In this document: piece after piece, positions 1-64,000 of the stretch | How positions within the stretch are numbered: position 1 is the first letter of the stretch | How the letters are laid out: the number at the start of each line of letters is the position of its first letter | Source of the DNA: an uncultured Prevotellaceae bacterium | Lineage (GTDB): Bacteria; Bacteroidota; Bacteroidia; Bacteroidales; Bacteroidaceae | NCBI GenBank assembly: GCA_902779455.1 | Contig: CACZBS010000006.1 | Span: forward strand, 1-64,000 | Reading direction: 5' to 3' | DNA length: 64,000 nucleotides | Translations under genes and position numbers: made by a program | Notes under the pieces: generated by a model | Told to the model about the DNA's origin: nothing | What the model saw: the letters and a program-made list of their open reading frames with translations, nothing else | The model's database searches: none

Positions 1-516
1 GCGGATGGTGACGGAGGGACCGTCCTCCACCTTGTTATACTTGAACGGGGGGAAGAAGCCGGAGCGCTCATAGACGTCGAACTTCACCGTGACCTCGCAT
101 GCGCCGTAGGCATCGGCAGCAGCGGGCGTCCAGCGCAGGTCGATGGGGCGCAGCTCGGAGTAGTTGTCGCTGTAGCCGGTGCTGTAGGACGTGGGCTCTG
201 TCAACTCCTTGGCCACGCCGCCGACAGCCTCGTAGAGCGTGCCGTTGTCGATGGTGGTCAGCGTGACGCTGGCGGCCATGGAGACGCCGTTCTCGACGTT
301 CTTGCGCAGCTGCAGCGGGCAGGCCATGTAGTCGGCCTGCTTGAGCTCGCCGGTCTCGGCGTCGGCCTCCTGGGCCCAGGTGTTGACGGTGACGACGGCA
401 CCGTTCTCAATGGCATTGCCCTCAGCATCGACGATGGTGAAGGTCGGAGTGTCCTGTGCCGATGCATTGATGCATGCGGCCATCAAGACGAGAAAAGAAG
501 TAAATAATTTTTTCAT
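1..516 (-). CDS. Secreted protein of unknown function, N-terminal part
   Basis: The frame is open from the ATG at 516 to the window edge (172 codons) and continues outside, so the C-terminus is missing. The first 21 residues (MKKLFTSFLVLMAACINASA, then Q) are a clear signal peptide, so the product is exported. The rest is rich in Thr, Tyr and acidic residues in a beta-strand-like pattern, as in Prevotella surface proteins, but I recognise no named domain. A TACATTTG promoter element lies on the minus strand at 558-551, 35 bases before the ATG. Function unknown. Confidence 0.8.
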   Translation of the reverse strand, partial: MKKLFTSFLVLMAACINASAQDTPTFTIVDAEGNAIENGAVVTVNTWAQEADAETGELKQADYMACPLQLRKNVENGVSMAASVTLTTIDNGTLYEAVGGVAKELTEPTSYSTGYSDNYSELRPIDLRWTPAAADAYGACEVTVKFDVYERSGFFPPFKYNKVEDGPSVTIR

Positions 517-550
517 AAGCATAACAATTTTGAATTAAACAACTATGCTG

Positions 551-558
551 CAAATGTA
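551..558 (-). promoter_or_regulatory. Bacteroidetes -7 promoter element for the secreted-protein gene
   Basis: TACATTTG on the minus strand matches the TAnnTTTG consensus and lies 35 bases upstream of the ATG at 516. Confidence 0.5.
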
Positions 559-639
559 CTTACTTTTTCCGTTTTCTGTCCGTAGAGGCCGTTCTTTGTG
601 TGTCTCTATTTAAAAATTAAGACGATTTTAGCGCCTTGC

Positions 640-1101
640 TCAACGGCCGTCGCTGATGGGGAAGTGCCAAGGCAGCTCGGGCTGGTCGAGCTCAATCTCG
701 AAGCGGGGCACCTCGGTGGCTGGCAGCTCACGCAGGGGCACGTGGACGAGTTCGGCGGGCGTCACCTCCACCTCGGCGATGCCCTGAGCCAGGATGCCCA
801 GGTCGCGGGCGGCTCCCCATGAGAGGTCGATGATGCGACCACGGACAAACGGGCCGCGGTCGTTGACGCGCACGATGATCTCGCGCCCCGTGGACAGCAC
901 CTTCACCTTCAGCAACGTGCCGAAGGGCAGGGTGCGGTGGGCGCAGGTCATGCTGTCGTGATGCAGCTTCTCGCCATTGGCTGTTCGGGCGCCGGTGGCT
1001 TTTTTTGAGTAAAAAGAGGCTTTACCCCTCTGCGTCTGTGCTTGCAGAGCGGTAAAGCCTAATAACAGTGATGTCGTTAATATAATTAGTTTTCGATACA
1101 T
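640..1101 (-). CDS. rlpA: RlpA-like lytic transglycosylase / double-psi beta-barrel protein
   Basis: A 153-residue exported protein of the RlpA family, which in other bacteria binds or cleaves peptidoglycan stripped of stem peptides. It has a signal peptide (LIILTTSLLLGFTALQAQ) followed by one double-psi beta-barrel with family signatures: GKASFYSKKATG, ANGEKL, AHRTLPFGTLLKV and VRVNDRGPF. No SPOR domain follows the barrel, so it is the short form. The ATG at 1101 is preferred to the TTG one codon upstream. It lies 22 bases after gdhA on the same strand and is probably co-transcribed with it. Enzymatic activity, as against simple binding, is not established by the sequence. Confidence 0.88.
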   Translation of the reverse strand: MYRKLIILTTSLLLGFTALQAQTQRGKASFYSKKATGARTANGEKLHHDSMTCAHRTLPFGTLLKVKVLSTGREIIVRVNDRGPFVRGRIIDLSWGAARDLGILAQGIAEVEVTPAELVHVPLRELPATEVPRFEIELDQPELPWHFPISDGR

Positions 1102-1105
1102 CAAA

Positions 1106-1141
1106 TTACACGATGCCCTGAGCTTACACGATGCCCTGAGC
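1106..1141. repeat. 18-bp tandem duplication over the gdhA stop codon
   Basis: TTACACGATGCCCTGAGC occurs twice head to tail (1106-1123 and 1124-1141). On the coding strand it repeats the last five gdhA codons plus the stop (AQGIV, stop), so the outer copy is untranslated. It looks like a simple replication-slippage duplication in the gdhA-rlpA gap. Confidence 0.9.
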
Positions 1142-2461
1142 CATCATGGCATTGGCAACCTTCATGAAGCCGGCGACGTTGGCGCCCTTCACGTAGTTGA
1201 TGTAGCCATCCTCCTTGCCGTACTTGACGCACTGGGCGTGGATGCCTGCCATGATCTGATGGAGCTTCTGGTCGACCTCCCCGGCCGTCCACGACATGCG
1301 CATCGAGTTCTGGGTCATCTCGAGGCCCGAGGTAGCGACGCCACCGGCGTTGACAGCCTTGCCGGGAGCGAAGAGCTGCTGGGCAGCGATGAACTTGTTG
1401 ACAGCTTCGGCCGTGCAACCCATGTTCGACACCTCAGCGACGCAGAGCGGCTTGTTGGCCAGGATGGCGTCGGCGTCGTTGCCGTTGAGCTCGTTCTGAG
1501 TGGCGCAGGGCAGATAGATGTCGGCCTTGACCTCCCAGGGCTTGCGTCCGGCGTGGAACGTCGAGCCGGGGAACTCGTCGGCGTAGGGCGAGCAGATGTC
1601 GTTGCCGCTGGCGCGGAGCTCGAGCATGTAGGCAATCTTCTCCTCGTTGAGGCCGGCGGGGTCATAGATATAGCCGTCGGGGCCGCTGATGGTGATGACC
1701 TTGGCGCCCAGCTCAGTAGCTTTCTTGGCAGCACCCCATGCGACGTTGCCGAAGCCGGAGAGTGCGACGGTCTTGCCCTTGATGTCGAGTCCGTGAGTCT
1801 CGAGCATGTGGTGGACGAAATAGAGGGCGCCGAAGCCGGTTGCCTCGGGACGGAGGATCGAGCCGCCCCACTCCAGACCCTTACCCGTGAGGGTAGCGCC
1901 GTGGAACTGCGAGGTGAGCTTCTTGTACATACCAAAGAGGTAGCCGATCTCGCGGCCGCCCACGCCGATGTCGCCGGCGGGCACGTCCATGTCGGGACCG
2001 ATCACCTTATAGAGCTCGGTCATGAAGGCCTGGCAGAAACGCATGATCTCAGCGTCGCTCTTGCCACGGGGAGCGAAGTCCGAACCGCCCTTGCCGCCGC
2101 CCATGGGGAGCGTGGTCAGAGCGTTCTTGAACGTCTGCTCGAAGCCGAGGAACTTCAGGATCGAGAGGTTGACGGAGGGGTGGAAGCGCAGACCGCCCTT
2201 GTAGGGGCCGATGGCGCTGTTGAACTGCACGCGATAGCCGATGTTTACCTGCACCTCGCCCTTGTCGTCGACCCAGGGCACACGGAATGTGATGATGCGC
2301 TCGGGCTCAACGATGCGCTCCACGATCTTTGCTTTCTCAAATTCGGGATGCTGGTTGTAGACGTCCTTAATGGATTCCAGCACTTCGCGCACTGCCTGAA
2401 GGAACTCTAACTCGCCGGGGTGCTTGCGCTCCAGCTCTTGCATGATTTTCTCAACTTCCAT
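1124..2461 (-). CDS. gdhA: NADP-type glutamate dehydrogenase
   Basis: A 445-residue enzyme that interconverts 2-oxoglutarate plus ammonium and glutamate, the main ammonium-assimilating reaction in many gut Bacteroidales. Length and sequence fit the hexameric NADP-dependent type. The substrate region IGPYKGGLRFHP and the segment LPMGGGKGGSDFAPRG, containing the catalytic lysine, lie at about residues 85-135. A Rossmann segment (VALSGFGNVAWGAAKKATEL) follows at about 235. The start lies 56 bases behind a strong promoter (TTTG at 2547-2544, 19-base gap, TACTTTTG at 2524-2517). NADP preference is inferred from family resemblance. Confidence 0.97.
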   Translation of the reverse strand: MEVEKIMQELERKHPGELEFLQAVREVLESIKDVYNQHPEFEKAKIVERIVEPERIITFRVPWVDDKGEVQVNIGYRVQFNSAIGPYKGGLRFHPSVNLSILKFLGFEQTFKNALTTLPMGGGKGGSDFAPRGKSDAEIMRFCQAFMTELYKVIGPDMDVPAGDIGVGGREIGYLFGMYKKLTSQFHGATLTGKGLEWGGSILRPEATGFGALYFVHHMLETHGLDIKGKTVALSGFGNVAWGAAKKATELGAKVITISGPDGYIYDPAGLNEEKIAYMLELRASGNDICSPYADEFPGSTFHAGRKPWEVKADIYLPCATQNELNGNDADAILANKPLCVAEVSNMGCTAEAVNKFIAAQQLFAPGKAVNAGGVATSGLEMTQNSMRMSWTAGEVDQKLHQIMAGIHAQCVKYGKEDGYINYVKGANVAGFMKVANAMMAQGIV

Positions 2462-2516
2462 AGTTTAAAGATTTTAAAGTTTGCCAATATGGTTAATGGT
2501 TAATTGATTTTCAGCG

Positions 2517-2547
2517 CAAAAGTAGGAAAAAAACTTTGTACGGCAAA
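2517..2547 (-). promoter_or_regulatory. gdhA promoter, full Bacteroidetes consensus
   Basis: On the minus strand TTTG (2547-2544) is followed after exactly 19 bases by TACTTTTG (2524-2517), matching the -33/-7 consensus. The leader to the gdhA ATG is about 50 nt. Confidence 0.7.
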
Positions 2548-2587
2548 ATAAAATCTGCTAAAATAATGAAAATTCATGGATTTTACG

Positions 2588-2595
2588 TAATTTTG
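2588..2595 (+). promoter_or_regulatory. -7 element that fixes the start of the receiver/PPDK-like gene
   Basis: TAATTTTG at 2588-2595 lies 22 bases before the ATG at 2617. The open frame continues upstream to 2536, but translation from there would start ahead of the promoter, so 2617 is the better start. Confidence 0.55.
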
Positions 2596-2616
2596 CACGC
2601 AAAATCCCAACAGACT

Positions 2617-5600
2617 ATGGCTAATATCCCCCAGGAGTTCAATAATTTCCTGCTGAAGGACGTCTCGTTCGTCAACCTGATGACGCGGCGCATCTTCAAC
2701 GTGCTGATTGTGGCTAATCCTTACGACGCCTTCATGCTGGAGGACGACGGACGCGTGGACGAGAAGATCTTCGACGAGTACACCGAGCTGGGACTGCGCT
2801 ATCCGCCCACGTTCACGCAGGTCTCGACCATCGAGGAGGCCCACCACGTGTTGCTGACCACCTCGATCGACCTCGTCATCTGCATGCCCGGCACGGCCGA
2901 CAACGACGCCTTTGCCGTGGCCCGCGAGGTGAAGGCCCTCAACCCCGACGTGCCCTGCGTGGTGCTGACGCCCTTCTCGCATGGCATCACGCGGCGCATG
3001 CAGGACGAGGACCTCTCCATCTTCGACGCCATCTTCTGCTGGCTGGGCAACACCAACCTCATCCTCTCGATCATCAAGCTCATCGAGGACCGCATGAACC
3101 TCGACCACGACATCGAGGAGGCGGGCGTGCAGGTCATCCTGCTCGTCGAGGACTCCATCCGCTTCTATTCCTCGATCCTTCCTAACCTATATAATTATAT
3201 ATTGGCCCAGTCGAAGCGCTTCTCGACCGAGGCTCTCAACCCCCATGCCGCCGCCCAGCGCAAGCGCGGCCGCCCGAAGGTGCTGCTGGCCCGCAACTAC
3301 GAGGAGGCATGGCAGTTCTATGAGAAGTATCACGACAACGTGCAGGGCGTCATCTCCGACACCCGCTTCCCCCTGCGGGGCGGCTCCACGTCGCTGAATC
3401 CCGCCGAGGTGCGCCAGCAGACGGCCGAGAGCGACCCTGAGGCCGGTCTGAAGCTGCTGCGGGCCATCCGCGAGCGCGACCCCTTCGTGCCGCTCATCCT
3501 GACCAGCTCGGAGTCGCAGAACCGCGAGCGGGCCCGCCAGGAGGACTTCCATTTCATCGACAAGAACTCGTCGAAGATGAACGTCGACCTGCGTCATCTG
3601 CTCGAGGAGCACATGGGCTTCGGCGACTTCATCTTCCGCGACCCGCAGACGAAGCAGGAGATCCTGCGAGTGCGGTCGCTGAAGGAGCTGCAGGACAACC
3701 TCTACAACATCCCCGACGACTCATTCACGTGGCACATCCGCCGCAACCACATGAGCCGCTGGCTCTGCGCCCGCGCCATCTTCCCCGTCTCGCAGTTTCT
3801 CAAACATATCACATGGGACCGCCTGAAGGACGTCAACGCCCACCGCGACATCATCTTCGAGGCCATCGTGCAGTATCGCAAGATGAAGAACATCGGCGTC
3901 GTGGCCGTCTTCGACCGCAAGAAGTTCGACCGCTTTGCCCACTTCGCCCGCATCGGCGACGGCTCGCTCGGCGGCAAGGGGCGCGGCCTGGCCTTCCTCG
4001 ACAATATCATCAAGCGCCATCCCGAGCTCAACCAGTTTGAGAACGCCAGTGTCTCGATCCCGAAGACGGTGGTGCTCTGCACCGACTTCTTCGACAACTT
4101 CATGGATCAGAACGACCTCTGGGGCATCGCCCTGAGCAATGCGCCCGACGAGGTCATCCTGCAACACTTCCTCGAGGGACAGCTGCCCGACGACCTCATC
4201 GACGACTTCCTCACCTTCTTCGAGGCCACGAAGAGCCCCATCGCCGTGCGCTCCTCCTCGCTGCTCGAGGACTCCCACTACCAGCCCTTCGCCGGCATCT
4301 ACTCCACCTACATGATTCCCTACAGCGACGACCGTCAGGCCATGCTCCACATGCTGGCCGCCGCCATCAAGAGCGTCTACGCCTCGGTCTACTACCGCGA
4401 CTCGAAGGCCTACATGACGGCCACGCAGAACGTCATCGACCAGGAGAAGATGGCCGTCATCCTGCAGGAGGTCGTCGGCCAGCAGTATGGCGACCGTTTC
4501 TATCCGACGTTCTCTGGCGTGCTGCGCTCGCTCAACTATTATCCCATCGGCGACGAGAAGGCCGAGGAGGGCATCGTCTCGCTCGCCCTCGGACTGGGCA
4601 AGTATATCGTCGACGGCGGCCAGACGCTGCGCTTCTCGCCCTACCATCCCAACCAGATCCTGCAGCTGAGCGAGATGGAGCTGGCTCTGCGCGACACGCA
4701 GACCCGCTTCTATGCCCTCGACATGAGTCGCGTGGGCACCGACTTCAAGGTCGACGACGGTTTCAATATCCTCAACCTGCGCGTCAGGCAGGCCGAGCAG
4801 GACGGTTCGCTGCAGTATATCAGTTCGACCTACGACCCCGTCGACCAGCTCATCCGGCCCGGCTACTATGAAGGCGGGCGCAAGGTCATCTCCTTCGTCG
4901 GCGTGCTCCAGCAGGGCATCTTCCCCCTGCCCGAACTGCTCCGGCTGGTGCAGCATTTAGGGGCCGACGAGATGAAGCGCCCCGTGGAGATAGAGTTTGC
5001 CTGCAAGCTCGACGCCAACCGCCAGGGCCGTCTCTACCTGCTCCAGATACGTCCCATCGTCGACTCGAAGCAGATGCTCGACGAGGACATCTCGGCCCTG
5101 CCGGCCGAACAGTGCCTGCTGCGCTCGCAGAACTCGCTGGGCCACGGCATCGGCGACGACGTCTGCGACGTGGTCTACGTCAAGGCCGGCGAGGACTTCA
5201 CGGCCGCCGCCAACCCGCAGATAGCCTGCGAGATAGAACAGATCAACCGCCGCTTCCTGGAGCGGGGCGAGGGCTACGTCCTCATCGGCCCGGGCCGCTG
5301 GGGCTCCTCCGACCCCTGGCTGGGCTTCCCCGTGAAGTGGTCCCACATCTCGGCCTCGCGCGTCATCGTCGAGACCGGTCTGAAAAACTATCACGTCGAC
5401 CCCTCGCAGGGCACCCACTTCTTCCAGAACCTCACCTCCTTCGGCGTCGGCTACTTCACCATCAACACCTACACCGGCGACGGCATCTACCAGAAGGACG
5501 TGCTCGACCGTATGCCAGCCGTCGAGGAGACCGAGCACGTGCGCCACGTCCGCTTCGAGCGGCCCCTGCGCATCCTCATGGACGGCAAGCGGCAGCTCGG

Positions 5601-5619
5601 TGCCGTGATGCTGCCGTGA
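2617..5619 (+). CDS. Double receiver-like / PEP-pyruvate-binding (PPDK N-terminal) protein
   Basis: A 1000-residue cytoplasmic protein. Residues about 25-165 (FNVLIVANPYD...DLVICMPG) and 170-335 (VQVILLVEDSIR...GVISDTRFP) resemble response-regulator receiver folds. The first lacks a convincing phospho-acceptor; the second has a candidate Asp in ISDTRFP. From about 440 there is a nucleotide-binding domain of the pyruvate phosphate dikinase/PEP synthase type (GGKGRGLAFLDNII, PIAVRSSSLLEDS, and LYLLQIRP near 805). I see no swivelling phosphohistidine domain and no PEP/pyruvate barrel, so it cannot be an ordinary PEP synthase. The end (about 850-1000) contains LIGPGRWGSSDPWLG. A regulatory or phosphotransfer role is inferred; the substrate is unknown. 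Confidence 0.85.
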   Translation: MANIPQEFNNFLLKDVSFVNLMTRRIFNVLIVANPYDAFMLEDDGRVDEKIFDEYTELGLRYPPTFTQVSTIEEAHHVLLTTSIDLVICMPGTADNDAFAVAREVKALNPDVPCVVLTPFSHGITRRMQDEDLSIFDAIFCWLGNTNLILSIIKLIEDRMNLDHDIEEAGVQVILLVEDSIRFYSSILPNLYNYILAQSKRFSTEALNPHAAAQRKRGRPKVLLARNYEEAWQFYEKYHDNVQGVISDTRFPLRGGSTSLNPAEVRQQTAESDPEAGLKLLRAIRERDPFVPLILTSSESQNRERARQEDFHFIDKNSSKMNVDLRHLLEEHMGFGDFIFRDPQTKQEILRVRSLKELQDNLYNIPDDSFTWHIRRNHMSRWLCARAIFPVSQFLKHITWDRLKDVNAHRDIIFEAIVQYRKMKNIGVVAVFDRKKFDRFAHFARIGDGSLGGKGRGLAFLDNIIKRHPELNQFENASVSIPKTVVLCTDFFDNFMDQNDLWGIALSNAPDEVILQHFLEGQLPDDLIDDFLTFFEATKSPIAVRSSSLLEDSHYQPFAGIYSTYMIPYSDDRQAMLHMLAAAIKSVYASVYYRDSKAYMTATQNVIDQEKMAVILQEVVGQQYGDRFYPTFSGVLRSLNYYPIGDEKAEEGIVSLALGLGKYIVDGGQTLRFSPYHPNQILQLSEMELALRDTQTRFYALDMSRVGTDFKVDDGFNILNLRVRQAEQDGSLQYISSTYDPVDQLIRPGYYEGGRKVISFVGVLQQGIFPLPELLRLVQHLGADEMKRPVEIEFACKLDANRQGRLYLLQIRPIVDSKQMLDEDISALPAEQCLLRSQNSLGHGIGDDVCDVVYVKAGEDFTAAANPQIACEIEQINRRFLERGEGYVLIGPGRWGSSDPWLGFPVKWSHISASRVIVETGLKNYHVDPSQGTHFFQNLTSFGVGYFTINTYTGDGIYQKDVLDRMPAVEETEHVRHVRFERPLRILMDGKRQLGAVMLP

Positions 5620-5626
5620 CCTTTTT

Positions 5627-5667
5627 GGAGTGAAAAGAAGTGAAAGGAGAGTGTCCCCCTTCACTCC
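5627..5667 (+). terminator. Weak hairpin after the receiver/PPDK-like gene
   Basis: GGAGTGAA (5627-5634) pairs with TTCACTCC (5660-5667) across a 25-base loop. There is no long T-run after it, so terminator function is uncertain. Confidence 0.3.
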
Positions 5668-5697
5668 CAGCAAGCAAAGTTGAATAATATAATAGAT

Positions 5698-7347
5698 ATG
5701 TATAGGCTTGTGCAACACAATAGGATTAGTCGGCTGTCGGTTGTCATTCTCATGCTGACCGTCGTCGGCATCGCCGTTGCTGCCGAGCCGAAGAATCCTT
5801 TCCATCAGTATTGCAGCCGTCTCGCCACCCACCAGCTGACCACCTTGGGCACCCGCTACCTGAAGGAACTGGACCAGCCCGACAGCGCCATGGTGTGCTA
5901 TAGCATCGTGAATGCCCGTCATGCCGGCCAGACGCCCCCTGCTGAGGCGATGGACGACTGTGTGCTGTCGCTCTTCAACGCCGGCTATATCTACATGTTC
6001 CACTATTACGACTATCGCAAGGCCTATGCCTATATGCTGCGCTCGCTCGACCTGGCCCGGCAGAACGACAGCCGCTATCTGCCTTACATCTATCTCGGGC
6101 TGGCCAACCTCGAAAACAAGCAGCAGGCCAAGAACCGTGGCAACATCGACGGGCGCGAGGCCGTCTCGAGATTCCGCAAGGCTATCGACACCGCTGCCGA
6201 CCGCGAGGCCTGGGACCTGCTCATCGGGGCTTTCAACGCCTTGGTGAGTCTGGTCATGGAGAACGACTCCGTCGGACTGTTGTCCGACGACGTGCGCCGC
6301 TACCGGGCTCTGGGGGTGCCTGACAGCGTGCCTATGGTCGGTTACACCAACTGGGTGTGCACGGCTGTCGACCAGCTGGCTCACCGGCAGCCGGCAGCTG
6401 CTCTCGTCGCTCTCGACAGCGCCGTGGCTGCCATCGACACGTCCAGCATGCAGTCAGATCGGTATGAACTCATGGCGCGCTACTATCAGACGCGTGTGCT
6501 GGCCTTGGACGGCCGCTACGACGAAGCCGTCGCCACGCTGCGCCGACAGATAGCCCGGGCCCGAAGGCTGGAGATGTGGGACGCGATGGTGCTGCGTCAG
6601 CGCGCGCTGGCCGAATTCCTGCGCCGCAGCGGAGAGGAGGCGCAGGCCCGCGAGGCCGAGCTCGCCTACCGTCAGATGGCAGACTCGTTCGACCTCATGT
6701 CGAATGTCGGCACGATGGGCGAGGAGCGCTTCCTGCTCGACCTTGAGAAGAGCAATGAGCAGATGATGAACAGCGAATACTGGCGGCGCACCAACCTGGT
6801 TGTTGCCGTCGGGGCCGTGGCGGTGGCCATGCTGCTGGGCTTGTTCCTGCTGGTGGTCCAGAGAAAGAACCGGTCGCTGCGCCAGAAGAACGAGCAGCTC
6901 TTCATGAAGAACGAGCAACTGCTCAGCCAACCCGTCGGCGTGGAACCCAAATACCAGCGTAGCCGGCTGACGGCCGACGACAAGAGCCTGCTCGTCAGCC
7001 GCATCGATGAGGTCATGCAGCAGACCGACACCATCTGTGCGCCCGACTTCTCGCTGCAGCGGCTGGCCGAGCTCACGGACGAGTCGAAGGAGCGCATCTC
7101 GCAGGTCATCAACGAGTGCTATGGCCGCAACTTCAACCAGCTGCTCGGCGAGTACCGTGTGCGCGAGGCCTGCCGACGGCTCTCCGACGAAGAACACTTC
7201 GGGGGCTACACCATCGAAGCCATCGCCCTGAGCCTGGGCTATCGCAGCCGGAGCAACTTCGCAGCCGTCTTCCGCCGTCAGACGGGGCTCCAGCCGTCGG
7301 AGTATCAGCGTGTTGCCCGTCGGAAACAGGACGAGGAAAGCCGATGA
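5698..7347 (+). CDS. TPR-containing membrane regulator with AraC-type DNA-binding domain
   Basis: A 549-residue one-component regulator of a layout common in Bacteroidetes. An N-terminal signal or anchor segment (about residues 12-30, SVVILMLTVVGIAVAA) leads to a sensor region of helical TPR-like repeats (about 50-340). One membrane segment follows (VVAVGAVAVAMLLGLFLLVV, about 365-385), then a short coiled coil and a C-terminal AraC/XylS helix-turn-helix (LADFS-like FSLQRLAELTDESKERISQVIN, then IEAIALSLGYRSRSNFAAVFRR and TGLQPSEYQ). The sensor should face the periplasm and the DNA-binding part the cytoplasm. The ATG at 5698 is preferred to the TTG at 5680. The adjacent secreted-protein genes are plausible targets, by position only. 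Confidence 0.87.
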   Translation: MYRLVQHNRISRLSVVILMLTVVGIAVAAEPKNPFHQYCSRLATHQLTTLGTRYLKELDQPDSAMVCYSIVNARHAGQTPPAEAMDDCVLSLFNAGYIYMFHYYDYRKAYAYMLRSLDLARQNDSRYLPYIYLGLANLENKQQAKNRGNIDGREAVSRFRKAIDTAADREAWDLLIGAFNALVSLVMENDSVGLLSDDVRRYRALGVPDSVPMVGYTNWVCTAVDQLAHRQPAAALVALDSAVAAIDTSSMQSDRYELMARYYQTRVLALDGRYDEAVATLRRQIARARRLEMWDAMVLRQRALAEFLRRSGEEAQAREAELAYRQMADSFDLMSNVGTMGEERFLLDLEKSNEQMMNSEYWRRTNLVVAVGAVAVAMLLGLFLLVVQRKNRSLRQKNEQLFMKNEQLLSQPVGVEPKYQRSRLTADDKSLLVSRIDEVMQQTDTICAPDFSLQRLAELTDESKERISQVINECYGRNFNQLLGEYRVREACRRLSDEEHFGGYTIEAIALSLGYRSRSNFAAVFRRQTGLQPSEYQRVARRKQDEESR

Positions 7348-7418
7348 AACCGTCGTTTTTTGAACGAAATAATGATTTCGTTCATTCTCGTACAAAGCTT
7401 TTTCGAATGTTTAATGAA

Positions 7419-7448
7419 GATGCCGTAACTTTGCGGCATCTTTTTTTT
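7419..7448 (+). terminator. Terminator hairpin with a promoter-like element in its loop
   Basis: GATGCCG (7419-7425) and CGGCATC (7434-7440) form a stem followed by eight T (7441-7448), a typical intrinsic terminator after the AraC-type regulator. The loop and stem base spell TAACTTTG (7426-7433), a full match to the -7 consensus. It lies 46 bases ahead of the next gene, so the site may end one transcript and start another. Confidence 0.7.
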
Positions 7449-7479
7449 ATGTTTTATTTTACTTTTTACTAAAAAGCGT

Positions 7480-9228
7480 ATGAGAAAATTTACTTTTGTC
7501 ACATTGGCGGCCCTCATGGCTGCGACATTGACATTTGCGCAGGGCAACCTGCGTAGCCAGCTCACCGCCCCGCAGGGCATCCAAATGAACCAGCGTGCCG
7601 CACAGCGCGACATGACCGCTCAGCAGCGCCATCAGATGATGATGGGACAGAAACCGGCCGCCACGGCCAAGGCCCCGCGCCGCGCCGGCATCGAGGAACA
7701 GCCCGAGGGTACGGCCTATGAGCTCTTCGCCAGCTACAGCGGCCTGTTCTACAACTGGCTCTACGGCTGGACCGACGCCACGACCGACGCCGGCAAGATG
7801 ACCATCGTCGAGGGTACCGACGGCAATATCTACATCCAGGGCCTGACGCCCTATGCCGGGCTCGACGTCTACTACTGGGTGAAGGCCGAGCGGGCCGAGG
7901 GCGACACCGTCGTCATCCGTCAGCAGCCCACGGGCTACTACGAGGACTACTATGGCGGCGTCCATGAGTACGAGATTGCCCGCATTGCCTACGAGTACGA
8001 CGAGGCCACCGAGGCCGAGAACATCCATCGTGCTGACAATCCCGACATCAAGATGCTCTACAAGGGCAACGGCGTGCTCGAGAACATCGACGAGATGAAG
8101 GCCGAGGCAGGCGGCGTGCCTCCTTATTTCTATGGTTCGGTCTACTGGTATGAGGCTGAGGAGGACGACGACTACGAGAGTGGCTACCACACCAACAACG
8201 AGTACTACTGGAACCTCTCCACCAAGATCAACGACGAGAAGTACTTCGAGCCGTCGGCCGATGCCACCATCGAGCAGATGATCGTGACCTATAAGAACGT
8301 GAACAGCCTGAGTTCGAAGATGATCGACGTGGCCTTCGAGGACGACGCCGTCTACCTGAAGCTCTACACCCGCACGCCGGGCTGGGTGAAAGGCCGCATC
8401 GAGGGCGACAAGGTGGTGGTCGACAACCAGCAGTATCTGGGCTACGACGAGTACTATGGCACCTTCGAGTGGGCCCATACCGCCACGGTGGAGACGCTGC
8501 TCGACGATTCCGACGCCGAGAATCCCAGATACTATGACTACGGCACCATCACCGACCAGACCGTCTTCGACTATAACGCTGAGACCCGTGAGATGAGCAC
8601 CACCGCCGCCATCTACATCGACGGCAAGCGCTACGCCATCTACTACGCCGCCTACTTCAACGAGATCAACATCAAGTACTTCGTCGAGACGCCCGCCGTG
8701 CCTGCCGATCCCGAGATTGACTACTGGTGGGAGTACGACGAGAGCTTTGAGAATGCCGAGCTTGACTACCACATCAACGCCACCGGTGTCAACGGCGAGT
8801 ACCTGCTGCCCGAGAAGCTGTCGTTCATGGTCTATGTCGACAATGAGCCCTTCGTCTTCGAGACCGCAGAGTATGAGGACCTCGAGGAAGACCTCGAGGA
8901 GATCCCCTACGGCACCAGCGTCTACGGCATCCGCTCCGACGACTACCTGCTGCTGTTCTTCCAGCCCGCCGAGAACGTCGGTCTGCAGACCATCTACCGC
9001 GGCTGCGACGTGGAGATGCGCTCCAACATCGTCTGGTACGACGTGAATACGGGTGAGACCACCACTGAGCCTTACGATAACATCACCGTCGGCATCGAGG
9101 GCATCACGGAGCATCGCTCCGACGTCAGCCGCGTCTTCGACCTGCAGGGCCGCAGCGTCAAGGCCGGAGCCCGCGGTCTGCTGCTCATGAACCGCGACGG
9201 CAAGATGGTGAAGGTGGTCCGCAAGTGA
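7480..9228 (+). CDS. Large acidic secreted protein with DLQGR-type tail
   Basis: A 582-residue exported protein with signal peptide MRKFTFVTLAALMAATLTFA. The mature part is very rich in Tyr, Glu and Asp and has repeated beta-strand-like motifs (ENVGLQTIYRGCDVEMRS near 500). It ends with VFDLQGRSVKAGARGLLLMNRDGKMVKVVRK-type tail features, a C-terminal segment shared by many Prevotella surface proteins. It is homologous by eye to the N-terminal half of the 1154-residue protein at 11637-15101 (shared QTIYRG...RS motif and GWVKG repeats). The next gene follows 20 bases later and carries the part that this protein lacks. Function unknown; a surface or cargo protein is likely. Confidence 0.85.
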   Translation: MRKFTFVTLAALMAATLTFAQGNLRSQLTAPQGIQMNQRAAQRDMTAQQRHQMMMGQKPAATAKAPRRAGIEEQPEGTAYELFASYSGLFYNWLYGWTDATTDAGKMTIVEGTDGNIYIQGLTPYAGLDVYYWVKAERAEGDTVVIRQQPTGYYEDYYGGVHEYEIARIAYEYDEATEAENIHRADNPDIKMLYKGNGVLENIDEMKAEAGGVPPYFYGSVYWYEAEEDDDYESGYHTNNEYYWNLSTKINDEKYFEPSADATIEQMIVTYKNVNSLSSKMIDVAFEDDAVYLKLYTRTPGWVKGRIEGDKVVVDNQQYLGYDEYYGTFEWAHTATVETLLDDSDAENPRYYDYGTITDQTVFDYNAETREMSTTAAIYIDGKRYAIYYAAYFNEINIKYFVETPAVPADPEIDYWWEYDESFENAELDYHINATGVNGEYLLPEKLSFMVYVDNEPFVFETAEYEDLEEDLEEIPYGTSVYGIRSDDYLLLFFQPAENVGLQTIYRGCDVEMRSNIVWYDVNTGETTTEPYDNITVGIEGITEHRSDVSRVFDLQGRSVKAGARGLLLMNRDGKMVKVVRK

Positions 9229-9248
9229 AAACCCAAAAACTGTCCAAC

Positions 9249-11111
9249 ATGATTATTCCAAGATATTTTCTCACGATGGCAGCTGCCCTGGCGCTTGGCG
9301 TCCAGGGCACTGCCTCTGCCCAGCAGGCTGACAACGAGATTGTCTACTGCCTGGGCGACCATGAGCTGGACTACGGCACGGGCGGCAAGAACGCCGAGAC
9401 CTACGACGTGGCCCTGCGGCTCATCGACCCGGCCCTGGTGGGCCTCCAGGTGAAGGCCGTGCGCATCAGCTTCGCCCAGACTGATCAGCTGAGCAATGCC
9501 CACGCCTGGCTGACCCGGGAGCTGCCGGCCATCAAGTCGTCGAAGGCCGGCGAGCCTGACATCTGCAAGCAGGCGTTCGATATTTCCACCGACGACGTCG
9601 AGGTGGTCTTCGACGAGCCTTACACGATTACTGCCGAGGGCGTCTACGTCGGCTACTCGTTCGATGTGGCCAAGGTCACCGGCGAGGCTGTCCGACCGGT
9701 CAAGACGACGCAGTACACCTCGCCCGACGGCTTCTATATCCACACCACCAAGGTCTACCGCACGGCCTGGCGCTCGCTCTATCCCAACGCCGGCCAGCTG
9801 GCCATGCAGGTGGAGCTCGCCGGCGACCAGGTGATGCACAATGCCGCCTCGGCCGCCTGGGCTCCCGAGGTGAATCTCAGGACGGGCCAGTCGTGGTGGG
9901 ACGAGTTCGAACTGGTCAACCACGGCAACAAGGGCATCCGCAACGTGGAGTACACCCTTGAGATCGACGGCCAGAGTTTCACCAACAAGGAGGATGTCTA
10001 CGTGAAGAGCGTCTACGGGCGCTATGCCACGGTGCCCTTCGAGCTGCCGGCCATGAGCGAGAAAGGGGCTTATCCTTATACGATCACCATCACGAAGGTG
10101 AACGGTGAGGCTAACGAGGATGCCTATCCCTCGGTCAGTGGCGTCTGCAACGTCTACAACACGCTGCCCAAGCACCGCTCCGTCGTCGAGGAGTACACCG
10201 GCACGTGGTGCGGCTACTGCCCCCGCGGCTTCGTGGGCCTGGAGGAGATGAACCGCCTCTATCCTGACGACTTCATTGGCATCAGCTATCACAATGGCGA
10301 CCCGATGGAGATTACCTCGCAGTTCCCCAGCGACGTCAACGGATTCCCCGACTGCTGGCTCGACCGTAAGGGGCAGACCGACGCCTTCTGCGGCAACAGC
10401 CAGCCCGGCACGTTCGGCATCGACCAGGCCTGGCTGCAGGCCTGCAGCGTCTTCGCCCCCGCAGCCGTCGAGGTGGAGAGCGAGTGGACCGACGATGAGA
10501 CGCTCAAGGCCACGGCCTACGTCACCTTCCCCGTCGAGCGGGCCGACTGCCCCTACGAGCTCGGCTTCGTGCTCACGCAGGACGGCATGACCGGCACGGA
10601 GAGCGGCTGGACCCAGTCGAACTACTACGCCGGCGAGGAGGGGTGGCCTGAGTCGATGGACCAGTTCACGCAGGGCAGCCGCAGCATCAAGGGCCTCGTC
10701 TTCAATGATGTCATCGTCGCCCGGTCGGGCATCGCCGGCATCGAGGGCTCGCTCACGGCTCCCATCGTGGCCGACGTGGCCCAGCAGTACAGCTACGCGT
10801 TCCGCATGCAGGACGTCGTGAACACGTCGGGCCAGAACATCGTGCAGGACAAGCAGCAGCTGCGTGTCATCGCCCTCGTCATCGACACCCGCGACGGCTC
10901 GATCGTCAATGCCAACAAGGCCATGGCCGGCCTGTCGTCGGTGACGACGGGCATCGCCCGTCCGGCCCTCACGCAGGATGAGACCGTCAGCCACGTCGAC
11001 TACTACGACCTGCAGGGCCGCCGCGTGGTGATGCCTCGCCAGGGCAGTCTCTACATCAAGGCTGAGACGACTGCCAACGGCCAGGTGCGCACGTCGAAGA
11101 TCCGAATGTAA
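9249..11111 (+). CDS. Secreted Omp28-like protein with thioredoxin-fold CxxC motif
   Basis: A 620-residue exported protein. The ATG at 9249 gives a good signal peptide (FLTMAAALALGVQGTASAQ), whereas the in-frame GTG at 9225 would overlap the previous stop. After a beta-rich region comes a thioredoxin-like domain at about residue 310 with EEYTGTWCGYCPRGFVGLE, the CxxC-bearing signature of the Omp28-related family, and later ISYHNGDPMEI. The C-terminus (about 585-620) has YYDLQGRRVVMPRQGSLYIK, a Prevotella-type tail. It probably shares a transcript with the 582-residue gene. Thiol-disulfide exchange in the periplasm or at the surface is inferred from the motif. Confidence 0.86.
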   Translation: MIIPRYFLTMAAALALGVQGTASAQQADNEIVYCLGDHELDYGTGGKNAETYDVALRLIDPALVGLQVKAVRISFAQTDQLSNAHAWLTRELPAIKSSKAGEPDICKQAFDISTDDVEVVFDEPYTITAEGVYVGYSFDVAKVTGEAVRPVKTTQYTSPDGFYIHTTKVYRTAWRSLYPNAGQLAMQVELAGDQVMHNAASAAWAPEVNLRTGQSWWDEFELVNHGNKGIRNVEYTLEIDGQSFTNKEDVYVKSVYGRYATVPFELPAMSEKGAYPYTITITKVNGEANEDAYPSVSGVCNVYNTLPKHRSVVEEYTGTWCGYCPRGFVGLEEMNRLYPDDFIGISYHNGDPMEITSQFPSDVNGFPDCWLDRKGQTDAFCGNSQPGTFGIDQAWLQACSVFAPAAVEVESEWTDDETLKATAYVTFPVERADCPYELGFVLTQDGMTGTESGWTQSNYYAGEEGWPESMDQFTQGSRSIKGLVFNDVIVARSGIAGIEGSLTAPIVADVAQQYSYAFRMQDVVNTSGQNIVQDKQQLRVIALVIDTRDGSIVNANKAMAGLSSVTTGIARPALTQDETVSHVDYYDLQGRRVVMPRQGSLYIKAETTANGQVRTSKIRM

Positions 11112-11127
11112 TTCTTTTCTTTCATGT

Positions 11128-11190
11128 GAAGAGGCGGAACGCCGGCAGGCAGAGTCATGCTTACTGTCGTCTCCGTCTCTTCTTCATTAT
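11128..11190 (+). terminator. Terminator after the Omp28-like gene
   Basis: GAAGAGGCGGA (11128-11138) pairs with TCCGTCTCTTC (11172-11182), 11 bp with one G-U pair, followed by TTCATTAT. The loop holds a further GCCGGC segment. Confidence 0.5.
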
Positions 11191-11349
11191 ATGTTCTGCG
11201 AACGAGATTTGGGGGAGGGGTCTGTATATTTTAGCATGCCGTCATCGGCTTTTATGAAGAAAAATCAGGTTGAAATGTAAAAGAAATTCGTAATTTTCTA
11301 AAACATTACGTAATTACCTGAAAATGAGCATAATGTAAAATCGTGAAAA

Positions 11350-11435
11350 AAGAAGCGGTGCTTTTCGCCTCGAGAAGTGCCGCTTTTTGATGCGAGAAGT
11401 GCCGCTTTTCGGGCTGAGAAGCGGCACTTCTTTTT
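11350..11435. repeat. GTGCCGCTTC hairpin repeat, locus 1
   Basis: Alternating AAGCGGTGCTTTTC, GAGAAGTGCCGCTT and GAGAAGCGGCACTTC segments fold into strong hairpins. The best is AGAAGTGCCGCTTTTC (11395-11410) against GAGAAGCGGCACTTCT (11416-11431), 15 of 16 positions, followed by a T-run. The same words recur at 26413-26497 and 34693-34798. Confidence 0.8.
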
Positions 11436-11588
11436 GCAGTGTAAAGAAAATTCTGAATCCGGATACCTTCATGTCGCTGTCGGTGTTTGGACTTCACCTT
11501 TATTAAGGATGCTGACCTTGATTTATGTCAACCGAAGAATTTTGTGGTAAAAAAGTGCAAAGAAATTTGTTGTTTCAATAATAAATCG

Positions 11589-11596
11589 TTATTTTT
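11589..11596 (+). promoter_or_regulatory. -7 element for the 1154-residue secreted protein
   Basis: TATTTTTG matches TAnnTTTG and lies about 41 bases before the ATG at 11637. The open frame extends upstream through it, which supports 11637 as the true start. Confidence 0.5.
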
Positions 11597-11636
11597 GCAC
11601 TCGGAAATATTCTTTTTTTTAAAAAACGATTTGCTT

Positions 11637-14600
11637 ATGAAGAAATTTACCATGATGATGCTCGTTGCCCTGTTCGTGGCAACGGCAACAGTGGCCCAAG
11701 CAGGGCCTAAGCGTGTGGTGAAGCTGCCCCAGAAGCCTGGGCAGACGCAGCTCGCCGCCAGTAAGAACCAGCAGCGCCCCAACCTGCAGCAGCAGCGCGG
11801 ACGGCTCACGGCCGACATGGGCCGCATGATGCGCACCATGGCAGCCAACAACGCCCGCACCGGCCGGCTGAGCATGCCGTGGCAGAAGGCCGCCAAGGCT
11901 CCGGCCCGCGTCGGCGCCCCCATCACGGACCAGCCCGAGGGCCGCTACCAGCTGTATGAGCGCAACGGCGACAGCTTCTTCAACACCATGTTCGGTGTCT
12001 ACGAGAACCCGGCCGTCGGCAAGCTGGCTGAGGTGGTCTTTGCCGACGGTGGCAAGGTCTACATGAAGTATGTCATCTCGCAGGTGTCCTGCCCGGGATG
12101 GATCGAGGGCACGGTCAGCGGTTCGAAGATCTCGTTCACGCTGCCGCAGAACATCTATCCCATGGGCGAGGATGAGAACTACTACGCCATGGCGATGACG
12201 TTCGATGCGGCCGAGCAGACCTACGTCGGCATCACGGACGAGACCACGGTGACGATGGACTACGACGCCGCCACGGGCGAGATCAGCCTGACCAGCGGCG
12301 ACTATGCCACGGGCGACATGATCATCGGACTGGCCGAGGAGGACGGCTTCTGGACGGGCTACGGCGACTGGAATTTCACCATGACCGTCGTGAACGACAA
12401 GCCCCTGAGCGCTCCGGCCGGACTGGAGACCGAGGAGTACGTCATCCAGGCTGACGGCTTCGAGGGCACCATCGCCAACGTGGGCTTCCAGGGCTCGGAC
12501 ATCTACGTGCAGGGTCTCTATCCCACCATGCCCGAGGCTTGGGTGAAGGGCACCATCGCAGGCGACAAGGCCACGTTCAAGAGCGGCCAGTATCTGGGTC
12601 CCGACTTCGATAATATCAGCCTGCAGTATCTCATCTCGGCCACGGCTGAGACGACCCACGTCGAGGATCCCGAGTGGGGCGACTATGACGAGACTTACTA
12701 CTTCGTCAGCCAGGACGACATTGTCTTCAACTACGACGCCGCGACGAAGACGCTCTCCGACGGCTCGATGTTCATGGTCAATGCCGGCACAACCGAGGTC
12801 AGCTATGCCATCTGCTACGAGAACTGCCTGATGAAGCCCTTCGTCGAGGTGGCCGCCACGCCGATGGCTCCCACGTCGGTCGACTACACCGAGATGGGCT
12901 ATGACTACTATACCTACGGCTACGGCTGGAGCTATCTCGACGTGACCATCGTGCCGAACGACGTCGACGGCAACTACATCAAGCCCGACAAGCTGTCGTA
13001 CGTCATCTGGACACGCGTCAACGGCGAGGAGAAGCCGCTCACGCTGAGCGCCTACGACTATCAGAATCTGGATGAGGACATGACCGAGGTGCCCTATGAC
13101 TTCACGGAAGACTGGGACTTCTACGTCCAGGGCACGCAGCGCGAATTCTATCTCTATGTCATCGGCTTCGAGGCCATCGGCGTGCAGACCATCTATCGCG
13201 GCGGCGGCGAGGAGCACCGCTCGGAGATCACCTGGACCGACGTCTGGGGCATGGGCTCCGAGATTCAGCCTGAGGCTGCCACGCCTGACTATCCTGAGGT
13301 CGACCCGTCGGACGTGGGCGGCTCAATCACCTATGGCGCCTACACGGGCAATGAGAGCCGCGTGACCTTCGGCGACTGGAAGCCGCAGACCTACGACGTG
13401 GCCATGAAGGTGGAGGATGCCGCCATCGTCGGCTCCTACATCGAGAGCGTCACCTTCAACCTGCGCACCATCGCCGGACTGTCGAACCTGAAGGTGTGGC
13501 TGTCGAGCCAGCTGCGCGTCGAGGACGGCCAGAACGTGCCCGACCTGGTCAGCGTGCCCGTCGACATGCCCGCACGCACGGGCGACGTCACCATCACCCT
13601 GCCCAAGCCTTACATCATCCCCGAGGAGGGCGTCTACGTGGGCTATTCGTTCGACCTCTCTGAGTCGGCCAACTCAGCGCGCAATATGCCCATCACGATC
13701 GTCAGCGAAGTGAAGCCCAGCGGACTCTTTGTCCACTCGACGGGCGGCATCATGAAATGGCTCGACTTCTCTGAAATAGTCGGCGGCTCGGCCTGCATCA
13801 ACGTCACGCTGGGCGGCAGCCAGGTGAAGGAGAACGCCGTCGCTCCCGTCGACGGACAGACGGTCTACGTGAAGGCTGGTGAACAGGCTACGGCCACCAT
13901 CGACTTCGTCAACCACGGCTCTGAGGGCATCAAGTCGCTCGACGTCGAGTACGACTTCAACGGACTGACGCAGCGTCAGCACATCACGCCCGAGAGCCCC
14001 GTCAAGGGCTTCTTCGGCCTGACCTATACGTACACGCTCACGCTGCCCATCGTCAACAACGCCGGCACGTATGAGCTGGGCGTGAAGGTCGTCAAGGTGA
14101 ACGGCGTCGACAATGAGGAGGAGGCTGCTCCGGCTTCGACCGACATCGTCGTGGTCAACACGATGCCTAAGCACCGCGCCCTGCTCGAGGAGTACACCGG
14201 CACGTGGTGCGGATGGTGCACCCGCGGCTTCGTCGCACTGGAGCTGCTCAAGGAGCTCTATCCTGACGACTATGTCTGCGTGAGCTATCACAACGGCGAC
14301 CCGATGGAGATCACCAGCTACTATCCCTCTGAGGTGGGCGGATTCCCCTCGGCATGGGTGGACCGCGGCATCGAGGTCGATCCCTTCAACGGTCTTGAGG
14401 AGGAGGGATTCCACGTCACTGACGTGCTCGACTGGCGTAACTCGATGTTCGGCATGGCCGACATCTCGGCTAAGGCCAGCCTGAACGCAGAGGCTAACAC
14501 GGTCGACGTCGAGACTGAGGCCACCTTCCCCTTCGATGCTGACGACGCTCAGTTCGCACTGGAGTATATCCTCGTCGAGGACGGACTGACGGGCGAGGGC

Positions 14601-15101
14601 AGCGACTGGACCCAGCAGAACTACTATGCCGGCATGGATGCCGAGGAGGAACTGGCCGAGTTCACCAGCGGCGAGAGCTCTGTCAAGGGTCTGGTGTTCA
14701 ACGATGTGGTCGTCATGCAGTCGGAGCCCGGCGGCATCTTCGAGAGTCTGCCCGCTGAGCTGCAGGCTGACGTTCCCGTGAGCCACGCCTACAGCTTCGA
14801 GCTCGACAATGCCATGAACACGTCGTTTGAGCCCATCATCCAGGATGTCAACCAGCTGTCGGTCGTCGCTCTGGTGATCAACACGGCGACGGGTGAGGTG
14901 TGCAACGCCATCCGCGTGCCCGTCACGACGGATGGTGACGCCACGGCCATCCAGACGGTCGGTGGTCAGGGCCGCACGGTCAGCAGCGTGCAGTACTTTG
15001 ACCTCAGCGGCCGCCAGCTGAGCAGCCGCGCCAAGGGTGCCGGCATCGTCCGCATCAACTATGCCGACGGCACCAGCCGCACGATGAAGGTCATGAAGTA
15101 A
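11637..15101 (+). CDS. Giant secreted protein fusing the 582-residue-type and Omp28-like modules
   Basis: A 1154-residue exported protein with signal peptide MKKFTMMMLVALFVATATVAQA. The N-terminal part (about 1-560) resembles the whole 582-residue protein at 7480: a basic Gln/Arg-rich leader, GWVKG-type repeats, and IGVQTIYRGGGEEHRSEITW. The C-terminal part (about 580-1154) resembles the 620-residue Omp28-like protein at 9249, including VYVGYSFDLSE, NTMPKHRALLEEYTG, the CxxC motif TWCGWCTRGFVALE and CVSYHNGDPMEITSYYPSEV. The tail is QYFDLSGRQLSSRAKGAGIVRI. One chain here therefore carries what two adjacent genes carry upstream. Likely surface-associated; the substrate is unknown. Confidence 0.86.
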   Translation: MKKFTMMMLVALFVATATVAQAGPKRVVKLPQKPGQTQLAASKNQQRPNLQQQRGRLTADMGRMMRTMAANNARTGRLSMPWQKAAKAPARVGAPITDQPEGRYQLYERNGDSFFNTMFGVYENPAVGKLAEVVFADGGKVYMKYVISQVSCPGWIEGTVSGSKISFTLPQNIYPMGEDENYYAMAMTFDAAEQTYVGITDETTVTMDYDAATGEISLTSGDYATGDMIIGLAEEDGFWTGYGDWNFTMTVVNDKPLSAPAGLETEEYVIQADGFEGTIANVGFQGSDIYVQGLYPTMPEAWVKGTIAGDKATFKSGQYLGPDFDNISLQYLISATAETTHVEDPEWGDYDETYYFVSQDDIVFNYDAATKTLSDGSMFMVNAGTTEVSYAICYENCLMKPFVEVAATPMAPTSVDYTEMGYDYYTYGYGWSYLDVTIVPNDVDGNYIKPDKLSYVIWTRVNGEEKPLTLSAYDYQNLDEDMTEVPYDFTEDWDFYVQGTQREFYLYVIGFEAIGVQTIYRGGGEEHRSEITWTDVWGMGSEIQPEAATPDYPEVDPSDVGGSITYGAYTGNESRVTFGDWKPQTYDVAMKVEDAAIVGSYIESVTFNLRTIAGLSNLKVWLSSQLRVEDGQNVPDLVSVPVDMPARTGDVTITLPKPYIIPEEGVYVGYSFDLSESANSARNMPITIVSEVKPSGLFVHSTGGIMKWLDFSEIVGGSACINVTLGGSQVKENAVAPVDGQTVYVKAGEQATATIDFVNHGSEGIKSLDVEYDFNGLTQRQHITPESPVKGFFGLTYTYTLTLPIVNNAGTYELGVKVVKVNGVDNEEEAAPASTDIVVVNTMPKHRALLEEYTGTWCGWCTRGFVALELLKELYPDDYVCVSYHNGDPMEITSYYPSEVGGFPSAWVDRGIEVDPFNGLEEEGFHVTDVLDWRNSMFGMADISAKASLNAEANTVDVETEATFPFDADDAQFALEYILVEDGLTGEGSDWTQQNYYAGMDAEEELAEFTSGESSVKGLVFNDVVVMQSEPGGIFESLPAELQADVPVSHAYSFELDNAMNTSFEPIIQDVNQLSVVALVINTATGEVCNAIRVPVTTDGDATAIQTVGGQGRTVSSVQYFDLSGRQLSSRAKGAGIVRINYADGTSRTMKVMK

Positions 15102-15116
15102 AACTCTCTTTATCTG

Positions 15117-15316
15117 ACAACGAATTAAAACGAATTTAATAATATGCAAACAATAAATTGGTACAATTTGGCTGCCTCTGTAGGAGGCGACGTGTCCCCA
15201 CGTCGCACTTACCGCAGATGTCACGTGAGGACACGTGACCTCCTAAATCGTACAACTTATTGTTTTTACGGTCACTTAACGAATGCGATATTAGTGTAAT
15301 TCGTTTTAATTCGTTG
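15117..15316. mobile_element. 200-bp AT-rich palindromic element with 19-bp terminal inverted repeats
   Basis: The ends at 15118-15136 and 15298-15316 are exact inverted copies (CAACGAATTAAAACGAATT). Inside, AACAATAAATTGGTAC and GTACAACTTATTGTT form a second inverted pair. The centre holds GCGACGTG-TCCC-CACGTCGC (15187-15206) and TCACGTG-AGGA-CACGTGA (15221-15238) within a TAGGAGG...CCTCCTA pair. The nested symmetry suggests a miniature non-coding element. The same outer end recurs at 24311-24634. Mobility is inferred. Confidence 0.65.
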
Positions 15317-15340
15317 CTTTTAAAATAATTGAGACAACAG

Positions 15341-15386
15341 AAAAATGCGGGAGTCCCGGACAAGGGGCTCCCGCATTTTTTTCGGT
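15341..15386. terminator. Bidirectional terminator between convergent genes
   Basis: AAAAATGCGGGAGTCCC (15341-15357) pairs with GGGGCTCCCGCATTTTT (15364-15380), 17 bp with one G-U pair and T-runs on both sides. It separates the 1154-residue secreted protein from the esterase on the opposite strand. Confidence 0.8.
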
Positions 15387-15402
15387 CGTCATGGTGGCGG
15401 AT

Positions 15403-16416
15403 TCATTGTCCGCCGAGCAGCGCGAAGTAGTCGATGACGTCGTCCCACGTCTTGAACTGGTCGCTGCCGAACTCCAGGCGCGTGGCCAGCTCGGAGTGGG
15501 AGTCCTGGCGCTCGATGAGGTAGTCGCCGTAGAGCAGGTGGCGCTGGTTGGTGAAGATGGTGTGGCCCCAGGCCGGGACGTTGACGTATTCGTAGAGCCA
15601 GGGGAGAAGCCCACCCCCTTCCCCTCCCCAAGGGAGGGGTGTAGGATTGGGCGAGGGGGCCGGACAGACGAAATAGACCTGATAGCGCTCGATGAGGAAG
15701 CGCACGGCCTTCTGCGACGAACTGGCCGGCTTCCTGTAGGCGTCGATGAGTGCCTCTATACCTATATATATAATAGGGCGCTCGCGGCCTTCCTGACGGT
15801 CGTCGATCCAGCGGATGACGGGCACGACGGCGTGCATGAACGAGCGGTCGTCCATGCGGTGCTCGCCGTGGAAGCGGATGGCCTGGGGGTAGTGCTCGTG
15901 GAACAGGTCGAACGTGTCGACCGTCGTGTCCTGGTCGCCGAAGAGGCCGTAGACGCGGTGGCGGTCGTCGTCGTCGAGTGCCTCGAACCGCTGCTCTGAC
16001 ACCTGACGGTATTCTTTCACGAGGGCCTTGTCGACATAGAAGGTCTGCACACCGTCCTGACGGGGGTTCTGGAAGGTCTGCGTGCCCGTCATGCCGTGGG
16101 CCTGCATCGTGTCGGCAATCTGCAGGGCGGGGTTGATGCAGATGCGGTCGAAGCCGCGCAGCTGTTCGGTGTACATGCCGCCCATCGACGTGCCGATGAT
16201 GAGGTCGGGCTGCTCGTCCTGACAGAGCTGGCGGAGCAGGCTGAGGGCCTCGGCGGGATGGACGGGCAGGTCGGGGGCCACGACGCGTGCCGAGGGAAAC
16301 ACCGTGCGCATGCGGGTCACCGTGCCTGACTGTCCACTCGACCCGAAGCCATGGACGTACATGATTGTTTTCCCCTTCATGAGCTCGGGGAATTGCTTGA
16401 CGTATTGATTATCCAT
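15403..16416 (-). CDS. YqiA/UPF0227-like alpha/beta-hydrolase with an in-frame repeat
   Basis: A 337-residue cytoplasmic protein. The first half is an alpha/beta-hydrolase of the YqiA/YcfP type: MYVHGFGSSGQSGTV (oxyanion region), DLPVHPAEALSLL, then the nucleophile elbow LIIGTSMGGMYTEQL with Ser. It is annotated as an esterase by family; the substrate is unknown. The second half (about 200-337) ends VNVPAWGHTIFTNQRHLLYGDYLIE. Within it the run SPNPTPLPWGGEGGG is encoded by a GC-rich palindromic repeat unit (15605-15662) inserted without breaking the frame. The ATG at 16416 is preferred to the TTG four codons upstream; a TAACTTTG promoter ends only 10 bases ahead. Confidence 0.82.
   Translation of the reverse strand: MDNQYVKQFPELMKGKTIMYVHGFGSSGQSGTVTRMRTVFPSARVVAPDLPVHPAEALSLLRQLCQDEQPDLIIGTSMGGMYTEQLRGFDRICINPALQIADTMQAHGMTGTQTFQNPRQDGVQTFYVDKALVKEYRQVSEQRFEALDDDDRHRVYGLFGDQDTTVDTFDLFHEHYPQAIRFHGEHRMDDRSFMHAVVPVIRWIDDRQEGRERPIIYIGIEALIDAYRKPASSSQKAVRFLIERYQVYFVCPAPSPNPTPLPWGGEGGGLLPWLYEYVNVPAWGHTIFTNQRHLLYGDYLIERQDSHSELATRLEFGSDQFKTWDDVIDYFALLGGQ
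15605..15662 (-). repeat. GC-rich palindromic repeat unit inside the esterase gene
   Basis: Around the core CCCCTCCCTTGGGGAGGGG (coding strand) the unit reads through as SPNPTPLPWGGEGGGLLPW. It resembles single arms of the repeats at 50098-50243, 52278-52325 and 52884-52976. Removing it would join VCPAP to LPWLYEYV, so the native reading frame is kept. Confidence 0.7.
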
Positions 16417-16425
16417 AAGTGGCGG

Positions 16426-16433
16426 CAAAGTTA
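16426..16433 (-). promoter_or_regulatory. Esterase promoter with almost no leader
   Basis: TAACTTTG on the minus strand (16433-16426) ends 10 bases before the A of the ATG at 16416, so the transcript would have only a few untranslated bases. Confidence 0.5.
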
Positions 16434-16777
16434 CGTATATTTTCCCAAATGGCCAAGAAAATGAATAGAATACTTGATTTATATCAATAATTTGGTTGAT
16501 TTGTAATAGAAATGCCGGTAAAACTTGTGGATTGTAAGAAAAGGTCGTACCTTTGCATCGTGTTTTTCATAGTATTAGATTTAAGGTTAACAAAGGTTGG
16601 GTCACGGCGGTGACCCTTTTTTTGTGTCTCGAAATGATGTTTTTTGTAATAAAATGAAACTTTTCTCGCCGAAAATGATGGTCGGTATTGATTTTTTTTG
16701 TATATTTGCCATCGAAATTAAAGGAAACAGTCGTATAACTTAACTTTATATTATTTACAAAGAACAAAACAAACGTT
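16429..16777. other. Intergenic region with a small transcription unit and aquaporin promoter
   Basis: This 349-base region lies between the divergently transcribed esterase and aquaporin genes. It holds the esterase promoter (16433-16426), a promoter-terminator pair framing a short RNA (16525-16623), and a TATATTTG element (16701-16708) likely to drive the aquaporin gene, with a leader of about 65 nt. Confidence 0.65.
16525..16623 (+). ncRNA. Short transcription unit, possible small RNA or attenuated leader
   Basis: TTG (16525-16527), a 20-base gap and TACCTTTG (16548-16555) form a strong promoter. About 45 bases downstream GGGTCAC-GGCG-GTGACCC (16599-16616) followed by TTTTTTT (16617-16623) is an intrinsic terminator. 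The transcript would be about 63 nt (from near 16561). Its middle (GTATTAGATTTAAGGTTAAC) looks like a sequence I remember recurring in Bacteroidales intergenic regions, but I cannot name an RNA family. It contains no plausible ORF. It may be an independent small RNA or an attenuator ahead of the aquaporin gene. Confidence 0.5.
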
Positions 16778-17455
16778 ATGAAAAAGTATTTAGCAGAAAT
16801 GGTAGGTACGTTCGTACTTACGTTCTTGGGTTGCGGCGCAGCCGTGGCCCTGGGTTGCGGATCTGACACGGCCTCAATCGTCGGCACGGCCATTGCTTTC
16901 GGTCTCTCGGTGGTGGCCATGGCCTACACCATTGGCGGCATCAGCGGGTGCCACATCAATCCGGCCATCACGCTGGGCTGCTTCCTGACGGGTCGCATGA
17001 ATGCCAAGGACTGCGGCATGTACATGCTGTTCCAGGTTATTGGTGCCATCTTGGCTGCTGCCTGTCTGTATCTCGTCGTCTCGACGGCCGGCGAGGGTGC
17101 AATCATCACGACGTCGACGGGTGCCAATGCCTGCTCGTATGGTACGACCAACGGTCTGATTGTTGAGATTGTGCTGACGGCTCTGTTCGTGCTTGTGGTG
17201 CTTGGTGCCACGTCGAAGACCAACGGTGCCACCAACAACTTCGCTGGTCTGGCCATCGGTCTGAGCCTGATCCTGATCCACCTGGTCGGCATCCACTTCA
17301 CGGGCACGTCGGTCAACCCCGCCCGCAGCATCGGCCCCGCCCTGTTCCAGGGTGGTCAGGCTCTGAGCGAGCTCTGGGTCTTCATCGTCGGTCCGCTGGT
17401 GGGTGGCGCCTGCGCTGCCGGTATCTGGAAGTGCATCCATCCGGAGAAAAAGTAA
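16778..17455 (+). CDS. aqpZ: Aquaporin Z-type water channel
   Basis: A 225-residue inner-membrane protein of the MIP family, with six predicted membrane segments and both NPA boxes: GCHINPAITLG near residue 65 and TSVNPARSIGP near residue 185. The residues around the boxes and the short length fit a water-selective aquaporin better than a glycerol facilitator, although selectivity is not proven. It stands alone between its own promoter region and a strong bidirectional terminator. Confidence 0.93.
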   Translation: MKKYLAEMVGTFVLTFLGCGAAVALGCGSDTASIVGTAIAFGLSVVAMAYTIGGISGCHINPAITLGCFLTGRMNAKDCGMYMLFQVIGAILAAACLYLVVSTAGEGAIITTSTGANACSYGTTNGLIVEIVLTALFVLVVLGATSKTNGATNNFAGLAIGLSLILIHLVGIHFTGTSVNPARSIGPALFQGGQALSELWVFIVGPLVGGACAAGIWKCIHPEKK

Positions 17456-17470
17456 AAAGGAAAAGTGAAA

Positions 17471-17532
17471 AGTGAAAAATTTGCTACCGCCACAGTGTAA
17501 TTAACTTGTCAGGCGGTAGCAAATTTTTCACT
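17471..17532. terminator. 21-bp bidirectional terminator hairpin between aqpZ and folE
   Basis: AGTGAAAAATTTGCTACCGCC (17471-17491) and its exact inverse (17512-17532) flank a 20-base loop between convergent genes. The outer part consists of the AGTGAAA simple repeat found at many junctions in this window. A related GCGGCAGCAAATTTTTCAC arm lies at 42694-42712. Confidence 0.8.
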
Positions 17533-17554
17533 TTCCACTCTTCCCTTTTCCCTC

Positions 17555-18133
17555 TCAGTGTGATATGAGGTTCATGAATTCCTGGCGCGTCTTGGCCTGA
17601 TTGAAGGCGCCGCTGAATTCGCTGGTCGTGGTGATGCTGTTCTGCTTCTCCACGCCGCGCATCTGCATGCACATGTGCTTAGCCTCGACGACGACCATGA
17701 CGCCCAGGGGATGGAGGGTCTCGTCGATGCACTGGCGTATCTGCATCGTCATGCGCTCCTGCACCTGCAGGCGGTGGCTGAAGATGTCGACCACGCGGGC
17801 TATCTTGCTGAGGCCGGTGATGTAGCCGTTGGGGATGTAGGCCACGTGCACCTTGCCGTAGAACGGCAGCATGTGGTGCTCGCAGAGCGAGAAGAAGTCG
17901 ATGTCCTTGACGATGACCATGTGGTTGTAGTCTTCCTTAAACAGGGCGCCGAGGAGCACCGCGTGGGCATCCTCGTCGTAGCCGCGTGTGAGCACCTGCA
18001 TGGCTTTGGCCACGCGCATGGGTGTCTTGAGCAGTCCTTCGCGGGTGGGGTCTTCGCCGAGCAGTTCGAGGACGCGGTGATAGTGTTGTGCCAGTTCTTC
18101 AGTGATTGGGGTAACTTCAGGGTTGGGTGTCAT
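17555..18133 (-). CDS. folE: GTP cyclohydrolase I
   Basis: A 192-residue cytoplasmic enzyme converting GTP to 7,8-dihydroneopterin triphosphate, the first step of folate/pterin synthesis. Type I signatures are intact: [19 protein letters not shown], the zinc and active-site segment [41 protein letters not shown], and the second zinc Cys in [15 protein letters not shown]. It is the last gene of the five-gene operon DUF1599-DoxX-like-tpiA-SPOR-folE, 18 bases after the SPOR gene. Confidence 0.97.
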
Positions 18134-18151
18134 GCTGATACAGTGTTATTC

Positions 18152-18841
18152 TTAATAGGGAACGGTGATCTTTCCTTTGACGATGGTGGCTGAGCTGTAG
18201 CCCAGGCTGCGCAGCTCCTTGAGCATGCGGCGGGCCTCCTCGTAGGTGGGGTAGTTGCCCACGCGGCAGATCCATCTGGGGTTGTAGAAATGGGTGTAGA
18301 CGGCTTCTGTCGGGAAGAGCGTGCGGATGGCGTTGGCCGTCTGTTCGGCCTTCTGGCGGTCGGAGCGTGTGTTGCCGCCGGCAAAGGCCTGCACGCGGTA
18401 GCCCATCACCTTGCGTGTGCGGTGTGGGATCGTCTGAGCTACTTCGAGTGTGTCTTTCTCTGGTGCCGATGAGGCAGTGTTGGCAGGGGGCGTGGTGCTG
18501 TTCTGAGCCGCGGACTTATCGGTCTGCTTCTCCTGCTGTTTCTCCTGCTTCTCCTGCTTCTCCTGTTTCTCTTGTTTCTCCTGCTGTTTCTGTTGGGGCG
18601 CAGCCTCGGTCTTCTTTGTCGGACTGACGGGTGCATTGACCAGGTCGTCGATCTCCTTTGACTGGTGGATGGTCACGGTGCCTTCACCTTTCACCGTCTG
18701 TTGGATGCGCTGGGTGAAGGTCTGTGCCCCTGCGAAACTGACGAATAGTGAACAGTGAATAGCGAATAGCGAAAACAGCACTATCCATCTGCTCTGCCAC
18801 GTGGCATTCGTCTTGCATTTGGTCCTATTGTTCATTGTCAT
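18152..18841 (-). CDS. Secreted SPOR-domain protein
   Basis: A 229-residue exported protein. A hydrophobic export signal at about residues 19-40 (FSLFAIHCSLFVSFAGAQ) is followed by a low-complexity linker with QEK/KQE repeats at about 85-110 and a C-terminal SPOR domain (about 150-229: YRVQAFAGGNTRSDRQKAE, WICRVGNYPTYEEARRMLKEL, IVKGKITVPY). SPOR domains bind denuded septal peptidoglycan, so a periplasmic, division-related role is likely. Part of the signal peptide is written by a TTCACTATTC-type simple repeat (18741-18776). MTMNN or the ATG at 18835 could be the start. It lies between tpiA and folE. Confidence 0.85.
   Translation of the reverse strand: MTMNNRTKCKTNATWQSRWIVLFSLFAIHCSLFVSFAGAQTFTQRIQQTVKGEGTVTIHQSKEIDDLVNAPVSPTKKTEAAPQQKQQEKQEKQEKQEKQEKQQEKQTDKSAAQNSTTPPANTASSAPEKDTLEVAQTIPHRTRKVMGYRVQAFAGGNTRSDRQKAEQTANAIRTLFPTEAVYTHFYNPRWICRVGNYPTYEEARRMLKELRSLGYSSATIVKGKITVPY
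18741..18776 (-). repeat. TTCACTATTC simple repeat encoding part of a signal peptide
   Basis: Degenerate copies of GAATAGTGAACAGTGAATAG on the plus strand read on the coding strand as SLFAIHCSLFVS, the hydrophobic core of the SPOR protein signal sequence. The same repeat type lies between genes at 18846-18880, 42564-42583, 42709-42733 and 62238-62260. Confidence 0.65.
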
Positions 18842-18845
18842 GTCG

Positions 18846-18880
18846 TCACTATTAACTATTCACTATTCACTTTTCACTAT
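18846..18880. repeat. TTCACTATT simple repeat in the tpiA-SPOR gap
   Basis: The 40-base gap after the tpiA stop is almost entirely made of TCACTATTAACTATTCAC-type units, the same family as inside the neighbouring signal peptide. Confidence 0.75.
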
Positions 18881-18881
18881 C

Positions 18882-19643
18882 TTACTTCTTCCAGGCGTCG
18901 ATGATGCCCTTGAAGTCAGCGCACTTCAGCGAGGCACCGCCGATGAGGCCGCCGTCGATGTCGGGCTTGGCGAACAGCTCGGGAGCATTCGAAGCCTTGC
19001 ACGAACCGCCATAGAGGATGGTGGTGTCGTCGGCCACGGCCTGGCCGTACTTCTCGGCGATGATCGAACGGATGTAGGCGTGGATCTCCTCTGCCTGCTC
19101 AGCCGTGGCTGTCTTGCCCGTACCAATGGCCCAGATGGGCTCGTAGGCGATGACGATCTTGCGGAAGTCCTCCTCTGAGAGGTTGAAGACGCTGCCCTCG
19201 AGCTCAGCCTTCACCACCTCGTTCTGCTTGCCAGCCTCGCGCTCAGCCAGGCTCTCGCCGATGCAGAAGATGACCTTCAGGCCGTTCTTCTGAGCCAGCA
19301 GCACCTTCTCGCGCAGGATCTCGGGCGTCTCCTTGTAGTATTCGCGGCGCTCGGAGTGACCCAGGATGACATACTGTGCACCGGTCGACTTCACCATCTC
19401 GGCGCTCACCTCACCCGTGAAGGCACCCTTCTCCTTGTCGGCGCAGTTCTCGGCTCCCAGTCCGATGATGTCCTGGTCAAGGAACTGTGCGATCGAAGCG
19501 AGGTGAATGAACGGGGTGCAGATGACGACGCCGCAGTTGGGCTTGTCGGCCTTGAGTGTCTCGTTGAGCTCCTTTGCCAGAGCGATACCATCCTGGAGAT
19601 TCATGTTCATCTTCCAGTTTCCTGCTACAATTTTCTTTCTCAT
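18882..19643 (-). CDS. tpiA: Triosephosphate isomerase
   Basis: A 253-residue cytoplasmic glycolytic enzyme interconverting dihydroxyacetone phosphate and glyceraldehyde 3-phosphate. Catalytic elements are intact: VAGNWKMN with the Lys, [10 protein letters not shown] with the His, [16 protein letters not shown] with the Glu and the mobile loop, and [12 protein letters not shown] for phosphate binding. The usual GGSV is GGSC here. It follows the DoxX-like gene by 7 bases within the conserved operon. Confidence 0.97.
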
Positions 19644-19650
19644 TTTTACC

Positions 19651-20838
19651 TTAATTGTTTTGTTGTGGATTATTATTGTGGTTTGATGCTTCTTGTGGAA
19701 TAGCCTTCTTGGGACGACGGCGCAGCCATCTGGTCCAGGCCCAGGTGCGGTCGGCCACGACGAGCAGAGCCAGGGGCAGCACGAACCATAGCAGCAGTCG
19801 GGCGATGCGTCTCGTCACGCTGTCGTCGTCCTGCTGACCGATGCTGAGGCGGTCGAGCGGCTCCGAGGTCTGCACGGACGGCAACCGGTTGTGGCTCCAC
19901 TTCCGAATGATGACGCCGTCCTTCAGGAGCAGCAGTCCGGGGTTCGAGCGGATGATGGTCTTCAGCACAATCTCGTCGGTCTGGCAGAAGGGATATTCTG
20001 CCCCCGTCATTTCCTGCCATCGGTTGATGCCATTCGGTCCGCTGGCAGTCAGACAGTAGAACGGATAATGGAAGCCCTCGCTGTATTCGTAGATCTCGTT
20101 GAGCTGGTCGAAGTGGGCGTCGTTGGCCTGCTCGAGATGAGGCGACACGAGTAGGAAGGTGTAGCCCTCGTCCGTCAGCACCGCCTCGGTGACGTCCTCG
20201 CCCGTGTCGGTGCGCTCCAGAAAGAGGTCGGCATAGGGCAGGTCCTCGCCCTCCCAGGTGCGTTGCCACCCGTCGCGCAGGTCGGTGCCCACCTTGTAGG
20301 GGCGGAAGTCGAGCTGTGGCAGGTCGTAGAGGCTCCAGCCGGCGATGGCCAGGACGAAGAGGACGGTGTAGTTGATGACGATCCACTGGTTCGACTCGCT
20401 GACGAAGCGGAACATCTGTTTGGGCCACAGGGCGACGATGACGGCGGCAGCGAGCAGCACGACATTCTTCCAGAACGTCTGCCAGTTGGTGAGCACCACG
20501 GCGTCGCCGAAGCAACCGCAGTCGTGGATCGGGTTGGCCAGTGCGAGCCATAGCGTCAGCGGTGTCATGACGAGCATGATGATGAGCACCAGCCGCGATG
20601 TCAGCCGGCGCTGGATGGCGAAGAGCATGAACACGCCCAGCGAGAACTCCAGGGCTGCCAGTGCCACGGCCATAGCCATACTGGCGATGTCGGGCAGCAT
20701 CTGGCCCAGGTGCATCGCCGTGAGGTAGTCGTTGATCTTATACTGCGTGCCCATCGGGTCGACAGCCTTGACGAATCCTGAGAAGATCAGGACGACGGCC
20801 AGCAACAGGCGACAGATGTTGACGCAGACTTTCTTCAT
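19651..20838 (-). CDS. DoxX/MauE-like membrane protein (BT_3928 type)
   Basis: A 395-residue inner-membrane protein. The first about 130 residues have four membrane segments of the DoxX/MauE type ([20 protein letters not shown], then segments near 50-70, 75-95 and 100-125), including [24 protein letters not shown]. One more segment near 150 is followed by a soluble region and a final membrane segment ([19 protein letters not shown]). The soluble part (about 190-350) may be thioredoxin-like without CxxC. Position between DUF1599 and tpiA matches the Bacteroides operon. It overlaps the previous gene by four bases (ATGA). Function unknown. Confidence 0.85.
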
Positions 20839-21386
20839 GCTTCTTTATTCAGTTTGATGAGGGCGAACACCGAGTAGTTGATGATGTCCATCAGGTTGGC
20901 GTCGATGCCCTCGCTGACGAGCGTCTCGCCGCTCAGGTTCTCAATCTCCTTGATCCGCTCGATCTTGGTCAGGATCAGGTCGGTGTACGAGCTGACGCGC
21001 ATGCCGCGCCACGCCTCGTCGTAGTCGTGGTTCTTGCGCTTCATCAGCTCCAGAGCCTCGTGGGCATAGCGGTCGTAGAGCGTCATGGCCTGGCGGTTGT
21101 CGATGTCGACCGAATCGGCAAAACCTAGCTCCAGCTGGATGAGCCCCACGATGCCGTAGTTGATGAGCCCGACGAACTCGGGTCTGATGCCCTCGCCGAC
21201 GAGCGACTCCTTCTTGATCTCGAGCGAGCGGATGCGCTTGGCCTTGATGAAGAGCTGGTCGGTCAGCGACGACGGCCTCAGGATGCGCCACGATGCGCGG
21301 TAGTCGTGCAGTTTCTTCTCGAACAGCCCGCGACATTCGCCGATGGCTTCCTCAAACTGAGCGTTGGTCTTTTCGAATTTGTCCAT
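20835..21386 (-). CDS. DUF1599 protein, duplicated domain
   Basis: A 183-residue cytoplasmic protein made of two copies of the same roughly 80-residue module: LFEKKLHDYRASWRILRPSS...LINYGIVGLIQLE and LMKRKNHDYDEAWRGMRVSS...IINYSVFALIKLN. This is the DUF1599 family, linked by annotation to nucleotide modification, though I know of no proven activity. It is the first gene of the operon running to folE. The ATG at 21386 is chosen because a TACCTTTG element (21403-21396) ends 10 bases before it. Confidence 0.88.
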   Translation of the reverse strand: MDKFEKTNAQFEEAIGECRGLFEKKLHDYRASWRILRPSSLTDQLFIKAKRIRSLEIKKESLVGEGIRPEFVGLINYGIVGLIQLELGFADSVDIDNRQAMTLYDRYAHEALELMKRKNHDYDEAWRGMRVSSYTDLILTKIERIKEIENLSGETLVSEGIDANLMDIINYSVFALIKLNKEA

Positions 21387-21395
21387 AACTGGCTG

Positions 21396-21403
21396 CAAAG
21401 GTA
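21396..21403 (-). promoter_or_regulatory. Promoter of the DUF1599-folE operon, near-leaderless
   Basis: TACCTTTG on the minus strand (21403-21396), 10 bases ahead of the ATG at 21386. Confidence 0.55.
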
Positions 21404-21439
21404 CGAAATAATTATGAATTACGCGCGACGAATTAAGAA

Positions 21440-21790
21440 TTATTTCGTTTTCTGCATGCGGATGTACTTAATCTTGGCTCCTAACGTCTGCCATTCGGCC
21501 TGGAGCGAGTCGCGGCGGGCGCGCAACTGGTTCAGCCGCACCACCTCGGGCGACCGCCCGTCGAGCTTCGTGGCGTGCTCCATGACCCACTGGTGCTGGG
21601 CGTCATGGTCGCGTCTGACCGCTTCCAGGGCGCTGTCGACCTCCGCCAGCCGCTGTTGCGCTTCGGCCAAGGCGGAGTCTTGCTTGTGCGTGAGTGCTGC
21701 CCGTCGGGCCTCAATCTCGTCACGTCGTGAGTGGTTGCCGCAGGCCGTTATCACGGCCACGACGGCGAGTGATAGTATCATTTGTTTCAT
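21440..21790 (-). CDS. Small coiled-coil lipoprotein
   Basis: A 116-residue protein with a short lipoprotein signal (MILSLAVVAVITAC, lipobox Cys at about residue 17) and a long, charged, Ala/Glu/Arg-rich helix (about 30-105) likely to form a coiled coil. No named domain. It probably sits on the periplasmic face of a membrane. The ATG at 21790 is preceded by TAATTTTG (21807-21800) with a 10-base gap, again a near-leaderless arrangement. It diverges from cca. Confidence 0.7.
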   Translation of the reverse strand: MKQMILSLAVVAVITACGNHSRRDEIEARRAALTHKQDSALAEAQQRLAEVDSALEAVRRDHDAQHQWVMEHATKLDGRSPEVVRLNQLRARRDSLQAEWQTLGAKIKYIRMQKTK

Positions 21791-21883
21791 ATCCGCTTGC
21801 AAAATTACAAAATAAATGTGAATAGTCGGCCGAATATTCTGATTTATTTTGTACCTTTGTGGCCTGTAATTGATTTATCTTGG

Positions 21884-23398
21884 ATGAAATTATATACTGA
21901 CGACGAACTGGCAGTCATTCTCGACAAGCCAATCTTTCACCAGATAGGACGCGTGGCCGACGAACTGGGTGTGGAGTGCTACGTGGTAGGCGGTTATGTG
22001 CGCGACATCTTCCTCGAGCGCCCCTCGAACGACATCGACGTGGTGGTCGTGGGCAGCGGCATCGAAGTGGCCAGGCGGCTGAAGGATCAGCTCGGGCGGA
22101 GGGCCCACCTGAGCGTGTTTAAGAATTTCGGTACGGCGCAGGTGAAGATGGGCGAGCTCGAAGTGGAATTCGTCGGGGCGCGCCGCGAGAGCTACAACCA
22201 CGACTCACGCAAGCCCATCGTCGAGGACGGCACGCTGGAGGACGACCAGAACCGGCGCGACTTCACTATCAACGCGATGGCCATCTGCCTCAACGAAGGG
22301 CGCTTCGGCGAGCTCGTCGACCCCTTCAACGGACTGGCCGACCTCGAGGACGGCATCATCGCCACGCCGCTCGACCCTGAGGTGACGTTCAGCGACGACC
22401 CGCTGCGCATGATGCGCTGCATCCGTTTCGCCACGCAGCTCAACTTCCAGATCGAGCCCGAGACCTTCGAGGCCCTCGAGCGCATGGCCGACCGCATCAG
22501 GATTGTCAGTGGCGAGCGCATCGAGGTGGAGCTCAACAAGATCATCATGGCCCCTCATCCCAGCAAGGGCTTCGTCGACCTGCAGCGCTCCGGCCTGCTC
22601 GGCATCATCCTGCCCGAGCTGTCGGCGCTCGACATCGTCGAGCAGAAGAACGGCCGGGCGCACAAGAACAATTTCTATCATACGCTGGAGGTGCTGGAGA
22701 ATGTCGCGGCCCCCTCCAACCTCCCCCCACTGGGGGAGGCTGCTGCGCCATGTACCTCCGCGGAAAAAGCCTCCCCCAGTGGGGGGAGGTTGGAGGGGGC
22801 CTGGCTCCGCTGGGCCGCCCTGCTCCACGACATCGGCAAGACGAAGACGAAGCGGTGGGACCCGCTGGTGGGCTGGACCTTCCATAACCATAATTATATA
22901 GGAGCGAAGATGGTGCCCCAGATCTTCCGACGCCTCAAACTGCCCATGGGACAGGAGATGCGCTACGTCGAGAAGCTCGTCGACCTGCACATGCGGCCGC
23001 AGGCCATCGCCGACAACGAGGTGACCGACTCGGCCGTGCGGCGCCTGCTCAACGACGCCGGCGACGACATCGACGACCTGATGACGCTCTGCGAGGCCGA
23101 CATCACGTCGAAGAACGAGGTCAGGAAGAAGGTGTTCCTCGAGAACTTCCGCATGGTGCGCGAGAAGCTGGCCGACCTCGTCGACAAGGACTACAAGCGA
23201 CTGCTGCAGCCCTGCATCGACGGCAACGAGATCATGGCGCTGTTCGGACTGAAGCCCTCGCGCGAGGTGGGCACGCTGAAGCAATGCCTGAAGGACGCCG
23301 TGCTCGACAACCGCGTCGAGAACGAGCGCGAGCCGCTCATGGCCCTGCTTATGGAGAAGGCCCGTTCCATGGGCCTCACCCCCGTAGCCCAAAGTTAA
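21884..23398 (+). CDS. cca: CCA tRNA nucleotidyltransferase / poly(A) polymerase family with in-frame palindromic insert
   Basis: A 504-residue class II nucleotidyltransferase with an HD domain. The head has YVVGGYVRDIFLERPSNDIDVVVVG (metal-binding Asp pair), RRDFTINAMA and DPLRMMRCIRFATQL. A C-terminal HD domain carries RWAALLHDIGK. The enzyme adds or repairs the 3'-CCA of tRNA. Residues about 276-306 (APSNLPPLGEA...RLEGAW), just before the HD motif, come from a 94-bp perfect palindrome (22708-22801), where relatives have a short loop between TLEVL and WLRWAALLHDIGK. The ATG at 21884 is preferred to upstream in-frame starts because the TACCTTTG promoter element at 21852-21859 lies between them. 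Confidence 0.92.
   Translation: MKLYTDDELAVILDKPIFHQIGRVADELGVECYVVGGYVRDIFLERPSNDIDVVVVGSGIEVARRLKDQLGRRAHLSVFKNFGTAQVKMGELEVEFVGARRESYNHDSRKPIVEDGTLEDDQNRRDFTINAMAICLNEGRFGELVDPFNGLADLEDGIIATPLDPEVTFSDDPLRMMRCIRFATQLNFQIEPETFEALERMADRIRIVSGERIEVELNKIIMAPHPSKGFVDLQRSGLLGIILPELSALDIVEQKNGRAHKNNFYHTLEVLENVAAPSNLPPLGEAAAPCTSAEKASPSGGRLEGAWLRWAALLHDIGKTKTKRWDPLVGWTFHNHNYIGAKMVPQIFRRLKLPMGQEMRYVEKLVDLHMRPQAIADNEVTDSAVRRLLNDAGDDIDDLMTLCEADITSKNEVRKKVFLENFRMVREKLADLVDKDYKRLLQPCIDGNEIMALFGLKPSREVGTLKQCLKDAVLDNRVENEREPLMALLMEKARSMGLTPVAQS
22708..22801 (+). repeat. 94-bp GC-rich palindromic insert in cca
   Basis: Left arm 22708-22741 and right arm 22768-22801 are exact inverse copies over 34 bp (starting GGCCCCCTCCAACC), separated by a 26-base spacer. 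Read in the cca frame it encodes APSNLPPLGEA-AAPCTSAEKA-SPSGGRLEGA. Length, arm size, spacer size, orientation and frame equal those of the copies at 30008-30101 and 48087-48180. Confidence 0.95.
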
Positions 23399-23430
23399 TT
23401 GTTCATTGTACATTATTCATTGTTCATTAT
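23396..23430. repeat. TTCATTGT simple repeat at the cca-nadK junction
   Basis: TTGTTCATTGTACATTATTC and similar units fill the gap. They create an in-frame upstream ATG (23399, reading MFIVHYSLFI) that is unlikely to be the real nadK start. Confidence 0.65.
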
Positions 23431-24292
23431 GTTACGTTTCGCACTCTTCGGCAATGTCTACAGTCAGGAAGGTCCTGAGGTGGCCGCCAGACTGCTGCAT
23501 GCCCTCTTCCAGAGGGGGGCGCAGGTGACGGCCGACCGCGACTACTACGACTTCCTGCGACGGTCGGGGGTGGCGGCCGATGACCGTCTGACGCCCTTCG
23601 AGGGCGACGACTTCGAGGCTGACTTCGCCCTGTCGTTAGGGGGTGACGGCACCCTGCTCAGGACGGCCAGCCGAATCGGACGCCGCCAGACGCCCATCGT
23701 CGGCGTCAACATGGGGCGGCTGGGGTTCCTGGCCGACGTCAGTCCTGAGGAGGTGGAGACGCTGGTCGACAGCCTCTACAGCGGCGACTACTCCGTCGAC
23801 AGCCGTGCCCTGCTGTGCGTCCAGCTGCCCGACGGACCGCTCCATGCCCTGAACGACGTGGCCATCCTGAAGCGCGACTCGGCCTCGATGATTGCCGTCG
23901 AGGCCCGCATCGACGGTGAATACCTGACGACCTATCAGGCCGATGGTCTCATCGTCTCGACGCCGACGGGCTCCACGGCTTACTCGCTCTCTAACGGCGG
24001 TCCCATCATCGTGCCGCAGACGGGCGTCATGGTCATGACGGCCGTGGCGCCGCACTCACTCAACATCCGGCCCATCGTCATGCCCGACACGGCCACTGTC
24101 GAGCTGACGGTCCACAGCCGCAGCCACTCGTTCCTCGTCGCCGTCGACGGTCGCAGCCACTCGCTGCCCGAGGGCACCACGCTCCGCGTCGGCCGTGCCG
24201 ACTATGTGGCGCGCATCGTCAAACGGCCCGGGACACGCTATTTCTCCACGCTGCGCGAGAAGATGATGTGGGGCGCCGACGGCCGCACCTGA
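23429..24292 (+). CDS. nadK: NAD kinase
   Basis: A 287-residue cytoplasmic enzyme that phosphorylates NAD to NADP. Diagnostic motifs are present: LSLGGDGTLLRTASRI (GGDGT), GVNMGRLGFLADV, ALNDVAILKRD (NE/D motif), and DGLIVSTPTGSTAYSLSNGGPIIVP. The ATG at 23429 gives MLRFALFGN, the usual start, whereas the upstream ATG lies in a simple repeat. It follows cca by 30 bases and is probably co-transcribed with it. Confidence 0.96.
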   Translation: MLRFALFGNVYSQEGPEVAARLLHALFQRGAQVTADRDYYDFLRRSGVAADDRLTPFEGDDFEADFALSLGGDGTLLRTASRIGRRQTPIVGVNMGRLGFLADVSPEEVETLVDSLYSGDYSVDSRALLCVQLPDGPLHALNDVAILKRDSASMIAVEARIDGEYLTTYQADGLIVSTPTGSTAYSLSNGGPIIVPQTGVMVMTAVAPHSLNIRPIVMPDTATVELTVHSRSHSFLVAVDGRSHSLPEGTTLRVGRADYVARIVKRPGTRYFSTLREKMMWGADGRT

Positions 24293-24668
24293 GACAACGG
24301 ACCTATTCTAACAACGAATTAAAACGAATTAAACGAATTGATTCAACCACGAATTAAACGAATTAAACGAATTTTTTTCGACAACGAATTAAAACGAATT
24401 AAACGAATTGATTCAACCACGAATTAAACGAATTAAACGAATTTTTTTCGACAACGAATTAAAACGAATTGAACGAATTTTTTCGACAACGAATTAAGAC
24501 GAATTAAACGAATTGTTTCGACAACGAATTAAACGAATGATTCGTGAAATAGAAATTAATTCGTGAAATAAAAATTAATTAGTGAAATAAATAATAATTC
24601 GTGTCAATTCGTGTAATTCGTCTTAATTCGTTGTTATAAAAAAACATTCGAGTAAAAAAGAAAGGAAT
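24293..24668. other. AT-rich gene-free stretch filled by ACGAATTAAA repeats
   Basis: Apart from the repeat element described separately, only about 18 bases after nadK and 34 bases before the ABC exporter gene remain. No gene is visible. Confidence 0.8.
24311..24634. repeat. Tandem ACGAATTAAA array bounded by inverted ends
   Basis: A 70-bp unit beginning ACAACGAATTAAAACGAATT is present twice exactly (24311-24380 and 24381-24450), then in shorter, decayed copies to about 24540. The right end (24615-24634, AATTCGTCTTAATTCGTTGT) is the inverse of the left end with one mismatch, giving a 324-bp unit framed like the element at 15117-15316. It is very AT-rich in a GC-rich region and non-coding. 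Confidence 0.85.
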
Positions 24669-26375
24669 ATGAACTGGAAAGAGCTGTTGCGGCGACATGA
24701 GAGCAAGTATAAGGCCGGCCAGATTGCCCGTTGGCTGTGGGCAGCCTGGCGCGGCAACCGTCTGCAGGCCGGTCTGAACGCCACGGTCGGCATCCTCGGC
24801 GTCGTACTGTCGCTGCTGACGGTGTGGGCCATGCAGCGCGCCATGGACATCGCCCAGGGGGTGTGCGAGGGCAGTCTCTACGGGGCCGTGGGCGTGATGG
24901 CGCTTATCATCCTCTGCGAGTTCGGTGTGGGCATCTCGCGCGTCTGGATCAAGAACATCCTTGGCGTCAGGGCCCAGAACCGCATGCAGCAGCAGATGCT
25001 GGCCCGGCTGTTGCGGTCGGAGTGGCGTGGTCGCGAGGCGATGCACTCGGGCGACGTCATCAACCGCCTCGAGCAGGACGTCCGCCAGGTGGTCGACTTC
25101 CTCACCGAGACGCTGCCGTCGGTTGTCTCCACACTGCTCATGTTCGTCGGCGCCTTCTTCTATCTGATGCAGATGGACACGTGGCTGGCCATTGTCACCG
25201 TCGGCATCCTGCCCGTCTTCCTCGTCCTCAGCCGTTACTACGTGTCGCAGATGCGCCGTCTGAGCCGTAGCGTGCGCCAGACCGACAGTCATATCCAGAG
25301 CATCCTGACCGAGACGATGCAGCACCGCATGCTCGTCAAGACGATGGAGGCCGACGACCAGATGCTCGACCGCCTCGACTCTTCGCAGGCTGAGCTCCGC
25401 TCGCGCGTCAAGGAGCGCACTGCCTTCAGTGTGCTGAGCCACCTCGTGCTCAACACGGGGTTCTCCGTCGGCTACCTCGTCGCCTTCCTCTGGGGCGCCC
25501 TCCGACTGAGCCGCGGCACGCTGACCTTCGGCGGCATGACGGCCTTCCTGCAGCTCGTCTATCGCATCCAGGGACCGGCACGCGACCTGACGCGCCTGGC
25601 GCCTGCCTTCGTCGGTGTCTTCACCGCTGCCGAGCGCCTCATGGAGCTCGAGGAGATTCCCGAGGAGGAGCAGGGCGACCCGCAGATGCTGCCCGCGCCT
25701 TGCGGCATCCGCTTCCGCCACGTCAGCTTCAACTATGGTGCTGAGGGACAGGAGGCTACGCTCACCGACGCCAACTACGACTTCCGCCCCGGCACGTGCA
25801 CGGCCATCCTCGGTCAGACCGGCTCGGGCAAGACCACCCTCATCCGCCTCCTGCTGGCGTTGATCAAGCCGCAGGAGGGGGAAATAGACATTTATGCCGA
25901 CGGTGCGCAGCCACCTCTCACCTCTCATCTCTCACCTCTCACTTCACACCTCTCCCCTCTCCACCGCTGCAACTTCGTCTACGTGCCGCAGGGCAACACG
26001 CTGCTCAGCGGGACGCTGCGCGACAACCTCATCCTCGGCAACCCCGAGGCGACCGACGACGAGATGGTGGCGGCACTGCGCATGGCGTGCGCCGACTTTG
26101 TCTTCGACCTGCCGCAGGGGCTTGATACGGTCTTTGCCGAGCAGGGTGGGGGACTCTCCGAGGGTCAGGCGCAGCGCATCGCCATCGCCCGTGCCCTGCT
26201 CCGCCCGGGCAGTATCATGCTCCTCGACGAGGCGACCTCGGCGCTGGATGCAGACACGGAGCGCACGCTGCTCCACAACCTGCTCAGCGACCAGCAGCGC
26301 ACGGTCATCTTCGTCACCCACCGCGAGGCTGTCGTCGGCTATTGTGATCAGGTGATTGATCTCGGACGAAGATAA
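24669..26375 (+). CDS. ABC exporter, fused membrane and ATPase domains
   Basis: A 568-residue half-transporter. A six-helix ABC transmembrane domain (about 35-320) is followed by a nucleotide-binding domain with Walker A GQTGSGKTT (about 380), signature LSEGQAQR, Walker B IMLLDEATSALD and switch His in FVTHRE. It should work as a homodimer exporting lipid, peptide or drug; the substrate cannot be read. Between Walker A and the Q-loop (FVYVPQGNTLLSG) the stretch PPLTSHLSPLTSHLSPL is encoded by a CTCACCT simple repeat (25912-25961), an unusual in-frame insertion near the catalytic site. Confidence 0.9.
   Translation: MNWKELLRRHESKYKAGQIARWLWAAWRGNRLQAGLNATVGILGVVLSLLTVWAMQRAMDIAQGVCEGSLYGAVGVMALIILCEFGVGISRVWIKNILGVRAQNRMQQQMLARLLRSEWRGREAMHSGDVINRLEQDVRQVVDFLTETLPSVVSTLLMFVGAFFYLMQMDTWLAIVTVGILPVFLVLSRYYVSQMRRLSRSVRQTDSHIQSILTETMQHRMLVKTMEADDQMLDRLDSSQAELRSRVKERTAFSVLSHLVLNTGFSVGYLVAFLWGALRLSRGTLTFGGMTAFLQLVYRIQGPARDLTRLAPAFVGVFTAAERLMELEEIPEEEQGDPQMLPAPCGIRFRHVSFNYGAEGQEATLTDANYDFRPGTCTAILGQTGSGKTTLIRLLLALIKPQEGEIDIYADGAQPPLTSHLSPLTSHLSPLHRCNFVYVPQGNTLLSGTLRDNLILGNPEATDDEMVAALRMACADFVFDLPQGLDTVFAEQGGGLSEGQAQRIAIARALLRPGSIMLLDEATSALDADTERTLLHNLLSDQQRTVIFVTHREAVVGYCDQVIDLGRR
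25912..25961 (+). repeat. CTCACCT simple repeat read in frame as PLTSHLSPLTSHLSPL
   Basis: Degenerate tandem CACCTCTCACCTCTCATCTC units inside the ABC exporter gene. The same repeat codes LLTSHLPLE in tsaB (49376-49409) and HLSPLTSHFSLQ in the HAD gene (63512-63545). Confidence 0.8.
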
Positions 26376-26412
26376 TATTGTCACTTTGTTTTACATTTTG
26401 CAAACGCCTTTC

Positions 26413-26497
26413 AAAAAAGCGGTGCTTCTCGGGCAGAGAAGTGCCGCTTTTTGATGCGAAAAGCACCGCTTCTTTGATTGAAAAGCGCCGCTTCTTG
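26413..26497. repeat. GTGCCGCTTC hairpin repeat, locus 2
   Basis: AAAAAGCGGTGCTTCTC (near 26415) pairs with GAGAAGTGCCGCTTTTT (to 26452), followed by the related segments AAAAGCACCGCTTCTT and AAAAGCGCCGCTTCTT. It lies just after the ABC exporter gene, where it could act as a terminator. Confidence 0.75.
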
Positions 26498-26651
26498 TTT
26501 GATGAATTTGTAAGGTGCTGAAAATGAATAGATTGCGAAATTGTTGCAACGCATTGTCAAATTCCTTTACAAAATATTATTGTGTGCTTATTCTCGTCTT
26601 TCATTCCAAGTGTTAAATTATAGTTAAAATTCGACGTTTTTCCTCCGAATG

Positions 26652-26707
26652 TTTGGTGGATTGCCGGAAAAGTTATACTTTTGCAGTGTACTATTAAAGT
26701 AGTACAC
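26652..26707 (+). promoter_or_regulatory. Promoter and palindromic operator of the GntR-ABC operon
   Basis: TTTG (26652-26655), a 20-base gap and TACTTTTG (26676-26683) form a consensus promoter. Directly after it GTGTACTA-TTAAAG-TAGTACAC (26686-26707) is a perfect 8+8 inverted repeat covering the expected transcription start. YtrA-type GntR regulators repress their own ABC operons through such sites, and the regulator is the third gene here (28402-28761). Binding is inferred. Confidence 0.65.
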
Positions 26708-26735
26708 CAAAAATCTCTTTAAATAGAATAATGAT

Positions 26736-27641
26736 ATGATTGACATCCAGAACATCACCTTCCGCTATCCGGGCCAGTCAGTGCCCGTCTTCAGCGACTT
26801 CTCGCTCCGGCTCAGTGAGAACCGCATCTACGGACTGCTCGGCAAGAACGGCACGGGCAAGTCGACCCTCCTCTACCTCATCGCCGGTCTGCTCCGCCCG
26901 CAGTCCGGTTCGGTGAATTGCGACACTGTCGCAATTGACAGGACGGGAGCTGCTGCGCCCGACGGCCCCGCTGCGGCCTCCCCTGCCCACCGCCGCGAGG
27001 CCGGCATGCTCCGCGACCTCTTCGTCGTGACCGAGGAGTTCGACCTGCCCGCCATGACGCTCGAGGCCTATGTCCGCCTCATCGCCCCCTTCTATCCCCG
27101 CTTCAGCCGCGAGGTGCTGCAGGGCTGTCTCGACGACTTCGAGCTGCCGCTGTCGCTCCGCCTCAACGCCCTGTCGATGGGCCAGAAGAAGAAGGTCTAC
27201 ATGAGCATCGCCCTGGCCGCCCGCACGCCCCTGCTGCTCATGGACGAGCCCACCAACGGCCTCGACATCCCCTCGAAGTCCCAGTTCCGCCGCATCGTGG
27301 CCCGCAACATGGCCGACGACCAGACGCTCATCATCTCCACCCACCAGGTGCACGACGTGGAGCCCCTGCTCGACCACCTGCTCATCCTCTCTGACAGCAC
27401 CCTCCTGCTCAACGCCAGTGTCCAGAACCTCACCGACCGCTACGCCTTCACCCTCCGCCCCGCCGGCATGCCCCCCGCCCCCAGTGTGGTCGGCGATTCT
27501 GTCGCCGACAATGCCGTCCTCTACGCCGAGCCCACCCTCCAGGGCAACGCCGTCATCACCCGTCGCCGCGAGGGCGACCCGGAGACGCCCCTCAACCTCG
27601 AACTCCTGTTTAACGCCGTAACGAAAGGACTCCTCAAATGA
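26736..27641 (+). CDS. ABC transporter ATP-binding protein of a GntR-regulated system
   Basis: A 301-residue cytoplasmic ATPase with Walker A LLGKNGTGKSTLLYL, signature LSMGQKKKVYMS, Walker B LLLMDEPTNGLD and ISTHQ. It pairs with the membrane protein that begins four bases before this gene's stop. Residues about 60-90 (NCDTVAIDRTGAAAPDGPAAASPAH) interrupt the usual short link before MLRDLFVVTEEF and contain a DNA palindrome, arms AATTGCGACA and TGTCGCAATT (26916-26936). A second hairpin (GTCGGCGA...TCGCCGAC, 27489-27509) lies near the C-terminus. The substrate is unknown; drug or peptide export is common for this class. Confidence 0.88.
   Translation: MIDIQNITFRYPGQSVPVFSDFSLRLSENRIYGLLGKNGTGKSTLLYLIAGLLRPQSGSVNCDTVAIDRTGAAAPDGPAAASPAHRREAGMLRDLFVVTEEFDLPAMTLEAYVRLIAPFYPRFSREVLQGCLDDFELPLSLRLNALSMGQKKKVYMSIALAARTPLLLMDEPTNGLDIPSKSQFRRIVARNMADDQTLIISTHQVHDVEPLLDHLLILSDSTLLLNASVQNLTDRYAFTLRPAGMPPAPSVVGDSVADNAVLYAEPTLQGNAVITRRREGDPETPLNLELLFNAVTKGLLK
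26916..26936. repeat. Perfect 10+1+10 palindrome within the ABC ATPase gene
   Basis: AATTGCGACA (26916-26925), C, TGTCGCAATT (26927-26936). It falls inside a stretch that looks like an insertion relative to other ATPases of this class. Confidence 0.85.
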
Positions 27642-28405
27642 AAAACTTCAATCCCCAACGCTTTGCGCACATGCTGCGCTACACCTTTGTCACCTCGCGC
27701 CGCACGATGATCAACGGCGTGGTCGGCATGTTGCTGTGCTACCTCTTTATGTTTATCATGGCTAACCTCAACAATGTGATGATGATGCCTGTCGTTAATC
27801 AGGCCCTGGCCATGAGCACCATCGCCACCCTCATCTTCATCATGGTCTCCGCCGCCACGCTCTTCCGGGCCGAGGAGTCGAATCAGGGGCGCGCGGCCCT
27901 GATGCTGCTGCCCGCCACGAATCTCGAGAAGTTTCTTGCCCGATGGGTCTGGCTCCTGGTCTTCACCCTCGCCGGCGTCCTGACGTTCGTCGTGGCCGAC
28001 GGCCTGCACTATGCCTACCACTTTGCGCTGGGCCATGAGGCCATCTCGGGCGTCGGCTGTCTGCTGAGCCTGACCGACGTCGTCTATGTCAGCGACCATC
28101 AGCGGATGACAAACCTTCTGTCGAATGCCGACATCTTCCTGGTTTTCACGGCCATCCATGCCTTCTGTCTTCTTGGCAGCACGCTGGTGCGGCGCAATGC
28201 CCTCGTCATCACAATGGTTGTCCTCGGCGTCGGCATGGCGGTCTATCTGTGGTTGCTTGAGAATGTCCTGAGATATCTCCCTCAAGAGCAGTTGCTGTGG
28301 GGCATCCTCGTCGTCGCCGCCGTCTGCATCGTCCTCTTCATCTGGCTGGCCTACCGCTCCTTCTGCCGCTGGCAGCTCATCACCCGTAAATACCTCAGCC
28401 TATGA
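27638..28405 (+). CDS. ABC-2-like membrane protein
   Basis: A 255-residue integral membrane protein with about six hydrophobic segments (near residues 20-45, 55-75, 105-125, 165-185, 190-215 and 220-245). It probably forms the channel for the ATPase encoded just upstream, which it overlaps by four bases (ATGA). It overlaps the GntR gene downstream by four bases as well, so the three genes are translationally linked. Not closely recognised; the role is inferred from context. Confidence 0.75.
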   Translation: MKNFNPQRFAHMLRYTFVTSRRTMINGVVGMLLCYLFMFIMANLNNVMMMPVVNQALAMSTIATLIFIMVSAATLFRAEESNQGRAALMLLPATNLEKFLARWVWLLVFTLAGVLTFVVADGLHYAYHFALGHEAISGVGCLLSLTDVVYVSDHQRMTNLLSNADIFLVFTAIHAFCLLGSTLVRRNALVITMVVLGVGMAVYLWLLENVLRYLPQEQLLWGILVVAAVCIVLFIWLAYRSFCRWQLITRKYLSL

Positions 28406-28761
28406 CCTTCACGAACGACAAGGCCATCTTCCTGCAGATGGCCGACCGCCTCTGCGACGAGATCCTGGCAGGCACGTATAAGGACGACGACCGCATCCCC
28501 TCGGTGCGCGAGTATGCCGTCATGCTCGAGGTGAACACGAACACGGCTGTCAAGGCCTACGAGCAGCTGGCCCGCGAGAACATCATCTATAACAAGCGGG
28601 GCCTGGGCTACTACGTCACGCCCGGGGCCCGCGAGCAGATCCTCCGCGAACGCCGCGAGCAGTTCCTCGACCGCACCCTCCCCGAGCTGTTCCGCCAGAT
28701 GCAGCTCCTCGGACTCGGCATCGAGAGCATCGTCGGCAAGTGGCAGCACCTGAACCGCTGA
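28402..28761 (+). CDS. GntR-family repressor, YtrA type
   Basis: A 119-residue DNA-binding protein. A winged helix (about 10-75: DRLCDEILAGTYKDDDRIPSV, REYAVMLEVNTNTAVKAYEQL, GLGYYVTPGA) is followed by only about 45 residues (EQILRERREQFLDRTLPELF...), the short C-terminal helix pair of YtrA regulators. Such proteins lack a ligand domain and usually control a neighbouring ABC transporter. The inverted repeat at 26686-26707 is its likely operator. Confidence 0.9.
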   Translation: MTFTNDKAIFLQMADRLCDEILAGTYKDDDRIPSVREYAVMLEVNTNTAVKAYEQLARENIIYNKRGLGYYVTPGAREQILRERREQFLDRTLPELFRQMQLLGLGIESIVGKWQHLNR

Positions 28762-28780
28762 TTGTCTAAAAATTAGACAA
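28762..28780. promoter_or_regulatory. TTGTCTAA inverted repeat after the GntR gene
   Basis: TTGTCTAA-AAA-TTAGACAA is a perfect 8+8 palindrome starting just after the GntR stop and 60 bases ahead of the efflux-operon promoter (TAACTTTG, 28842-28849). There is no T-run, so an operator is more likely than a terminator; the protein partner is unknown. Confidence 0.4.
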
Positions 28781-28873
28781 ATTAATCATATAATCCTTAT
28801 TTCTCCGGAAAAAAGGACGCAATGCTGCAACTTTATGTGTAACTTTGCCGTCAAACAGGCAAAAGCAAACGCG

Positions 28874-29533
28874 ATGATACACTTAGAAGACGTCAACAAG
28901 ACCTACTTCGGCGCTCAGCCGCTCCACGTGCTCAAGGGCATCACCCTCGACATCCGGGAGGGTGAGTTCGTCTCGATCATGGGCGCCTCCGGCTCGGGCA
29001 AGTCGACGCTGCTCAACATCCTGGGCATCCTCGACAACTACGACTCGGGGCGCTATGAGCTCGCGGGGGTGCTGATCAAGGACCTCTCGGAGCGCCGCGC
29101 CGCCGAATACCGCAACCGCATGATCGGCTTCATCTTCCAGTCGTTCAACCTCATCGGATTCAAGACGGCCGTCGAGAACGTCGAGCTGCCGCTGTTCTAT
29201 CAGGGCGTCGCACGACGCAAGCGCCACCAGCTGGCCCTCGACTACCTCGAGCGGCTGGGACTGCTCGACTGGGCCGACCACTATCCCAATGAGCTCAGCG
29301 GCGGACAGAAGCAGCGCGTGGCCATCGCCCGCGCTCTCATCACGCGCCCCAAGCTCATCCTCGCCGACGAGCCCACGGGCGCCCTCGACTCGAAGACGTC
29401 GGTCGAGGTGATGCAGTTGCTGAAGGAGCTCAACGCCGAGGAGCACATCACGCAGGTCATCGTCACCCACGACCCGACGGTGGCTGAACGAACGAACCGC
29501 ATCATACGCATCAAGGATGGAGTTATTGAATGA
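28874..29533 (+). CDS. MacB/LolD-type ABC ATPase of an efflux operon
   Basis: A 219-residue ATPase with MIHLEDVNKTYFGAQPLHVLKGI at the start, Walker A GASGSGKST, signature LSGGQKQR, Walker B LILADEPTGALD and IVTHDP: the MacB/LolD class that drives FtsX-like permeases. The ATG at 28874 fits the family; the frame upstream to 28835 contains the promoter element TAACTTTG. It overlaps the next permease gene by 17 bases and heads a five-gene efflux operon. Confidence 0.93.
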   Translation: MIHLEDVNKTYFGAQPLHVLKGITLDIREGEFVSIMGASGSGKSTLLNILGILDNYDSGRYELAGVLIKDLSERRAAEYRNRMIGFIFQSFNLIGFKTAVENVELPLFYQGVARRKRHQLALDYLERLGLLDWADHYPNELSGGQKQRVAIARALITRPKLILADEPTGALDSKTSVEVMQLLKELNAEEHITQVIVTHDPTVAERTNRIIRIKDGVIE

Positions 29534-30830
29534 GATATGGCAGACAGTACGGCGCAACAAGCTGCGCACGGGCCTGACGGGATTTGCCGTGGCCTGGGGC
29601 ATCTTCATGCTCATCGTCCTGCTGGGCGCCGGCAACGGACTGATCAACGCCCAGATGAAGCAGTCGGACCGCTTCCTGTCGAACTCGATGATGGTGTTCG
29701 GCGGAATGACCACCAAGCCCTATAAGGGGCTGCAGGAGGGCCGCTACCTGCCGCTGAAGGACCGCGACATCGCGGCCACGCGCACCGACTTCCCCCAGAC
29801 CGTCGACCACGTCGGGGCCGTCCTCTCGCAGTATGGGCAGACCGTCTCCTACGGACAGCAGTATCTCTCGACCTCGCTCGTGGGCGTCTATCCCAACCAC
29901 TTCCAGATCGAGAAGACGGAGATGCTCCATGGCCGCTTCATCAACGAGATTGACATGCGCCAGAAGCGTAAAGTCATTGTCCTGGGTAACAACCAGGTGA
30001 AGGAGTTGGCCCCCTCCAACCTCCCCCCATTGGGGGAGGCTTCCAGCGCTGAAGCATCGGGCGCAGCAGCCTCCCCCAATGAGGGGAGGTTGGTGGGGGC
30101 CTACGTCAAGGTTGGGGCCTTCGCCTTCCGCGTCGTCGGCATCTATAAGGAGCGCGAGAACGGTTCGGCCGACGCCTTCATCCCTTACACCACGCTGAAG
30201 ACGATGTACGGCAAGGGCGACGACGCCGGGCGCATCGAGTTCACCTTCCACGGACTGGAGACCGAGCAGCAGAACGAGCAGTTCGAGCACAGCTACACGC
30301 AGCGCCTCGGGGCCAACCATCAGGTGGCGCCCGACGACGAGGATGCCTTCTGGCTCTGGAACCGCTACACGCAGTCGATGCAGATGCAGAAGGGCATCGG
30401 CATCATCCGCATGGCCCTCTGGATCGTCGGTCTGTTCACGCTCCTGAGCGGCATCGTCGGCGTCTCTAACATCATGCTCATCACCGTCCGCGAGCGCACC
30501 CATGAGTTCGGCATCCGCAAGGCCATCGGGGCCCGGCCCGGGAGCATCCTCAAGCTCATCATCACCGAGAGCATCATCATCACCACCATCTTCGGCTACG
30601 TCGGCATGCTGCTCGGCATCGCCGCCAACGAATATATGGACGCCACGCTGGGACATACCAAGGTGGACGCCGGACTCTTCAAGGCCACGATGTTCGTCGA
30701 CCCCACCGTCGGCATCGACGTCTGCATCGAGGCCACCCTCGTCATGATCCTGGCCGGCACCGTCGCCGGTCTCATCCCCGCCATGAAGGCCGCCCGCATA
30801 CGTCCCATTGAAGCTCTAAGAGCAGAATAG
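29517..30830 (+). CDS. FtsX/MacB-like permease 1 with in-frame palindromic insert
   Basis: A 437-residue inner-membrane permease with one N-terminal membrane helix (about 20-40), a large periplasmic domain (about 45-290) and three C-terminal helices (near 300-325, 350-375 and 400-425). Family motifs include SGIVGVSNIMLITVRERTHEFGIRKAIGARPGSI and AGLIPAMKAARIRPIEALRAE. Residues about 164-194 (APSNLPPLGEA...GRLVGA) are encoded by a 94-bp palindrome (30008-30101). The sister permease has LFPGGGDPCGK at this spot, so the insert replaced or displaced a conserved periplasmic loop. Probably works as a heterodimer with permease 2. Confidence 0.92.
   Translation: MELLNEIWQTVRRNKLRTGLTGFAVAWGIFMLIVLLGAGNGLINAQMKQSDRFLSNSMMVFGGMTTKPYKGLQEGRYLPLKDRDIAATRTDFPQTVDHVGAVLSQYGQTVSYGQQYLSTSLVGVYPNHFQIEKTEMLHGRFINEIDMRQKRKVIVLGNNQVKELAPSNLPPLGEASSAEASGAAASPNEGRLVGAYVKVGAFAFRVVGIYKERENGSADAFIPYTTLKTMYGKGDDAGRIEFTFHGLETEQQNEQFEHSYTQRLGANHQVAPDDEDAFWLWNRYTQSMQMQKGIGIIRMALWIVGLFTLLSGIVGVSNIMLITVRERTHEFGIRKAIGARPGSILKLIITESIIITTIFGYVGMLLGIAANEYMDATLGHTKVDAGLFKATMFVDPTVGIDVCIEATLVMILAGTVAGLIPAMKAARIRPIEALRAE
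30008..30101 (+). repeat. 94-bp GC-rich palindromic insert in the MacB-like permease gene
   Basis: Arms 30008-30041 and 30068-30101 are inverse copies with few mismatches around a 26-base spacer. In frame it encodes APSNLPPLGEA-SSAEASGAAA-SPNEGRLVGA. Same length, orientation and frame as the copies in cca and murA. Confidence 0.93.
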
Positions 30831-30857
30831 TCTGTAGTCAAAAGCCTGAAGTCAAAA

Positions 30858-32105
30858 ATGCGTATAGATATCGACAACTACCGCGAAATCCTCGACACCC
30901 TGACCCGCAACAAGTCACGCAGCTTCCTCACGGGCTTCGGCGTCTTCTGGGGCGTCTTCATGCTCGTGGCCCTCATCGGCGGCGGTCAGGGACTGAAGGA
31001 ACTGCTGAACAGCAACTTCGAGGGCTTCGCCACCAACTCCGCCATGGTGTGGGCGCAGTCGACGACCAAGGCCTACAAGGGCTTCCGCAAGGGCCGCTAT
31101 TGGCACATGGACTATAAGGACGTCGGACGCCTGCGACAGCGCATCCCCGAGCTCGACGTCGTCTCGCCCATGCTGTTCTCCAACGGCGGCACGGCCTACT
31201 ACGGCGACCGCAAGTCGACGGTCGGCGTCAACGGGGTCGAGGCCGACTATCAGAAGGTCAACGAGCCCAAGATCTACTACGGCCGCTACCTCAACGACAT
31301 GGACATCGCACAGCGCCGCAAGGTCTGTGTCATCGGCAAGAAGACCTACAAGGAGCTCTTCCCCGGTGGTGGCGACCCCTGCGGCAAGTTCATCCGCGTC
31401 GACTCCATCTACTATCAGATTGTGGGCGTCGACTACAACACGACGGGCGGCATGTCGTTCGGCTCGGAGGCCGGCACGACGATGCTCCTGCCCATCACCC
31501 TGATGCAACAGACGTATAACCGCGGCACGTCGGTCGACATGATGGCCCTGACGGGACGGCCGGGCGTGGTGATGTCGGAGCTGGCGCCCCGCATCCGCGA
31601 GACCATCGGGCGCGCCCACACCGTCGACCCGACCGACGAGCAGGGCATCATGGTGTTCAACACCGAGGTGCTGTTCCAGTTGCTCGACTCGCTCTTCCGC
31701 GGCGTCAACTTCCTCATCTGGCTCGTCGGACTGGGCACGCTCCTGGCCGGTGCCATCGGCGTCTCGAACATCATGATGGTCACCGTCCGCGAGCGCACCA
31801 CCGAGATTGGCATACGCCGCGCCATCGGTGCCACCCCGCGCATGATCCTCTCGCAGATCATCTCCGAGAGCATCGTCCTCACCCTCGTGGCCGGCATGAG
31901 CGGCATCCTCTTTGCCGTCATGATCCTGCAGATGCTCGAACTGGGCAACACCGAGGACGGCATCGTCGCCGCCCACTTCCAGGTCGACTTCTGGACGGCC
32001 CTCCTCGCCGCCGTCGTCATCGCCCTGATGGGCGTCCTCGCCGGACTGGCCCCCGCCGCCCGCGCCATGAGCATCAAGCCCGTCGATGCCATGCGCGACG
32101 AATAA
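30858..32105 (+). CDS. FtsX/MacB-like permease 2
   Basis: A 415-residue permease with the same layout as permease 1: an N-terminal helix (about 20-42), a periplasmic domain, then three C-terminal helices with AGAIGVSNIMMVTVRERTTEIGIRRAIGATPRMI and APAARAMSIKPVDAMRDE. Its periplasmic loop is uninterrupted (KTYKELFPGGGDPCGKFIRV) and serves as a comparison for the altered loop in its partner. It lies 27 bases after permease 1. Confidence 0.92.
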   Translation: MRIDIDNYREILDTLTRNKSRSFLTGFGVFWGVFMLVALIGGGQGLKELLNSNFEGFATNSAMVWAQSTTKAYKGFRKGRYWHMDYKDVGRLRQRIPELDVVSPMLFSNGGTAYYGDRKSTVGVNGVEADYQKVNEPKIYYGRYLNDMDIAQRRKVCVIGKKTYKELFPGGGDPCGKFIRVDSIYYQIVGVDYNTTGGMSFGSEAGTTMLLPITLMQQTYNRGTSVDMMALTGRPGVVMSELAPRIRETIGRAHTVDPTDEQGIMVFNTEVLFQLLDSLFRGVNFLIWLVGLGTLLAGAIGVSNIMMVTVRERTTEIGIRRAIGATPRMILSQIISESIVLTLVAGMSGILFAVMILQMLELGNTEDGIVAAHFQVDFWTALLAAVVIALMGVLAGLAPAARAMSIKPVDAMRDE

Positions 32106-32219
32106 TGGTCGCAATAACGATATAACGATATTCCGTTATAACGAAATGTCGGAATAACGTTATAACGGAATGACGAAATGATGAAATAAAGAAATAACGA
32201 AGAAAAAAGGAAATAGATC
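32106..32219. repeat. ATAACG simple repeat between permease 2 and the adaptor gene
   Basis: Degenerate AATAACGATATAACGATATT-type units with short inverted segments (CGTTATAACG) fill most of this AT-rich 114-base gap inside the efflux operon. No promoter is clear. Confidence 0.6.
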
Positions 32220-33329
32220 ATGAAGAAGTATTTGAAAGTGTTTATCGCGGCATTGATTGCCCTGATCTTCATCGGGACCTTCGTGTTCCTCTGGCAGAAG
32301 AGCCGCCCCAAGGAGATCGTCTATCAGGAGTTCACGCCTGAGAAGAAGGACATCCGCATGACAACCATCCTAACGGGCAAGATCGAGCCCCGCAACGAGG
32401 TGAACGTGAAACCGCAGATCTCGGGCATCATCACCGAACTGCTGAAGGAACCCGGACAGACGGTCACCGCAGGGGAGGTCATCGCCCGTGTGAAAGTCAT
32501 CCCCGACATGGGACAGCTCTCCTCGGCCGAGAGCCGCGTCCGACTGTCGGCCATCAACCTGCAGCAGGCGGAGAAGGACTACGCCCGCCAGCTCTCGCTC
32601 CACGAGCAGAAGCTGGTCAGCGACGAGGAGTTCGAGAAGACCCGCCAGCAGCTGCGCCAGGCACAGGAGGAGAAGGCCGCGGCCGATGATGCCCTGCAGG
32701 TGGTGCGCGACGGCGTGTCGCGCTCGAACGCCTCCGCCTCGTCGACGCTCATCCGCTCGACCATCGCGGGCGTCATCCTCGACATCCCCGTCAAGGTGGG
32801 CAACTCGGTCATCAACTCCAACACGTTCAACGACGGTACGACCATCGCCACCGTGGCCAACATGCGCGACCTCATCTTCCGCGGCAACATCGACGAGACG
32901 GAGGTGGGACGCCTGCAGATCGGCGTGCCGATGAAGATCACCATCGGCGCCCTGCAGAACCTACAGTTCGATGCCACGCTGGAATACATCTCGCCCAAGG
33001 CCACCGAGAGCAACGGCGCCAACCAGTTTGAGATCAAGGCGGCCGTCGCCGTGCCCTCCGAGGGCAACATCCGCTCGGGCTATTCGGCCAATGCCGAGAT
33101 CGTGCTTGACGAGGCCCGCGGGGTGCTCAGCGTGCCCGAGAGCGCCATCGAGTTCAGTGGCGACTCCACCTTCGTCTACGTGCTTGCCGACACCGTCGGC
33201 AAGAGAACCTACACCCGCACCGCCGTCACGACGGGCCTGAGCGACGGCGTCAGCATCGAGATCCGGCAGGGCCTCACCAAGGACAAGAAGGTGCGCGGCC
33301 CGCAGATCATCACCGAAACCAACGACTAA
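32220..33329 (+). CDS. MacA-like periplasmic adaptor (membrane fusion protein)
   Basis: A 369-residue efflux adaptor. An N-terminal membrane anchor (VFIAALIALIFIGTFVFLWQ) leads to a lipoyl-like half-motif (EPRNEVNVKPQISGIITELL, GQTVTAGEVIARV), an alpha-hairpin (about 100-165, QQAEKDYARQLSLHEQKLVSDEEF), the second lipoyl half and beta-barrel regions (TIAGVILDIPVKVGNSV, IDETEVGRLQIGVPMKITI). It links the permeases to the TolC-like protein encoded next. The substrate is unknown. Confidence 0.93.
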   Translation: MKKYLKVFIAALIALIFIGTFVFLWQKSRPKEIVYQEFTPEKKDIRMTTILTGKIEPRNEVNVKPQISGIITELLKEPGQTVTAGEVIARVKVIPDMGQLSSAESRVRLSAINLQQAEKDYARQLSLHEQKLVSDEEFEKTRQQLRQAQEEKAAADDALQVVRDGVSRSNASASSTLIRSTIAGVILDIPVKVGNSVINSNTFNDGTTIATVANMRDLIFRGNIDETEVGRLQIGVPMKITIGALQNLQFDATLEYISPKATESNGANQFEIKAAVAVPSEGNIRSGYSANAEIVLDEARGVLSVPESAIEFSGDSTFVYVLADTVGKRTYTRTAVTTGLSDGVSIEIRQGLTKDKKVRGPQIITETND

Positions 33330-33370
33330 GCCGTCATCATGAAATCACCCACAACCAACGCCCCAATCGC

Positions 33371-34693
33371 ATGAAGAAATCTGTCATCACCCTTCTTTGT
33401 TTTGCTGCGATGGCATCGCAGCCCCTCCAAGCCCAGCAGCCCGCCCCCTGGTCGCTGCGCCAGTGCTGCGACTACGCCGTGGCCCACAACATCGCCGTCA
33501 AGCAATATGAGAACCAGCGCCGCCAGCAGGAGCTGCGCCTCTCGACGGCCAAGAACTCGCGGCTGCCCGACCTCAACGGCTCGGCCGGCCAGAACTTCTC
33601 CTTCGGCCGCGGACTGACCGCCCAGAACACGTACACGAACACGAACACGTCGTCGACGTCGTTCTCGCTCGGCACCAGCGTCCCCCTGTTCACCGGCTTC
33701 CAGATTCCCAACACCATCCAGTTGAACCGCCTCAACCTCGAGGCCGCCACGAAGGACCTCGAGAAGGCCCGCAACGACATCCGTATGCAGGTGGCCCAGG
33801 CCTACGTCCAGATTCTCTACGACATGGAGATCTGCAGTGTGGCCCGCCGGCAGATCAGCATCGACTCGGCCCAGGTGGCCCGTCTGGAGGCCCTGCTGGA
33901 GGTGGGCCGCGTCAGCGAGGCCGACGTCTCGCAGCAGCGCGCCACACTCGCCCAGAGCCAGCTCACCGCCACCCAGGCCGACAACAACCGCCAGCTGGCC
34001 CTGCTCACGCTCACCCAGCTGCTGGAGCTGGAGAGTCCCGAGGGCTTCAGCATCCAGGTGCCCACCCGTCTGCCGGAAGAGACGCTGGCCGCGGCCGACG
34101 TCGTCTTTGCCGACGCCATCGCCGTCAAGCCCGAGGTGCAGGCCGAGCAGCTGCGCCTGCAGGCCACGGAGAACAGTCTGAAGATTGCCAAGTCGGGCCT
34201 TTACCCCACGCTGAGCTTCTCGGCCGGACTGGGCACCAACTACTACACGACCTCGGGCTTCAAGTCCGACGGCTTCGGCAAGCAGTTGCAGAACAACTTC
34301 AGCCAGTATCTGGGCCTGAACCTGAACATTCCGATCTTCAACCGATTCCAGACGCGCAATCAGATCCGCTCGGCACGCATCGACCGCGAGAGTCAGCAGC
34401 TGGCCCTCGACAATGTCAAGAAACAACTCTACAAGGAGATTCAGCAGGCCTGCTACAACACCCTGGCCGCTGAACAGAAGCTGAAGAGCAGCGAGACGGC
34501 CCGTCAGGCCGGCGAGGAGGCCTTCCGGCTGATGACCGGCAAGTATGAGCAGGGCAAGGCCACCATCACGGAGTTCAATGAGGCCCGCAACAACTTCCTG
34601 AAGGCCCAGAGCGACCTGACCCAGGCCCGCTACGAATATCTTTATCAGACGGCCCTCCTCAAGTTCTATCGTGGTGAAGAGCTGAACTTCTGA
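33371..34693 (+). CDS. TolC-family outer-membrane efflux channel
   Basis: A 440-residue outer-membrane protein with signal peptide MKKSVITLLCFAAMASQPLQAQ and two homologous long-helix regions (about 90-215 and 330-440) typical of the TolC/OEP family: VARLEALLEVGRVSEADVSQQ and MTGKYEQGKATITEFNEARNNFL. It closes the operon ATPase-permease-permease-adaptor-channel, a complete tripartite MacAB-TolC-like pump. It is followed by strong hairpin repeats that probably end transcription. Confidence 0.94.
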   Translation: MKKSVITLLCFAAMASQPLQAQQPAPWSLRQCCDYAVAHNIAVKQYENQRRQQELRLSTAKNSRLPDLNGSAGQNFSFGRGLTAQNTYTNTNTSSTSFSLGTSVPLFTGFQIPNTIQLNRLNLEAATKDLEKARNDIRMQVAQAYVQILYDMEICSVARRQISIDSAQVARLEALLEVGRVSEADVSQQRATLAQSQLTATQADNNRQLALLTLTQLLELESPEGFSIQVPTRLPEETLAAADVVFADAIAVKPEVQAEQLRLQATENSLKIAKSGLYPTLSFSAGLGTNYYTTSGFKSDGFGKQLQNNFSQYLGLNLNIPIFNRFQTRNQIRSARIDRESQQLALDNVKKQLYKEIQQACYNTLAAEQKLKSSETARQAGEEAFRLMTGKYEQGKATITEFNEARNNFLKAQSDLTQARYEYLYQTALLKFYRGEELNF

Positions 34694-34798
34694 AAAAGAA
34701 ACGGCGCTTCTCGAAGGTAATATAGGGGTATATTACTTTCGGGAAGCGCCGCTTCTCGTATAAAAAAGTGCCGTTTCAAGCTCCTTGAAGCGGCACTT
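34693..34798. repeat. GTGCCGCTTC hairpin repeat, locus 3, between convergent genes
   Basis: Two consecutive hairpins: ACGGCGCTTCTCGAAGG against a partner ending GGGAAGCGCCGC (about 34702-34755), then AAAGTGCCGTTTCAAG-CTC-CTTGAAGCGGCACTTT (34764-34798, 15 of 16 pairs). It lies between the convergent tolC-like and 895-residue genes and probably serves as a two-way terminator. Confidence 0.8.
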
Positions 34799-34815
34799 TG
34801 TCGTTGATGAAACTA

Positions 34816-37503
34816 TTACTTCACGAGCACCTTCCTGACCGTGCCGTCCTGACGGACGACGATGTTCAGGCCCGGCTGCATGCCCTCGATGCGCATGCCG
34901 TTGAGGTTGTAGACGCCCTCAAGGACCTTGCCGGACATGTTGACGTCGCTGATGCCGTTCTGGATGGCCTCCTGGTACTCAGCGTCGTACTGGGCCTTCA
35001 GCTCGGCCGACTTCTCGCCCTCGTTCAGGATGAACATGTTGTAGATCTGGACGCTGGAGCCGCCGCCGGCCTGGATGATGCGGACGTAGACCTCGTCAGC
35101 CTCGTTGTAGCTGCGCGTGTACGACTTCCACAGACGCTTCACGGTCGAGGTGGCCATCTCGTCGCCCAGGTTCTCCCAGTTGACGCTGTCCTTCGACACC
35201 TGGATCTGCATGCGACCCACGTTGTCGCCGCCGGCAGCCGTGCCGACGATGGTGACCACGTCGAACGGACCGGCCCACTTCACGCGGCTCTGGATGGCGC
35301 CCGTGCAGGGCTCGCCGCTCGTCTTGCCGCCAAACTGGATGTCGTTGCTCGAGGGCGAGGCATACGACAGGAGGTCGCCGGCCGTCTCAGGATTGTAGCC
35401 CGAGTCGTTGCCCGGATCCTTGCCAATAGTGAGCACCTGGAAGATCATCACCTGACCCTTCGACTTCACCTCCCACGTGGCCTCCTCAGAGGGCACATAG
35501 TACTCATAGTCGCGCTCGGGATAGGTGCTGATCTCGTCGCCCGTAGCGGGATCCACCTCGACGGTGGGCTCCTGCGTGCTGTCGTAGATGGTTGTGGCGC
35601 TCTTGCCCCATGAGAAGTAGTAGACGGTGCTGCCGCCGCCGTTCTGCCACTCGTCGGCATTAGCGTCGAACACGCCGATCTGGTCCTGACGCACGACGAC
35701 GTCCTTCACCACGATGCGGTCGCTGACGATCTCAGAGAACACCTGGCCGCCGGCCACGGCAAAGGCAGTGAGGTTGGTCGGCAGGGTGACGGCGAAGGGC
35801 TCCGTGTACTTCATCGACTTCGTCGTGTCGTTGCCCTCGGTGAAGTTGTACCACAGGTCGACGCCCTCGGTCTCGCAGCTGAGGCTCACCATGGTCTTGC
35901 CCTCCTGATAGTCCTTGGCCACGACTGGCATGGCCGGCTGCGTGAAGATCTCGGCCTTAGCCTCGGCCACGTCGCTCAGCAGGTAGCCCTCGGCGATGGC
36001 CACAGCCTTGACGGTGGTCTCGGCCGTGACGTTGATGACGTCCGTGTAGAGGGTGCTTGCGGCGGTGGGCTCAGTGCCGTCGAGGGTGTAGAAGATCTGC
36101 GGCTTGGGCAGCGAGCTCGATGCCATCGACAGAATGATGTTGGTGTTCAGGTTCTTGTATTCGAGGGTGATCTTCGGGGCGGGAGCCTGCTCGATGGCGC
36201 TCTTCGAGCCCTTGGCCATCTCGAGTGCGTTGAAGAAGATCTTCTGGGCAGCGGCCGACGTGCCGAAGGGCACGTAGATATAAGCATTGTGATAGGGGTT
36301 GTGAGCGTGGATGGCAGCCACGGCCTCGTCGGAGCCGTCGATGGCGGGGACGGCGTCGCCGGCGAAGTAGTCGCCCAGACGGATGCCCTTGAACGACTCG
36401 ACACCCAGGTCGACGATATACTGTCCCTCCACTTCATGTGCGATATAGTCCTCGTCGGCCACCAGGCCGGCGAACAGCTCGTGCTTGATGTTCGTGATCA
36501 GGGCCATGCTCATGCCTGACTCATAGGCCTCGCCGTAGCCCCATGCAGCATAGAGGTCGGCATTGAGGTTGACGATGGGCACGAAGGGCATAGCCTGGCG
36601 GAGCACCTCGACGGCGGCATTGTCGGCCGACAGCTCGGGGCTGACGACGGTCACGTGGTAGTCCTGCAGCTGCTCGGCCGTGACGGTGGCGGCGTCGAGG
36701 GCCGTCACGCTGTAGCTCTCGTCGGCGGCGATGGTCTGATAGGCGGCCTCGCTCGTGGCGTCGCCGGAGGTCAGGTAGCCCACCTTCGTCTTGTTGGCGT
36801 TGGGATCGTCGCCCTCGCCCACGATGATGTAGTAGATGTGGCAGCCGTTGGTCGTCTTGACGGTCAGTGTGGCCACCTCGCCGTCAGTGCCGGTGAGCTC
36901 CCATTCGCACTCCGTGTAGTGGGTGGGGACGGGATTGCCGGCGGTGAGGGTCAGCGAACCCGTCGAGGCGGTCAGGCTGATACCGCGATCCTGTGAGTCG
37001 GAGTGCGACTCCACACCAATCTTGATGGTCTGGTTCACCTCGGCCTGGAACGAGAAGGTCTCGTTCTTGCCGTTCAGCCAGATGTAGCTCGGGCCGAAGG
37101 GATGACGGTGCTCAGGAGCATCGGCATACTTCTCCTCGTCGGTCTTCATCGTGCCGTTGTAGGTGATGACAAACTTCTTGGCAGCCGTAGCGCCGAGCTT
37201 CAGGCCCTCCAGCTCGGGGATGACCTTCTCGTTGCCGCCGTTGTGCGTGCAGGCATAGCCGTCGCCGTTCTTGAAGTCGCCGCTGGCGTTCCAGTAGTGG
37301 GCTTCGTCGGCCTTGGTGGCATCGCTCTCATAGTTGCGCCAGTACTTCGTGTCGCCAAACTCCTCCTGGTCGCCCTTCAGGGCGTTGACGGTCTTGGCAC
37401 TGAACCCCTCGCGGAAGTCCCATGTCTTCCTCAGGTTCTGGGCATCAGCCTGTCCTGCGCCGAGGACGAGAGCCAATGCTGCAAGTGTAAAGAATCTTTT
37501 CAT
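34816..37503 (-). CDS. Large secreted protein with chitobiase-like C-terminal domains
   Basis: An 895-residue exported protein with signal peptide MKRFFTLAALALVLGAGQADAQ. The N-terminal part (about 25-245) is beta-rich (KTWDFREGFSAKTVNALKG). The middle carries a chitobiase/beta-hexosaminidase C-terminal-like repeat (about 460-525: PKPQIFYTLDGTEPTAASTLY, TTVKAVAIAEGYLLSDVA) and a second degenerate copy (about 540-610). The end is VYNLNGMRIEGMQPGLNIVV...KVLVK, a Prevotella-type tail. It lies 66 bases after the GH53 gene on the same strand, so a glycan-linked surface role is plausible. Catalytic activity is not evident. Confidence 0.82.
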   Translation of the reverse strand: MKRFFTLAALALVLGAGQADAQNLRKTWDFREGFSAKTVNALKGDQEEFGDTKYWRNYESDATKADEAHYWNASGDFKNGDGYACTHNGGNEKVIPELEGLKLGATAAKKFVITYNGTMKTDEEKYADAPEHRHPFGPSYIWLNGKNETFSFQAEVNQTIKIGVESHSDSQDRGISLTASTGSLTLTAGNPVPTHYTECEWELTGTDGEVATLTVKTTNGCHIYYIIVGEGDDPNANKTKVGYLTSGDATSEAAYQTIAADESYSVTALDAATVTAEQLQDYHVTVVSPELSADNAAVEVLRQAMPFVPIVNLNADLYAAWGYGEAYESGMSMALITNIKHELFAGLVADEDYIAHEVEGQYIVDLGVESFKGIRLGDYFAGDAVPAIDGSDEAVAAIHAHNPYHNAYIYVPFGTSAAAQKIFFNALEMAKGSKSAIEQAPAPKITLEYKNLNTNIILSMASSSLPKPQIFYTLDGTEPTAASTLYTDVINVTAETTVKAVAIAEGYLLSDVAEAKAEIFTQPAMPVVAKDYQEGKTMVSLSCETEGVDLWYNFTEGNDTTKSMKYTEPFAVTLPTNLTAFAVAGGQVFSEIVSDRIVVKDVVVRQDQIGVFDANADEWQNGGGSTVYYFSWGKSATTIYDSTQEPTVEVDPATGDEISTYPERDYEYYVPSEEATWEVKSKGQVMIFQVLTIGKDPGNDSGYNPETAGDLLSYASPSSNDIQFGGKTSGEPCTGAIQSRVKWAGPFDVVTIVGTAAGGDNVGRMQIQVSKDSVNWENLGDEMATSTVKRLWKSYTRSYNEADEVYVRIIQAGGGSSVQIYNMFILNEGEKSAELKAQYDAEYQEAIQNGISDVNMSGKVLEGVYNLNGMRIEGMQPGLNIVVRQDGTVRKVLVK

Positions 37504-37554
37504 GTTACTGTTAGTTATTTAGTTAGTAATAAAGTATCTGTATCTGGTTAGTAA

Positions 37555-37562
37555 GGGGGGGG
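37555..37562. repeat. Homopolymer run of eight G upstream of the 895-residue gene
   Basis: An uninterrupted G8 (C8 on the coding strand) lies 52 bases ahead of the ATG at 37503, between it and the GH53 stop. Such tracts can slip, but no promoter spacing is visibly tied to it. Confidence 0.7.
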
Positions 37563-37569
37563 CGGCTGT

Positions 37570-38808
37570 TTAGTCGGCAATAAAGTTCCTGAGCGCAGAA
37601 AGCGCGCTGGTGGCGCGGCCTGTGGCGTTGTCGAAGAGCGAGGCGTTGTACCAGTTGTCGGTGACGCGCTTCGTCGACCAGTCGAGACCGTACTCGTTCG
37701 CCTCGGGGAACCACCAGAAGAGGCCGCTGACACGCGGGTGGCGCTTCAGCGTCTGGATCAGCTCGTCGGTGAACTGCTTCTGTCCGGCGTCGGTCAGGGC
37801 GTAGGCCGTGTCGTCGTCGCCCACCTTGTATTTATAGCTGTGGCCCGTCTCGACGATCATGATGTGCTTCTCGGGGAAGCTCGTCTCCAGTTGGCTCAGG
37901 GCCATGTTGAGCGTGCTGAGCGTGCCGTGGTAGTAGGGGTAGTAGGACAATCCGATGATGTCGTAGTCGACGCCCCGCTGTTCCATCTGGTTGTAGAAGT
38001 TGCTGAGCACGCTCGCCTGCTTGACCCGCTCGGTATGGAGCACGATCTTGGCCTGCGGGCACACCTCGCGGCAGGCCCGTCCCGCCTGTTTCAGCAGCGT
38101 GGCGAAGCGCTCCCAGCCGGCGTCGCTGCCCATGTAGCAGCGGTTGTCCTGCGTGTCACGCTTTCCCCACAGCATGCCGTAGCTGATCTCGTTGCCCGTC
38201 TGGATGAAGTCGGGCGACGCGCCGGCGGCGTTCATCGCCTCAAGACACTCGCGGGTGTAGGCGTAGATCTTCTGTCCGAGGGCTGCGTCGTCCAGGCCGA
38301 GCCAGCTGTCGGGTGTCCACTGCTTCGAGGGGTCGGCCCACGTGTCGCTGTAGTGGAAGTCGAGCATCAGCAGCAGTCCGGCCGCCTTGATACGCTGGCC
38401 GAGGCTGACCACATAGTCGAGGTCCTGACGGACGCCCTGGCCCTTCTCCGCCGTGGTGGCCTTCGAGGGGTCGACGAACAGCCGGACGCGCATGGCGTTC
38501 CATCCTTGTTGCTTCAGGTAGTCGATGACATTGCTGATGGTCTTGCCGTCGTGGTCCTTATAGCCGGCGCCATGCTCCTCGTAGGTCGGCAGCAGTGAGA
38601 TGTCGCCCCCGACGAACCGCAGTTCCGGCACGTGCATGGTGATGCTGTCGACGCTGGCCGTGGCCATGCCGTTGACGGTCGTGCCGTCTTGTGAAAAAGT
38701 CAGTTGGGTTGAGGTGGATGTGCGGCCCTCATCGCAGAGATAGAACGACTGGGCGTGCATAGCAAGAGCCATGCAGGCCGCCAACAGTGCCGTCATGTAT
38801 CGTTTCAT
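37570..38808 (-). CDS. GH53 endo-beta-1,4-galactanase
   Basis: A 412-residue exported glycoside hydrolase of family 53, which cuts beta-1,4-galactan side chains of pectin (arabinogalactan type I). A signal peptide (ALLAACMALAMHAQ) and a roughly 45-residue beta-rich N-terminal extension precede the barrel. GH53 features: GGDISLLPTYEEHG, WNAMRVRLFVDPS, LLLMLDFHYSDTWADP, acid/base Glu in FIQTGNEISYGMLW, and nucleophile Glu in HIMIVETGHSYKY. The ATG at 38808 is used. It diverges from comEC; a TAACTTTG element lies at 38843-38836. It probably shares a transcript with the 895-residue protein. Confidence 0.93.
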   Translation of the reverse strand: MKRYMTALLAACMALAMHAQSFYLCDEGRTSTSTQLTFSQDGTTVNGMATASVDSITMHVPELRFVGGDISLLPTYEEHGAGYKDHDGKTISNVIDYLKQQGWNAMRVRLFVDPSKATTAEKGQGVRQDLDYVVSLGQRIKAAGLLLMLDFHYSDTWADPSKQWTPDSWLGLDDAALGQKIYAYTRECLEAMNAAGASPDFIQTGNEISYGMLWGKRDTQDNRCYMGSDAGWERFATLLKQAGRACREVCPQAKIVLHTERVKQASVLSNFYNQMEQRGVDYDIIGLSYYPYYHGTLSTLNMALSQLETSFPEKHIMIVETGHSYKYKVGDDDTAYALTDAGQKQFTDELIQTLKRHPRVSGLFWWFPEANEYGLDWSTKRVTDNWYNASLFDNATGRATSALSALRNFIAD

Positions 38809-38885
38809 TTCTCGTAGATAGTTAGTTTGTGGGCGCAAAGTTACACAAATAATTCATATATAAGAAACTTTGAACGTTAAAAATA

Positions 38886-38917
38886 TTTGGCCATACGGAA
38901 AAAAGTGTGTACTTTTG
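38886..38917 (+). promoter_or_regulatory. comEC promoter, start codon at the expected transcript start
   Basis: TTTG (38886-38889), a 20-base gap and TACTTTTG (38910-38917). The ATG at 38922 follows after four bases, so the transcript may be leaderless. Confidence 0.6.
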
Positions 38918-38921
38918 CAAT

Positions 38922-40091
38922 ATGATGCGACCCAATCTGACCGCTCCGGCACCGCTCCTGCGCATGGCCGTGGCACTCGTCGGCGGCATCGTCGTCGGAC
39001 GGGCTTTCACGTGGCCGCTGCCCTGGCTCGTCCTGCTGCTGGCGGCCGTCGTCGGGGCGGCGCTGACGGCCCGCCGCCGGCCGCTGTTGCAGTCGCTGCT
39101 CATCTGCGCGGCTGTCTTCGTGCTGGGCATGGCCTCATGGAACTGGAGCAGCAGCGACGCCGACGAGCGTCGGGCCGGTCCCCTCGGCGAGTGGTTCCTC
39201 CAGCAGCGCGAGGTGTTGCTCAGCCGCTATCGTGCCGTGACAGGCGACGAGGCGCAGTATGCCGTGCTGGCCGCGATGACGCTGGGCGACAAGTCGGCCC
39301 TGACGTCCGACCTGCGCGAGACCTACAGCATCACAGGCGCGTCGCATGTGCTGGCCCTCAGCGGACTCCACCTGGGCATCATCTACATGTTGCTCAGCGT
39401 GCTGATGCTGGGGCGACGGGGCTATGCCGTCACGCAGGTCGTCATCATTCTGAGCATCTGGGCCTTCGCCTTGCTCACAGGGCTGTCCACCAGCGTGGTC
39501 CGCGCGGCGACGATGCTGACCCTGTATGCGCTCTTCTCCATCGGCGACCGCGGCCGGTCGCCGCTCAACGTGCTGAGTTTCACGGCCATCGTGCTCCTGC
39601 TCCTGGACTGCCGGATGCTGTTCGACGTCGGCTTTCAGATGTCGTTCCTCTCCGTCCTCGCCATCCTGCTGTTCATGCCGCTGTTCGACCGCCTGGTGTC
39701 GTTTGACTACCTCATGCGCCATCCGTTCCTGCGCTGGGTCTATCGTCTCAGCGCCGTCTCCGTCGCGGCCCAGCTGGGCGTCGGGCCCCTCATCGCCTTC
39801 TATTTCCATCGGTTCTCCACCTATTTCCTCTTGTCCAATTTCGTGGTTATCCCCGCGGCCACGCTCATCCTCTACGGAGCGCTGCTGACGTTGCTCGTGC
39901 CGCCCGTGGGCGTGGTCCTGGCGTGGTTGGTGGGCGCCCTGAACAAGGTCTTAGGCTGGTTGTCGGCCCTGCCTTACGCCAGCATAGACCATCTGCAGCT
40001 GTCCCTTCTGCAGCTGCTGATGGTCTATGTCCTGGTGGGCTGCCTGTATGGCCTGCTCCGTTTCTTGATGACTCGTAGGAGAGAGGCCTGA
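38922..40091 (+). CDS. comEC: ComEC/Rec2-family membrane protein, short form
   Basis: A 389-residue polytopic inner-membrane protein matching the Competence domain of ComEC, the channel for DNA uptake. It has TYSITGASHVLALSGLHLGII, LLTGLSTSVVRAATMLTLYAL, LLLDCRMLFDVGFQMSFLSVLAILLF-type motifs and FSTYFLLSNFVVIPAA. The first about 120 residues have two or three membrane segments. The C-terminal metallo-hydrolase domain of longer ComEC proteins is absent. ATG 38922 or 38925 can start it. Competence itself is unproven. Confidence 0.87.
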   Translation: MMRPNLTAPAPLLRMAVALVGGIVVGRAFTWPLPWLVLLLAAVVGAALTARRRPLLQSLLICAAVFVLGMASWNWSSSDADERRAGPLGEWFLQQREVLLSRYRAVTGDEAQYAVLAAMTLGDKSALTSDLRETYSITGASHVLALSGLHLGIIYMLLSVLMLGRRGYAVTQVVIILSIWAFALLTGLSTSVVRAATMLTLYALFSIGDRGRSPLNVLSFTAIVLLLLDCRMLFDVGFQMSFLSVLAILLFMPLFDRLVSFDYLMRHPFLRWVYRLSAVSVAAQLGVGPLIAFYFHRFSTYFLLSNFVVIPAATLILYGALLTLLVPPVGVVLAWLVGALNKVLGWLSALPYASIDHLQLSLLQLLMVYVLVGCLYGLLRFLMTRRREA

Positions 40092-40222
40092 TCCTCATTT
40101 AGGCCTTATTTCGCGAGGTGTATCATTTGTGTACGGCCTTGTGTACAAGGTGTGAATCGCACGACTTGCTCCGTCGACGCTAAATACTTTCCTTTGCAGC
40201 ATCAAAACGTTATGGTGTTAGA

Positions 40223-41428
40223 ATGATGCTGCAGAAAATGACGGTCAGTCACTCACGCACGACTGAGTTCGATTTCTTGAAAGGACTACTCATCATCCTC
40301 GTGATTAGTTTCCATCTGGTCTATATAGGCGACTCCTATCCCTATGCCAAACGAGTCGTCTATACATTCCACATGCCCGCCTTCCTCCTGATGTCGGGGT
40401 ATCTGATGAACATCTCTAAACCGTGGAGGCGTTTTGCCAGGACGATGCTGGGCTATGCCGTGCCCTATCTCGTGATGGAGGGCGCCTACGTCGTGATGGC
40501 TTCGCTGCTGCCCGTCGGGGAGCATGTCGATGAGCTGACCGTGAGCGTGTTTCTCGATAAGCTGCTCCTCCATCCGCTCGGGCCCTATTGGTATCTTCAG
40601 ACGCTCATCCTCTGCGGCGGCGCCTATGCCGCCGTGTTCCGTCTGGTGCCGATGAAGACCGTCTCGCGGCTCATCCTGCTGGTTGCCGTCTTTCAGTTGC
40701 TGGCCGTGCTGGGCCTGATGTCGTTCGGCTGTGCCGTCTATTTCCTCCTGGGGGCGGCCATCCGTCAGTCGGGCGTGCGATTTGGCGACGTGTTCCGTCA
40801 TTCGGCAGTTGCCGTGTTGCCGTTCGCCTTGTTGGCAGCCCAGCCTCGCCACCTGCAGATGGATACGACGGGAGGCATGCTGATGGTCTTCCTCGTGATG
40901 AGCTGGACGTTCTTTGTCTATCGGCATATCGGCAAGGGCCTCCGCCGCCTGCTGACGTTCTTAGGTCGCCACACCATGCCGCTGTTCCTCTTCTCGCCCG
41001 TCTTCACCTTCCCCTGCCGACTGCTTCAGCCGTTCCTCGCCTTCGATTCCTCGGGGCTCGCTTTCTGGCTGGCGTCACTGATCATATGCATAGCGGGAAG
41101 CCTCGCGATTGACTGGTTGATGAGTCAGACCGGGGCTTCCCGCTATTTCTATGTGCGGACGCAGAACAGGCGAGGGCTACATATAGCCCAGCCAGCGCAG
41201 GATGTCGTTGAGGTTGGCCACGACCATGAGCAGGATGACGATGCCGAAGCCGACGTACTCGGCGCGGATCATGAACTTCTCCGACGGTTTGCGGCGCGTG
41301 ATCATCTCATAGACGAGGAACAAGACGTGGCCGCCGTCGAGGGCCGGGATGGGCAGGATGTTCATGAAGGCCAGGATGATCGACAGGAAGGCCGTCATCT
41401 CCCAGAAACGGTGCCAGTCCCACGTTGA
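40223..41428 (+). CDS. Acyltransferase-3 family membrane protein with antisense-derived tail
   Basis: A 401-residue frame. Residues about 12-315 form a polytopic acyltransferase (Acyl_transf_3/OafA-like): FDFLKGLLIILVISFHLVYI with the candidate catalytic His, FHMPAFLLMSGYLM, LGPYWYLQTLIL and about ten membrane segments. It probably O-acylates a surface glycan. From about residue 318 (HIAQPAQDVVEVGHDHEQDD) the frame runs antisense through the last 252 bases of rseP and becomes a polar, Asp/His-rich sequence unlike the family. The ancestral stop seems to have been lost near 41170, or the tail is simply an accidental extension. Start chosen at 40223. Confidence 0.8.
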   Translation: MMLQKMTVSHSRTTEFDFLKGLLIILVISFHLVYIGDSYPYAKRVVYTFHMPAFLLMSGYLMNISKPWRRFARTMLGYAVPYLVMEGAYVVMASLLPVGEHVDELTVSVFLDKLLLHPLGPYWYLQTLILCGGAYAAVFRLVPMKTVSRLILLVAVFQLLAVLGLMSFGCAVYFLLGAAIRQSGVRFGDVFRHSAVAVLPFALLAAQPRHLQMDTTGGMLMVFLVMSWTFFVYRHIGKGLRRLLTFLGRHTMPLFLFSPVFTFPCRLLQPFLAFDSSGLAFWLASLIICIAGSLAIDWLMSQTGASRYFYVRTQNRRGLHIAQPAQDVVEVGHDHEQDDDAEADVLGADHELLRRFAARDHLIDEEQDVAAVEGRDGQDVHEGQDDRQEGRHLPETVPVPR

Positions 41429-42553
41429 GGGGAAGAGGCTGCCGATGGCTCCGAAGCCGCCGAGCGACTTGGCGCCGTCGGCCGTGAAGACATACTTCAG
41501 GTCGTCGACATAGGAGGCCAGCACGTGCCAGCCGTACTTGATGCCGGCCGGGAAGCTCTCGAAGAAACCATATTCGTGCGTGACGGGCTCGTAGATCTGC
41601 TTGGGCACGAAGCCCAGTTTGAGGTCCTCGGTCAGCTCCACCTCGAGTGTGTCAGGCTGGCCGCCACGGGCATAGACCAGCCGCACGCAGCGGATGGCCG
41701 AGCTGTCCTGGACGGTGGTGGCTGCGGCCAGCACGTCGCCCAGACGGGCCAGCTCGTCGGTCAGCTGTCCGAACGAGCTGATGTTCTTGTCGCCGATGGC
41801 CAGCAGACTGTCGCCCCGCTGCAGTCCGATCTGTGCGGCGGGCATGTCGGGCAGCACGCTGTCGACGACGGCCGGCATCATGATGCGGGCGAAGATAGGC
41901 TCCGTCTTGAGCATGTCGAGCAGGTTGAGGTCGCCGGGAAGGCTGAGCTCCACCTCCTTGCCCTGGCGCACGACGGTGACCGTCTTTGCCTCTGACAGCT
42001 GGCGGAACATGTCGGCGCCGAACTTCTTCAGCTCGCCGCGGTCGGTACGGAGCAGCACGTCGCCGTCCTGGAATCCCAGGGCCTTGGCCTCTTGGTTGAA
42101 CTCCATGCCCTGCGACATCTGCGACAGCGGCACATAGGTGTCGCCCCAGTGGAACAGGATCATCGAGTAGATGAACAGCGCCAGCAGGAAGTTGACCAGC
42201 ACGCCGCCGATCATGATGAGCAGGCGCTGCCAGGCGGGCTTCGAGCGGAACTCCCACGGCTGTTCGGGCTGCTTCATCTGTTCGGTGTCGAAGCTCTCGT
42301 CGATCATACCGGCAATCTTGCAATAGCCGCCCAGGGGCAGCCAGCCCACGCCGTACTCCGTGTCGCTCGTCTTGGGCTTGAAGTGGAACAGCTTGCCCGT
42401 CCACTTACCGACGGTGACGTCGAAGAACAGATAGAATTTCTCAACGCGCACGCCAAACAGCTTCGAGAAAAAGAAGTGGCCGCCCTCGTGGAGCAGCACC
42501 AGGAGGCTGATGGCGAGCAGGAACTGTAAGAGTCTGATCAGAAATATTTCCAT
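41177..42553 (-). CDS. rseP: RseP-type site-2 (RIP) metalloprotease
   Basis: A 458-residue inner-membrane zinc protease that cleaves membrane proteins within the bilayer, typically anti-sigma factors. The first helix carries LLVLLHEGGHFFFSK (HExxH-type HEGGH). Two PDZ-like regions follow (about 130-215 and 220-330, QIGLQRGDSLLAIGD), then the second catalytic element MNILPIPALDGGHVLF near residue 405 and a last helix. It is downstream of dxr, the usual Bacteroidales order. The last 252 bases are overlapped by the convergent acyltransferase frame. Confidence 0.95.
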   Translation of the reverse strand: MEIFLIRLLQFLLAISLLVLLHEGGHFFFSKLFGVRVEKFYLFFDVTVGKWTGKLFHFKPKTSDTEYGVGWLPLGGYCKIAGMIDESFDTEQMKQPEQPWEFRSKPAWQRLLIMIGGVLVNFLLALFIYSMILFHWGDTYVPLSQMSQGMEFNQEAKALGFQDGDVLLRTDRGELKKFGADMFRQLSEAKTVTVVRQGKEVELSLPGDLNLLDMLKTEPIFARIMMPAVVDSVLPDMPAAQIGLQRGDSLLAIGDKNISSFGQLTDELARLGDVLAAATTVQDSSAIRCVRLVYARGGQPDTLEVELTEDLKLGFVPKQIYEPVTHEYGFFESFPAGIKYGWHVLASYVDDLKYVFTADGAKSLGGFGAIGSLFPSTWDWHRFWEMTAFLSIILAFMNILPIPALDGGHVLFLVYEMITRRKPSEKFMIRAEYVGFGIVILLMVVANLNDILRWLGYM

Positions 42554-42563
42554 AATCTAAGGT

Positions 42564-42733
42564 AATAGTGAATAGTGAAAAGTGAAACGCTCGACCTTAG
42601 GTCGCTTGCTACCGAAGGGACGCAAGAATTTGCTTCCGCACTTCTTTTCTATTCACCTATTATTATTTAATTGTTATTTCACACATGGGGATAGCGGCAG
42701 CAAATTTTTCACTTTTCACTATTCACTTTTCCC
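42564..42733. repeat. AGTGAAA-type repeats with an inverted arm between dxr and rseP
   Basis: GTGAATAGTGAAAAGTGAAA (near 42570-42580) and its inverse (42709-42733) border a 155-base gap. The arm GCGGCAGCAAATTTTTCAC (42694-42712) resembles that of the aqpZ-folE terminator. The right part runs into the dxr stop codon. Confidence 0.6.
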
Positions 42734-43893
42734 TTAACAAGCAGCTCCGCTGCGATGCGCCGTGCCTCGGCGTCGGTAGCGACGTAGTCCTCGTAGGTCG
42801 GCGTCGGAATGAATGTGGCGCGCTGCATCGTCTCGGAGATGACGTCGGCCATCTGGAGGAAGCCGCAGCGGTCCTCGAGGAAGGCGCGGTTCACGATCTC
42901 ATTGGCCGCATTGACGATGCAGGGCATGTTGCCGCCGCGGCGGATGGCCTCGTAGGCCATCTTCAGGCAGCGGAACTTCTCCATGTCAGGCTCGAAGAAG
43001 TCGAGGTGCTGCGCGCGGAACAGGTCGAGGCGCTCGCCGCTGAGGGGCAGACGCTCGGGGTAGGAGAAGGCATACTGGATGGGCAGCCGCATGTCGGGCA
43101 CGCCCAGCTGTGCTTTCACTGATCCGTCCTGGAACTGCACGGCCGAGTGGACGATCGACTGCGGGTGGACGAGCACCTGGATCTGGCTGGCCTCGACGCC
43201 GAAGAGCCACTTCGCCTCGATGACCTCGAAGCCCTTGTTCATCATTGAGGCCGAGTCGATGGTGATCTTCGCGCCCATGTCCCACGTGGGGTGGCGCAGG
43301 GCGTCGGCCTTCGTCACCGTGGCCAGCTCGTCCAGCGACTTCAGTCGGAAGGGTCCGCCAGAGGCCGTCAGCAGGATCTTGTCAATCGGGTTGCGGTCCT
43401 CGCCGACGAGGCTCTGGAAGATGGCCGAGTGCTCCGAGTCGACGGGCAGGATGGCGGCGCGGTTCTCGATGGCGAGCCGGCAGATCAGCTCGCCCGCCAC
43501 GACCAGCGTCTCCTTGTTGGCCAGGGCGATGGCCTTATGGGCTCGGATGGCATGAATGGTGGGCGACAGTCCGGCGAAGCCCACCATGGCGGTGAGCACC
43601 ATGTCGATGGGCTCAGCCTCGACGATCTCGTCCAGCGCGCGGGCACCGGCATAGACCTTCACGTCGGGCATGTCGTCCATGAGCCGCACGAGCTCGTCGC
43701 GTCGCTCCGCGTTGGCGATGACGACGGCGGCGGGATGATATTGATGGGCCTGCTTGGCCAGCAGCTCCACCTTGTTGTTAGCTGTCAGGCAGTAGACCTC
43801 ATAGCGGTCGCTGTGCTCGCTGATGACCTCAAGGGCCTGCGTGCCGATGCTGCCTGTGGAGCCGAGGATACAGATTTGCTTCTTCTTGTTCAC
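42709..43893 (-). CDS. dxr: 1-deoxy-D-xylulose 5-phosphate reductoisomerase
   Basis: A 394-residue cytoplasmic enzyme making 2-C-methyl-D-erythritol 4-phosphate, the committed step of non-mevalonate isoprenoid synthesis. Motifs: NADPH-binding ILGSTGSIGTQALEV, LTASGGPFR, HPTWDMGAKITIDSASMMNKGFEV-type metal and substrate region, LVHPQSIVHSAV, and VNAANEIVNRAFL. The last residues VNSEK and the stop come from the repeat GTGAATAGTGAAAAGTGA, so the C-terminus has been rewritten by a repeat. TACTTTTG at 43922-43915 gives the gene its own promoter 22 bases ahead. Confidence 0.96.
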   Translation of the reverse strand: MNKKKQICILGSTGSIGTQALEVISEHSDRYEVYCLTANNKVELLAKQAHQYHPAAVVIANAERRDELVRLMDDMPDVKVYAGARALDEIVEAEPIDMVLTAMVGFAGLSPTIHAIRAHKAIALANKETLVVAGELICRLAIENRAAILPVDSEHSAIFQSLVGEDRNPIDKILLTASGGPFRLKSLDELATVTKADALRHPTWDMGAKITIDSASMMNKGFEVIEAKWLFGVEASQIQVLVHPQSIVHSAVQFQDGSVKAQLGVPDMRLPIQYAFSYPERLPLSGERLDLFRAQHLDFFEPDMEKFRCLKMAYEAIRRGGNMPCIVNAANEIVNRAFLEDRCGFLQMADVISETMQRATFIPTPTYEDYVATDAEARRIAAELLVKGKVNSEK

Positions 43894-43914
43894 TTTCTCT
43901 TATCAATTAGAGTG

Positions 43915-43922
43915 CAAAAGTA
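43915..43922 (-). promoter_or_regulatory. dxr promoter element
   Basis: TACTTTTG on the minus strand, 22 bases before the dxr ATG. It makes dxr-rseP independent of the lower-GC genes upstream. Confidence 0.55.
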
Positions 43923-44047
43923 CAAAAAATATTCCGAATAGTCTGCACTTTAGCTTTCATTATTGTTGATGTTTGGAAAAATTGGCGATTGTTGGCATCT
44001 TTTTATGATTGCCCGGTTTTGTCCTGCTATAATTCTGGATGACATCT

Positions 44048-44968
44048 TTAGACGTCCCCAAGATGGCTGATGATGCCTCTTTTCCTTAATTCTTTTACGA
44101 CATCGCGAGTGAATTCGTCAGCACCACGTGCATTCATGTGTGCACCGTCCTTGGAATACGCGTTGTTGTGAACATATTTCGGGTCATTGGAGAAGTCGAG
44201 GAGAGGTATGTCCTGTTCCTTGCAAATGTCATATATGGGTCTTAGCAGGTCTGGATTTATGCCATACCAGCTTGGAGATACGGCGAAGATTAGTTTGACG
44301 TCTTTACAGTGGTCAATGAACTTTTGTATATAATCTAATTTAAGACTGTCAAAACCAACATGCTGGTTGTCATCTCCTTTTCTTCTTATCTTAAGAGTGT
44401 CCAACTCACCTGATAGTGGAAGGAATCCCTTGGTGCCCATGCTGTTGATGGGAAGGAAACGATCAGCCATGATAGATAAGAAATTGGAATTGTATCTGTA
44501 GAGTAAACTCTTCATCTTCCATTGCTCCGTTTTGTCTACGGATTGGAATATCTCCTTAATACCCGGTCGGTCGTAATAAGACTTGAGGTATCCTAAATAT
44601 TTGTGGTTGTCATCCTTCAGCAGGTCAAAGGAGTAGGTGACTTCGTATATGATAACTTTTGGCTTATAGCGCTCCTCAATCATCAGCAGGCGTCCGTAAT
44701 TGAGGATGATTCCGTTGCCTCTCTCGCCGCAGTTGAAAGCCGACAGCCCGAGAGAGTCCGTCAGGATTTGCGGATTATAATGGTGGGAGGCCCTTGATGA
44801 TCCAAAGATGAGAATATCCTCACTCGTCTTGTTGCAAACATAGTTTACCCTGCCGTTATTTCCGCCAATGGCATGACTCTGCATGAATGCGAAAGCCTGT
44901 CCGAGAGAAAAGTCTGCGACGACAAGTATGAGAAGGAACGACAAAGTTCTTAAGATGAATCTTTTCAT
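44048..44968 (-). CDS. SGNH/GDSL-like partner of an MBOAT O-acyltransferase
   Basis: A 306-residue protein with an N-terminal membrane anchor or signal (FILRTLSFLLILVVADFSLGQAFAF). It has SGNH-hydrolase-like blocks: ILIFGSSRASHHYNP (candidate Ser), FNCGERGNG, and SKDGAHMNARGADEF (Asp-x-x-His pair). Such proteins sit in the periplasm beside DltB/AlgI-type MBOAT proteins and transfer or trim acyl groups on glycans. The gene begins four bases after the MBOAT stop. Base composition is visibly lower in GC than the operons either side. The acceptor is unknown. Confidence 0.8.
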   Translation of the reverse strand: MKRFILRTLSFLLILVVADFSLGQAFAFMQSHAIGGNNGRVNYVCNKTSEDILIFGSSRASHHYNPQILTDSLGLSAFNCGERGNGIILNYGRLLMIEERYKPKVIIYEVTYSFDLLKDDNHKYLGYLKSYYDRPGIKEIFQSVDKTEQWKMKSLLYRYNSNFLSIMADRFLPINSMGTKGFLPLSGELDTLKIRRKGDDNQHVGFDSLKLDYIQKFIDHCKDVKLIFAVSPSWYGINPDLLRPIYDICKEQDIPLLDFSNDPKYVHNNAYSKDGAHMNARGADEFTRDVVKELRKRGIISHLGDV

Positions 44969-44972
44969 GATC

Positions 44973-46388
44973 TTAGAAGTTTGCGTAAATAAACTGATCT
45001 GCACTGAAGACCCCTTCGAGCATGATAAGGATCATTACGAGAGTGTAGGAGCACCAGCGAACAACGCTGTTCCTGTTCTCGAAGAGCAGAAATCTGTCGG
45101 GAAGAAATTCGTCGCGAAGATCTTTCATGAAAAGAACAAGAGTAGCTGTCAGTATGATGAATAGGTTCGCTGTCTCAGGAATATACACTGTCATCGGCAA
45201 TGCCGGATTGAACATCCGTGTGATGACTTTCCAAGCATCTGCCATAGTCGGCATTCGGAAGAATACCCAGGCGAAGTTGACAATCAGGAAGGTCATGATG
45301 ATTTTGATGCTCTTGCCAAACCATCGATAGTTGCACCTCTGTTGCCCCAGCATCTTTTCGACAATTTGACACACACCATGAATGCAGCCCCAGACGATGA
45401 ATGTCCAGTTGGCGCCATGCCAGATGCCGCTGACGAGGAAGGTTACAAAAATGTTCCAATAATTGCGCAACTTCGAGCAACGGCTTCCTCCCAATGGAAT
45501 ATAGACATAGTCCTTGAGCCATGTGGACAGCGAGATATGCCAGCGGTGCCAGAAGTCAGTGACGCTGACTGCAAAATATGGGCGGCGGAAGTTCTCTGTC
45601 AGTTCAAAGCCAAGCACCTTGCCGACACCTATGGCCATCAGTGAATAGCCTGCAAAGTCAGCATAGATCTGGACGGAATAGAGCAGGCTTGCCGCAAAGC
45701 AGGATAGGCCTGTGTAATTCTCGTATCTTGAAAACACCGTGTCAACGTAAAGAGCGACGCGATCAGCCACGACGACTTTCATAAACATGCCCCATAGCAA
45801 CATCTTCAATCCATAGACAGCTTTGCTGTAGTCGAAGTAGGGCCGAAGTCGCTTCAGTTGTGGAATGACCAGCGAGGCCTTGTTGATGGGGCCTGACAGG
45901 ATACTTGGAAAAAAAGAGACGAAAAGTGCGTAAACGAGGAAATCGCGTTCTGCCTTCTGCCGTTTGTAATAGACATCACAAAGATAGCCCAGCGCTTGGA
46001 AGGTGAAGAATGAGATGCCGATAGGTATGGCCCAGTTGAGGCCCGGCAGGTGGAAGCGTAGTCCCGCCATTGCCAGTGCGTCGCTGATGCTGTCATTGAT
46101 GAAATTGAAATATTTGAAGAATGTCAGTGGCAGCAGGGTGAGCAGCACTCCCGCCGTCATGACCCGTTTTGGGTGCTTGGCCTTCTCAACGGCTATGGCT
46201 GTGGCATAAGTGACAGCTGTCACTCCTGACAGAATCAGTGCGTAGACAGGCTTCCATTGCAGATAGAGCAGATAGCTCACGACGAGCAGGTATAGGTTTC
46301 GCCCACTTGTGTGCTTAGCCGGAATGACGTAGTAGAGCAGGAAGATCAGCGGGAACAGGACAATGAAGTTGAAGGAGTTGAAAATCAT
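44973..46388 (-). CDS. MBOAT-family O-acyltransferase (AlgI/DltB-like)
   Basis: A 471-residue polytopic membrane protein of the membrane-bound O-acyltransferase family. Typical motifs are FNSFNFIVLFPLIFLLYYVI at the start, WKPVYALIL, GISFFTFQALGYLCDVY, FWHRWHISLSTWLKDYVYIPLGGSR, and FLVSGIWHGANWTFIVWG with the catalytic His. It probably moves acetyl or longer acyl groups across the inner membrane to a surface polysaccharide. With its SGNH partner it forms a lower-GC pair between rimM and dxr, which in other Bacteroidales are near neighbours. Confidence 0.92.
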   Translation of the reverse strand: MIFNSFNFIVLFPLIFLLYYVIPAKHTSGRNLYLLVVSYLLYLQWKPVYALILSGVTAVTYATAIAVEKAKHPKRVMTAGVLLTLLPLTFFKYFNFINDSISDALAMAGLRFHLPGLNWAIPIGISFFTFQALGYLCDVYYKRQKAERDFLVYALFVSFFPSILSGPINKASLVIPQLKRLRPYFDYSKAVYGLKMLLWGMFMKVVVADRVALYVDTVFSRYENYTGLSCFAASLLYSVQIYADFAGYSLMAIGVGKVLGFELTENFRRPYFAVSVTDFWHRWHISLSTWLKDYVYIPLGGSRCSKLRNYWNIFVTFLVSGIWHGANWTFIVWGCIHGVCQIVEKMLGQQRCNYRWFGKSIKIIMTFLIVNFAWVFFRMPTMADAWKVITRMFNPALPMTVYIPETANLFIILTATLVLFMKDLRDEFLPDRFLLFENRNSVVRWCSYTLVMILIMLEGVFSADQFIYANF

Positions 46389-46392
46389 ACTA

Positions 46393-46905
46393 TTACAATT
46401 CTAACAGTCCTTCGGGCAGGTCGATGGTGATTGTCTTTTGGTCGTGGTCGACGTCGGTGATGAGGTCCTCGGCGGCGGGGATGAGGCGGCCGTCCTCGAG
46501 TTCGAAGAGGATGTTGGCGGTCTGGTCGTCGACGTGGACGATGCGGCCGACGGGGCGGCCGGTGTGGGCGTCGATGAGGTCGAAGCCGGTGAAGAAACTC
46601 CAGCGGAGCTCCTCCTCGTCATCGTGCGGGGTGAGGGCGCGGGGGAAGTAGACGTCGCAGTTGGTCAGCTCGCGGGCCCGCTCCTGCGTGTCGACGTCCT
46701 CCAGCTTGAGGATGGCGGTGGTGTCGGAGCGGAAGCGATATTCCTCGATGAAGAAGGGCACGAGGATGCCGTCGACCTCCAGGATGAGGTAGTCGGCGTC
46801 GGCGCGGTCGAAGACGTCGTCGTCGAACTGGAACGACAGCTCGCCCTTGACGCCGTGGGGCTTGCCGAGGCGTCCGATGCGATAGGCTTCGTCGGGCCGT
46901 ATCAT
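46393..46905 (-). CDS. rimM: Ribosome maturation factor RimM
   Basis: A 170-residue cytoplasmic protein needed for 16S rRNA processing and 30S head maturation. The N-terminal RimM domain (YRIGRLGKPHGVKGELSFQF, about 6-90) and C-terminal PRC-barrel (GFDLIDAHTGRPVGRIVHVDD, about 100-168) are complete. The start overlaps the murA stop by four bases (ATGA). Confidence 0.95.
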   Translation of the reverse strand: MIRPDEAYRIGRLGKPHGVKGELSFQFDDDVFDRADADYLILEVDGILVPFFIEEYRFRSDTTAILKLEDVDTQERARELTNCDVYFPRALTPHDDEEELRWSFFTGFDLIDAHTGRPVGRIVHVDDQTANILFELEDGRLIPAAEDLITDVDHDQKTITIDLPEGLLEL

Positions 46906-48374
46906 CTGGCCCCCCCTTCTGCCCCCGAGGGGGCTACATTAGTTTTGTTGGCAGAAGCCGGGTCTATTGAAGCCCCCTCGGGGGCCGTAGGGGGGGCTAA
47001 GCGTGTGATCCTTGCCCCCAGGGCATTGAGTCGCTGCTCGATGTGCTCATAGCCGCGGTCGATCTGCTCGATGTTGTCGATGCGACTGGTGCCGCGGGCA
47101 CTGAGGGCTGCGATGAGCAGGGCGATGCCGGCGCGGATGTCGGGGCTCGACATGCGGCCGGCGCGGAGCTGCAGCTTGCGGTCGTGGCCTACGACGACGG
47201 CGCGGTGAGGGTCGCAGAGGATGATCTGTGCGCCCATGTCGATGAGCTTGTCGACGAAGAAGAGTCGGCTCTCGAACATCTTCTGGTGGAACAGCACCGA
47301 GCCGCGGGCCTGCGTGGCCACGGTGATGAGCACCGAGATGAGGTCGGGCGTCAGGCCGGGCCAGGGGGCGTCGGCCAGGGTCATGATGGTGCCGTCGATG
47401 AACGACTGTATCTCGTAGTGGCGCATGTGGGGGATGACGAGGTCGTCGCCCTCCACCTTGATGCGGATGCCCATACGGCGGAACGTGTCGGGTATGATGC
47501 CGAGGTCGCTAAGCGAGACGTCCTTGATGCGGATGCCGTCGCCGATGATGGCGGCCATGCCGATGAAGGAGCCCACCTCGATCATGTCGGGCAGCAGGCG
47601 GTGGGTGGTGCCGCCGAGGCGGTCGACGCCCTTGATGGTGAGCAGGTTGGAGCCGATGCCGTCGATGCTTGCGCCCATGCGGGTGAGCATGCGGCAGAGC
47701 TGCTGGACGTAGGGCTCGCAGGCTGCATTATATATAGTGGTGGTGCCCTGAGCCAGTACGGCGGCCATGATGATGTTGGCCGTGCCCGTGACGGAGGCCT
47801 CGTCGAGCAGCATGTAGGTGCCACGCAGCCGGCTGGCCGATATCTGGTAGACGCCGCGCTCGGCGACGTGGCTGAACTGCGCGCCCAGTCGCTCGAAGCC
47901 GAGGAAGTGGGTGTCGAGGCGTCGGCGTCCGATCTTGTCGCCGCCGGGCTTGGCCACGATGGCGCGGCCGAAGCGGGCCAGCAGCGGTCCGATCATCATC
48001 ACCGAGCCGCGCAGGTGGGAGCACTTCTCGACGAACTCGTTGCTCTCCAGGAAGTCGAGGTTGAGCGATGAGGCATCAAAGGTGAGGGCCCCCTCCGACC
48101 TCCCCCAACTGGGGGAGGCTGCAGCCCCAGAGACTTCAGCGGCTTTAGCCTCCCCCAGTTGGGGGAGGTTGGAGGGGGCCGTTACTTTGACCCCCATATC
48201 CTTGAGCAGCTGGATGAGGTTATTGACGTCGCGGATGTCAGGGATGTTCGAAATGGTGACGGGCTCATCGGTCAGCAGCGTGGCACAGATGACCTGCAGG
48301 GCCTCGTTCTTGGCGCCCTGCGGGGTGATGGTGCCGCTCAGCGGATGGCCGCCTTCGATGATGAATGATGCCAT
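46902..48374 (-). CDS. murA: UDP-GlcNAc enolpyruvyltransferase MurA with two palindromic inserts
   Basis: A 490-residue cytoplasmic enzyme for the first committed step of peptidoglycan synthesis; ordinary forms are about 430 residues. TPQGAKNEALQVI carries the essential Lys. The position of the usual fosfomycin-target Cys is Asp (KPGGDKIGRRRLDTHF), a natural variant expected to resist fosfomycin. The excess length comes from repeats: residues about 66-96 (APSNLPQLGEA...GRSEGA) from the 94-bp palindrome at 48087-48180, and the last about 31 residues (APPTAPEGA...SGAEGGAR) from a second palindrome at 46908-46998. The core is otherwise intact. Confidence 0.94.
   Translation of the reverse strand: MASFIIEGGHPLSGTITPQGAKNEALQVICATLLTDEPVTISNIPDIRDVNNLIQLLKDMGVKVTAPSNLPQLGEAKAAEVSGAAASPSWGRSEGALTFDASSLNLDFLESNEFVEKCSHLRGSVMMIGPLLARFGRAIVAKPGGDKIGRRRLDTHFLGFERLGAQFSHVAERGVYQISASRLRGTYMLLDEASVTGTANIIMAAVLAQGTTTIYNAACEPYVQQLCRMLTRMGASIDGIGSNLLTIKGVDRLGGTTHRLLPDMIEVGSFIGMAAIIGDGIRIKDVSLSDLGIIPDTFRRMGIRIKVEGDDLVIPHMRHYEIQSFIDGTIMTLADAPWPGLTPDLISVLITVATQARGSVLFHQKMFESRLFFVDKLIDMGAQIILCDPHRAVVVGHDRKLQLRAGRMSSPDIRAGIALLIAALSARGTSRIDNIEQIDRGYEHIEQRLNALGARITRLAPPTAPEGASIDPASANKTNVAPSGAEGGAR
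46908..46998 (-). repeat. 91-bp palindrome of a second type forming the MurA C-terminus
   Basis: Arms 46908-46935 and 46971-46998 (28 bp, mostly matching inverse copies with core GCCCCCGAGGGGGC) surround a 35-base spacer. On the coding strand it reads APPTAPEGASIDPASANK, then TNVAPSGAEGGA, two residues before the stop that overlaps rimM. Its sequence differs from the 94-bp type. Confidence 0.88.
48087..48180 (-). repeat. 94-bp GC-rich palindromic insert in murA
   Basis: Arms 48087-48120 and 48147-48180 are inverse copies over 34 bp with one mismatch, with a 26-base spacer. On the murA coding strand it reads APSNLPQLGEA-KAAEVSGAAA-SPSWGRSEGA, the same peptide family, orientation and frame as in cca and the permease. 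Confidence 0.95.
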
Positions 48375-48387
48375 GCCGATAGTCTTT

Positions 48388-49002
48388 TTATTTCTTTTTC
48401 TTGCCGTTGCGTTTGCCCATGGGTTCGGCGTCGGGCACGAAGCGCTCGAAGCTGAACGAGCCGAGGTCGAGCTGGATGACGCCGTCAGTGAAGCGGGCCA
48501 GGTCGTCGGCCACCTTCTCGTCGTCGATCGAGCCGTGGCCCCACTGCACGAGGTCGCGCTTCATCTGGTTAGCCGTCAGACGGGCCAGCTCGTCGCGCTC
48601 CTCGCCGGCCGGCATGGTCTTTAGCTTGTCCCACAGCTCGCGCACCAGCTGTCCGTAGTGGCGCAGGGGGATGCGGTTCTGCGGCAGGGGCATGGGCTCG
48701 GGCTTCGAGAGGATCTTCTCGGCACTGCTGACGTCGTAGGGCCAGTCGATGTCGAGCTGCTTGTGGCTCATCAGGTAGAGGTGGTCCCAGAGCGTCTGCT
48801 GGTAGTTGGTGTTCTCGCGTATCTGCGGCACCTTCGTCTCCATCAGCTTGACGATGGTCTTGGCGCAGCGCAGCCGCTCGTCGCGGTCGGGCAGAGCGAC
48901 GGCCACGTCGACCATCTTCTGTATCTCGCGTCCGTATTCGGGCATCAGCAGCGCCTCGCGACGGGTGTTGTAGTCTAATCCTTGTATGTTCATTTCTTCC
49001 AT
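48388..49002 (-). CDS. DUF4290 protein
   Basis: A 204-residue, mostly helical cytoplasmic protein of the Bacteroidetes family DUF4290 (GLDYNTRREALLMPEYGREIQ, NTNYQQTLWDHLYLMS). It ends in a basic tail (KRNGKKKK). It lies directly upstream of murA in the operon order usual for Bacteroidales. Function unknown. Confidence 0.88.
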   Translation of the reverse strand: MEEMNIQGLDYNTRREALLMPEYGREIQKMVDVAVALPDRDERLRCAKTIVKLMETKVPQIRENTNYQQTLWDHLYLMSHKQLDIDWPYDVSSAEKILSKPEPMPLPQNRIPLRHYGQLVRELWDKLKTMPAGEERDELARLTANQMKRDLVQWGHGSIDDEKVADDLARFTDGVIQLDLGSFSFERFVPDAEPMGKRNGKKKK

Positions 49003-49012
49003 GTAATAGCTT

Positions 49013-49777
49013 TTAAATTAGCGGGTTGCGAGCGGCCTTCGCCACGAAGTCCTTCAGGTAGAACGGCTCGAAGTAGGCGACGTCCTCCGTCTGGCCGCTG
49101 AGCAGGCGGCGCTCGGCCAGGGGCTGCATCCAGCGCGCCAGGGGCTCGATGTCCTCGATGAGGCGGGCGTTGGGGTGGTTGATGACGGGCATGCACTTCG
49201 CGGCGCCGTTGCCGAAGAAGTAGACGGGGTGCTCCTCGATCCACTCGCGGTAGGTCTCGCTCGTGACCACGTCGGCCCCCACCTCGCGCACCGTGTGCAG
49301 CGCGCGGTCGTAGACGGCGGCATAGACCTCCATGCGGCGCGCGTCGATCATGGGCACGAGCAGGGCGTCCGGTTCAAGTGGGAGGTGAGAGGTGAGAAGT
49401 GAGAAGTTGCCGTCGGCGTCGGTGTGGCACGTCTTCACGTCCATCGCCTCCCTCAGCAGCACGGGCACGCAGAGCAGCTCGAGCGTGGGCACGGCGATGA
49501 GCTTCAGCTCGCGGCCGTAGCAGAGGCCCTTGGCCATCGACGTGCCGATGCGCAGGCCCGTGTAGGAGCCCGGGCCACAGCTGACGGCGACGGCGTCGAA
49601 GGGTATGGCGTGGTTGTCGGTGAACGAGAGGGCCTCGTCGACCATCGGGCCGAGCCGCTCGGCGCTGCTGCCCTTGCGGTCGCTGTGGTCTTCATCGTGG
49701 TAGATGACGTGCGAATCCTCGCTCACGGCCACCGAGCAGACCGCGGTGCTGGTCTCAATATGCAGTATGCACGACAT
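49013..49777 (-). CDS. tsaB: tRNA threonylcarbamoyladenosine protein TsaB
   Basis: A 254-residue cytoplasmic ASKHA-fold protein that partners TsaD in making t6A37 of ANN-decoding tRNAs. Signatures: MSCILHIETSTAVCSVAVSED, AVSCGPGSYTGLRIGTSMAKGL and LVPMIDARRMEVYAAVYD. Residues about 123-134 (NFSLLTSHLPLEP) just ahead of ALLVPMIDARR come from a CTCACTT simple repeat (49376-49409) inserted in frame. A TACCTTTG element lies at 49818-49811. The gene leads the minus-strand run tsaB-DUF4290-murA-rimM. Confidence 0.92.
   Translation of the reverse strand: MSCILHIETSTAVCSVAVSEDSHVIYHDEDHSDRKGSSAERLGPMVDEALSFTDNHAIPFDAVAVSCGPGSYTGLRIGTSMAKGLCYGRELKLIAVPTLELLCVPVLLREAMDVKTCHTDADGNFSLLTSHLPLEPDALLVPMIDARRMEVYAAVYDRALHTVREVGADVVTSETYREWIEEHPVYFFGNGAAKCMPVINHPNARLIEDIEPLARWMQPLAERRLLSGQTEDVAYFEPFYLKDFVAKAARNPLI
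49376..49409 (-). repeat. CTCACTT simple repeat read in frame within tsaB
   Basis: AAGTGGGAGGTGAGAGGTGA plus AAGTGAGAAGTTG on the plus strand encodes NFSLLTSHLPLE on the coding strand, at a loop between conserved TsaB segments. Confidence 0.75.
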
Positions 49778-49906
49778 GTCTTTTTCTCCTTAATTATATA
49801 TTTAAGACTGCAAAGGTACTACTTTTTTTCAGAACGGCCGTCGCTTTTTCACAAATTAACTCTTGGAACAACGCTGCGGAAACTCGCCGTGAAACTATTT
49901 TCAAGG

Positions 49907-49986
49907 CTTGAAAATAGATTTTCATGACTTGAAAATATATTTCCATGACTTGAAAATAAATTTTCGCGTCGTGAAAATAGTCGCGG
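49907..49986. repeat. Four-copy 21-bp iterated palindromic array
   Basis: The word (C)TTGAAAATANATTTTC recurs with starts at 49907, 49928, 49949 and 49970, exactly 21 bp apart. The last copy is changed to CGTGAAAATAGTCGC, and an extra half-copy (GTGAAACTATTTTCA) lies before the first. Each copy is itself near-palindromic (TGAAAA...TTTTCA). The period of two helical turns suggests cooperative protein binding on one face of DNA, 55-135 bases upstream of the nitroreductase promoter. Confidence 0.7.
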
Positions 49987-50017
49987 GCTGTCGTTCGTGT
50001 GAAAAAATGCTAAGCCT

Positions 50018-50049
50018 TTTGGCGGTAATTATTATTTTTCGTACCTTTG
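50018..50049 (+). promoter_or_regulatory. Nitroreductase-yicC-gmk-nadD promoter
   Basis: TTTG (50018-50021), a 20-base gap and TACCTTTG (50042-50049). The leader to the ATG at 50291 would be about 235 nt and includes the palindromic repeats. Confidence 0.6.
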
Positions 50050-50097
50050 CAGAAAACTTATCAGGCAATCGAAGCCAAGCGTGGATTATAAATATAC

Positions 50098-50243
50098 AGA
50101 CCCCCCCCGACCCCTCCCCTTGAGGGGAGGGGAGAAGCGCGGCGTCATTCCCGTCGGACAGGGCGGCAGCCTCTCCTCCCCTTTGGGGAGGTCGGGAGGG
50201 GCTACTCCCCTCCCTTCAAGGGGAGGGGTCGGTGGTGGGGTCT
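50098..50243. repeat. Nested GC-rich palindromes in the nitroreductase leader
   Basis: The outer arms 50098-50134 and 50205-50243 are imperfect inverse copies (shared core GACCCCTCCCCTTGA), each with its own CCCCTCCCCTTGAGGGGAGGGG-like internal palindrome. A third unit (50170-50202, CTCCCCTTTGGGGAGG) lies between. The units resemble those around gmk and nadD. It contains a C8 run (50101-50108). In RNA it would be a strongly folded leader. Confidence 0.85.
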
Positions 50244-50290
50244 CTAACTTTATGGGGTCTCTAACTTTAGGAATAAATATTACTCAGACA

Positions 50291-50926
50291 ATGATAATGA
50301 AAAGAATCGTCATGACATTAGCCCTGGCGCTCGGGATGAGCACGGGGATGGCCCTGGCACAGGATTGCTGCAAGAAGGGCGAGGGAGAACAGAAGAAGGA
50401 GTGCTGCGGCAAGATGGGCGCCCTCGACGCCATCATGACGCGCACCAGCGTGCGCAAGTATAAGGACCAGCCGGTGAAGCCCTGCTGCGTGGAGAAGATG
50501 CTGCGGGCCGCCATGGCCGCCCCGTCGGCCGTCAACAAGCAGCCGTGGCACTTCGTCGTCGTCACCGACCGCCAGCTCATCTCGCAGCTGTCGCGCCAGG
50601 CCGGCCAGTCGCCCCTGCTCATCGTCGTCTGCGGCGACCTCAGCAAGGCCATGCAGGGCAAGGGCCAGGAATACTGGATCCAGGACTGCTCGGCCGCCAC
50701 GGAGAACCTGCTGCTCGCCGCCCACGCCATGGGGCTGGGGGCCGTCTGGACGGGCCAGTGGCCGATGGACGACCGCTACAAGGAGACGCAGCGCCTGCTC
50801 TCGCTGCCCGAGAACATCGTGCCGCTGGCCACCGTCGTCATCGGCTACCCCGACGAGCAGCCTGAGCCTAAGGACAAGTGGAAACCCGAGAACGTGTCAT
50901 ATAATAAATACGGAACATCGAAATGA
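50291..50926 (+). CDS. Exported nitroreductase-family protein
   Basis: A 211-residue FMN-type nitroreductase-like protein with an export signal (IVMTLALALGMSTGMALAQ) and a Cys-rich segment straight after it (DCCKKGEGEQKKECCGK). The fold starts at about 35 (IMTRTSVRKYKDQPV), with APSAVNKQPWHFVVVTD, CSAATENLLLAAHAMGLGAVW and VVIGYPDEQPEPKDKW. Nitroreductases are normally cytoplasmic, so the export signal and Cys cluster are notable. The ATG at 50291 (or 50297) follows a long leader with palindromes. It overlaps yicC by four bases. Confidence 0.85.
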   Translation: MIMKRIVMTLALALGMSTGMALAQDCCKKGEGEQKKECCGKMGALDAIMTRTSVRKYKDQPVKPCCVEKMLRAAMAAPSAVNKQPWHFVVVTDRQLISQLSRQAGQSPLLIVVCGDLSKAMQGKGQEYWIQDCSAATENLLLAAHAMGLGAVWTGQWPMDDRYKETQRLLSLPENIVPLATVVIGYPDEQPEPKDKWKPENVSYNKYGTSK

Positions 50927-51798
50927 TACAGTCAATGACTGGCTACGGCAAGGCCGTCGTAGCCTTTAAGGATAAGAAGATCAGCGCGGAGATCAAGTCG
51001 CTCAACTCTAAGCAGCTCGACCTGCAGACGCGCATCGCACCGCTCTATCGCGAGAAGGAGATGGAGATCCGGCAGATGATTGCCACGGCACTGGAGCGCG
51101 GCAAGGTCGACTTCTCGCTCTGGATCGAGCGCGACGCAGGCGTCGAGGCCACACCCGTCAACGGCGCCCTCGTGGAGAACTACTACCATCAGCTCAAGGA
51201 CCTCGCAGGGCGCGTCGGCATACCCGAGCCGCAGGACTGGATGTCCACGCTGGTGCGCATGCCCGACGTGCTGGCGAAGACCGAGCAGGTGGAGCTGACC
51301 GACGAGGAGTGGGCGGCCGCCCGCCAGGCCGTCGTCGAGGCCATCGAGGCGCTCGTCGGCTTCCGCCGGCAGGAGGGTGCCGCCCTGGAGAAGAAGTTCA
51401 ACGAGAAGGTCGACAACATTGAGCGCCTGCTGGCCGAGATCGAGCCCTACGAGAAGGCGCGGGTGGAGAAGATCCGCCAGCGCATCGTCGACGGACTGCA
51501 GCAGATCCCTGGCGTCGAATACGACAAGAACCGCCTGGAGCAGGAGCTCATCTACTACATCGAGAAGCTCGACATCAGCGAGGAGAAGCAGCGGCTGACG
51601 AACCACCTGAAGTACTTCCGCGAGACCATGCGCGACGGCCACGGACAGGGAAAGAAGCTCGGATTCATCGCCCAGGAGATGGGCCGCGAGATCAACACCA
51701 CGGGCTCGAAGTCGAACCTGGCCGAGATGCAGAACATCGTCGTCCAGATGAAGGACGAGCTGGAGCAGATCAAGGAGCAGGTGCTGAATGCACTGTAA
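50923..51798 (+). CDS. yicC: YicC-family endoribonuclease-like protein
   Basis: A 291-residue cytoplasmic protein with the family hallmarks MIQSMTGYGKA at the N-terminus and FIAQEMGREINTTGSKSN near the C-terminus, separated by a long helical region (about 150-230). YicC proteins are hexameric RNases in other bacteria. It overlaps the nitroreductase stop (ATGA) and precedes gmk and nadD, the usual Bacteroidales order, but a DUF559 element now separates yicC from gmk. Confidence 0.93.
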   Translation: MIQSMTGYGKAVVAFKDKKISAEIKSLNSKQLDLQTRIAPLYREKEMEIRQMIATALERGKVDFSLWIERDAGVEATPVNGALVENYYHQLKDLAGRVGIPEPQDWMSTLVRMPDVLAKTEQVELTDEEWAAARQAVVEAIEALVGFRRQEGAALEKKFNEKVDNIERLLAEIEPYEKARVEKIRQRIVDGLQQIPGVEYDKNRLEQELIYYIEKLDISEEKQRLTNHLKYFRETMRDGHGQGKKLGFIAQEMGREINTTGSKSNLAEMQNIVVQMKDELEQIKEQVLNAL

Positions 51799-52876
51799 GG
51801 GAGCCTCCCCCGACCCCTCCGAAGGAGGGGAGCCAGAAGAGGGGGATGGTTGGCGCGATAGATGGTGTCATATGAAGAAACAGTGTTTTGGGTATGAGAC
51901 GGCAGGTGTCACTTATGATATTCTAAGAAGGTTTTCTAAAGACCATCGACGATATATGACACCCGCAGAGTCGGCTCTATGGGAACTGTTGCGAGGAAAA
52001 CAGTTCGGCTACAGATTCCGCAGGCAACATCCCATAGGAGATTATATCCCGGACTTTGTTTGCCTGCCAAAGCGTTTGGTGATTGAAGTTGACGGAGGCT
52101 ACCACTTTGTTGGGAATCAGTCATTTTCAGACCAAGAAAGGACTATTTATCTGAATCAACATGGTTTTGCAGTATTAAGGTTTACCAATGACGAGGTGAT
52201 AGGAAACACAGAATATGTAATGAAAAGAATACAAGAAGTAATGGATAATCAACCCACTATTAATAGCACAGGCAGTGCGCAGCCACTCCCCTCCTTCGGA
52301 GGGGTCGGGGGAGGCTTGGTCATCTTCTCTGCCCCCAGCGGCAGCGGCAAGTCGACCATCGTGCAGTGGCTCATGCAGGAGCATCCGGAGCTGCGGCTCT
52401 ATTTCTCCATTTCGTGCACCTCGCGCCCGCCGCGCGGCACGGAGCAGGACGGCGTGGAGTACTTCTTCCTCACGCCCGAGGAGTTCCGACAGAAGATTGA
52501 GAACGACGAGTTCCTCGAGTATGAGGAGGTCTATGAGGACCGCTTCTACGGCACGCTGAAGGCACAGGTGGAACGGCAGCTGGCGCAGGGGCAGAACGTC
52601 GTCTTCGACGTCGACGTCAAGGGTGGCGTCAACATCAAGCGCTTCTATGGTGAGCGGGCCCTGAGCCTCTTCATCCAGCCCCCGTCGGTCGAGGAGCTGC
52701 GCCGTCGCCTCGAGGGCCGCGGCACTGACACCCCCGAGGCCATCGAGGCCCGGCTGGCCAAGGCCTCCTACGAGCTCACCTTCGCCCCGCAGTTCGACCA
52801 CATCGTCGTCAACGACGACCTCGAACAGGCCAAGCAGGAGACCCTCGCACTCATCAAAACCTTTCTAAGTGAATAA
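51788..52876 (+). CDS. gmk: DUF559 endonuclease-domain / guanylate kinase fusion
   Basis: One frame of up to 362 residues encodes two unrelated parts. Residues about 29-150 are a DUF559 (Vsr-like, PD-(D/E)xK superfamily) nuclease domain: RYMTPAESALWELLRGKQFG, RFRRQHPIGDYIPDFVC, LVIEVDGGYHF and AVLRFTNDEVI. From about 176 it is guanylate kinase (GMP to GDP), with P-loop IFSAPSGSGKSTIV, SCTSRPPRGTEQDGVEYFFL and VVFDVDVKGGVNIK. The nuclease part lies between 31-bp perfect inverted repeats (51802-51832 and 52286-52316); the right copy reads SAQPLPSFGGVGGG and replaces the native gmk start. Translation could begin at 51788, at the nuclease ATG 51869, or at the internal ATG 52240, which gives a nearly normal kinase. 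Confidence 0.9.
   Translation: MHCKGASPDPSEGGEPEEGDGWRDRWCHMKKQCFGYETAGVTYDILRRFSKDHRRYMTPAESALWELLRGKQFGYRFRRQHPIGDYIPDFVCLPKRLVIEVDGGYHFVGNQSFSDQERTIYLNQHGFAVLRFTNDEVIGNTEYVMKRIQEVMDNQPTINSTGSAQPLPSFGGVGGGLVIFSAPSGSGKSTIVQWLMQEHPELRLYFSISCTSRPPRGTEQDGVEYFFLTPEEFRQKIENDEFLEYEEVYEDRFYGTLKAQVERQLAQGQNVVFDVDVKGGVNIKRFYGERALSLFIQPPSVEELRRRLEGRGTDTPEAIEARLAKASYELTFAPQFDHIVVNDDLEQAKQETLALIKTFLSE
51802..52316 (+). mobile_element. 515-bp putative mobile element: DUF559 nuclease ORF between 31-bp inverted repeats
   Basis: The left end 51802-51832 and right end 52286-52316 are exact inverse copies. Each has an internal palindrome CCCCTCC-GAA-GGAGGGG (or its inverse). The interior encodes a complete DUF559 domain with candidate catalytic residues and has clearly lower GC than yicC and gmk. 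It lies exactly between two genes that are adjacent in related bacteria. No convincing target-site duplication was seen; at most GG flanks both sides. Mobility is inferred. Confidence 0.7.
52278..52325 (+). repeat. GC-rich repeat unit at the gmk N-terminus
   Basis: The unit GCGCAGCCACTCCCCTCC...GGGGGAGGCTTGGTCATC contains the right inverted repeat of the DUF559 element and ends at the first conserved gmk codons. Two near-copies stand head to tail before nadD (52884-52976). Confidence 0.8.
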
Positions 52877-53537
52877 CCACAATGCGCCAGCCCCTCCCCT
52901 CCCTCGGAGGGGTCGGGGGAGGCCCGTCATCGCGCCAGCCACTCCCCTCCCTCGGAGGGGGCAGGGGAGGCTCATCGGCCTCTTCGGGGGAAGCTTCAAC
53001 CCCATCCATGTGGGTCATATCGCCCTGGCCCGCGAGCTGCGCCGGCTGGCGGGGCTCGACGAGGTGTGGCTGATGGTGTCGCCGCAGAACCCGCTGAAGC
53101 AGGGGCAGACGGATCTGATTGACGATCAGCTGCGCTTTGCCATGGCGCGCATCGCCCTCCACGGTGAGGAGGGTCTCGTGGCCAGCGACTACGAGTTGCA
53201 CCTGCCGCGTCCCAGCTACACATGGCACACGCTGCAACGGCTGCGCGAGGACTTCCCGCAGCACACCTTTATATTATTAATAGGTGGCGACAACTGGGAG
53301 CGCTTCCCGCAGTGGTATCGTGCTGACGACATCGTCCGCGAATACCGCATCGTAGTCTATCCCCGCCGTGGCAGCGACATCGACCGCACGGCCCTGCCGC
53401 CCACCGTCACCGTCGTCGACACCCCGCTGCTCGACATCTCGAGCACCGAGATCCGTCAGCGGGTGCGCCAGGGACAGAGCATCAAAAACAGCGTACCCGA
53501 GGCTATCGCGCCTCTGGTACGCCGTCTGTATACTTAG
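52869..53537 (+). CDS. nadD: Nicotinate-nucleotide adenylyltransferase with repeat-derived N-terminus
   Basis: A 222-residue frame. From residue 35 it is a normal NadD, joining nicotinate mononucleotide and ATP: IGLFGGSFNPIHVGHIALA (with HxGH), SPQNPLKQ, YTWHTLQRLR, FILLIGGDNWERFPQWY and DISSTEIRQRVRQGQ. The first 34 residues (APAPPLPRRGRGRPVI and APATPLPRRGQGRL) come from two direct repeat units and replace the native start. The only in-frame start is GTG 52869, inside the end of gmk (8-base overlap); the ATG at 52882 is in another frame. Confidence 0.93.
   Translation: MNNHNAPAPPLPRRGRGRPVIAPATPLPRRGQGRLIGLFGGSFNPIHVGHIALARELRRLAGLDEVWLMVSPQNPLKQGQTDLIDDQLRFAMARIALHGEEGLVASDYELHLPRPSYTWHTLQRLREDFPQHTFILLIGGDNWERFPQWYRADDIVREYRIVVYPRRGSDIDRTALPPTVTVVDTPLLDISSTEIRQRVRQGQSIKNSVPEAIAPLVRRLYT
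52884..52976 (+). repeat. Two direct GC-rich repeat units at the nadD N-terminus
   Basis: Unit 1 (52884-52931) and unit 2 (52932-52976) share GCGCCAGCC(C/A)CTCCCCTCC...CGGAGGGG...GGGGAGGC and differ by a few substitutions and a 3-base length change. They match the unit at 52278-52325 and are in frame with nadD from GTG 52869. Confidence 0.9.
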
Positions 53538-53571
53538 TTCTTATTCGTTTCGAATGCTTGGAGCGGCGTCT

Positions 53572-54600
53572 TTATTTGTGCCGGTCCGTTCCCATCCATT
53601 TCCTGAGCCGCCGCTTGACCGACTTGCCGATGTAGCTGAAGTTGCCCTCGCGCAGGTTGAGCCACAGCTCCTCCAGCGAGTAGCCGATCTTCGTCAGGGG
53701 GTGGTTCCATGCGTAGGTCTTATAGAACCGCTCCTTGTAGTCGACATCCTCAATGACATACTTCGGATGGCGCAGGGGGAACTGCAGTTCGTGGCGCTTC
53801 ATCGTGAAGATGCGGCGCAGGCCGCGCGGCATCGTGTAGAGCGATCCGCCGAAGTGGGTCGAGTCGGCCGAAGCCCCCATGTTGTTGATGAGGTTCTTCG
53901 ACGGCAGGATGGCCAGCCCCGAGTGGAGCAGCATGTCGGCCCAGAAGATGCTCTCGTAGTACTCCTTGCCCGTGGCACGGTGGTTGCGGAACATGGCGAT
54001 GGCGTCGCGGCGGTAGTCGCGCTGGCGCACCAGGGCCTCGAGCTGCCTCATGCTGTAGGCGTCGTCCAGGAACCGGTAGTCGCCCTCCCAGCGGTCGATG
54101 ACGCGCCGCCACGACGCCCATCCCCAGATGGAGAACACGGAGGTGAAGAGGTAGTCGTAGGGGCAGTCGGGCGTCACCTCGTCGGTGTTGAACCCCGCTA
54201 TCATCGTGATGCGCTCGTCGTGCTCGTAGCGGTCGAGCATCTCCTTGCAGAAGGGGAAGAACGACTGCGACGGCACGTCGTCGTCTTCGAGCACGATGCA
54301 CTTGTCGACCATCGAGAAGGCCCATTTCTGCGACACGTATTCGGCGGGGTCGCAGCCTAGGTTGCGCTCCTGATAGTTGCGGTGCACCTCGCACTCCCAG
54401 TCGATCTCGTCGTCGCTCACAATCCGGCGGCAGGCCTCGATGCCCGCCATGTCGCGCTCGCCGCGCGGCCCGTCCTGGAAGAGGAACAGCTTCGAGGGTC
54501 GTGCCCGGCGCACCTCGTCGAACACTTTCTGGAATGAATCGGTGCGGGTGAAGAAGAGCATCAGCACCGCCACGTCAATCTTTGCGGGATGTTTAGTCAT
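53572..54600 (-). CDS. Glycosyltransferase (GT-A, GNT-I-like)
   Basis: A 342-residue protein. Its N-terminal half looks like a nucleotide-sugar transferase: VAVLMLFFTRTDSFQKVFDEV, KLFLFQDGPRGERD and the DxD-type CIVLEDDDVPSQSFF. It continues with SIWGWASWRRVIDRWEGDY, a stretch common in Bacteroidetes surface-glycan transferases. The ATG at 54600 is chosen over a start 22 codons upstream because it overlaps the licD stop by eight bases. The sugar and acceptor are unknown. Confidence 0.85.
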   Translation of the reverse strand: MTKHPAKIDVAVLMLFFTRTDSFQKVFDEVRRARPSKLFLFQDGPRGERDMAGIEACRRIVSDDEIDWECEVHRNYQERNLGCDPAEYVSQKWAFSMVDKCIVLEDDDVPSQSFFPFCKEMLDRYEHDERITMIAGFNTDEVTPDCPYDYLFTSVFSIWGWASWRRVIDRWEGDYRFLDDAYSMRQLEALVRQRDYRRDAIAMFRNHRATGKEYYESIFWADMLLHSGLAILPSKNLINNMGASADSTHFGGSLYTMPRGLRRIFTMKRHELQFPLRHPKYVIEDVDYKERFYKTYAWNHPLTKIGYSLEELWLNLREGNFSYIGKSVKRRLRKWMGTDRHK

Positions 54601-55405
54601 AGAATTCAAGGTTGTTGGCATGATGTTGTAGCTTGTCGAGGTCGGGCAGCTGCATGTAGTCGCCAAACTGCGTCTGCAGCATGTGGTGGTAGTTGCCCGG
54701 CACGGAGAGCCGGAGACCCTCGAAGTCGTGCGTCGTCAGGGGGAAGATGTCGGCCTCGTCGTAGACGATATGGAAGGGGATGCCGTAGTCGTAGGTCAGC
54801 GTCTTGCCGCCCGTGAGCCGGCTGACGAGGCGCAGGAGGGGGAATGTCGCGTGGCGGTTCACCCACGTGATGAGCCTGATCTTCCACATCACCTTGCGGG
54901 GGTCGCGGGCCTTGCGGAACATCTTGAACGTGTGGCCTTGCAGGGGGTGGGCCAGCCGCTGGGCCCAAGGCTGCACCCGCTCGAAGGGAAAGATGTCGAT
55001 GAAGATGCCGCGCTCGCGGAACACGCAGTCGTAGTTGGCTTCGTCGACGAACGACCGGCGGTCGCGCAGCTTGGCGTAGAAGTAGAAATAGTTCGGGTCG
55101 GTGTCGTTGCTCTGCAGGGCGATGTGGTCGGGCAGCTCATCCGGCAGCACCTTCATCAGCCGCACGTAGTCCTTGTGGAGCAGCCCTACGTCGAGGTCGT
55201 CGTCCCAGGGGATGAAGCCGTTGTGGCGGATGGCACCGAGCAGCGTGCCGCCGTAGAGGAAATATGGGATGTCGTGTTTACGGCAGATGCGGTCGAGCTC
55301 GGCCATCATCCCGAGCATCACCATCTGCTGCCGGCGCAGAGGGGAGCCCTCGGGGTTGAAGCGGGCTTTCAGCTCCTGCGCATTAAACGTGGTTTTATCT
55401 TCCAT
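54593..55405 (-). CDS. licD: LicD-family phosphotransferase
   Basis: A 270-residue cytoplasmic protein of the LicD family, which transfers phosphocholine or similar groups to surface glycans. Signatures: IPYFLYGGTLLGAIRHNGFIPWDDDLDVGLL (acidic DDDLD metal site) and IPFHIVYDEADIFPL. It is followed by the glycosyltransferase gene with an eight-base overlap and diverges from a TagD-like cytidylyltransferase gene. A CDP-activated substrate is a reasonable inference. TAACTTTG at 55439-55432 is its likely promoter. Confidence 0.93.
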   Translation of the reverse strand: MEDKTTFNAQELKARFNPEGSPLRRQQMVMLGMMAELDRICRKHDIPYFLYGGTLLGAIRHNGFIPWDDDLDVGLLHKDYVRLMKVLPDELPDHIALQSNDTDPNYFYFYAKLRDRRSFVDEANYDCVFRERGIFIDIFPFERVQPWAQRLAHPLQGHTFKMFRKARDPRKVMWKIRLITWVNRHATFPLLRLVSRLTGGKTLTYDYGIPFHIVYDEADIFPLTTHDFEGLRLSVPGNYHHMLQTQFGDYMQLPDLDKLQHHANNLEFYD

Positions 55406-55431
55406 CTCAGCTTTGAGGTTTTAAAGTGTTG

Positions 55432-55439
55432 CAAAGTTA
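55432..55439 (-). promoter_or_regulatory. licD promoter element
   Basis: TAACTTTG on the minus strand, 27 bases ahead of the licD ATG. A second element, TACCTTTG (55483-55490), faces the other way. Confidence 0.5.
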
Positions 55440-55482
55440 GTAATTTTTTCCCAAAAACCAAAGGATTATCAAATTTTATGTT

Positions 55483-55490
55483 TACCTTTG
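55483..55490 (+). promoter_or_regulatory. Promoter element of the cytidylyltransferase-flippase operon
   Basis: TACCTTTG on the plus strand, 26 bases before the ATG at 55516. Confidence 0.55.
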
Positions 55491-55515
55491 CAACATAATT
55501 ATTTCAAATAAAACT

Positions 55516-55950
55516 ATGACGATAGGATATACGACGGGTGTCTACGATCTTTTTCACATCGGGCACCTCAATCTGTTGAAGAATGCAAAAGGCATGTGCG
55601 ACAAGCTCATCGTCGGCGTCACCGTCGACGAGCTCGTGGCCTACAAGGGCAAGCAGGCCATGATACCCTTTGAGGACCGCATCGAGATCGTGCGCAGCAT
55701 CAAGTATGTCGACGCCGCCGTGCCGCAGTACGACATGGACAAGCTGACGGCCTGCAAGAAGCTCGGCGCGCAGTTCCTCTTCGTGGGCGACGACTGGTAC
55801 GGCACGGAGAAGTGGCAGCAGTATGAGCAGGAGTTCGCCGAGGCCGGCATCAAGATTGTCTACTTCCCCTACACCAAGGGCATCTCGTCGACGAAGATCA
55901 ACGAGGCCCTGAATGCCGTCAGGAAACATGACTTAACCGACGTAAAATAA
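55516..55950 (+). CDS. TagD-like cytidylyltransferase
   Basis: A 144-residue cytoplasmic nucleotidyltransferase: GYTTGVYDLFHIGHLNLLKNA (HxGH), PFEDRIEIVRSIKYVD and FPYTKGISSTKI (ISSTxI). It resembles glycerol-3-phosphate and related CTP-dependent cytidylyltransferases (TagD type), which make CDP-alcohols. Beside licD it could supply the CDP-linked donor for LicD. The exact substrate (glycerol phosphate, choline phosphate or another) is not readable. Confidence 0.88.
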   Translation: MTIGYTTGVYDLFHIGHLNLLKNAKGMCDKLIVGVTVDELVAYKGKQAMIPFEDRIEIVRSIKYVDAAVPQYDMDKLTACKKLGAQFLFVGDDWYGTEKWQQYEQEFAEAGIKIVYFPYTKGISSTKINEALNAVRKHDLTDVK

Positions 55951-55957
55951 CAACGCT

Positions 55958-57004
55958 ATGACAGACAAGGACTTTTGCCTCAGCTCCTACATCGCCTTCC
56001 GCTATATCTGGAAGGACGGCGTGGACTTCGCCGAGGGCTTCCAGCACAAGAATTTCCGGCCGCTGGACGAAGACAAGCGTATCCCGGTCAAGACCTCGGA
56101 GGACATCGACCGCGAGATTCAGAAGCAGTTCGACCGCCTCTACGACAAGTACGACAACATCGGCATCCTGCTCTCGGGCGGCATGGACAGTGCCAACCTT
56201 GCGGCCTACCTGCGTCCGGGCAGCCATGCCTATACCTTTACCTCGGCATCGGGCGAGTTCAATGCCGACGTGGAGCGCGCCAAGCGCTACTGCGCGAAGT
56301 GGCAGCTGCACCACCATCTCATCGACATCACGATGGCCGACTACGAGCAGTATACTCCCATCGTCATGCGGCATAAGTTTGCGCCTGTCCATTCGATAGA
56401 GCCTCAGATCTATAAGGCCGCCATGATGGGCAAGGCCGACGGCGTGCAGCTGATGATCGTCGGCGAGAGTGCCGACCTCATCTTTGGCGGCATGGACAAG
56501 CTTATCTCGCCTGAGTGGACCTTCGATGCCTTCGTGAAGCGCTACACCTTCCTCGACCCGGCGCTGGTGCTCACGCATCCCGTCAGCCAGGCCGAGCTGT
56601 TCGAACGCTACAGGCAGGGCGGCGACGGCATCGACGTGATGCGCTTCATGGACGAGGTGTTCGCCGTGGAGAGCAGCGGTTCCTACCTCAATGCCTTCGG
56701 AGCCGCCTGGATGCCCTATTATGATCCTTATGCCTGTCTGGTGATGGCCGATCCGCTCGATATGCAGCGCGTCCGTAGCGGTGAGCCGAAGTATCTCGTG
56801 CGTGGACTCTATGCCTTGAAGTATCCTGAACTGGAGATACCTTTCAAGATTCCCATGCCGCGGCCCGTCGATGCGGTCTTCCGCGACTGGGCAGGGCCTA
56901 TGCGCCCGGAATTCCGCCGCGACATCCCCATGCAGCAGCTCACGGGCAACCAGAAGTGGCAGCTGTGGTGTGCGGAGCAGTTCCTTAACAGTCTGTCGGC
57001 ATGA
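55958..57004 (+). CDS. Asparagine synthetase-like PP-loop protein
   Basis: A 348-residue protein with an asparagine-synthase-type ATP pyrophosphatase domain (IGILLSGGMDSANLAAYL with SGGxDS near residue 72; LMIVGESADLIFGGMDKL). There is no N-terminal glutaminase domain. In polysaccharide clusters such proteins amidate or aminate sugars or build amino-acid substituents. The gene begins eight bases after the cytidylyltransferase and overlaps the next gene by four bases. Confidence 0.85.
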   Translation: MTDKDFCLSSYIAFRYIWKDGVDFAEGFQHKNFRPLDEDKRIPVKTSEDIDREIQKQFDRLYDKYDNIGILLSGGMDSANLAAYLRPGSHAYTFTSASGEFNADVERAKRYCAKWQLHHHLIDITMADYEQYTPIVMRHKFAPVHSIEPQIYKAAMMGKADGVQLMIVGESADLIFGGMDKLISPEWTFDAFVKRYTFLDPALVLTHPVSQAELFERYRQGGDGIDVMRFMDEVFAVESSGSYLNAFGAAWMPYYDPYACLVMADPLDMQRVRSGEPKYLVRGLYALKYPELEIPFKIPMPRPVDAVFRDWAGPMRPEFRRDIPMQQLTGNQKWQLWCAEQFLNSLSA

Positions 57005-57927
57005 GCCATCTCTATTATCCGAGAACCCTGAGCGGTGCACCCGAGTATATCTTCGAAGGCGTCAGCCCGAAGAGCGACCTGGTGCTCCGTCCTGACTTCA
57101 CTCGGCAGCCGAAGTCGTTCTGGCGCAAGGTGCTGAAGTTCCTGCTTGTCGGCAGGGTGCCCCTGAGCGGCCGGCTCGTGGAGTGGATCACGGGCTACAA
57201 AGGCTATTCGTGGTTGCCGACGTTGCACCCGGATGACCGCCTGCTGGTCGACGGGGTGACCAATCTGCACACGCTGAAGGCCATCGCATGGCTGACGCCG
57301 AAGGGCGTGCGTCGATATAATTACTTCAACAACTGCCTGCATTTCTACTTCCCGGATAAGGAGGTCGGCCGCCGGACGGCCTCGATGCGGAAGATGGGCT
57401 ACGGGCTGATGACCTTCGACCCGGAGGAGGCCGCCCGCTATGGGATGACCTACACGGAGCAGTTCTTCCGCTATCCGGAAAAGACGGAGACGGCCGTGAA
57501 GTACGATTTCTTCTTCTGCGGCGTGCAGAAAGACCGGCTCCAGCGGCTGACCCGCCTGAAGGCGCAGCTGGAGTCAATGGGCTTCCGCTGCCTGTTCATC
57601 GTTGTGCCGCCTGACGACATGATCACCTATCGGCAATATCTGAGCCACGTGATGGAGAGCCGCTGCATCGTCGACCTGATGCAGGAAGGCCAGGCCGGAC
57701 TGACGCGCCGGCCGGTCGAGGCGCTGTTCTTCGGCAAGAAACTTCTCACCGAGAATGTCTGCGTGGCCGATTACGACATCTATCGGCCCGAGAATGTATT
57801 CATCCTTGGCAAGGACTCCTTCGACACGCTGCGGCAGTTCGTCGAGAGCCCCTTCGCATCCGACGAGTCGCTTGTCGCGAAGACGCAGCATTACGAGGTG
57901 AACCATTGGCTGAAATATTTCAAATAA
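57001..57927 (+). CDS. Polysaccharide-cluster protein, possible glycosyltransferase
   Basis: A 308-residue protein I cannot assign firmly. The N-terminal half has ITGYKGYSWLPTLHPDDRLLVDGV; the C-terminal half has KYDFFFCGVQKDRLQRLTRL, CLFIVVPPDD and VDLMQEGQAGLTRRPVEALFFGKKLLTE, which resembles the donor-binding half of GT-B-type transferases (EGQ...RPVEAL). It is linked by ATGA to the upstream gene and lies seven bases before the flippase, so a role in the same glycan is likely. Confidence 0.7.
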   Translation: MSHLYYPRTLSGAPEYIFEGVSPKSDLVLRPDFTRQPKSFWRKVLKFLLVGRVPLSGRLVEWITGYKGYSWLPTLHPDDRLLVDGVTNLHTLKAIAWLTPKGVRRYNYFNNCLHFYFPDKEVGRRTASMRKMGYGLMTFDPEEAARYGMTYTEQFFRYPEKTETAVKYDFFFCGVQKDRLQRLTRLKAQLESMGFRCLFIVVPPDDMITYRQYLSHVMESRCIVDLMQEGQAGLTRRPVEALFFGKKLLTENVCVADYDIYRPENVFILGKDSFDTLRQFVESPFASDESLVAKTQHYEVNHWLKYFK

Positions 57928-57934
57928 GGACTGC

Positions 57935-59389
57935 ATGGCGGAGACACTGAAAGAAAAGACGGCAAAGGGCATTTTCTGGGGCGGACTCAGCAACATGGTC
58001 ATCCAGGGGCTTAATCTGCTGCTGGGCATCATCCTGGCGCGAAAGCTCTCGGCCGACGACTATGGCATGGTGGGGGTGCTGCTCATCTTCTCCAATGTGG
58101 CCGGAGCCATTCAGGAGAGCGGTTTCACGTCAGCCCTCGTCAACCGCGAGAAGATCCGCCATGAGGATTATAATGCCGTCTTCTGGTTCAATCTCGCCAT
58201 GGGGGCGGGCCTCTATCTGCTGTTGTTCCTTTGTGCCCCGCTGATTGCCGCTTTCTTCCATCAGCCCGCGCTGACCAGCCTGGGCCGCTATTCCTTCCTG
58301 AGCGTTTTCTTCTCCAGCGTGGGCGTCGCTCATAATGCGATGCTCATCAAGCGCCTGCGGGTCAAGCAGAATGTCATGGTCCAGATGATCAGTCTGGCCG
58401 TCTCGGGCATAGTCGGCGTCAGCATGGCCTATAGCGGCATGGCCTACTGGGGCTTGGCCACCCAGACGCTGGTCTATATCGTCGGCGTCTCCGCAGGCCG
58501 TTGGGTCTGCTCCGGCTGGAATCCCTCCCTTCCTGTCGATTTCAAGCCCCTGCGCAGCATGTTCGGCTTCAGTGTGAAGATGCTGGCGTCGAATCTGGTC
58601 ACTCAGATCAACAACAACATCCTCACAGTCATCATGGGCCGATACTACCACGAGCGCGAAGTGGGCTATTACAATCAGGCCAACAAGTGGAGCTACATGG
58701 GCTACAACAGCTTGCAAGGCATGATCAACGGCGTCGCACAGCCCGTGCTGCGCCAGGTGGAGGACGACGAGGCACGCCAGCTGCGCGTCTTCCGTAAGAT
58801 GCTGCGGTTCACGGCTTTCGTGGCCATGCCCTGCATGTTCGGCCTGTCGCTGATCGCCCCCGAGCTCATCGTGATCGCCATCACCGACAAGTGGAGTGCG
58901 AGCGCCTCGCTGATGCAGGTCATCTGCATCGGCAGCGCCTTCCTGCCGATCCAGAACCTGATGTACAACCTGATTGTCAGCAAGGGGCGGTCGGACATTT
59001 GTCTCCGGGTTACAATAGCCTACGGGGTGCTGCAGCTGGCTGTTGGGCTGATATGCAGCCGATTCGGTGTCCGGGAGATGGTTTGTGCCTATACGGTCGT
59101 CAATGTCCTGTGGGTCGTGGTGTGGTGGTCGTTTGTCAGACGACTGATCCGCCTCGGCTTCTGGCGCACGTTGAGCGATATCGTCCCCTTCTGCCTCGTT
59201 GCAGCCGTGAGCATGCTGGTGGCAGCGGCCGTCGCCTCGTTGCTGCATGGCGATTGGCTGGTGCTGACAGCCAAGATCGTGGTGGCTGCAGCCTGCTATG
59301 TGCTTAGCCTTTATCTGCTGAGGGCTCAGGTGCTGAGGGAATGTATAACCCAGTTGAAGGCGATACTGCAAAAGAAGAGAGCCGGGTAG
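57935..59389 (+). CDS. MOP-superfamily polysaccharide flippase (Wzx-like)
   Basis: A 484-residue inner-membrane protein with about 14 hydrophobic segments, starting KEKTAKGIFWGGLSNMVIQG, then NLLLGIILARKLSADDYGMVGV, EVGYYNQANKWSYMGYNSLQGM and PCMFGLSLIAPELIVIAITDKW. These match the Polysacc_synt/MviN-like exporters that flip lipid-linked repeat units. It is the last gene of the cluster; its final codons form the left arm of a terminator hairpin. Confidence 0.93.
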   Translation: MAETLKEKTAKGIFWGGLSNMVIQGLNLLLGIILARKLSADDYGMVGVLLIFSNVAGAIQESGFTSALVNREKIRHEDYNAVFWFNLAMGAGLYLLLFLCAPLIAAFFHQPALTSLGRYSFLSVFFSSVGVAHNAMLIKRLRVKQNVMVQMISLAVSGIVGVSMAYSGMAYWGLATQTLVYIVGVSAGRWVCSGWNPSLPVDFKPLRSMFGFSVKMLASNLVTQINNNILTVIMGRYYHEREVGYYNQANKWSYMGYNSLQGMINGVAQPVLRQVEDDEARQLRVFRKMLRFTAFVAMPCMFGLSLIAPELIVIAITDKWSASASLMQVICIGSAFLPIQNLMYNLIVSKGRSDICLRVTIAYGVLQLAVGLICSRFGVREMVCAYTVVNVLWVVVWWSFVRRLIRLGFWRTLSDIVPFCLVAAVSMLVAAAVASLLHGDWLVLTAKIVVAAACYVLSLYLLRAQVLRECITQLKAILQKKRAG

Positions 59390-59420
59390 GCGGTTGCCTC
59401 CTGGCTCTCTTCTTATTTTA
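59372..59420 (+). terminator. Terminator overlapping the flippase stop codon
   Basis: AAGAAGAGAGCC (59372-59383) and GGCTCTCTTCTT (59403-59414) form a perfect 12-bp stem across a 19-base loop containing the TAG stop (59387-59389), followed by ATTTTATT. Confidence 0.75.
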
Positions 59421-59444
59421 TTCTGTAGCTTACTCAACTTTCGC

Positions 59445-59590
59445 AAGCATGCGAAAGCCTTGATTTTTAGTCGCCTACGGCGAGAAATCCTTCAAATCTG
59501 AACAAATCAAACAAATCTGCTTTGGTAGATTTGAAAAGATTTGCTAGATTTCTGTCACGAAGTGACACTCATTATCAGATAATTAGTACA
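59445..59590. repeat. Cluster of short perfect hairpins between flippase and metG
   Basis: CTTTCGCA-AGCA-TGCGAAAG, TCGCC-TAC-GGCGA and TGTCAC-GAA-GTGACA occur within about 130 bases, together with AAATCTGAACAAATCAAACA-like A/T-rich repeats. No gene is visible. The hairpins may end metG transcription on the other strand. Confidence 0.6.
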
Positions 59591-59615
59591 AGCGAAACTT
59601 GAACTGTAGCTTATC

Positions 59616-61685
<2,070 letters not shown>

Positions 61686-61704
61686 TAATTATATTTTGTT
61701 TTTC

Positions 61705-61977
61705 TTATTTGTCATCATAATGCCCCCATGCCTGTAGAACCTCTACATGCACCTCTGTATCAAACACTCTGTAGACGAGCCGATGCTTCTTCGTAATGCT
61801 GCGCGACCATCGGTTCTCGGGCATTCCTTTCAGGGGCTCGGGATGGCCAGTACCCGACAGGGGATGCTCTTTCAGCTCGTCGATAAGCTTACTGGCTTTC
61901 TTATAAGCAGCAGGTTCCGACTGTTGAAGTTTGAGAAGGTCGCGAGTTGATCTCGGAGAGAAAATCAGTTTATACAT
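61705..61977 (-). CDS. yoeB: YoeB/Txe-type mRNA interferase toxin
   Basis: A 90-residue RelE-superfamily toxin: YKLIFSPRSTRDLLKLQQSE, HPLSGTGHPEPLKGM, RWSRSITKKHRLVYRV and the C-terminal WGHYDDK. These match YoeB, which cleaves mRNA on the ribosome. The catalytic-type Glu, Arg, His and Tyr positions appear kept. It starts directly after the antitoxin stop. Confidence 0.92.
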   Translation of the reverse strand: MYKLIFSPRSTRDLLKLQQSEPAAYKKASKLIDELKEHPLSGTGHPEPLKGMPENRWSRSITKKHRLVYRVFDTEVHVEVLQAWGHYDDK

Positions 61978-62226
61978 TCAGCCTATCCTCCTCAGGAATT
62001 GGTCCAAAGATTCGTTCGGGAGCATTGTGATTCCCTCTCCTCTCTCAATCTGTCTTTCAGCCTCCTCGATGCCTGCAAAGAATTCCTCTTTGGTCATCAG
62101 CGTGGGGTCGGGCTTCTTTGCCACCAGCTTCTTGATGTATTTCATGAGCTGTGCCGACAAAGCCTCGTCCTCAGCAATGATACTCAGGTCGCGCAGAAAC
62201 TCAGCGTTCAGTTGTAATGTGTTCAT
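61978..62226 (-). CDS. Antitoxin partner of YoeB
   Basis: An 82-residue acidic, helical protein (LQLNAEFLRDLSIIAEDEALSAQL, TKEEFFAGIEEAERQIERGEG) ending against the toxin start with no gap. It lacks the usual YefM signature, so its DNA-binding mode is unclear; the assignment rests on position, size and charge. The ATG at 62226 is preferred to the GTG at 62241, which lies in a simple repeat. Confidence 0.78.
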   Translation of the reverse strand: MNTLQLNAEFLRDLSIIAEDEALSAQLMKYIKKLVAKKPDPTLMTKEEFFAGIEEAERQIERGEGITMLPNESLDQFLRRIG

Positions 62227-62228
62227 TG

Positions 62229-62260
62229 TGTCACCTTTCACTTTTCACTATTCACTATAT
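62229..62260. repeat. TTCACTTTTCACTATTCAC repeat at the mscS 3' end
   Basis: The repeat supplies the last codons and stop of mscS (VNSEK, stop; 62238-62255) and runs up to the antitoxin start. Confidence 0.75.
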
Positions 62261-63092
62261 TGACGTCCATGCGGTTGAAGGGGAACATGAAGCCGCCGTC
62301 CTTCAGCGTCTGGTAGACCGTCTCGTTCATATAGCCGGCGACGGTCCAGTAGTCGGCCGACTTGCACCACTGGCGCGTCGTGGCCACGCAGCCGCTGTCG
62401 CCCAGCTTCGTCAGTCCGATCCAGGGCGCGCTGACGACGTCGCTGTCGCTGACGGGTCCCTGCATGATGAGCGGCGAGGCGGCCTGAATCTTGCCGATGG
62501 CCGCCTTCACCTCGTTCAGGTCGGCCCCGTAGGCAAACTGGAAGTCGAGGTCGACGCGGCGATAAGGCTCCGTCGAGTAGTTCTTCATCGAGCCCGTCGA
62601 CAGTCCGCCGTTGGGGATGATGATGGTCTGTGCGTCGAGCGTGCGGATGATGGTGTTGAAGATCTGGATCTCCTTCACCGTGCCGGCATAGCCCTGCGCC
62701 TCGATATAGTCGCCCACGCGGAAGGGCTTGAACAGCAGGATTATCACGCCGCCGGCGAAGTTCTGCAGCGTGCCGCTCAGGGCCATGCCGATGGCCACGC
62801 CGGCCGATGCGAAGAGGGCGATGAACGACGAAGTCTCGATGCCGAGGACGGAGATGATGACGATGATGAGGCAGAACCACAGCACGACGCGGACGATGCT
62901 CGTCAGGAAGGTGTAGAGCGTGCGCTCGACGTTGGCGCGCTCGAGCAGCTTGGTGATCAGGCGCGTGATCCACTTGATGAGGAAGCTGCCGATGTAGTAG
63001 ACCACGATGGCCACGATGAGGTTCTTGACGAACCCGAAGGCCCACTGACCCAGCATGCTGTAGGTCTCGGGCGAGAAGATCTTGTCAATCAT
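62238..63092 (-). CDS. mscS: MscS-family mechanosensitive channel
   Basis: A 284-residue inner-membrane channel protecting against osmotic downshock. Three membrane segments lie at about 15-45, 65-90 and 95-125; the pore helix has the Gly/Ala-rich SAGVAIGMALSGTLQNFAGG. The soluble beta and alpha/beta domain follows (FRVGDYIEAQGYAGTVKEIQ, IIIPNGGLSTGSMKNYS). The final VNSEK is encoded by the same 18-base repeat that ends dxr. Confidence 0.93.
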   Translation of the reverse strand: MIDKIFSPETYSMLGQWAFGFVKNLIVAIVVYYIGSFLIKWITRLITKLLERANVERTLYTFLTSIVRVVLWFCLIIVIISVLGIETSSFIALFASAGVAIGMALSGTLQNFAGGVIILLFKPFRVGDYIEAQGYAGTVKEIQIFNTIIRTLDAQTIIIPNGGLSTGSMKNYSTEPYRRVDLDFQFAYGADLNEVKAAIGKIQAASPLIMQGPVSDSDVVSAPWIGLTKLGDSGCVATTRQWCKSADYWTVAGYMNETVYQTLKDGGFMFPFNRMDVNIVNSEK

Positions 63093-63176
63093 ATTGTCTG
63101 GCTTGGTTGAAATTTCGCGTGCAAAGGTACTAATAAAAAATGAAATATGCGTAAGGTCGGCCTCTTTTTTTCTTCG

Positions 63177-63968
63177 TCAGACCATGTCGAGCAGCTGGCC
63201 GAAGTGGCTGATCTGCACCATCCGCTCGTGGTCGAAGTGCTCCGTGTGCTCCAGCTCCCACGTCACGTGGAAGGGGATATAGACGCCCCAAGCGCCGATG
63301 GCCAGGGCCGGCGCGATGTCGCTCTTGAGCGAGTTGCCCACCATGAGCAGCTCGCCGGGGACGATGGCATAGCGGTCGCAGAGGTCGCGGAACTCGCGCT
63401 GCGTCTTGTCGCTCGTGATGACCACGTCGTCGAAGTAGTCCTTCAGGCCCGACCGCTCCAGCTTGTGCTCCTGGTCGAGCAGCTCGCCCTTGGTGAAGCA
63501 GACGAGCTTTTGAAGTGAGAAGTGAGAAGTGAGAGGTGAGAGGTGGGCTGGCGCATGAGGGCCGTAGCCTGATGCATGAGCGTCATCTGCTGACTGTCTC
63601 TGGCTGTCCACATAGTGTCGCAGCTCTTCTAGCGTCTCCTTGACCTCGGGCAGGGGCGTGCATGGAAACTCGTTGAGCGTGTAGCACAGCTGCTGAATCT
63701 CGCTGACCTTCGCGGCCGTCATCTCGTAGTGGCTGGCGCGCAGGGCCGTCTCGATCATCGACAGGGTGAAGGCCTTGGTGCCGAAGCCCAGCAGCGGCAT
63801 GTTCTTGCGCTCGGTGGCGAAGAGCTGGCGGGCGGCCTCCTCGCGGGTGCCCGTCCAGGGCAGCAACTCGGTGTAGAGCTGCTGCATGACGCGCTCGAAG
63901 TGTCCCTGGCAGTCCCAGAGGGTGTCGTCGGCGTCGAATGCAATGATTTTGATATTCTTATTCATCAT
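63177..63968 (-). CDS. HAD-superfamily hydrolase (YjjG-like) with in-frame simple repeat
   Basis: A 263-residue cytoplasmic phosphatase-like protein with HAD motif I IIAFDADDTLWDC, motif II VVITSDKT and motif III/IV LLMVGNSLKSDIAPALAIG. YjjG-like enzymes dephosphorylate nucleotides or small metabolites; the substrate is not known here. Before motif II the stretch AHLSPLTSHFSLQKL (about residues 140-154) contains residues encoded by a CTCACTT repeat (63512-63545). Two ATGs start at 63968 and 63965; the first overlaps the end of the preceding gene by 11 bases. Confidence 0.88.
   Translation of the reverse strand: MMNKNIKIIAFDADDTLWDCQGHFERVMQQLYTELLPWTGTREEAARQLFATERKNMPLLGFGTKAFTLSMIETALRASHYEMTAAKVSEIQQLCYTLNEFPCTPLPEVKETLEELRHYVDSQRQSADDAHASGYGPHAPAHLSPLTSHFSLQKLVCFTKGELLDQEHKLERSGLKDYFDDVVITSDKTQREFRDLCDRYAIVPGELLMVGNSLKSDIAPALAIGAWGVYIPFHVTWELEHTEHFDHERMVQISHFGQLLDMV
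63512..63545 (-). repeat. CTCACTT simple repeat read in frame within the HAD gene
   Basis: GAAGTGAGAAGTGAGAAGTG followed by AGAGGTGAGAGGTG on the plus strand codes HLSPLTSHFSLQ on the opposite strand, the third such insertion in a conserved gene in this window. Confidence 0.8.
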
Positions 63969-64000
63969 AGATCTCGAATGTGGCGGGCAGTCCTGACAGG
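63958..64000 (-). CDS. C-terminal end of an upstream gene
   Basis: A minus-strand frame entering from the window edge reads LSGLPATFEIYDE and stops at 63958-63960, overlapping the HAD start by 11 bases. Too little is present to identify it. Confidence 0.4.
   Translation of the reverse strand, partial: LSGLPATFEIYDE

Follow-up and report, generated by a model that had tools for sequence, protein, structure and literature searches.

Coding palindromes of Prevotella-type bacteria as probable short forms of a hairpin-ended mobile element carrying a DUF559 nuclease

The three 94-bp palindromes in cca, a MacB-like permease gene, and murA are members of a dispersed repeat family of Prevotella-type bacteria, referred to as family A. 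We regard these palindromes as probable short, presumably non-autonomous forms of a hairpin-ended mobile element that carries a DUF559 nuclease, kept in genes only where their translation is tolerable. They lie in the window, i.e., the whole 64,000-nucleotide stretch of DNA analysed from an uncultured Prevotellaceae bacterium.

Architecture and distribution of family A

22708 to 22801, plus strand: family-A 94-bp element in cca (ORF 21782-23398), encoding APSNLPPLGEA...ASPSGGRLEGA; 34-bp arms perfect
30008 to 30101, plus strand: family-A 94-bp element in the gene for a MacB-like/FtsX permease (ORF 29517-30830); spacer opposite to that of the cca copy
48087 to 48180, minus strand: family-A 94-bp element in murA (ORF 46902-48374, minus strand), in a loop that varies in length and content among relatives

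The sequence-only reading had described each copy as a 34-bp arm, a 26-bp spacer, and a second 34-bp arm, which was correct in position and size for all three. Its claim of a perfect palindrome in cca was borne out by the single-strand fold, in which 34 of 34 arm pairs form, and the common peptide and frame that it assigned to the three copies held on translation. Regarding orientation, it had taken every copy to run with its host gene; the spacer, which is asymmetric (GCTGCGCCAnnnnnTCCGCnGnAA), instead runs with the gene in cca and against it in the other two hosts. Despite the opposite spacers, the peptide is identical because the palindrome reads alike in both directions.

Folded as a single strand, the cca copy gave a dG of -51.8 kcal/mol (z -11.8 against shuffles), the MacB-like copy, with two arm mismatches, -45.1 kcal/mol (z -9.8), and the murA copy, with one, -51.3 kcal/mol (z -11.7). 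The 17-mer core of the arm was matched six times in the window at up to three mismatches, against a shuffle mean of 0.31. Pfam assigned the host proteins to PolyA_pol/HD (cca), MacB_PCD/FtsX (the permease), and EPSP_synthase (murA). The sole gathering-level Rfam match of the window was BTncRNA_FopS, a Bacteroidetes paralogous sRNA family, at 16560-16626 on the plus strand (79.1 bits).

The source genome (G000; 49 contigs, 3.70 Mb, 93% complete) holds seven complete 94-bp elements and another three arms that are diverged or single, two further places at three mismatches (C6:93994 and C28:25158) being excluded as other repeats. Among its additional hosts are an ECF sigma factor, where the insert separates regions 2 and 4, along with a topoisomerase, a WbqC-like protein, and peptidases of types M20 and M16; no Pfam family was found for two of the ten host proteins scanned (L010 and L012). 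An exact 16-mer was present in 6 of 60 genomes, namely G000, 4 of 35 others of the genus, and 1 of 24 from other families. A scan of named genomes, which picks arms with a nested hairpin, returned at least 115 stretches with family-A arms; among the 80 listed, 73 were titled Prevotella or Prevotellaceae, many of them from ruminants, and the remaining 7 bore Bacteroides, Xylanibacter, Bacteroidota, or bacterium titles. Five whole genomes contained 39, 39, 13, 9, and 5 arms at no more than one mismatch. Copies G060:C116:25 and G065:C8:193492, and those of G064 beyond the ones in the scan, were left out of the counts. The start of the spacer matched at 7 or more of 11 positions in 15 of 17 94-bp elements, which indicates that the 94-bp form is one copied unit.

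Reading frame and the translated peptide

Strand and frame were called from the flanks alone, with the element omitted, using a codon-usage model trained on long ORFs. From 190 non-duplicate elements, taken from five sampled genomes and the scan, 5 with short flanks were dropped, and the 185 classified comprised 103 in a gene (both flanks in one frame), 54 at the end of a gene (38 at the 3' and 16 at the 5' side), 7 flanked by differing frames, one of which (L010) is in G000, and 21 uncalled. The 103 in-gene elements, which include 94-bp, other two-arm, and single-arm forms, are spread over 74 host families, and 102 are open throughout, the exception being L098, which has a stop; since 17 of the 103 form a weak class that is open by definition, the strict figure is 85 of 86.

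The window peptide, APSNLP.../...ASPSGGRLEGA, is read by 78 of the 103. Among these in-gene elements, the sense arm was used in the frames APSNLP, SPLQPPP, and PPPTSP 37, 6, and 1 times, and the antisense arm in the frames ASPSGGRLEGA, SLPQSGEVGGG, and PPPVGGGWRG 41, 14, and 4 times. When each host family and frame was counted only once, single arms gave 18/3/1 for the sense (p=8e-6) and 25/9/4 for the antisense orientation (p=7e-5). One frame per arm is thus enriched, the outcome for which the sequence-only reading had looked. The consensus arm is stop-free in every frame, and openness therefore does not explain the bias. For 94-bp elements, the APSNLP frame was open in 36 of 36 readings and the other frames in 25-27 of 36.

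The two arm orientations favour different codon grids (chi2 p=1e-8), a result that speaks for selection on the translated peptide, a good explanation of the frame bias, and against a DNA-level insertion phase, a poor one. Two causes had been proposed from the sequence, selection for a tolerated peptide and insertion through a translated intermediate: the frame statistics favour the former, and the need for the latter is unsupported. The kept frame indicates that the in-gene family-A inserts are most likely translated, because an element spliced from RNA would have no need of a frame. Comparison with relatives further identified the residues as inserts in variable-length loops of cca and murA, the relatives serving as examples rather than counts, as the pattern anchors missed many orthologues.

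The DUF559 nuclease and its hairpin ends

L045, L058, L094, and L105 each have two family-A arms in a single gene and frame, separated by 426-534 bp from start to start, and the domain between the arms is DUF559 (Pfam E 1e-30 to 6e-35). L114 has a 5' arm and a DUF559 domain, the overlapping locus L361 providing a somewhat diverged 3' end. Arms of family A enclose DUF559 in frame in cca (L105, L379, and L361, with L360 at a second site), mazG (L336), and priA (L294). The domain (PF04480) was present in 14 of 16 genomes searched. G000, in its 93%-complete assembly, has no family-A nuclease; its four DUF559 matches, one of which is in gmk of the window, carry other end types. The view of the palindromes as in-frame elements like those of Rickettsia stood, apart from orientation and the translated intermediate, and it had overlooked DUF559 in gmk, DUF559 between family-A arms, and a second, unrelated family of coding palindromes in murA. 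The features concerned are as follows:

51788 to 52876, plus strand: ORF with a DUF559 element fused in frame to the gmk N-terminus (Pfam DUF559 E 6e-32, Guanylate_kin E 6e-43)
51802 to 51832, plus strand: upstream hairpin end of the gmk DUF559 element, family-B type, AGCCTCCCCCGACCCCTCCGAAGGAGGGGAG
51926 to 52243, plus strand: DUF559 (PF04480) Vsr/EDxHD-type nuclease domain in the gmk ORF
52286 to 52316, minus strand: downstream hairpin end of the gmk DUF559 element, an inverted copy of 51802-51832
52906 to 52919, minus strand: family-B hairpin end just 3' of gmk, between two genes in different frames
50104 to 50235, no strand assigned: hairpin pair of the high-copy family B, whose core is common to the gmk element ends, at the end of a gene
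46909 to 46998, minus strand: family-C hairpin pair of 90 bp, in frame at the murA C-terminus (APPTAPEGASID...NVAPSGAEGGA), with ends as in the DUF559 element of contig C19

The core of family B (CCCCCGACCCCTCC) occurs at 282 places in G000 at no more than one mismatch, compared with 7 for the reversed control. Among 28 clusters (30 loci of the 282 places), 2 are inside genes, one open and one with a stop, 9 are at gene ends, 5 lie between differently framed genes, and 12 are without a coding call. Family C (CCCCTTCTGCCCCCGAGGGGGC) occurs at 26 places in the same genome (control 0), two of which flank the DUF559 gene on contig C19; 16 of its 22 clusters are open and inside genes, each of them in the one frame that reads APSGAVGGA or the partner SAPEGATID. 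The murA gene of the window holds both a family-A element and the C-terminal family-C pair. For family A in G000, 6 of 10 elements are inside genes by strict calls and 8 of 10 when L005 and L009 are added from ORFs, and this in-gene share differs from that of family B (Fisher p=0.0017 and 4e-5, respectively). The contrast among the three families in one genome indicates that residence in genes is a property of certain end families and not of others.

Repeats at the ends were examined for 124 DUF559 domains, consisting of 47 distinct near-full domains from the Prevotella side and 77 others, drawn from a sample across Bacteroidota, in which 61 of 118 genomes were positive, and from plasmid-collection records of Cyanobacteria, Deinococcus, and Alphaproteobacteria. 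The best inverted repeat between 220-bp flanks was scored with a threshold of 30, and windows of the same loci served as controls. Inverted ends were found at 44 of 47 Prevotella-side loci against 0 of 235 control windows, and at 39 of the 77 other loci against 0 of 185, leaving 38 of these 77 with no clear inverted repeat. Direct repeats at the same threshold were present at 39 of the 77 (controls 4 of 185), and their mean score in this set was 59.3, higher than the 34.8 of inverted repeats; in total, 53 loci had inverted or direct repeats, 14 had direct repeats only, and 24 had neither. Inverted hairpin ends are thus a general rule for the Prevotella side only, because the others often have direct repeats or neither; the case for family A stands, as it does not rest on those 77 loci. 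Long direct repeats surround many DUF559 genes in other Bacteroidota, for example at L404, L449, L447, L437, and L452.

Matched flanks outscored mismatched pairs (permutation 0/10000), and similarity of the ends tracked that of the nucleases (67 elements, Mantel r 0.41, 0/2000 permutations). The Prevotella-side ends mostly consist of a C-rich tag and a short hairpin. The inverted ends of the copy in Deinococcus psychrotolerans (L496), 71 bp long, look similar to family A by eye. The interior motif GCGCAGC, seen in 12 of 124 with 7.2 expected, was rejected as a feature of DUF559 in general; only L361 has the end of the 94-bp spacer. E. coli ycjD, a DUF559 gene between sapF and fabI, and the N. 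gonorrhoeae copy showed no clear inverted ends within 250 bp. A place covering at least 80% of the ycjD query was found in 3361 of 5426 genomes of an E. coli collection. As a clean presence/absence case ycjD was rejected, one strain without it having efflux genes beside sapF and the gene itself having no clear inverted ends.

Regarding the enzyme, six positions of the domain (20, 48, 59, 62, 65, and 74) hold E, D, E, G, H, and D, respectively, without variation in all 124 copies, embedded ones included; the active-site residues E, D, E, H, and D are among them. The DUF559 profile matched PDB 3hrl (endonuclease-like, E 4e-28) and 3r3p ("Mobile intron protein", E 6e-5), the latter of which we take to be I-Bth0305I. 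In the accessible part of a paper on Thermosynechococcus, DUF559 is placed in the EDxHD homing-endonuclease family (PMC9403480), a family described, in the part available, in PMC3943268. No intein domain was found by Pfam in any of the 30 fused DUF559 ORFs scanned, of 37, and the Rfam scan of the window returned no intron family.

By position, an open host frame encloses 19 of the 124 domains on both sides, 8 are fused N-terminally and 9 C-terminally, 47 stand free, and 41 are without a clear inverted repeat. A second, unrelated protein family was present in 26 of 30 long DUF559 ORFs scanned (of 37). The partners include cca (two sites), MazG, PriA, ABC-F, RNase H, IspF, guanylate kinase, an epimerase, an M23 peptidase, MetH, where it separates the two B12 domains, LeuRS, where it precedes the editing domain, and restriction-modification/methylase proteins, in the last of which DUF559 may be an ordinary domain. 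DUF559 lies at corresponding places of LeuRS in L386 and L409, and of MetH in L397 and L402, in different Bacteroidota genomes.

Origin of the palindromes and comparison with known systems

Two sites in cca were found in several states. Site 1, a short variable loop in relatives (VLENV-x-LWLRW), holds the 94-bp form in G000 (window 22708) and in L067 (L067:419), single arms of opposite hand in L332 and L125, and the nuclease form in L105, L379, and L361. The spacer is inverted between these two 94-bp copies, which are otherwise closely similar, and this suggests a flip between the arms or re-insertion. Site 2 is empty in the window and holds a single arm in L114, two arms in L056, and the nuclease form in L058 and L125, the last with an end type related to family A. 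These states were compared across species; near-identical strains with and without an insert were not in the sample, and movement itself was unseen. The same loops hold other repeat-like inserts (e.g., the peptides STLNSQL and NEERxxRNE) in L166 (cca of G023), L176 (cca of G022), and L196 (murA of G022), and these loops accordingly gather several kinds of repeats.

In the nuclease tree, L105, L379, L361, L360, L336, and L294 form, together with L125, one clade with a support of 0.952. Within the tree, L105 groups with cca site-2 copies (0.906), and L361 and L379 (0.953) are near priA and mazG copies (0.666 and 0.794). The nucleases of cca site 1 are not monophyletic, which suggests independent hits both on unrelated proteins and on one site. 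Together with the states of the two sites, this favours repeated insertion into tolerant loops, the same loop included, over a single ancient event.

These results bear on the possibility that the element is confined to site-specific homing, with fixed targets in conserved genes and the palindromes as dead remnants in place. The same sites are filled in several species (cca sites 1 and 2, murA, and RNase HII), single arms resemble remnants, and DUF559 is assigned to a homing-endonuclease family in the accessible part of PMC9403480. However, the 103 in-gene family-A elements occupy 74 host families, one nuclease clade spans cca, mazG, and priA, and a 94-bp unit with a conserved spacer occurs in unrelated genes, and homing alone is an unlikely account.

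We give somewhat less credence to REPINs moved by RAYT (TnpA_REP, an HUH tyrosine transposase), with the ends of the DUF559 elements alike by convergence. The definition of a REPIN as an inverted REP doublet forming a hairpin, in the part of PMC3116915 available, fits family A, and RAYT subclasses with atypical hairpins are reported from Bacteroidetes in the accessible part of PMC6006769. Against this, no match to Y1_Tnp (PF01797) was found in G000, family-A arms occurred at 0 of 6 Y1_Tnp loci of relatives, and the arms directly flank DUF559. REPs are, moreover, extragenic by name, a rule broken by family A (103 of 185 elements in genes) and family C (16 of 22), with family B at 2 of 28. A MITE family of a DDE transposase, whose IS partner with the same terminal repeats went unseen, appears still less probable: although long terminal inverted repeats, a length of approximately 94 bp, and multiple copies suit it, no target-site duplication was visible at 18 94-bp copies with flanks, the loops being highly variable and no strain-level empty site being at hand, and the gene found between family-A ends is DUF559. 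Neutral, low-complexity G+C-rich hairpins that agree in frame by chance, for which the C/G-rich arms and their freedom from stops in all frames might speak, are refuted by the counts against shuffles and controls, the conserved spacer, the frame statistics, and the contrast of families within one genome.

We therefore return to the reading of the palindromes as short forms of a DUF559-bearing element, which we infer for every step of its mechanism beyond the shared ends. In this reading, the short form is REPIN- or MITE-like, with two inverted hairpin ends and a short spacer, and the full form has the same ends around a DUF559 nuclease of approximately 110 aa of the Vsr-like/EDxHD homing-endonuclease family. 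Such an element would enter many unrelated sites at the DNA level, without splicing, its mobility presumably being driven by DUF559. Regarding the chemistry of insertion, the nuclease most likely would recognise its own hairpin ends, perhaps as extruded single strands, and/or nick the target, and repair would then copy the element into it. The 94-bp forms and single arms may arise by decay of full elements through internal deletion or by copying in trans, and the 94-bp form would itself move in trans. Insertion would lack phase specificity, purifying selection leaving the in-frame copies in loops and linkers, and within genes the element would persist only if both ends and the cargo are read in frame as part of a tolerated loop or linker. 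In families A and C, the ends encode stop-free peptides of small residues (APSNLP..GEA/ASPSGGRLEGA and APSGAVGGA/SAPEGATID), which a host protein can thus bear as a linker.

Full, short, single-arm, and empty states coexist in related species, and the question of the driver is thus testable with one small enzyme and defined ends. DUF559, a "domain of unknown function" of several bacterial phyla, would gain a biological setting, and the odd domain insertions in MetH, LeuRS, PriA, cca, and gmk would be accounted for. For annotation, these peptides should not be regarded as ancestral parts of the proteins. In the open literature, subscription journals being mostly outside the search, we found no account of palindrome-ended DUF559 elements or of Prevotella coding palindromes, in agreement with the earlier statement that no such description in Prevotella-like genomes was known.

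Among known systems, VsrA of Caulobacter shares the DUF559 domain and the PD-(D/E)XK superfamily; it is described as a nuclease with a predicted role in mismatch repair and a link to a methyltransferase, and palindromes are not mentioned in the accessible part of that paper (PMC12907096). The EDxHD/Vsr-like homing endonucleases, represented by I-Bth0305I, have a homologous domain (3r3p, E 6e-5) with the invariant E, D, E, H, and D, whereas the present elements have palindromic ends, many unrelated hosts, and multicopy short forms, and no intein was found in them. The REPIN/RAYT system is similar in its two inverted hairpin repeats, short spacer, multiple copies, and ends that diversify with the enzyme, as set out in the available part of PMC3116915. 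It differs in that the enzyme here is DUF559 and not a Y1 transposase, and in that families A and C are mostly in genes and read in frame.

In-frame palindromes of Rickettsia have been known since 2000. In the accessible parts of two accounts (PMC10969869 and PMC2229807), these elements (RPEs) and their Wolbachia counterparts are palindromes of approximately 100-150 bp that lie in frame in unrelated conserved genes, as well as outside genes, and form long stem-loops; neither account, in those parts, names a driver. The parallel drawn from the sequence alone was sound in that family A likewise consists of coding palindromes, of 94 bp, in unrelated genes, the comparison being one of architecture and placement. 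Family A differs from RPEs in belonging to Prevotella-type bacteria, of another phylum than Rickettsiales, and in having a nuclease-bearing full form with the same ends, none being mentioned for RPEs in the parts of PMC10969869 and PMC2229807 available. It is a striking coincidence that gmk hosts a DUF559 element here and an RPE in Rickettsia, according to the accessible part of PMC2229807.

Taken together, there is a fair chance that the driving element represents a new class. We hold at even odds the wider proposal of a DUF559 nuclease with REP-like hairpin ends that would transpose to unrelated sites, be translated unspliced in working proteins, and give rise in trans to short REPIN-like families that are coding. 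On the same proposal, families A and C would have ends that evolved to be translatable, family B would stay outside genes, and RPEs may be the traces of a similar system with a driver that has escaped detection.
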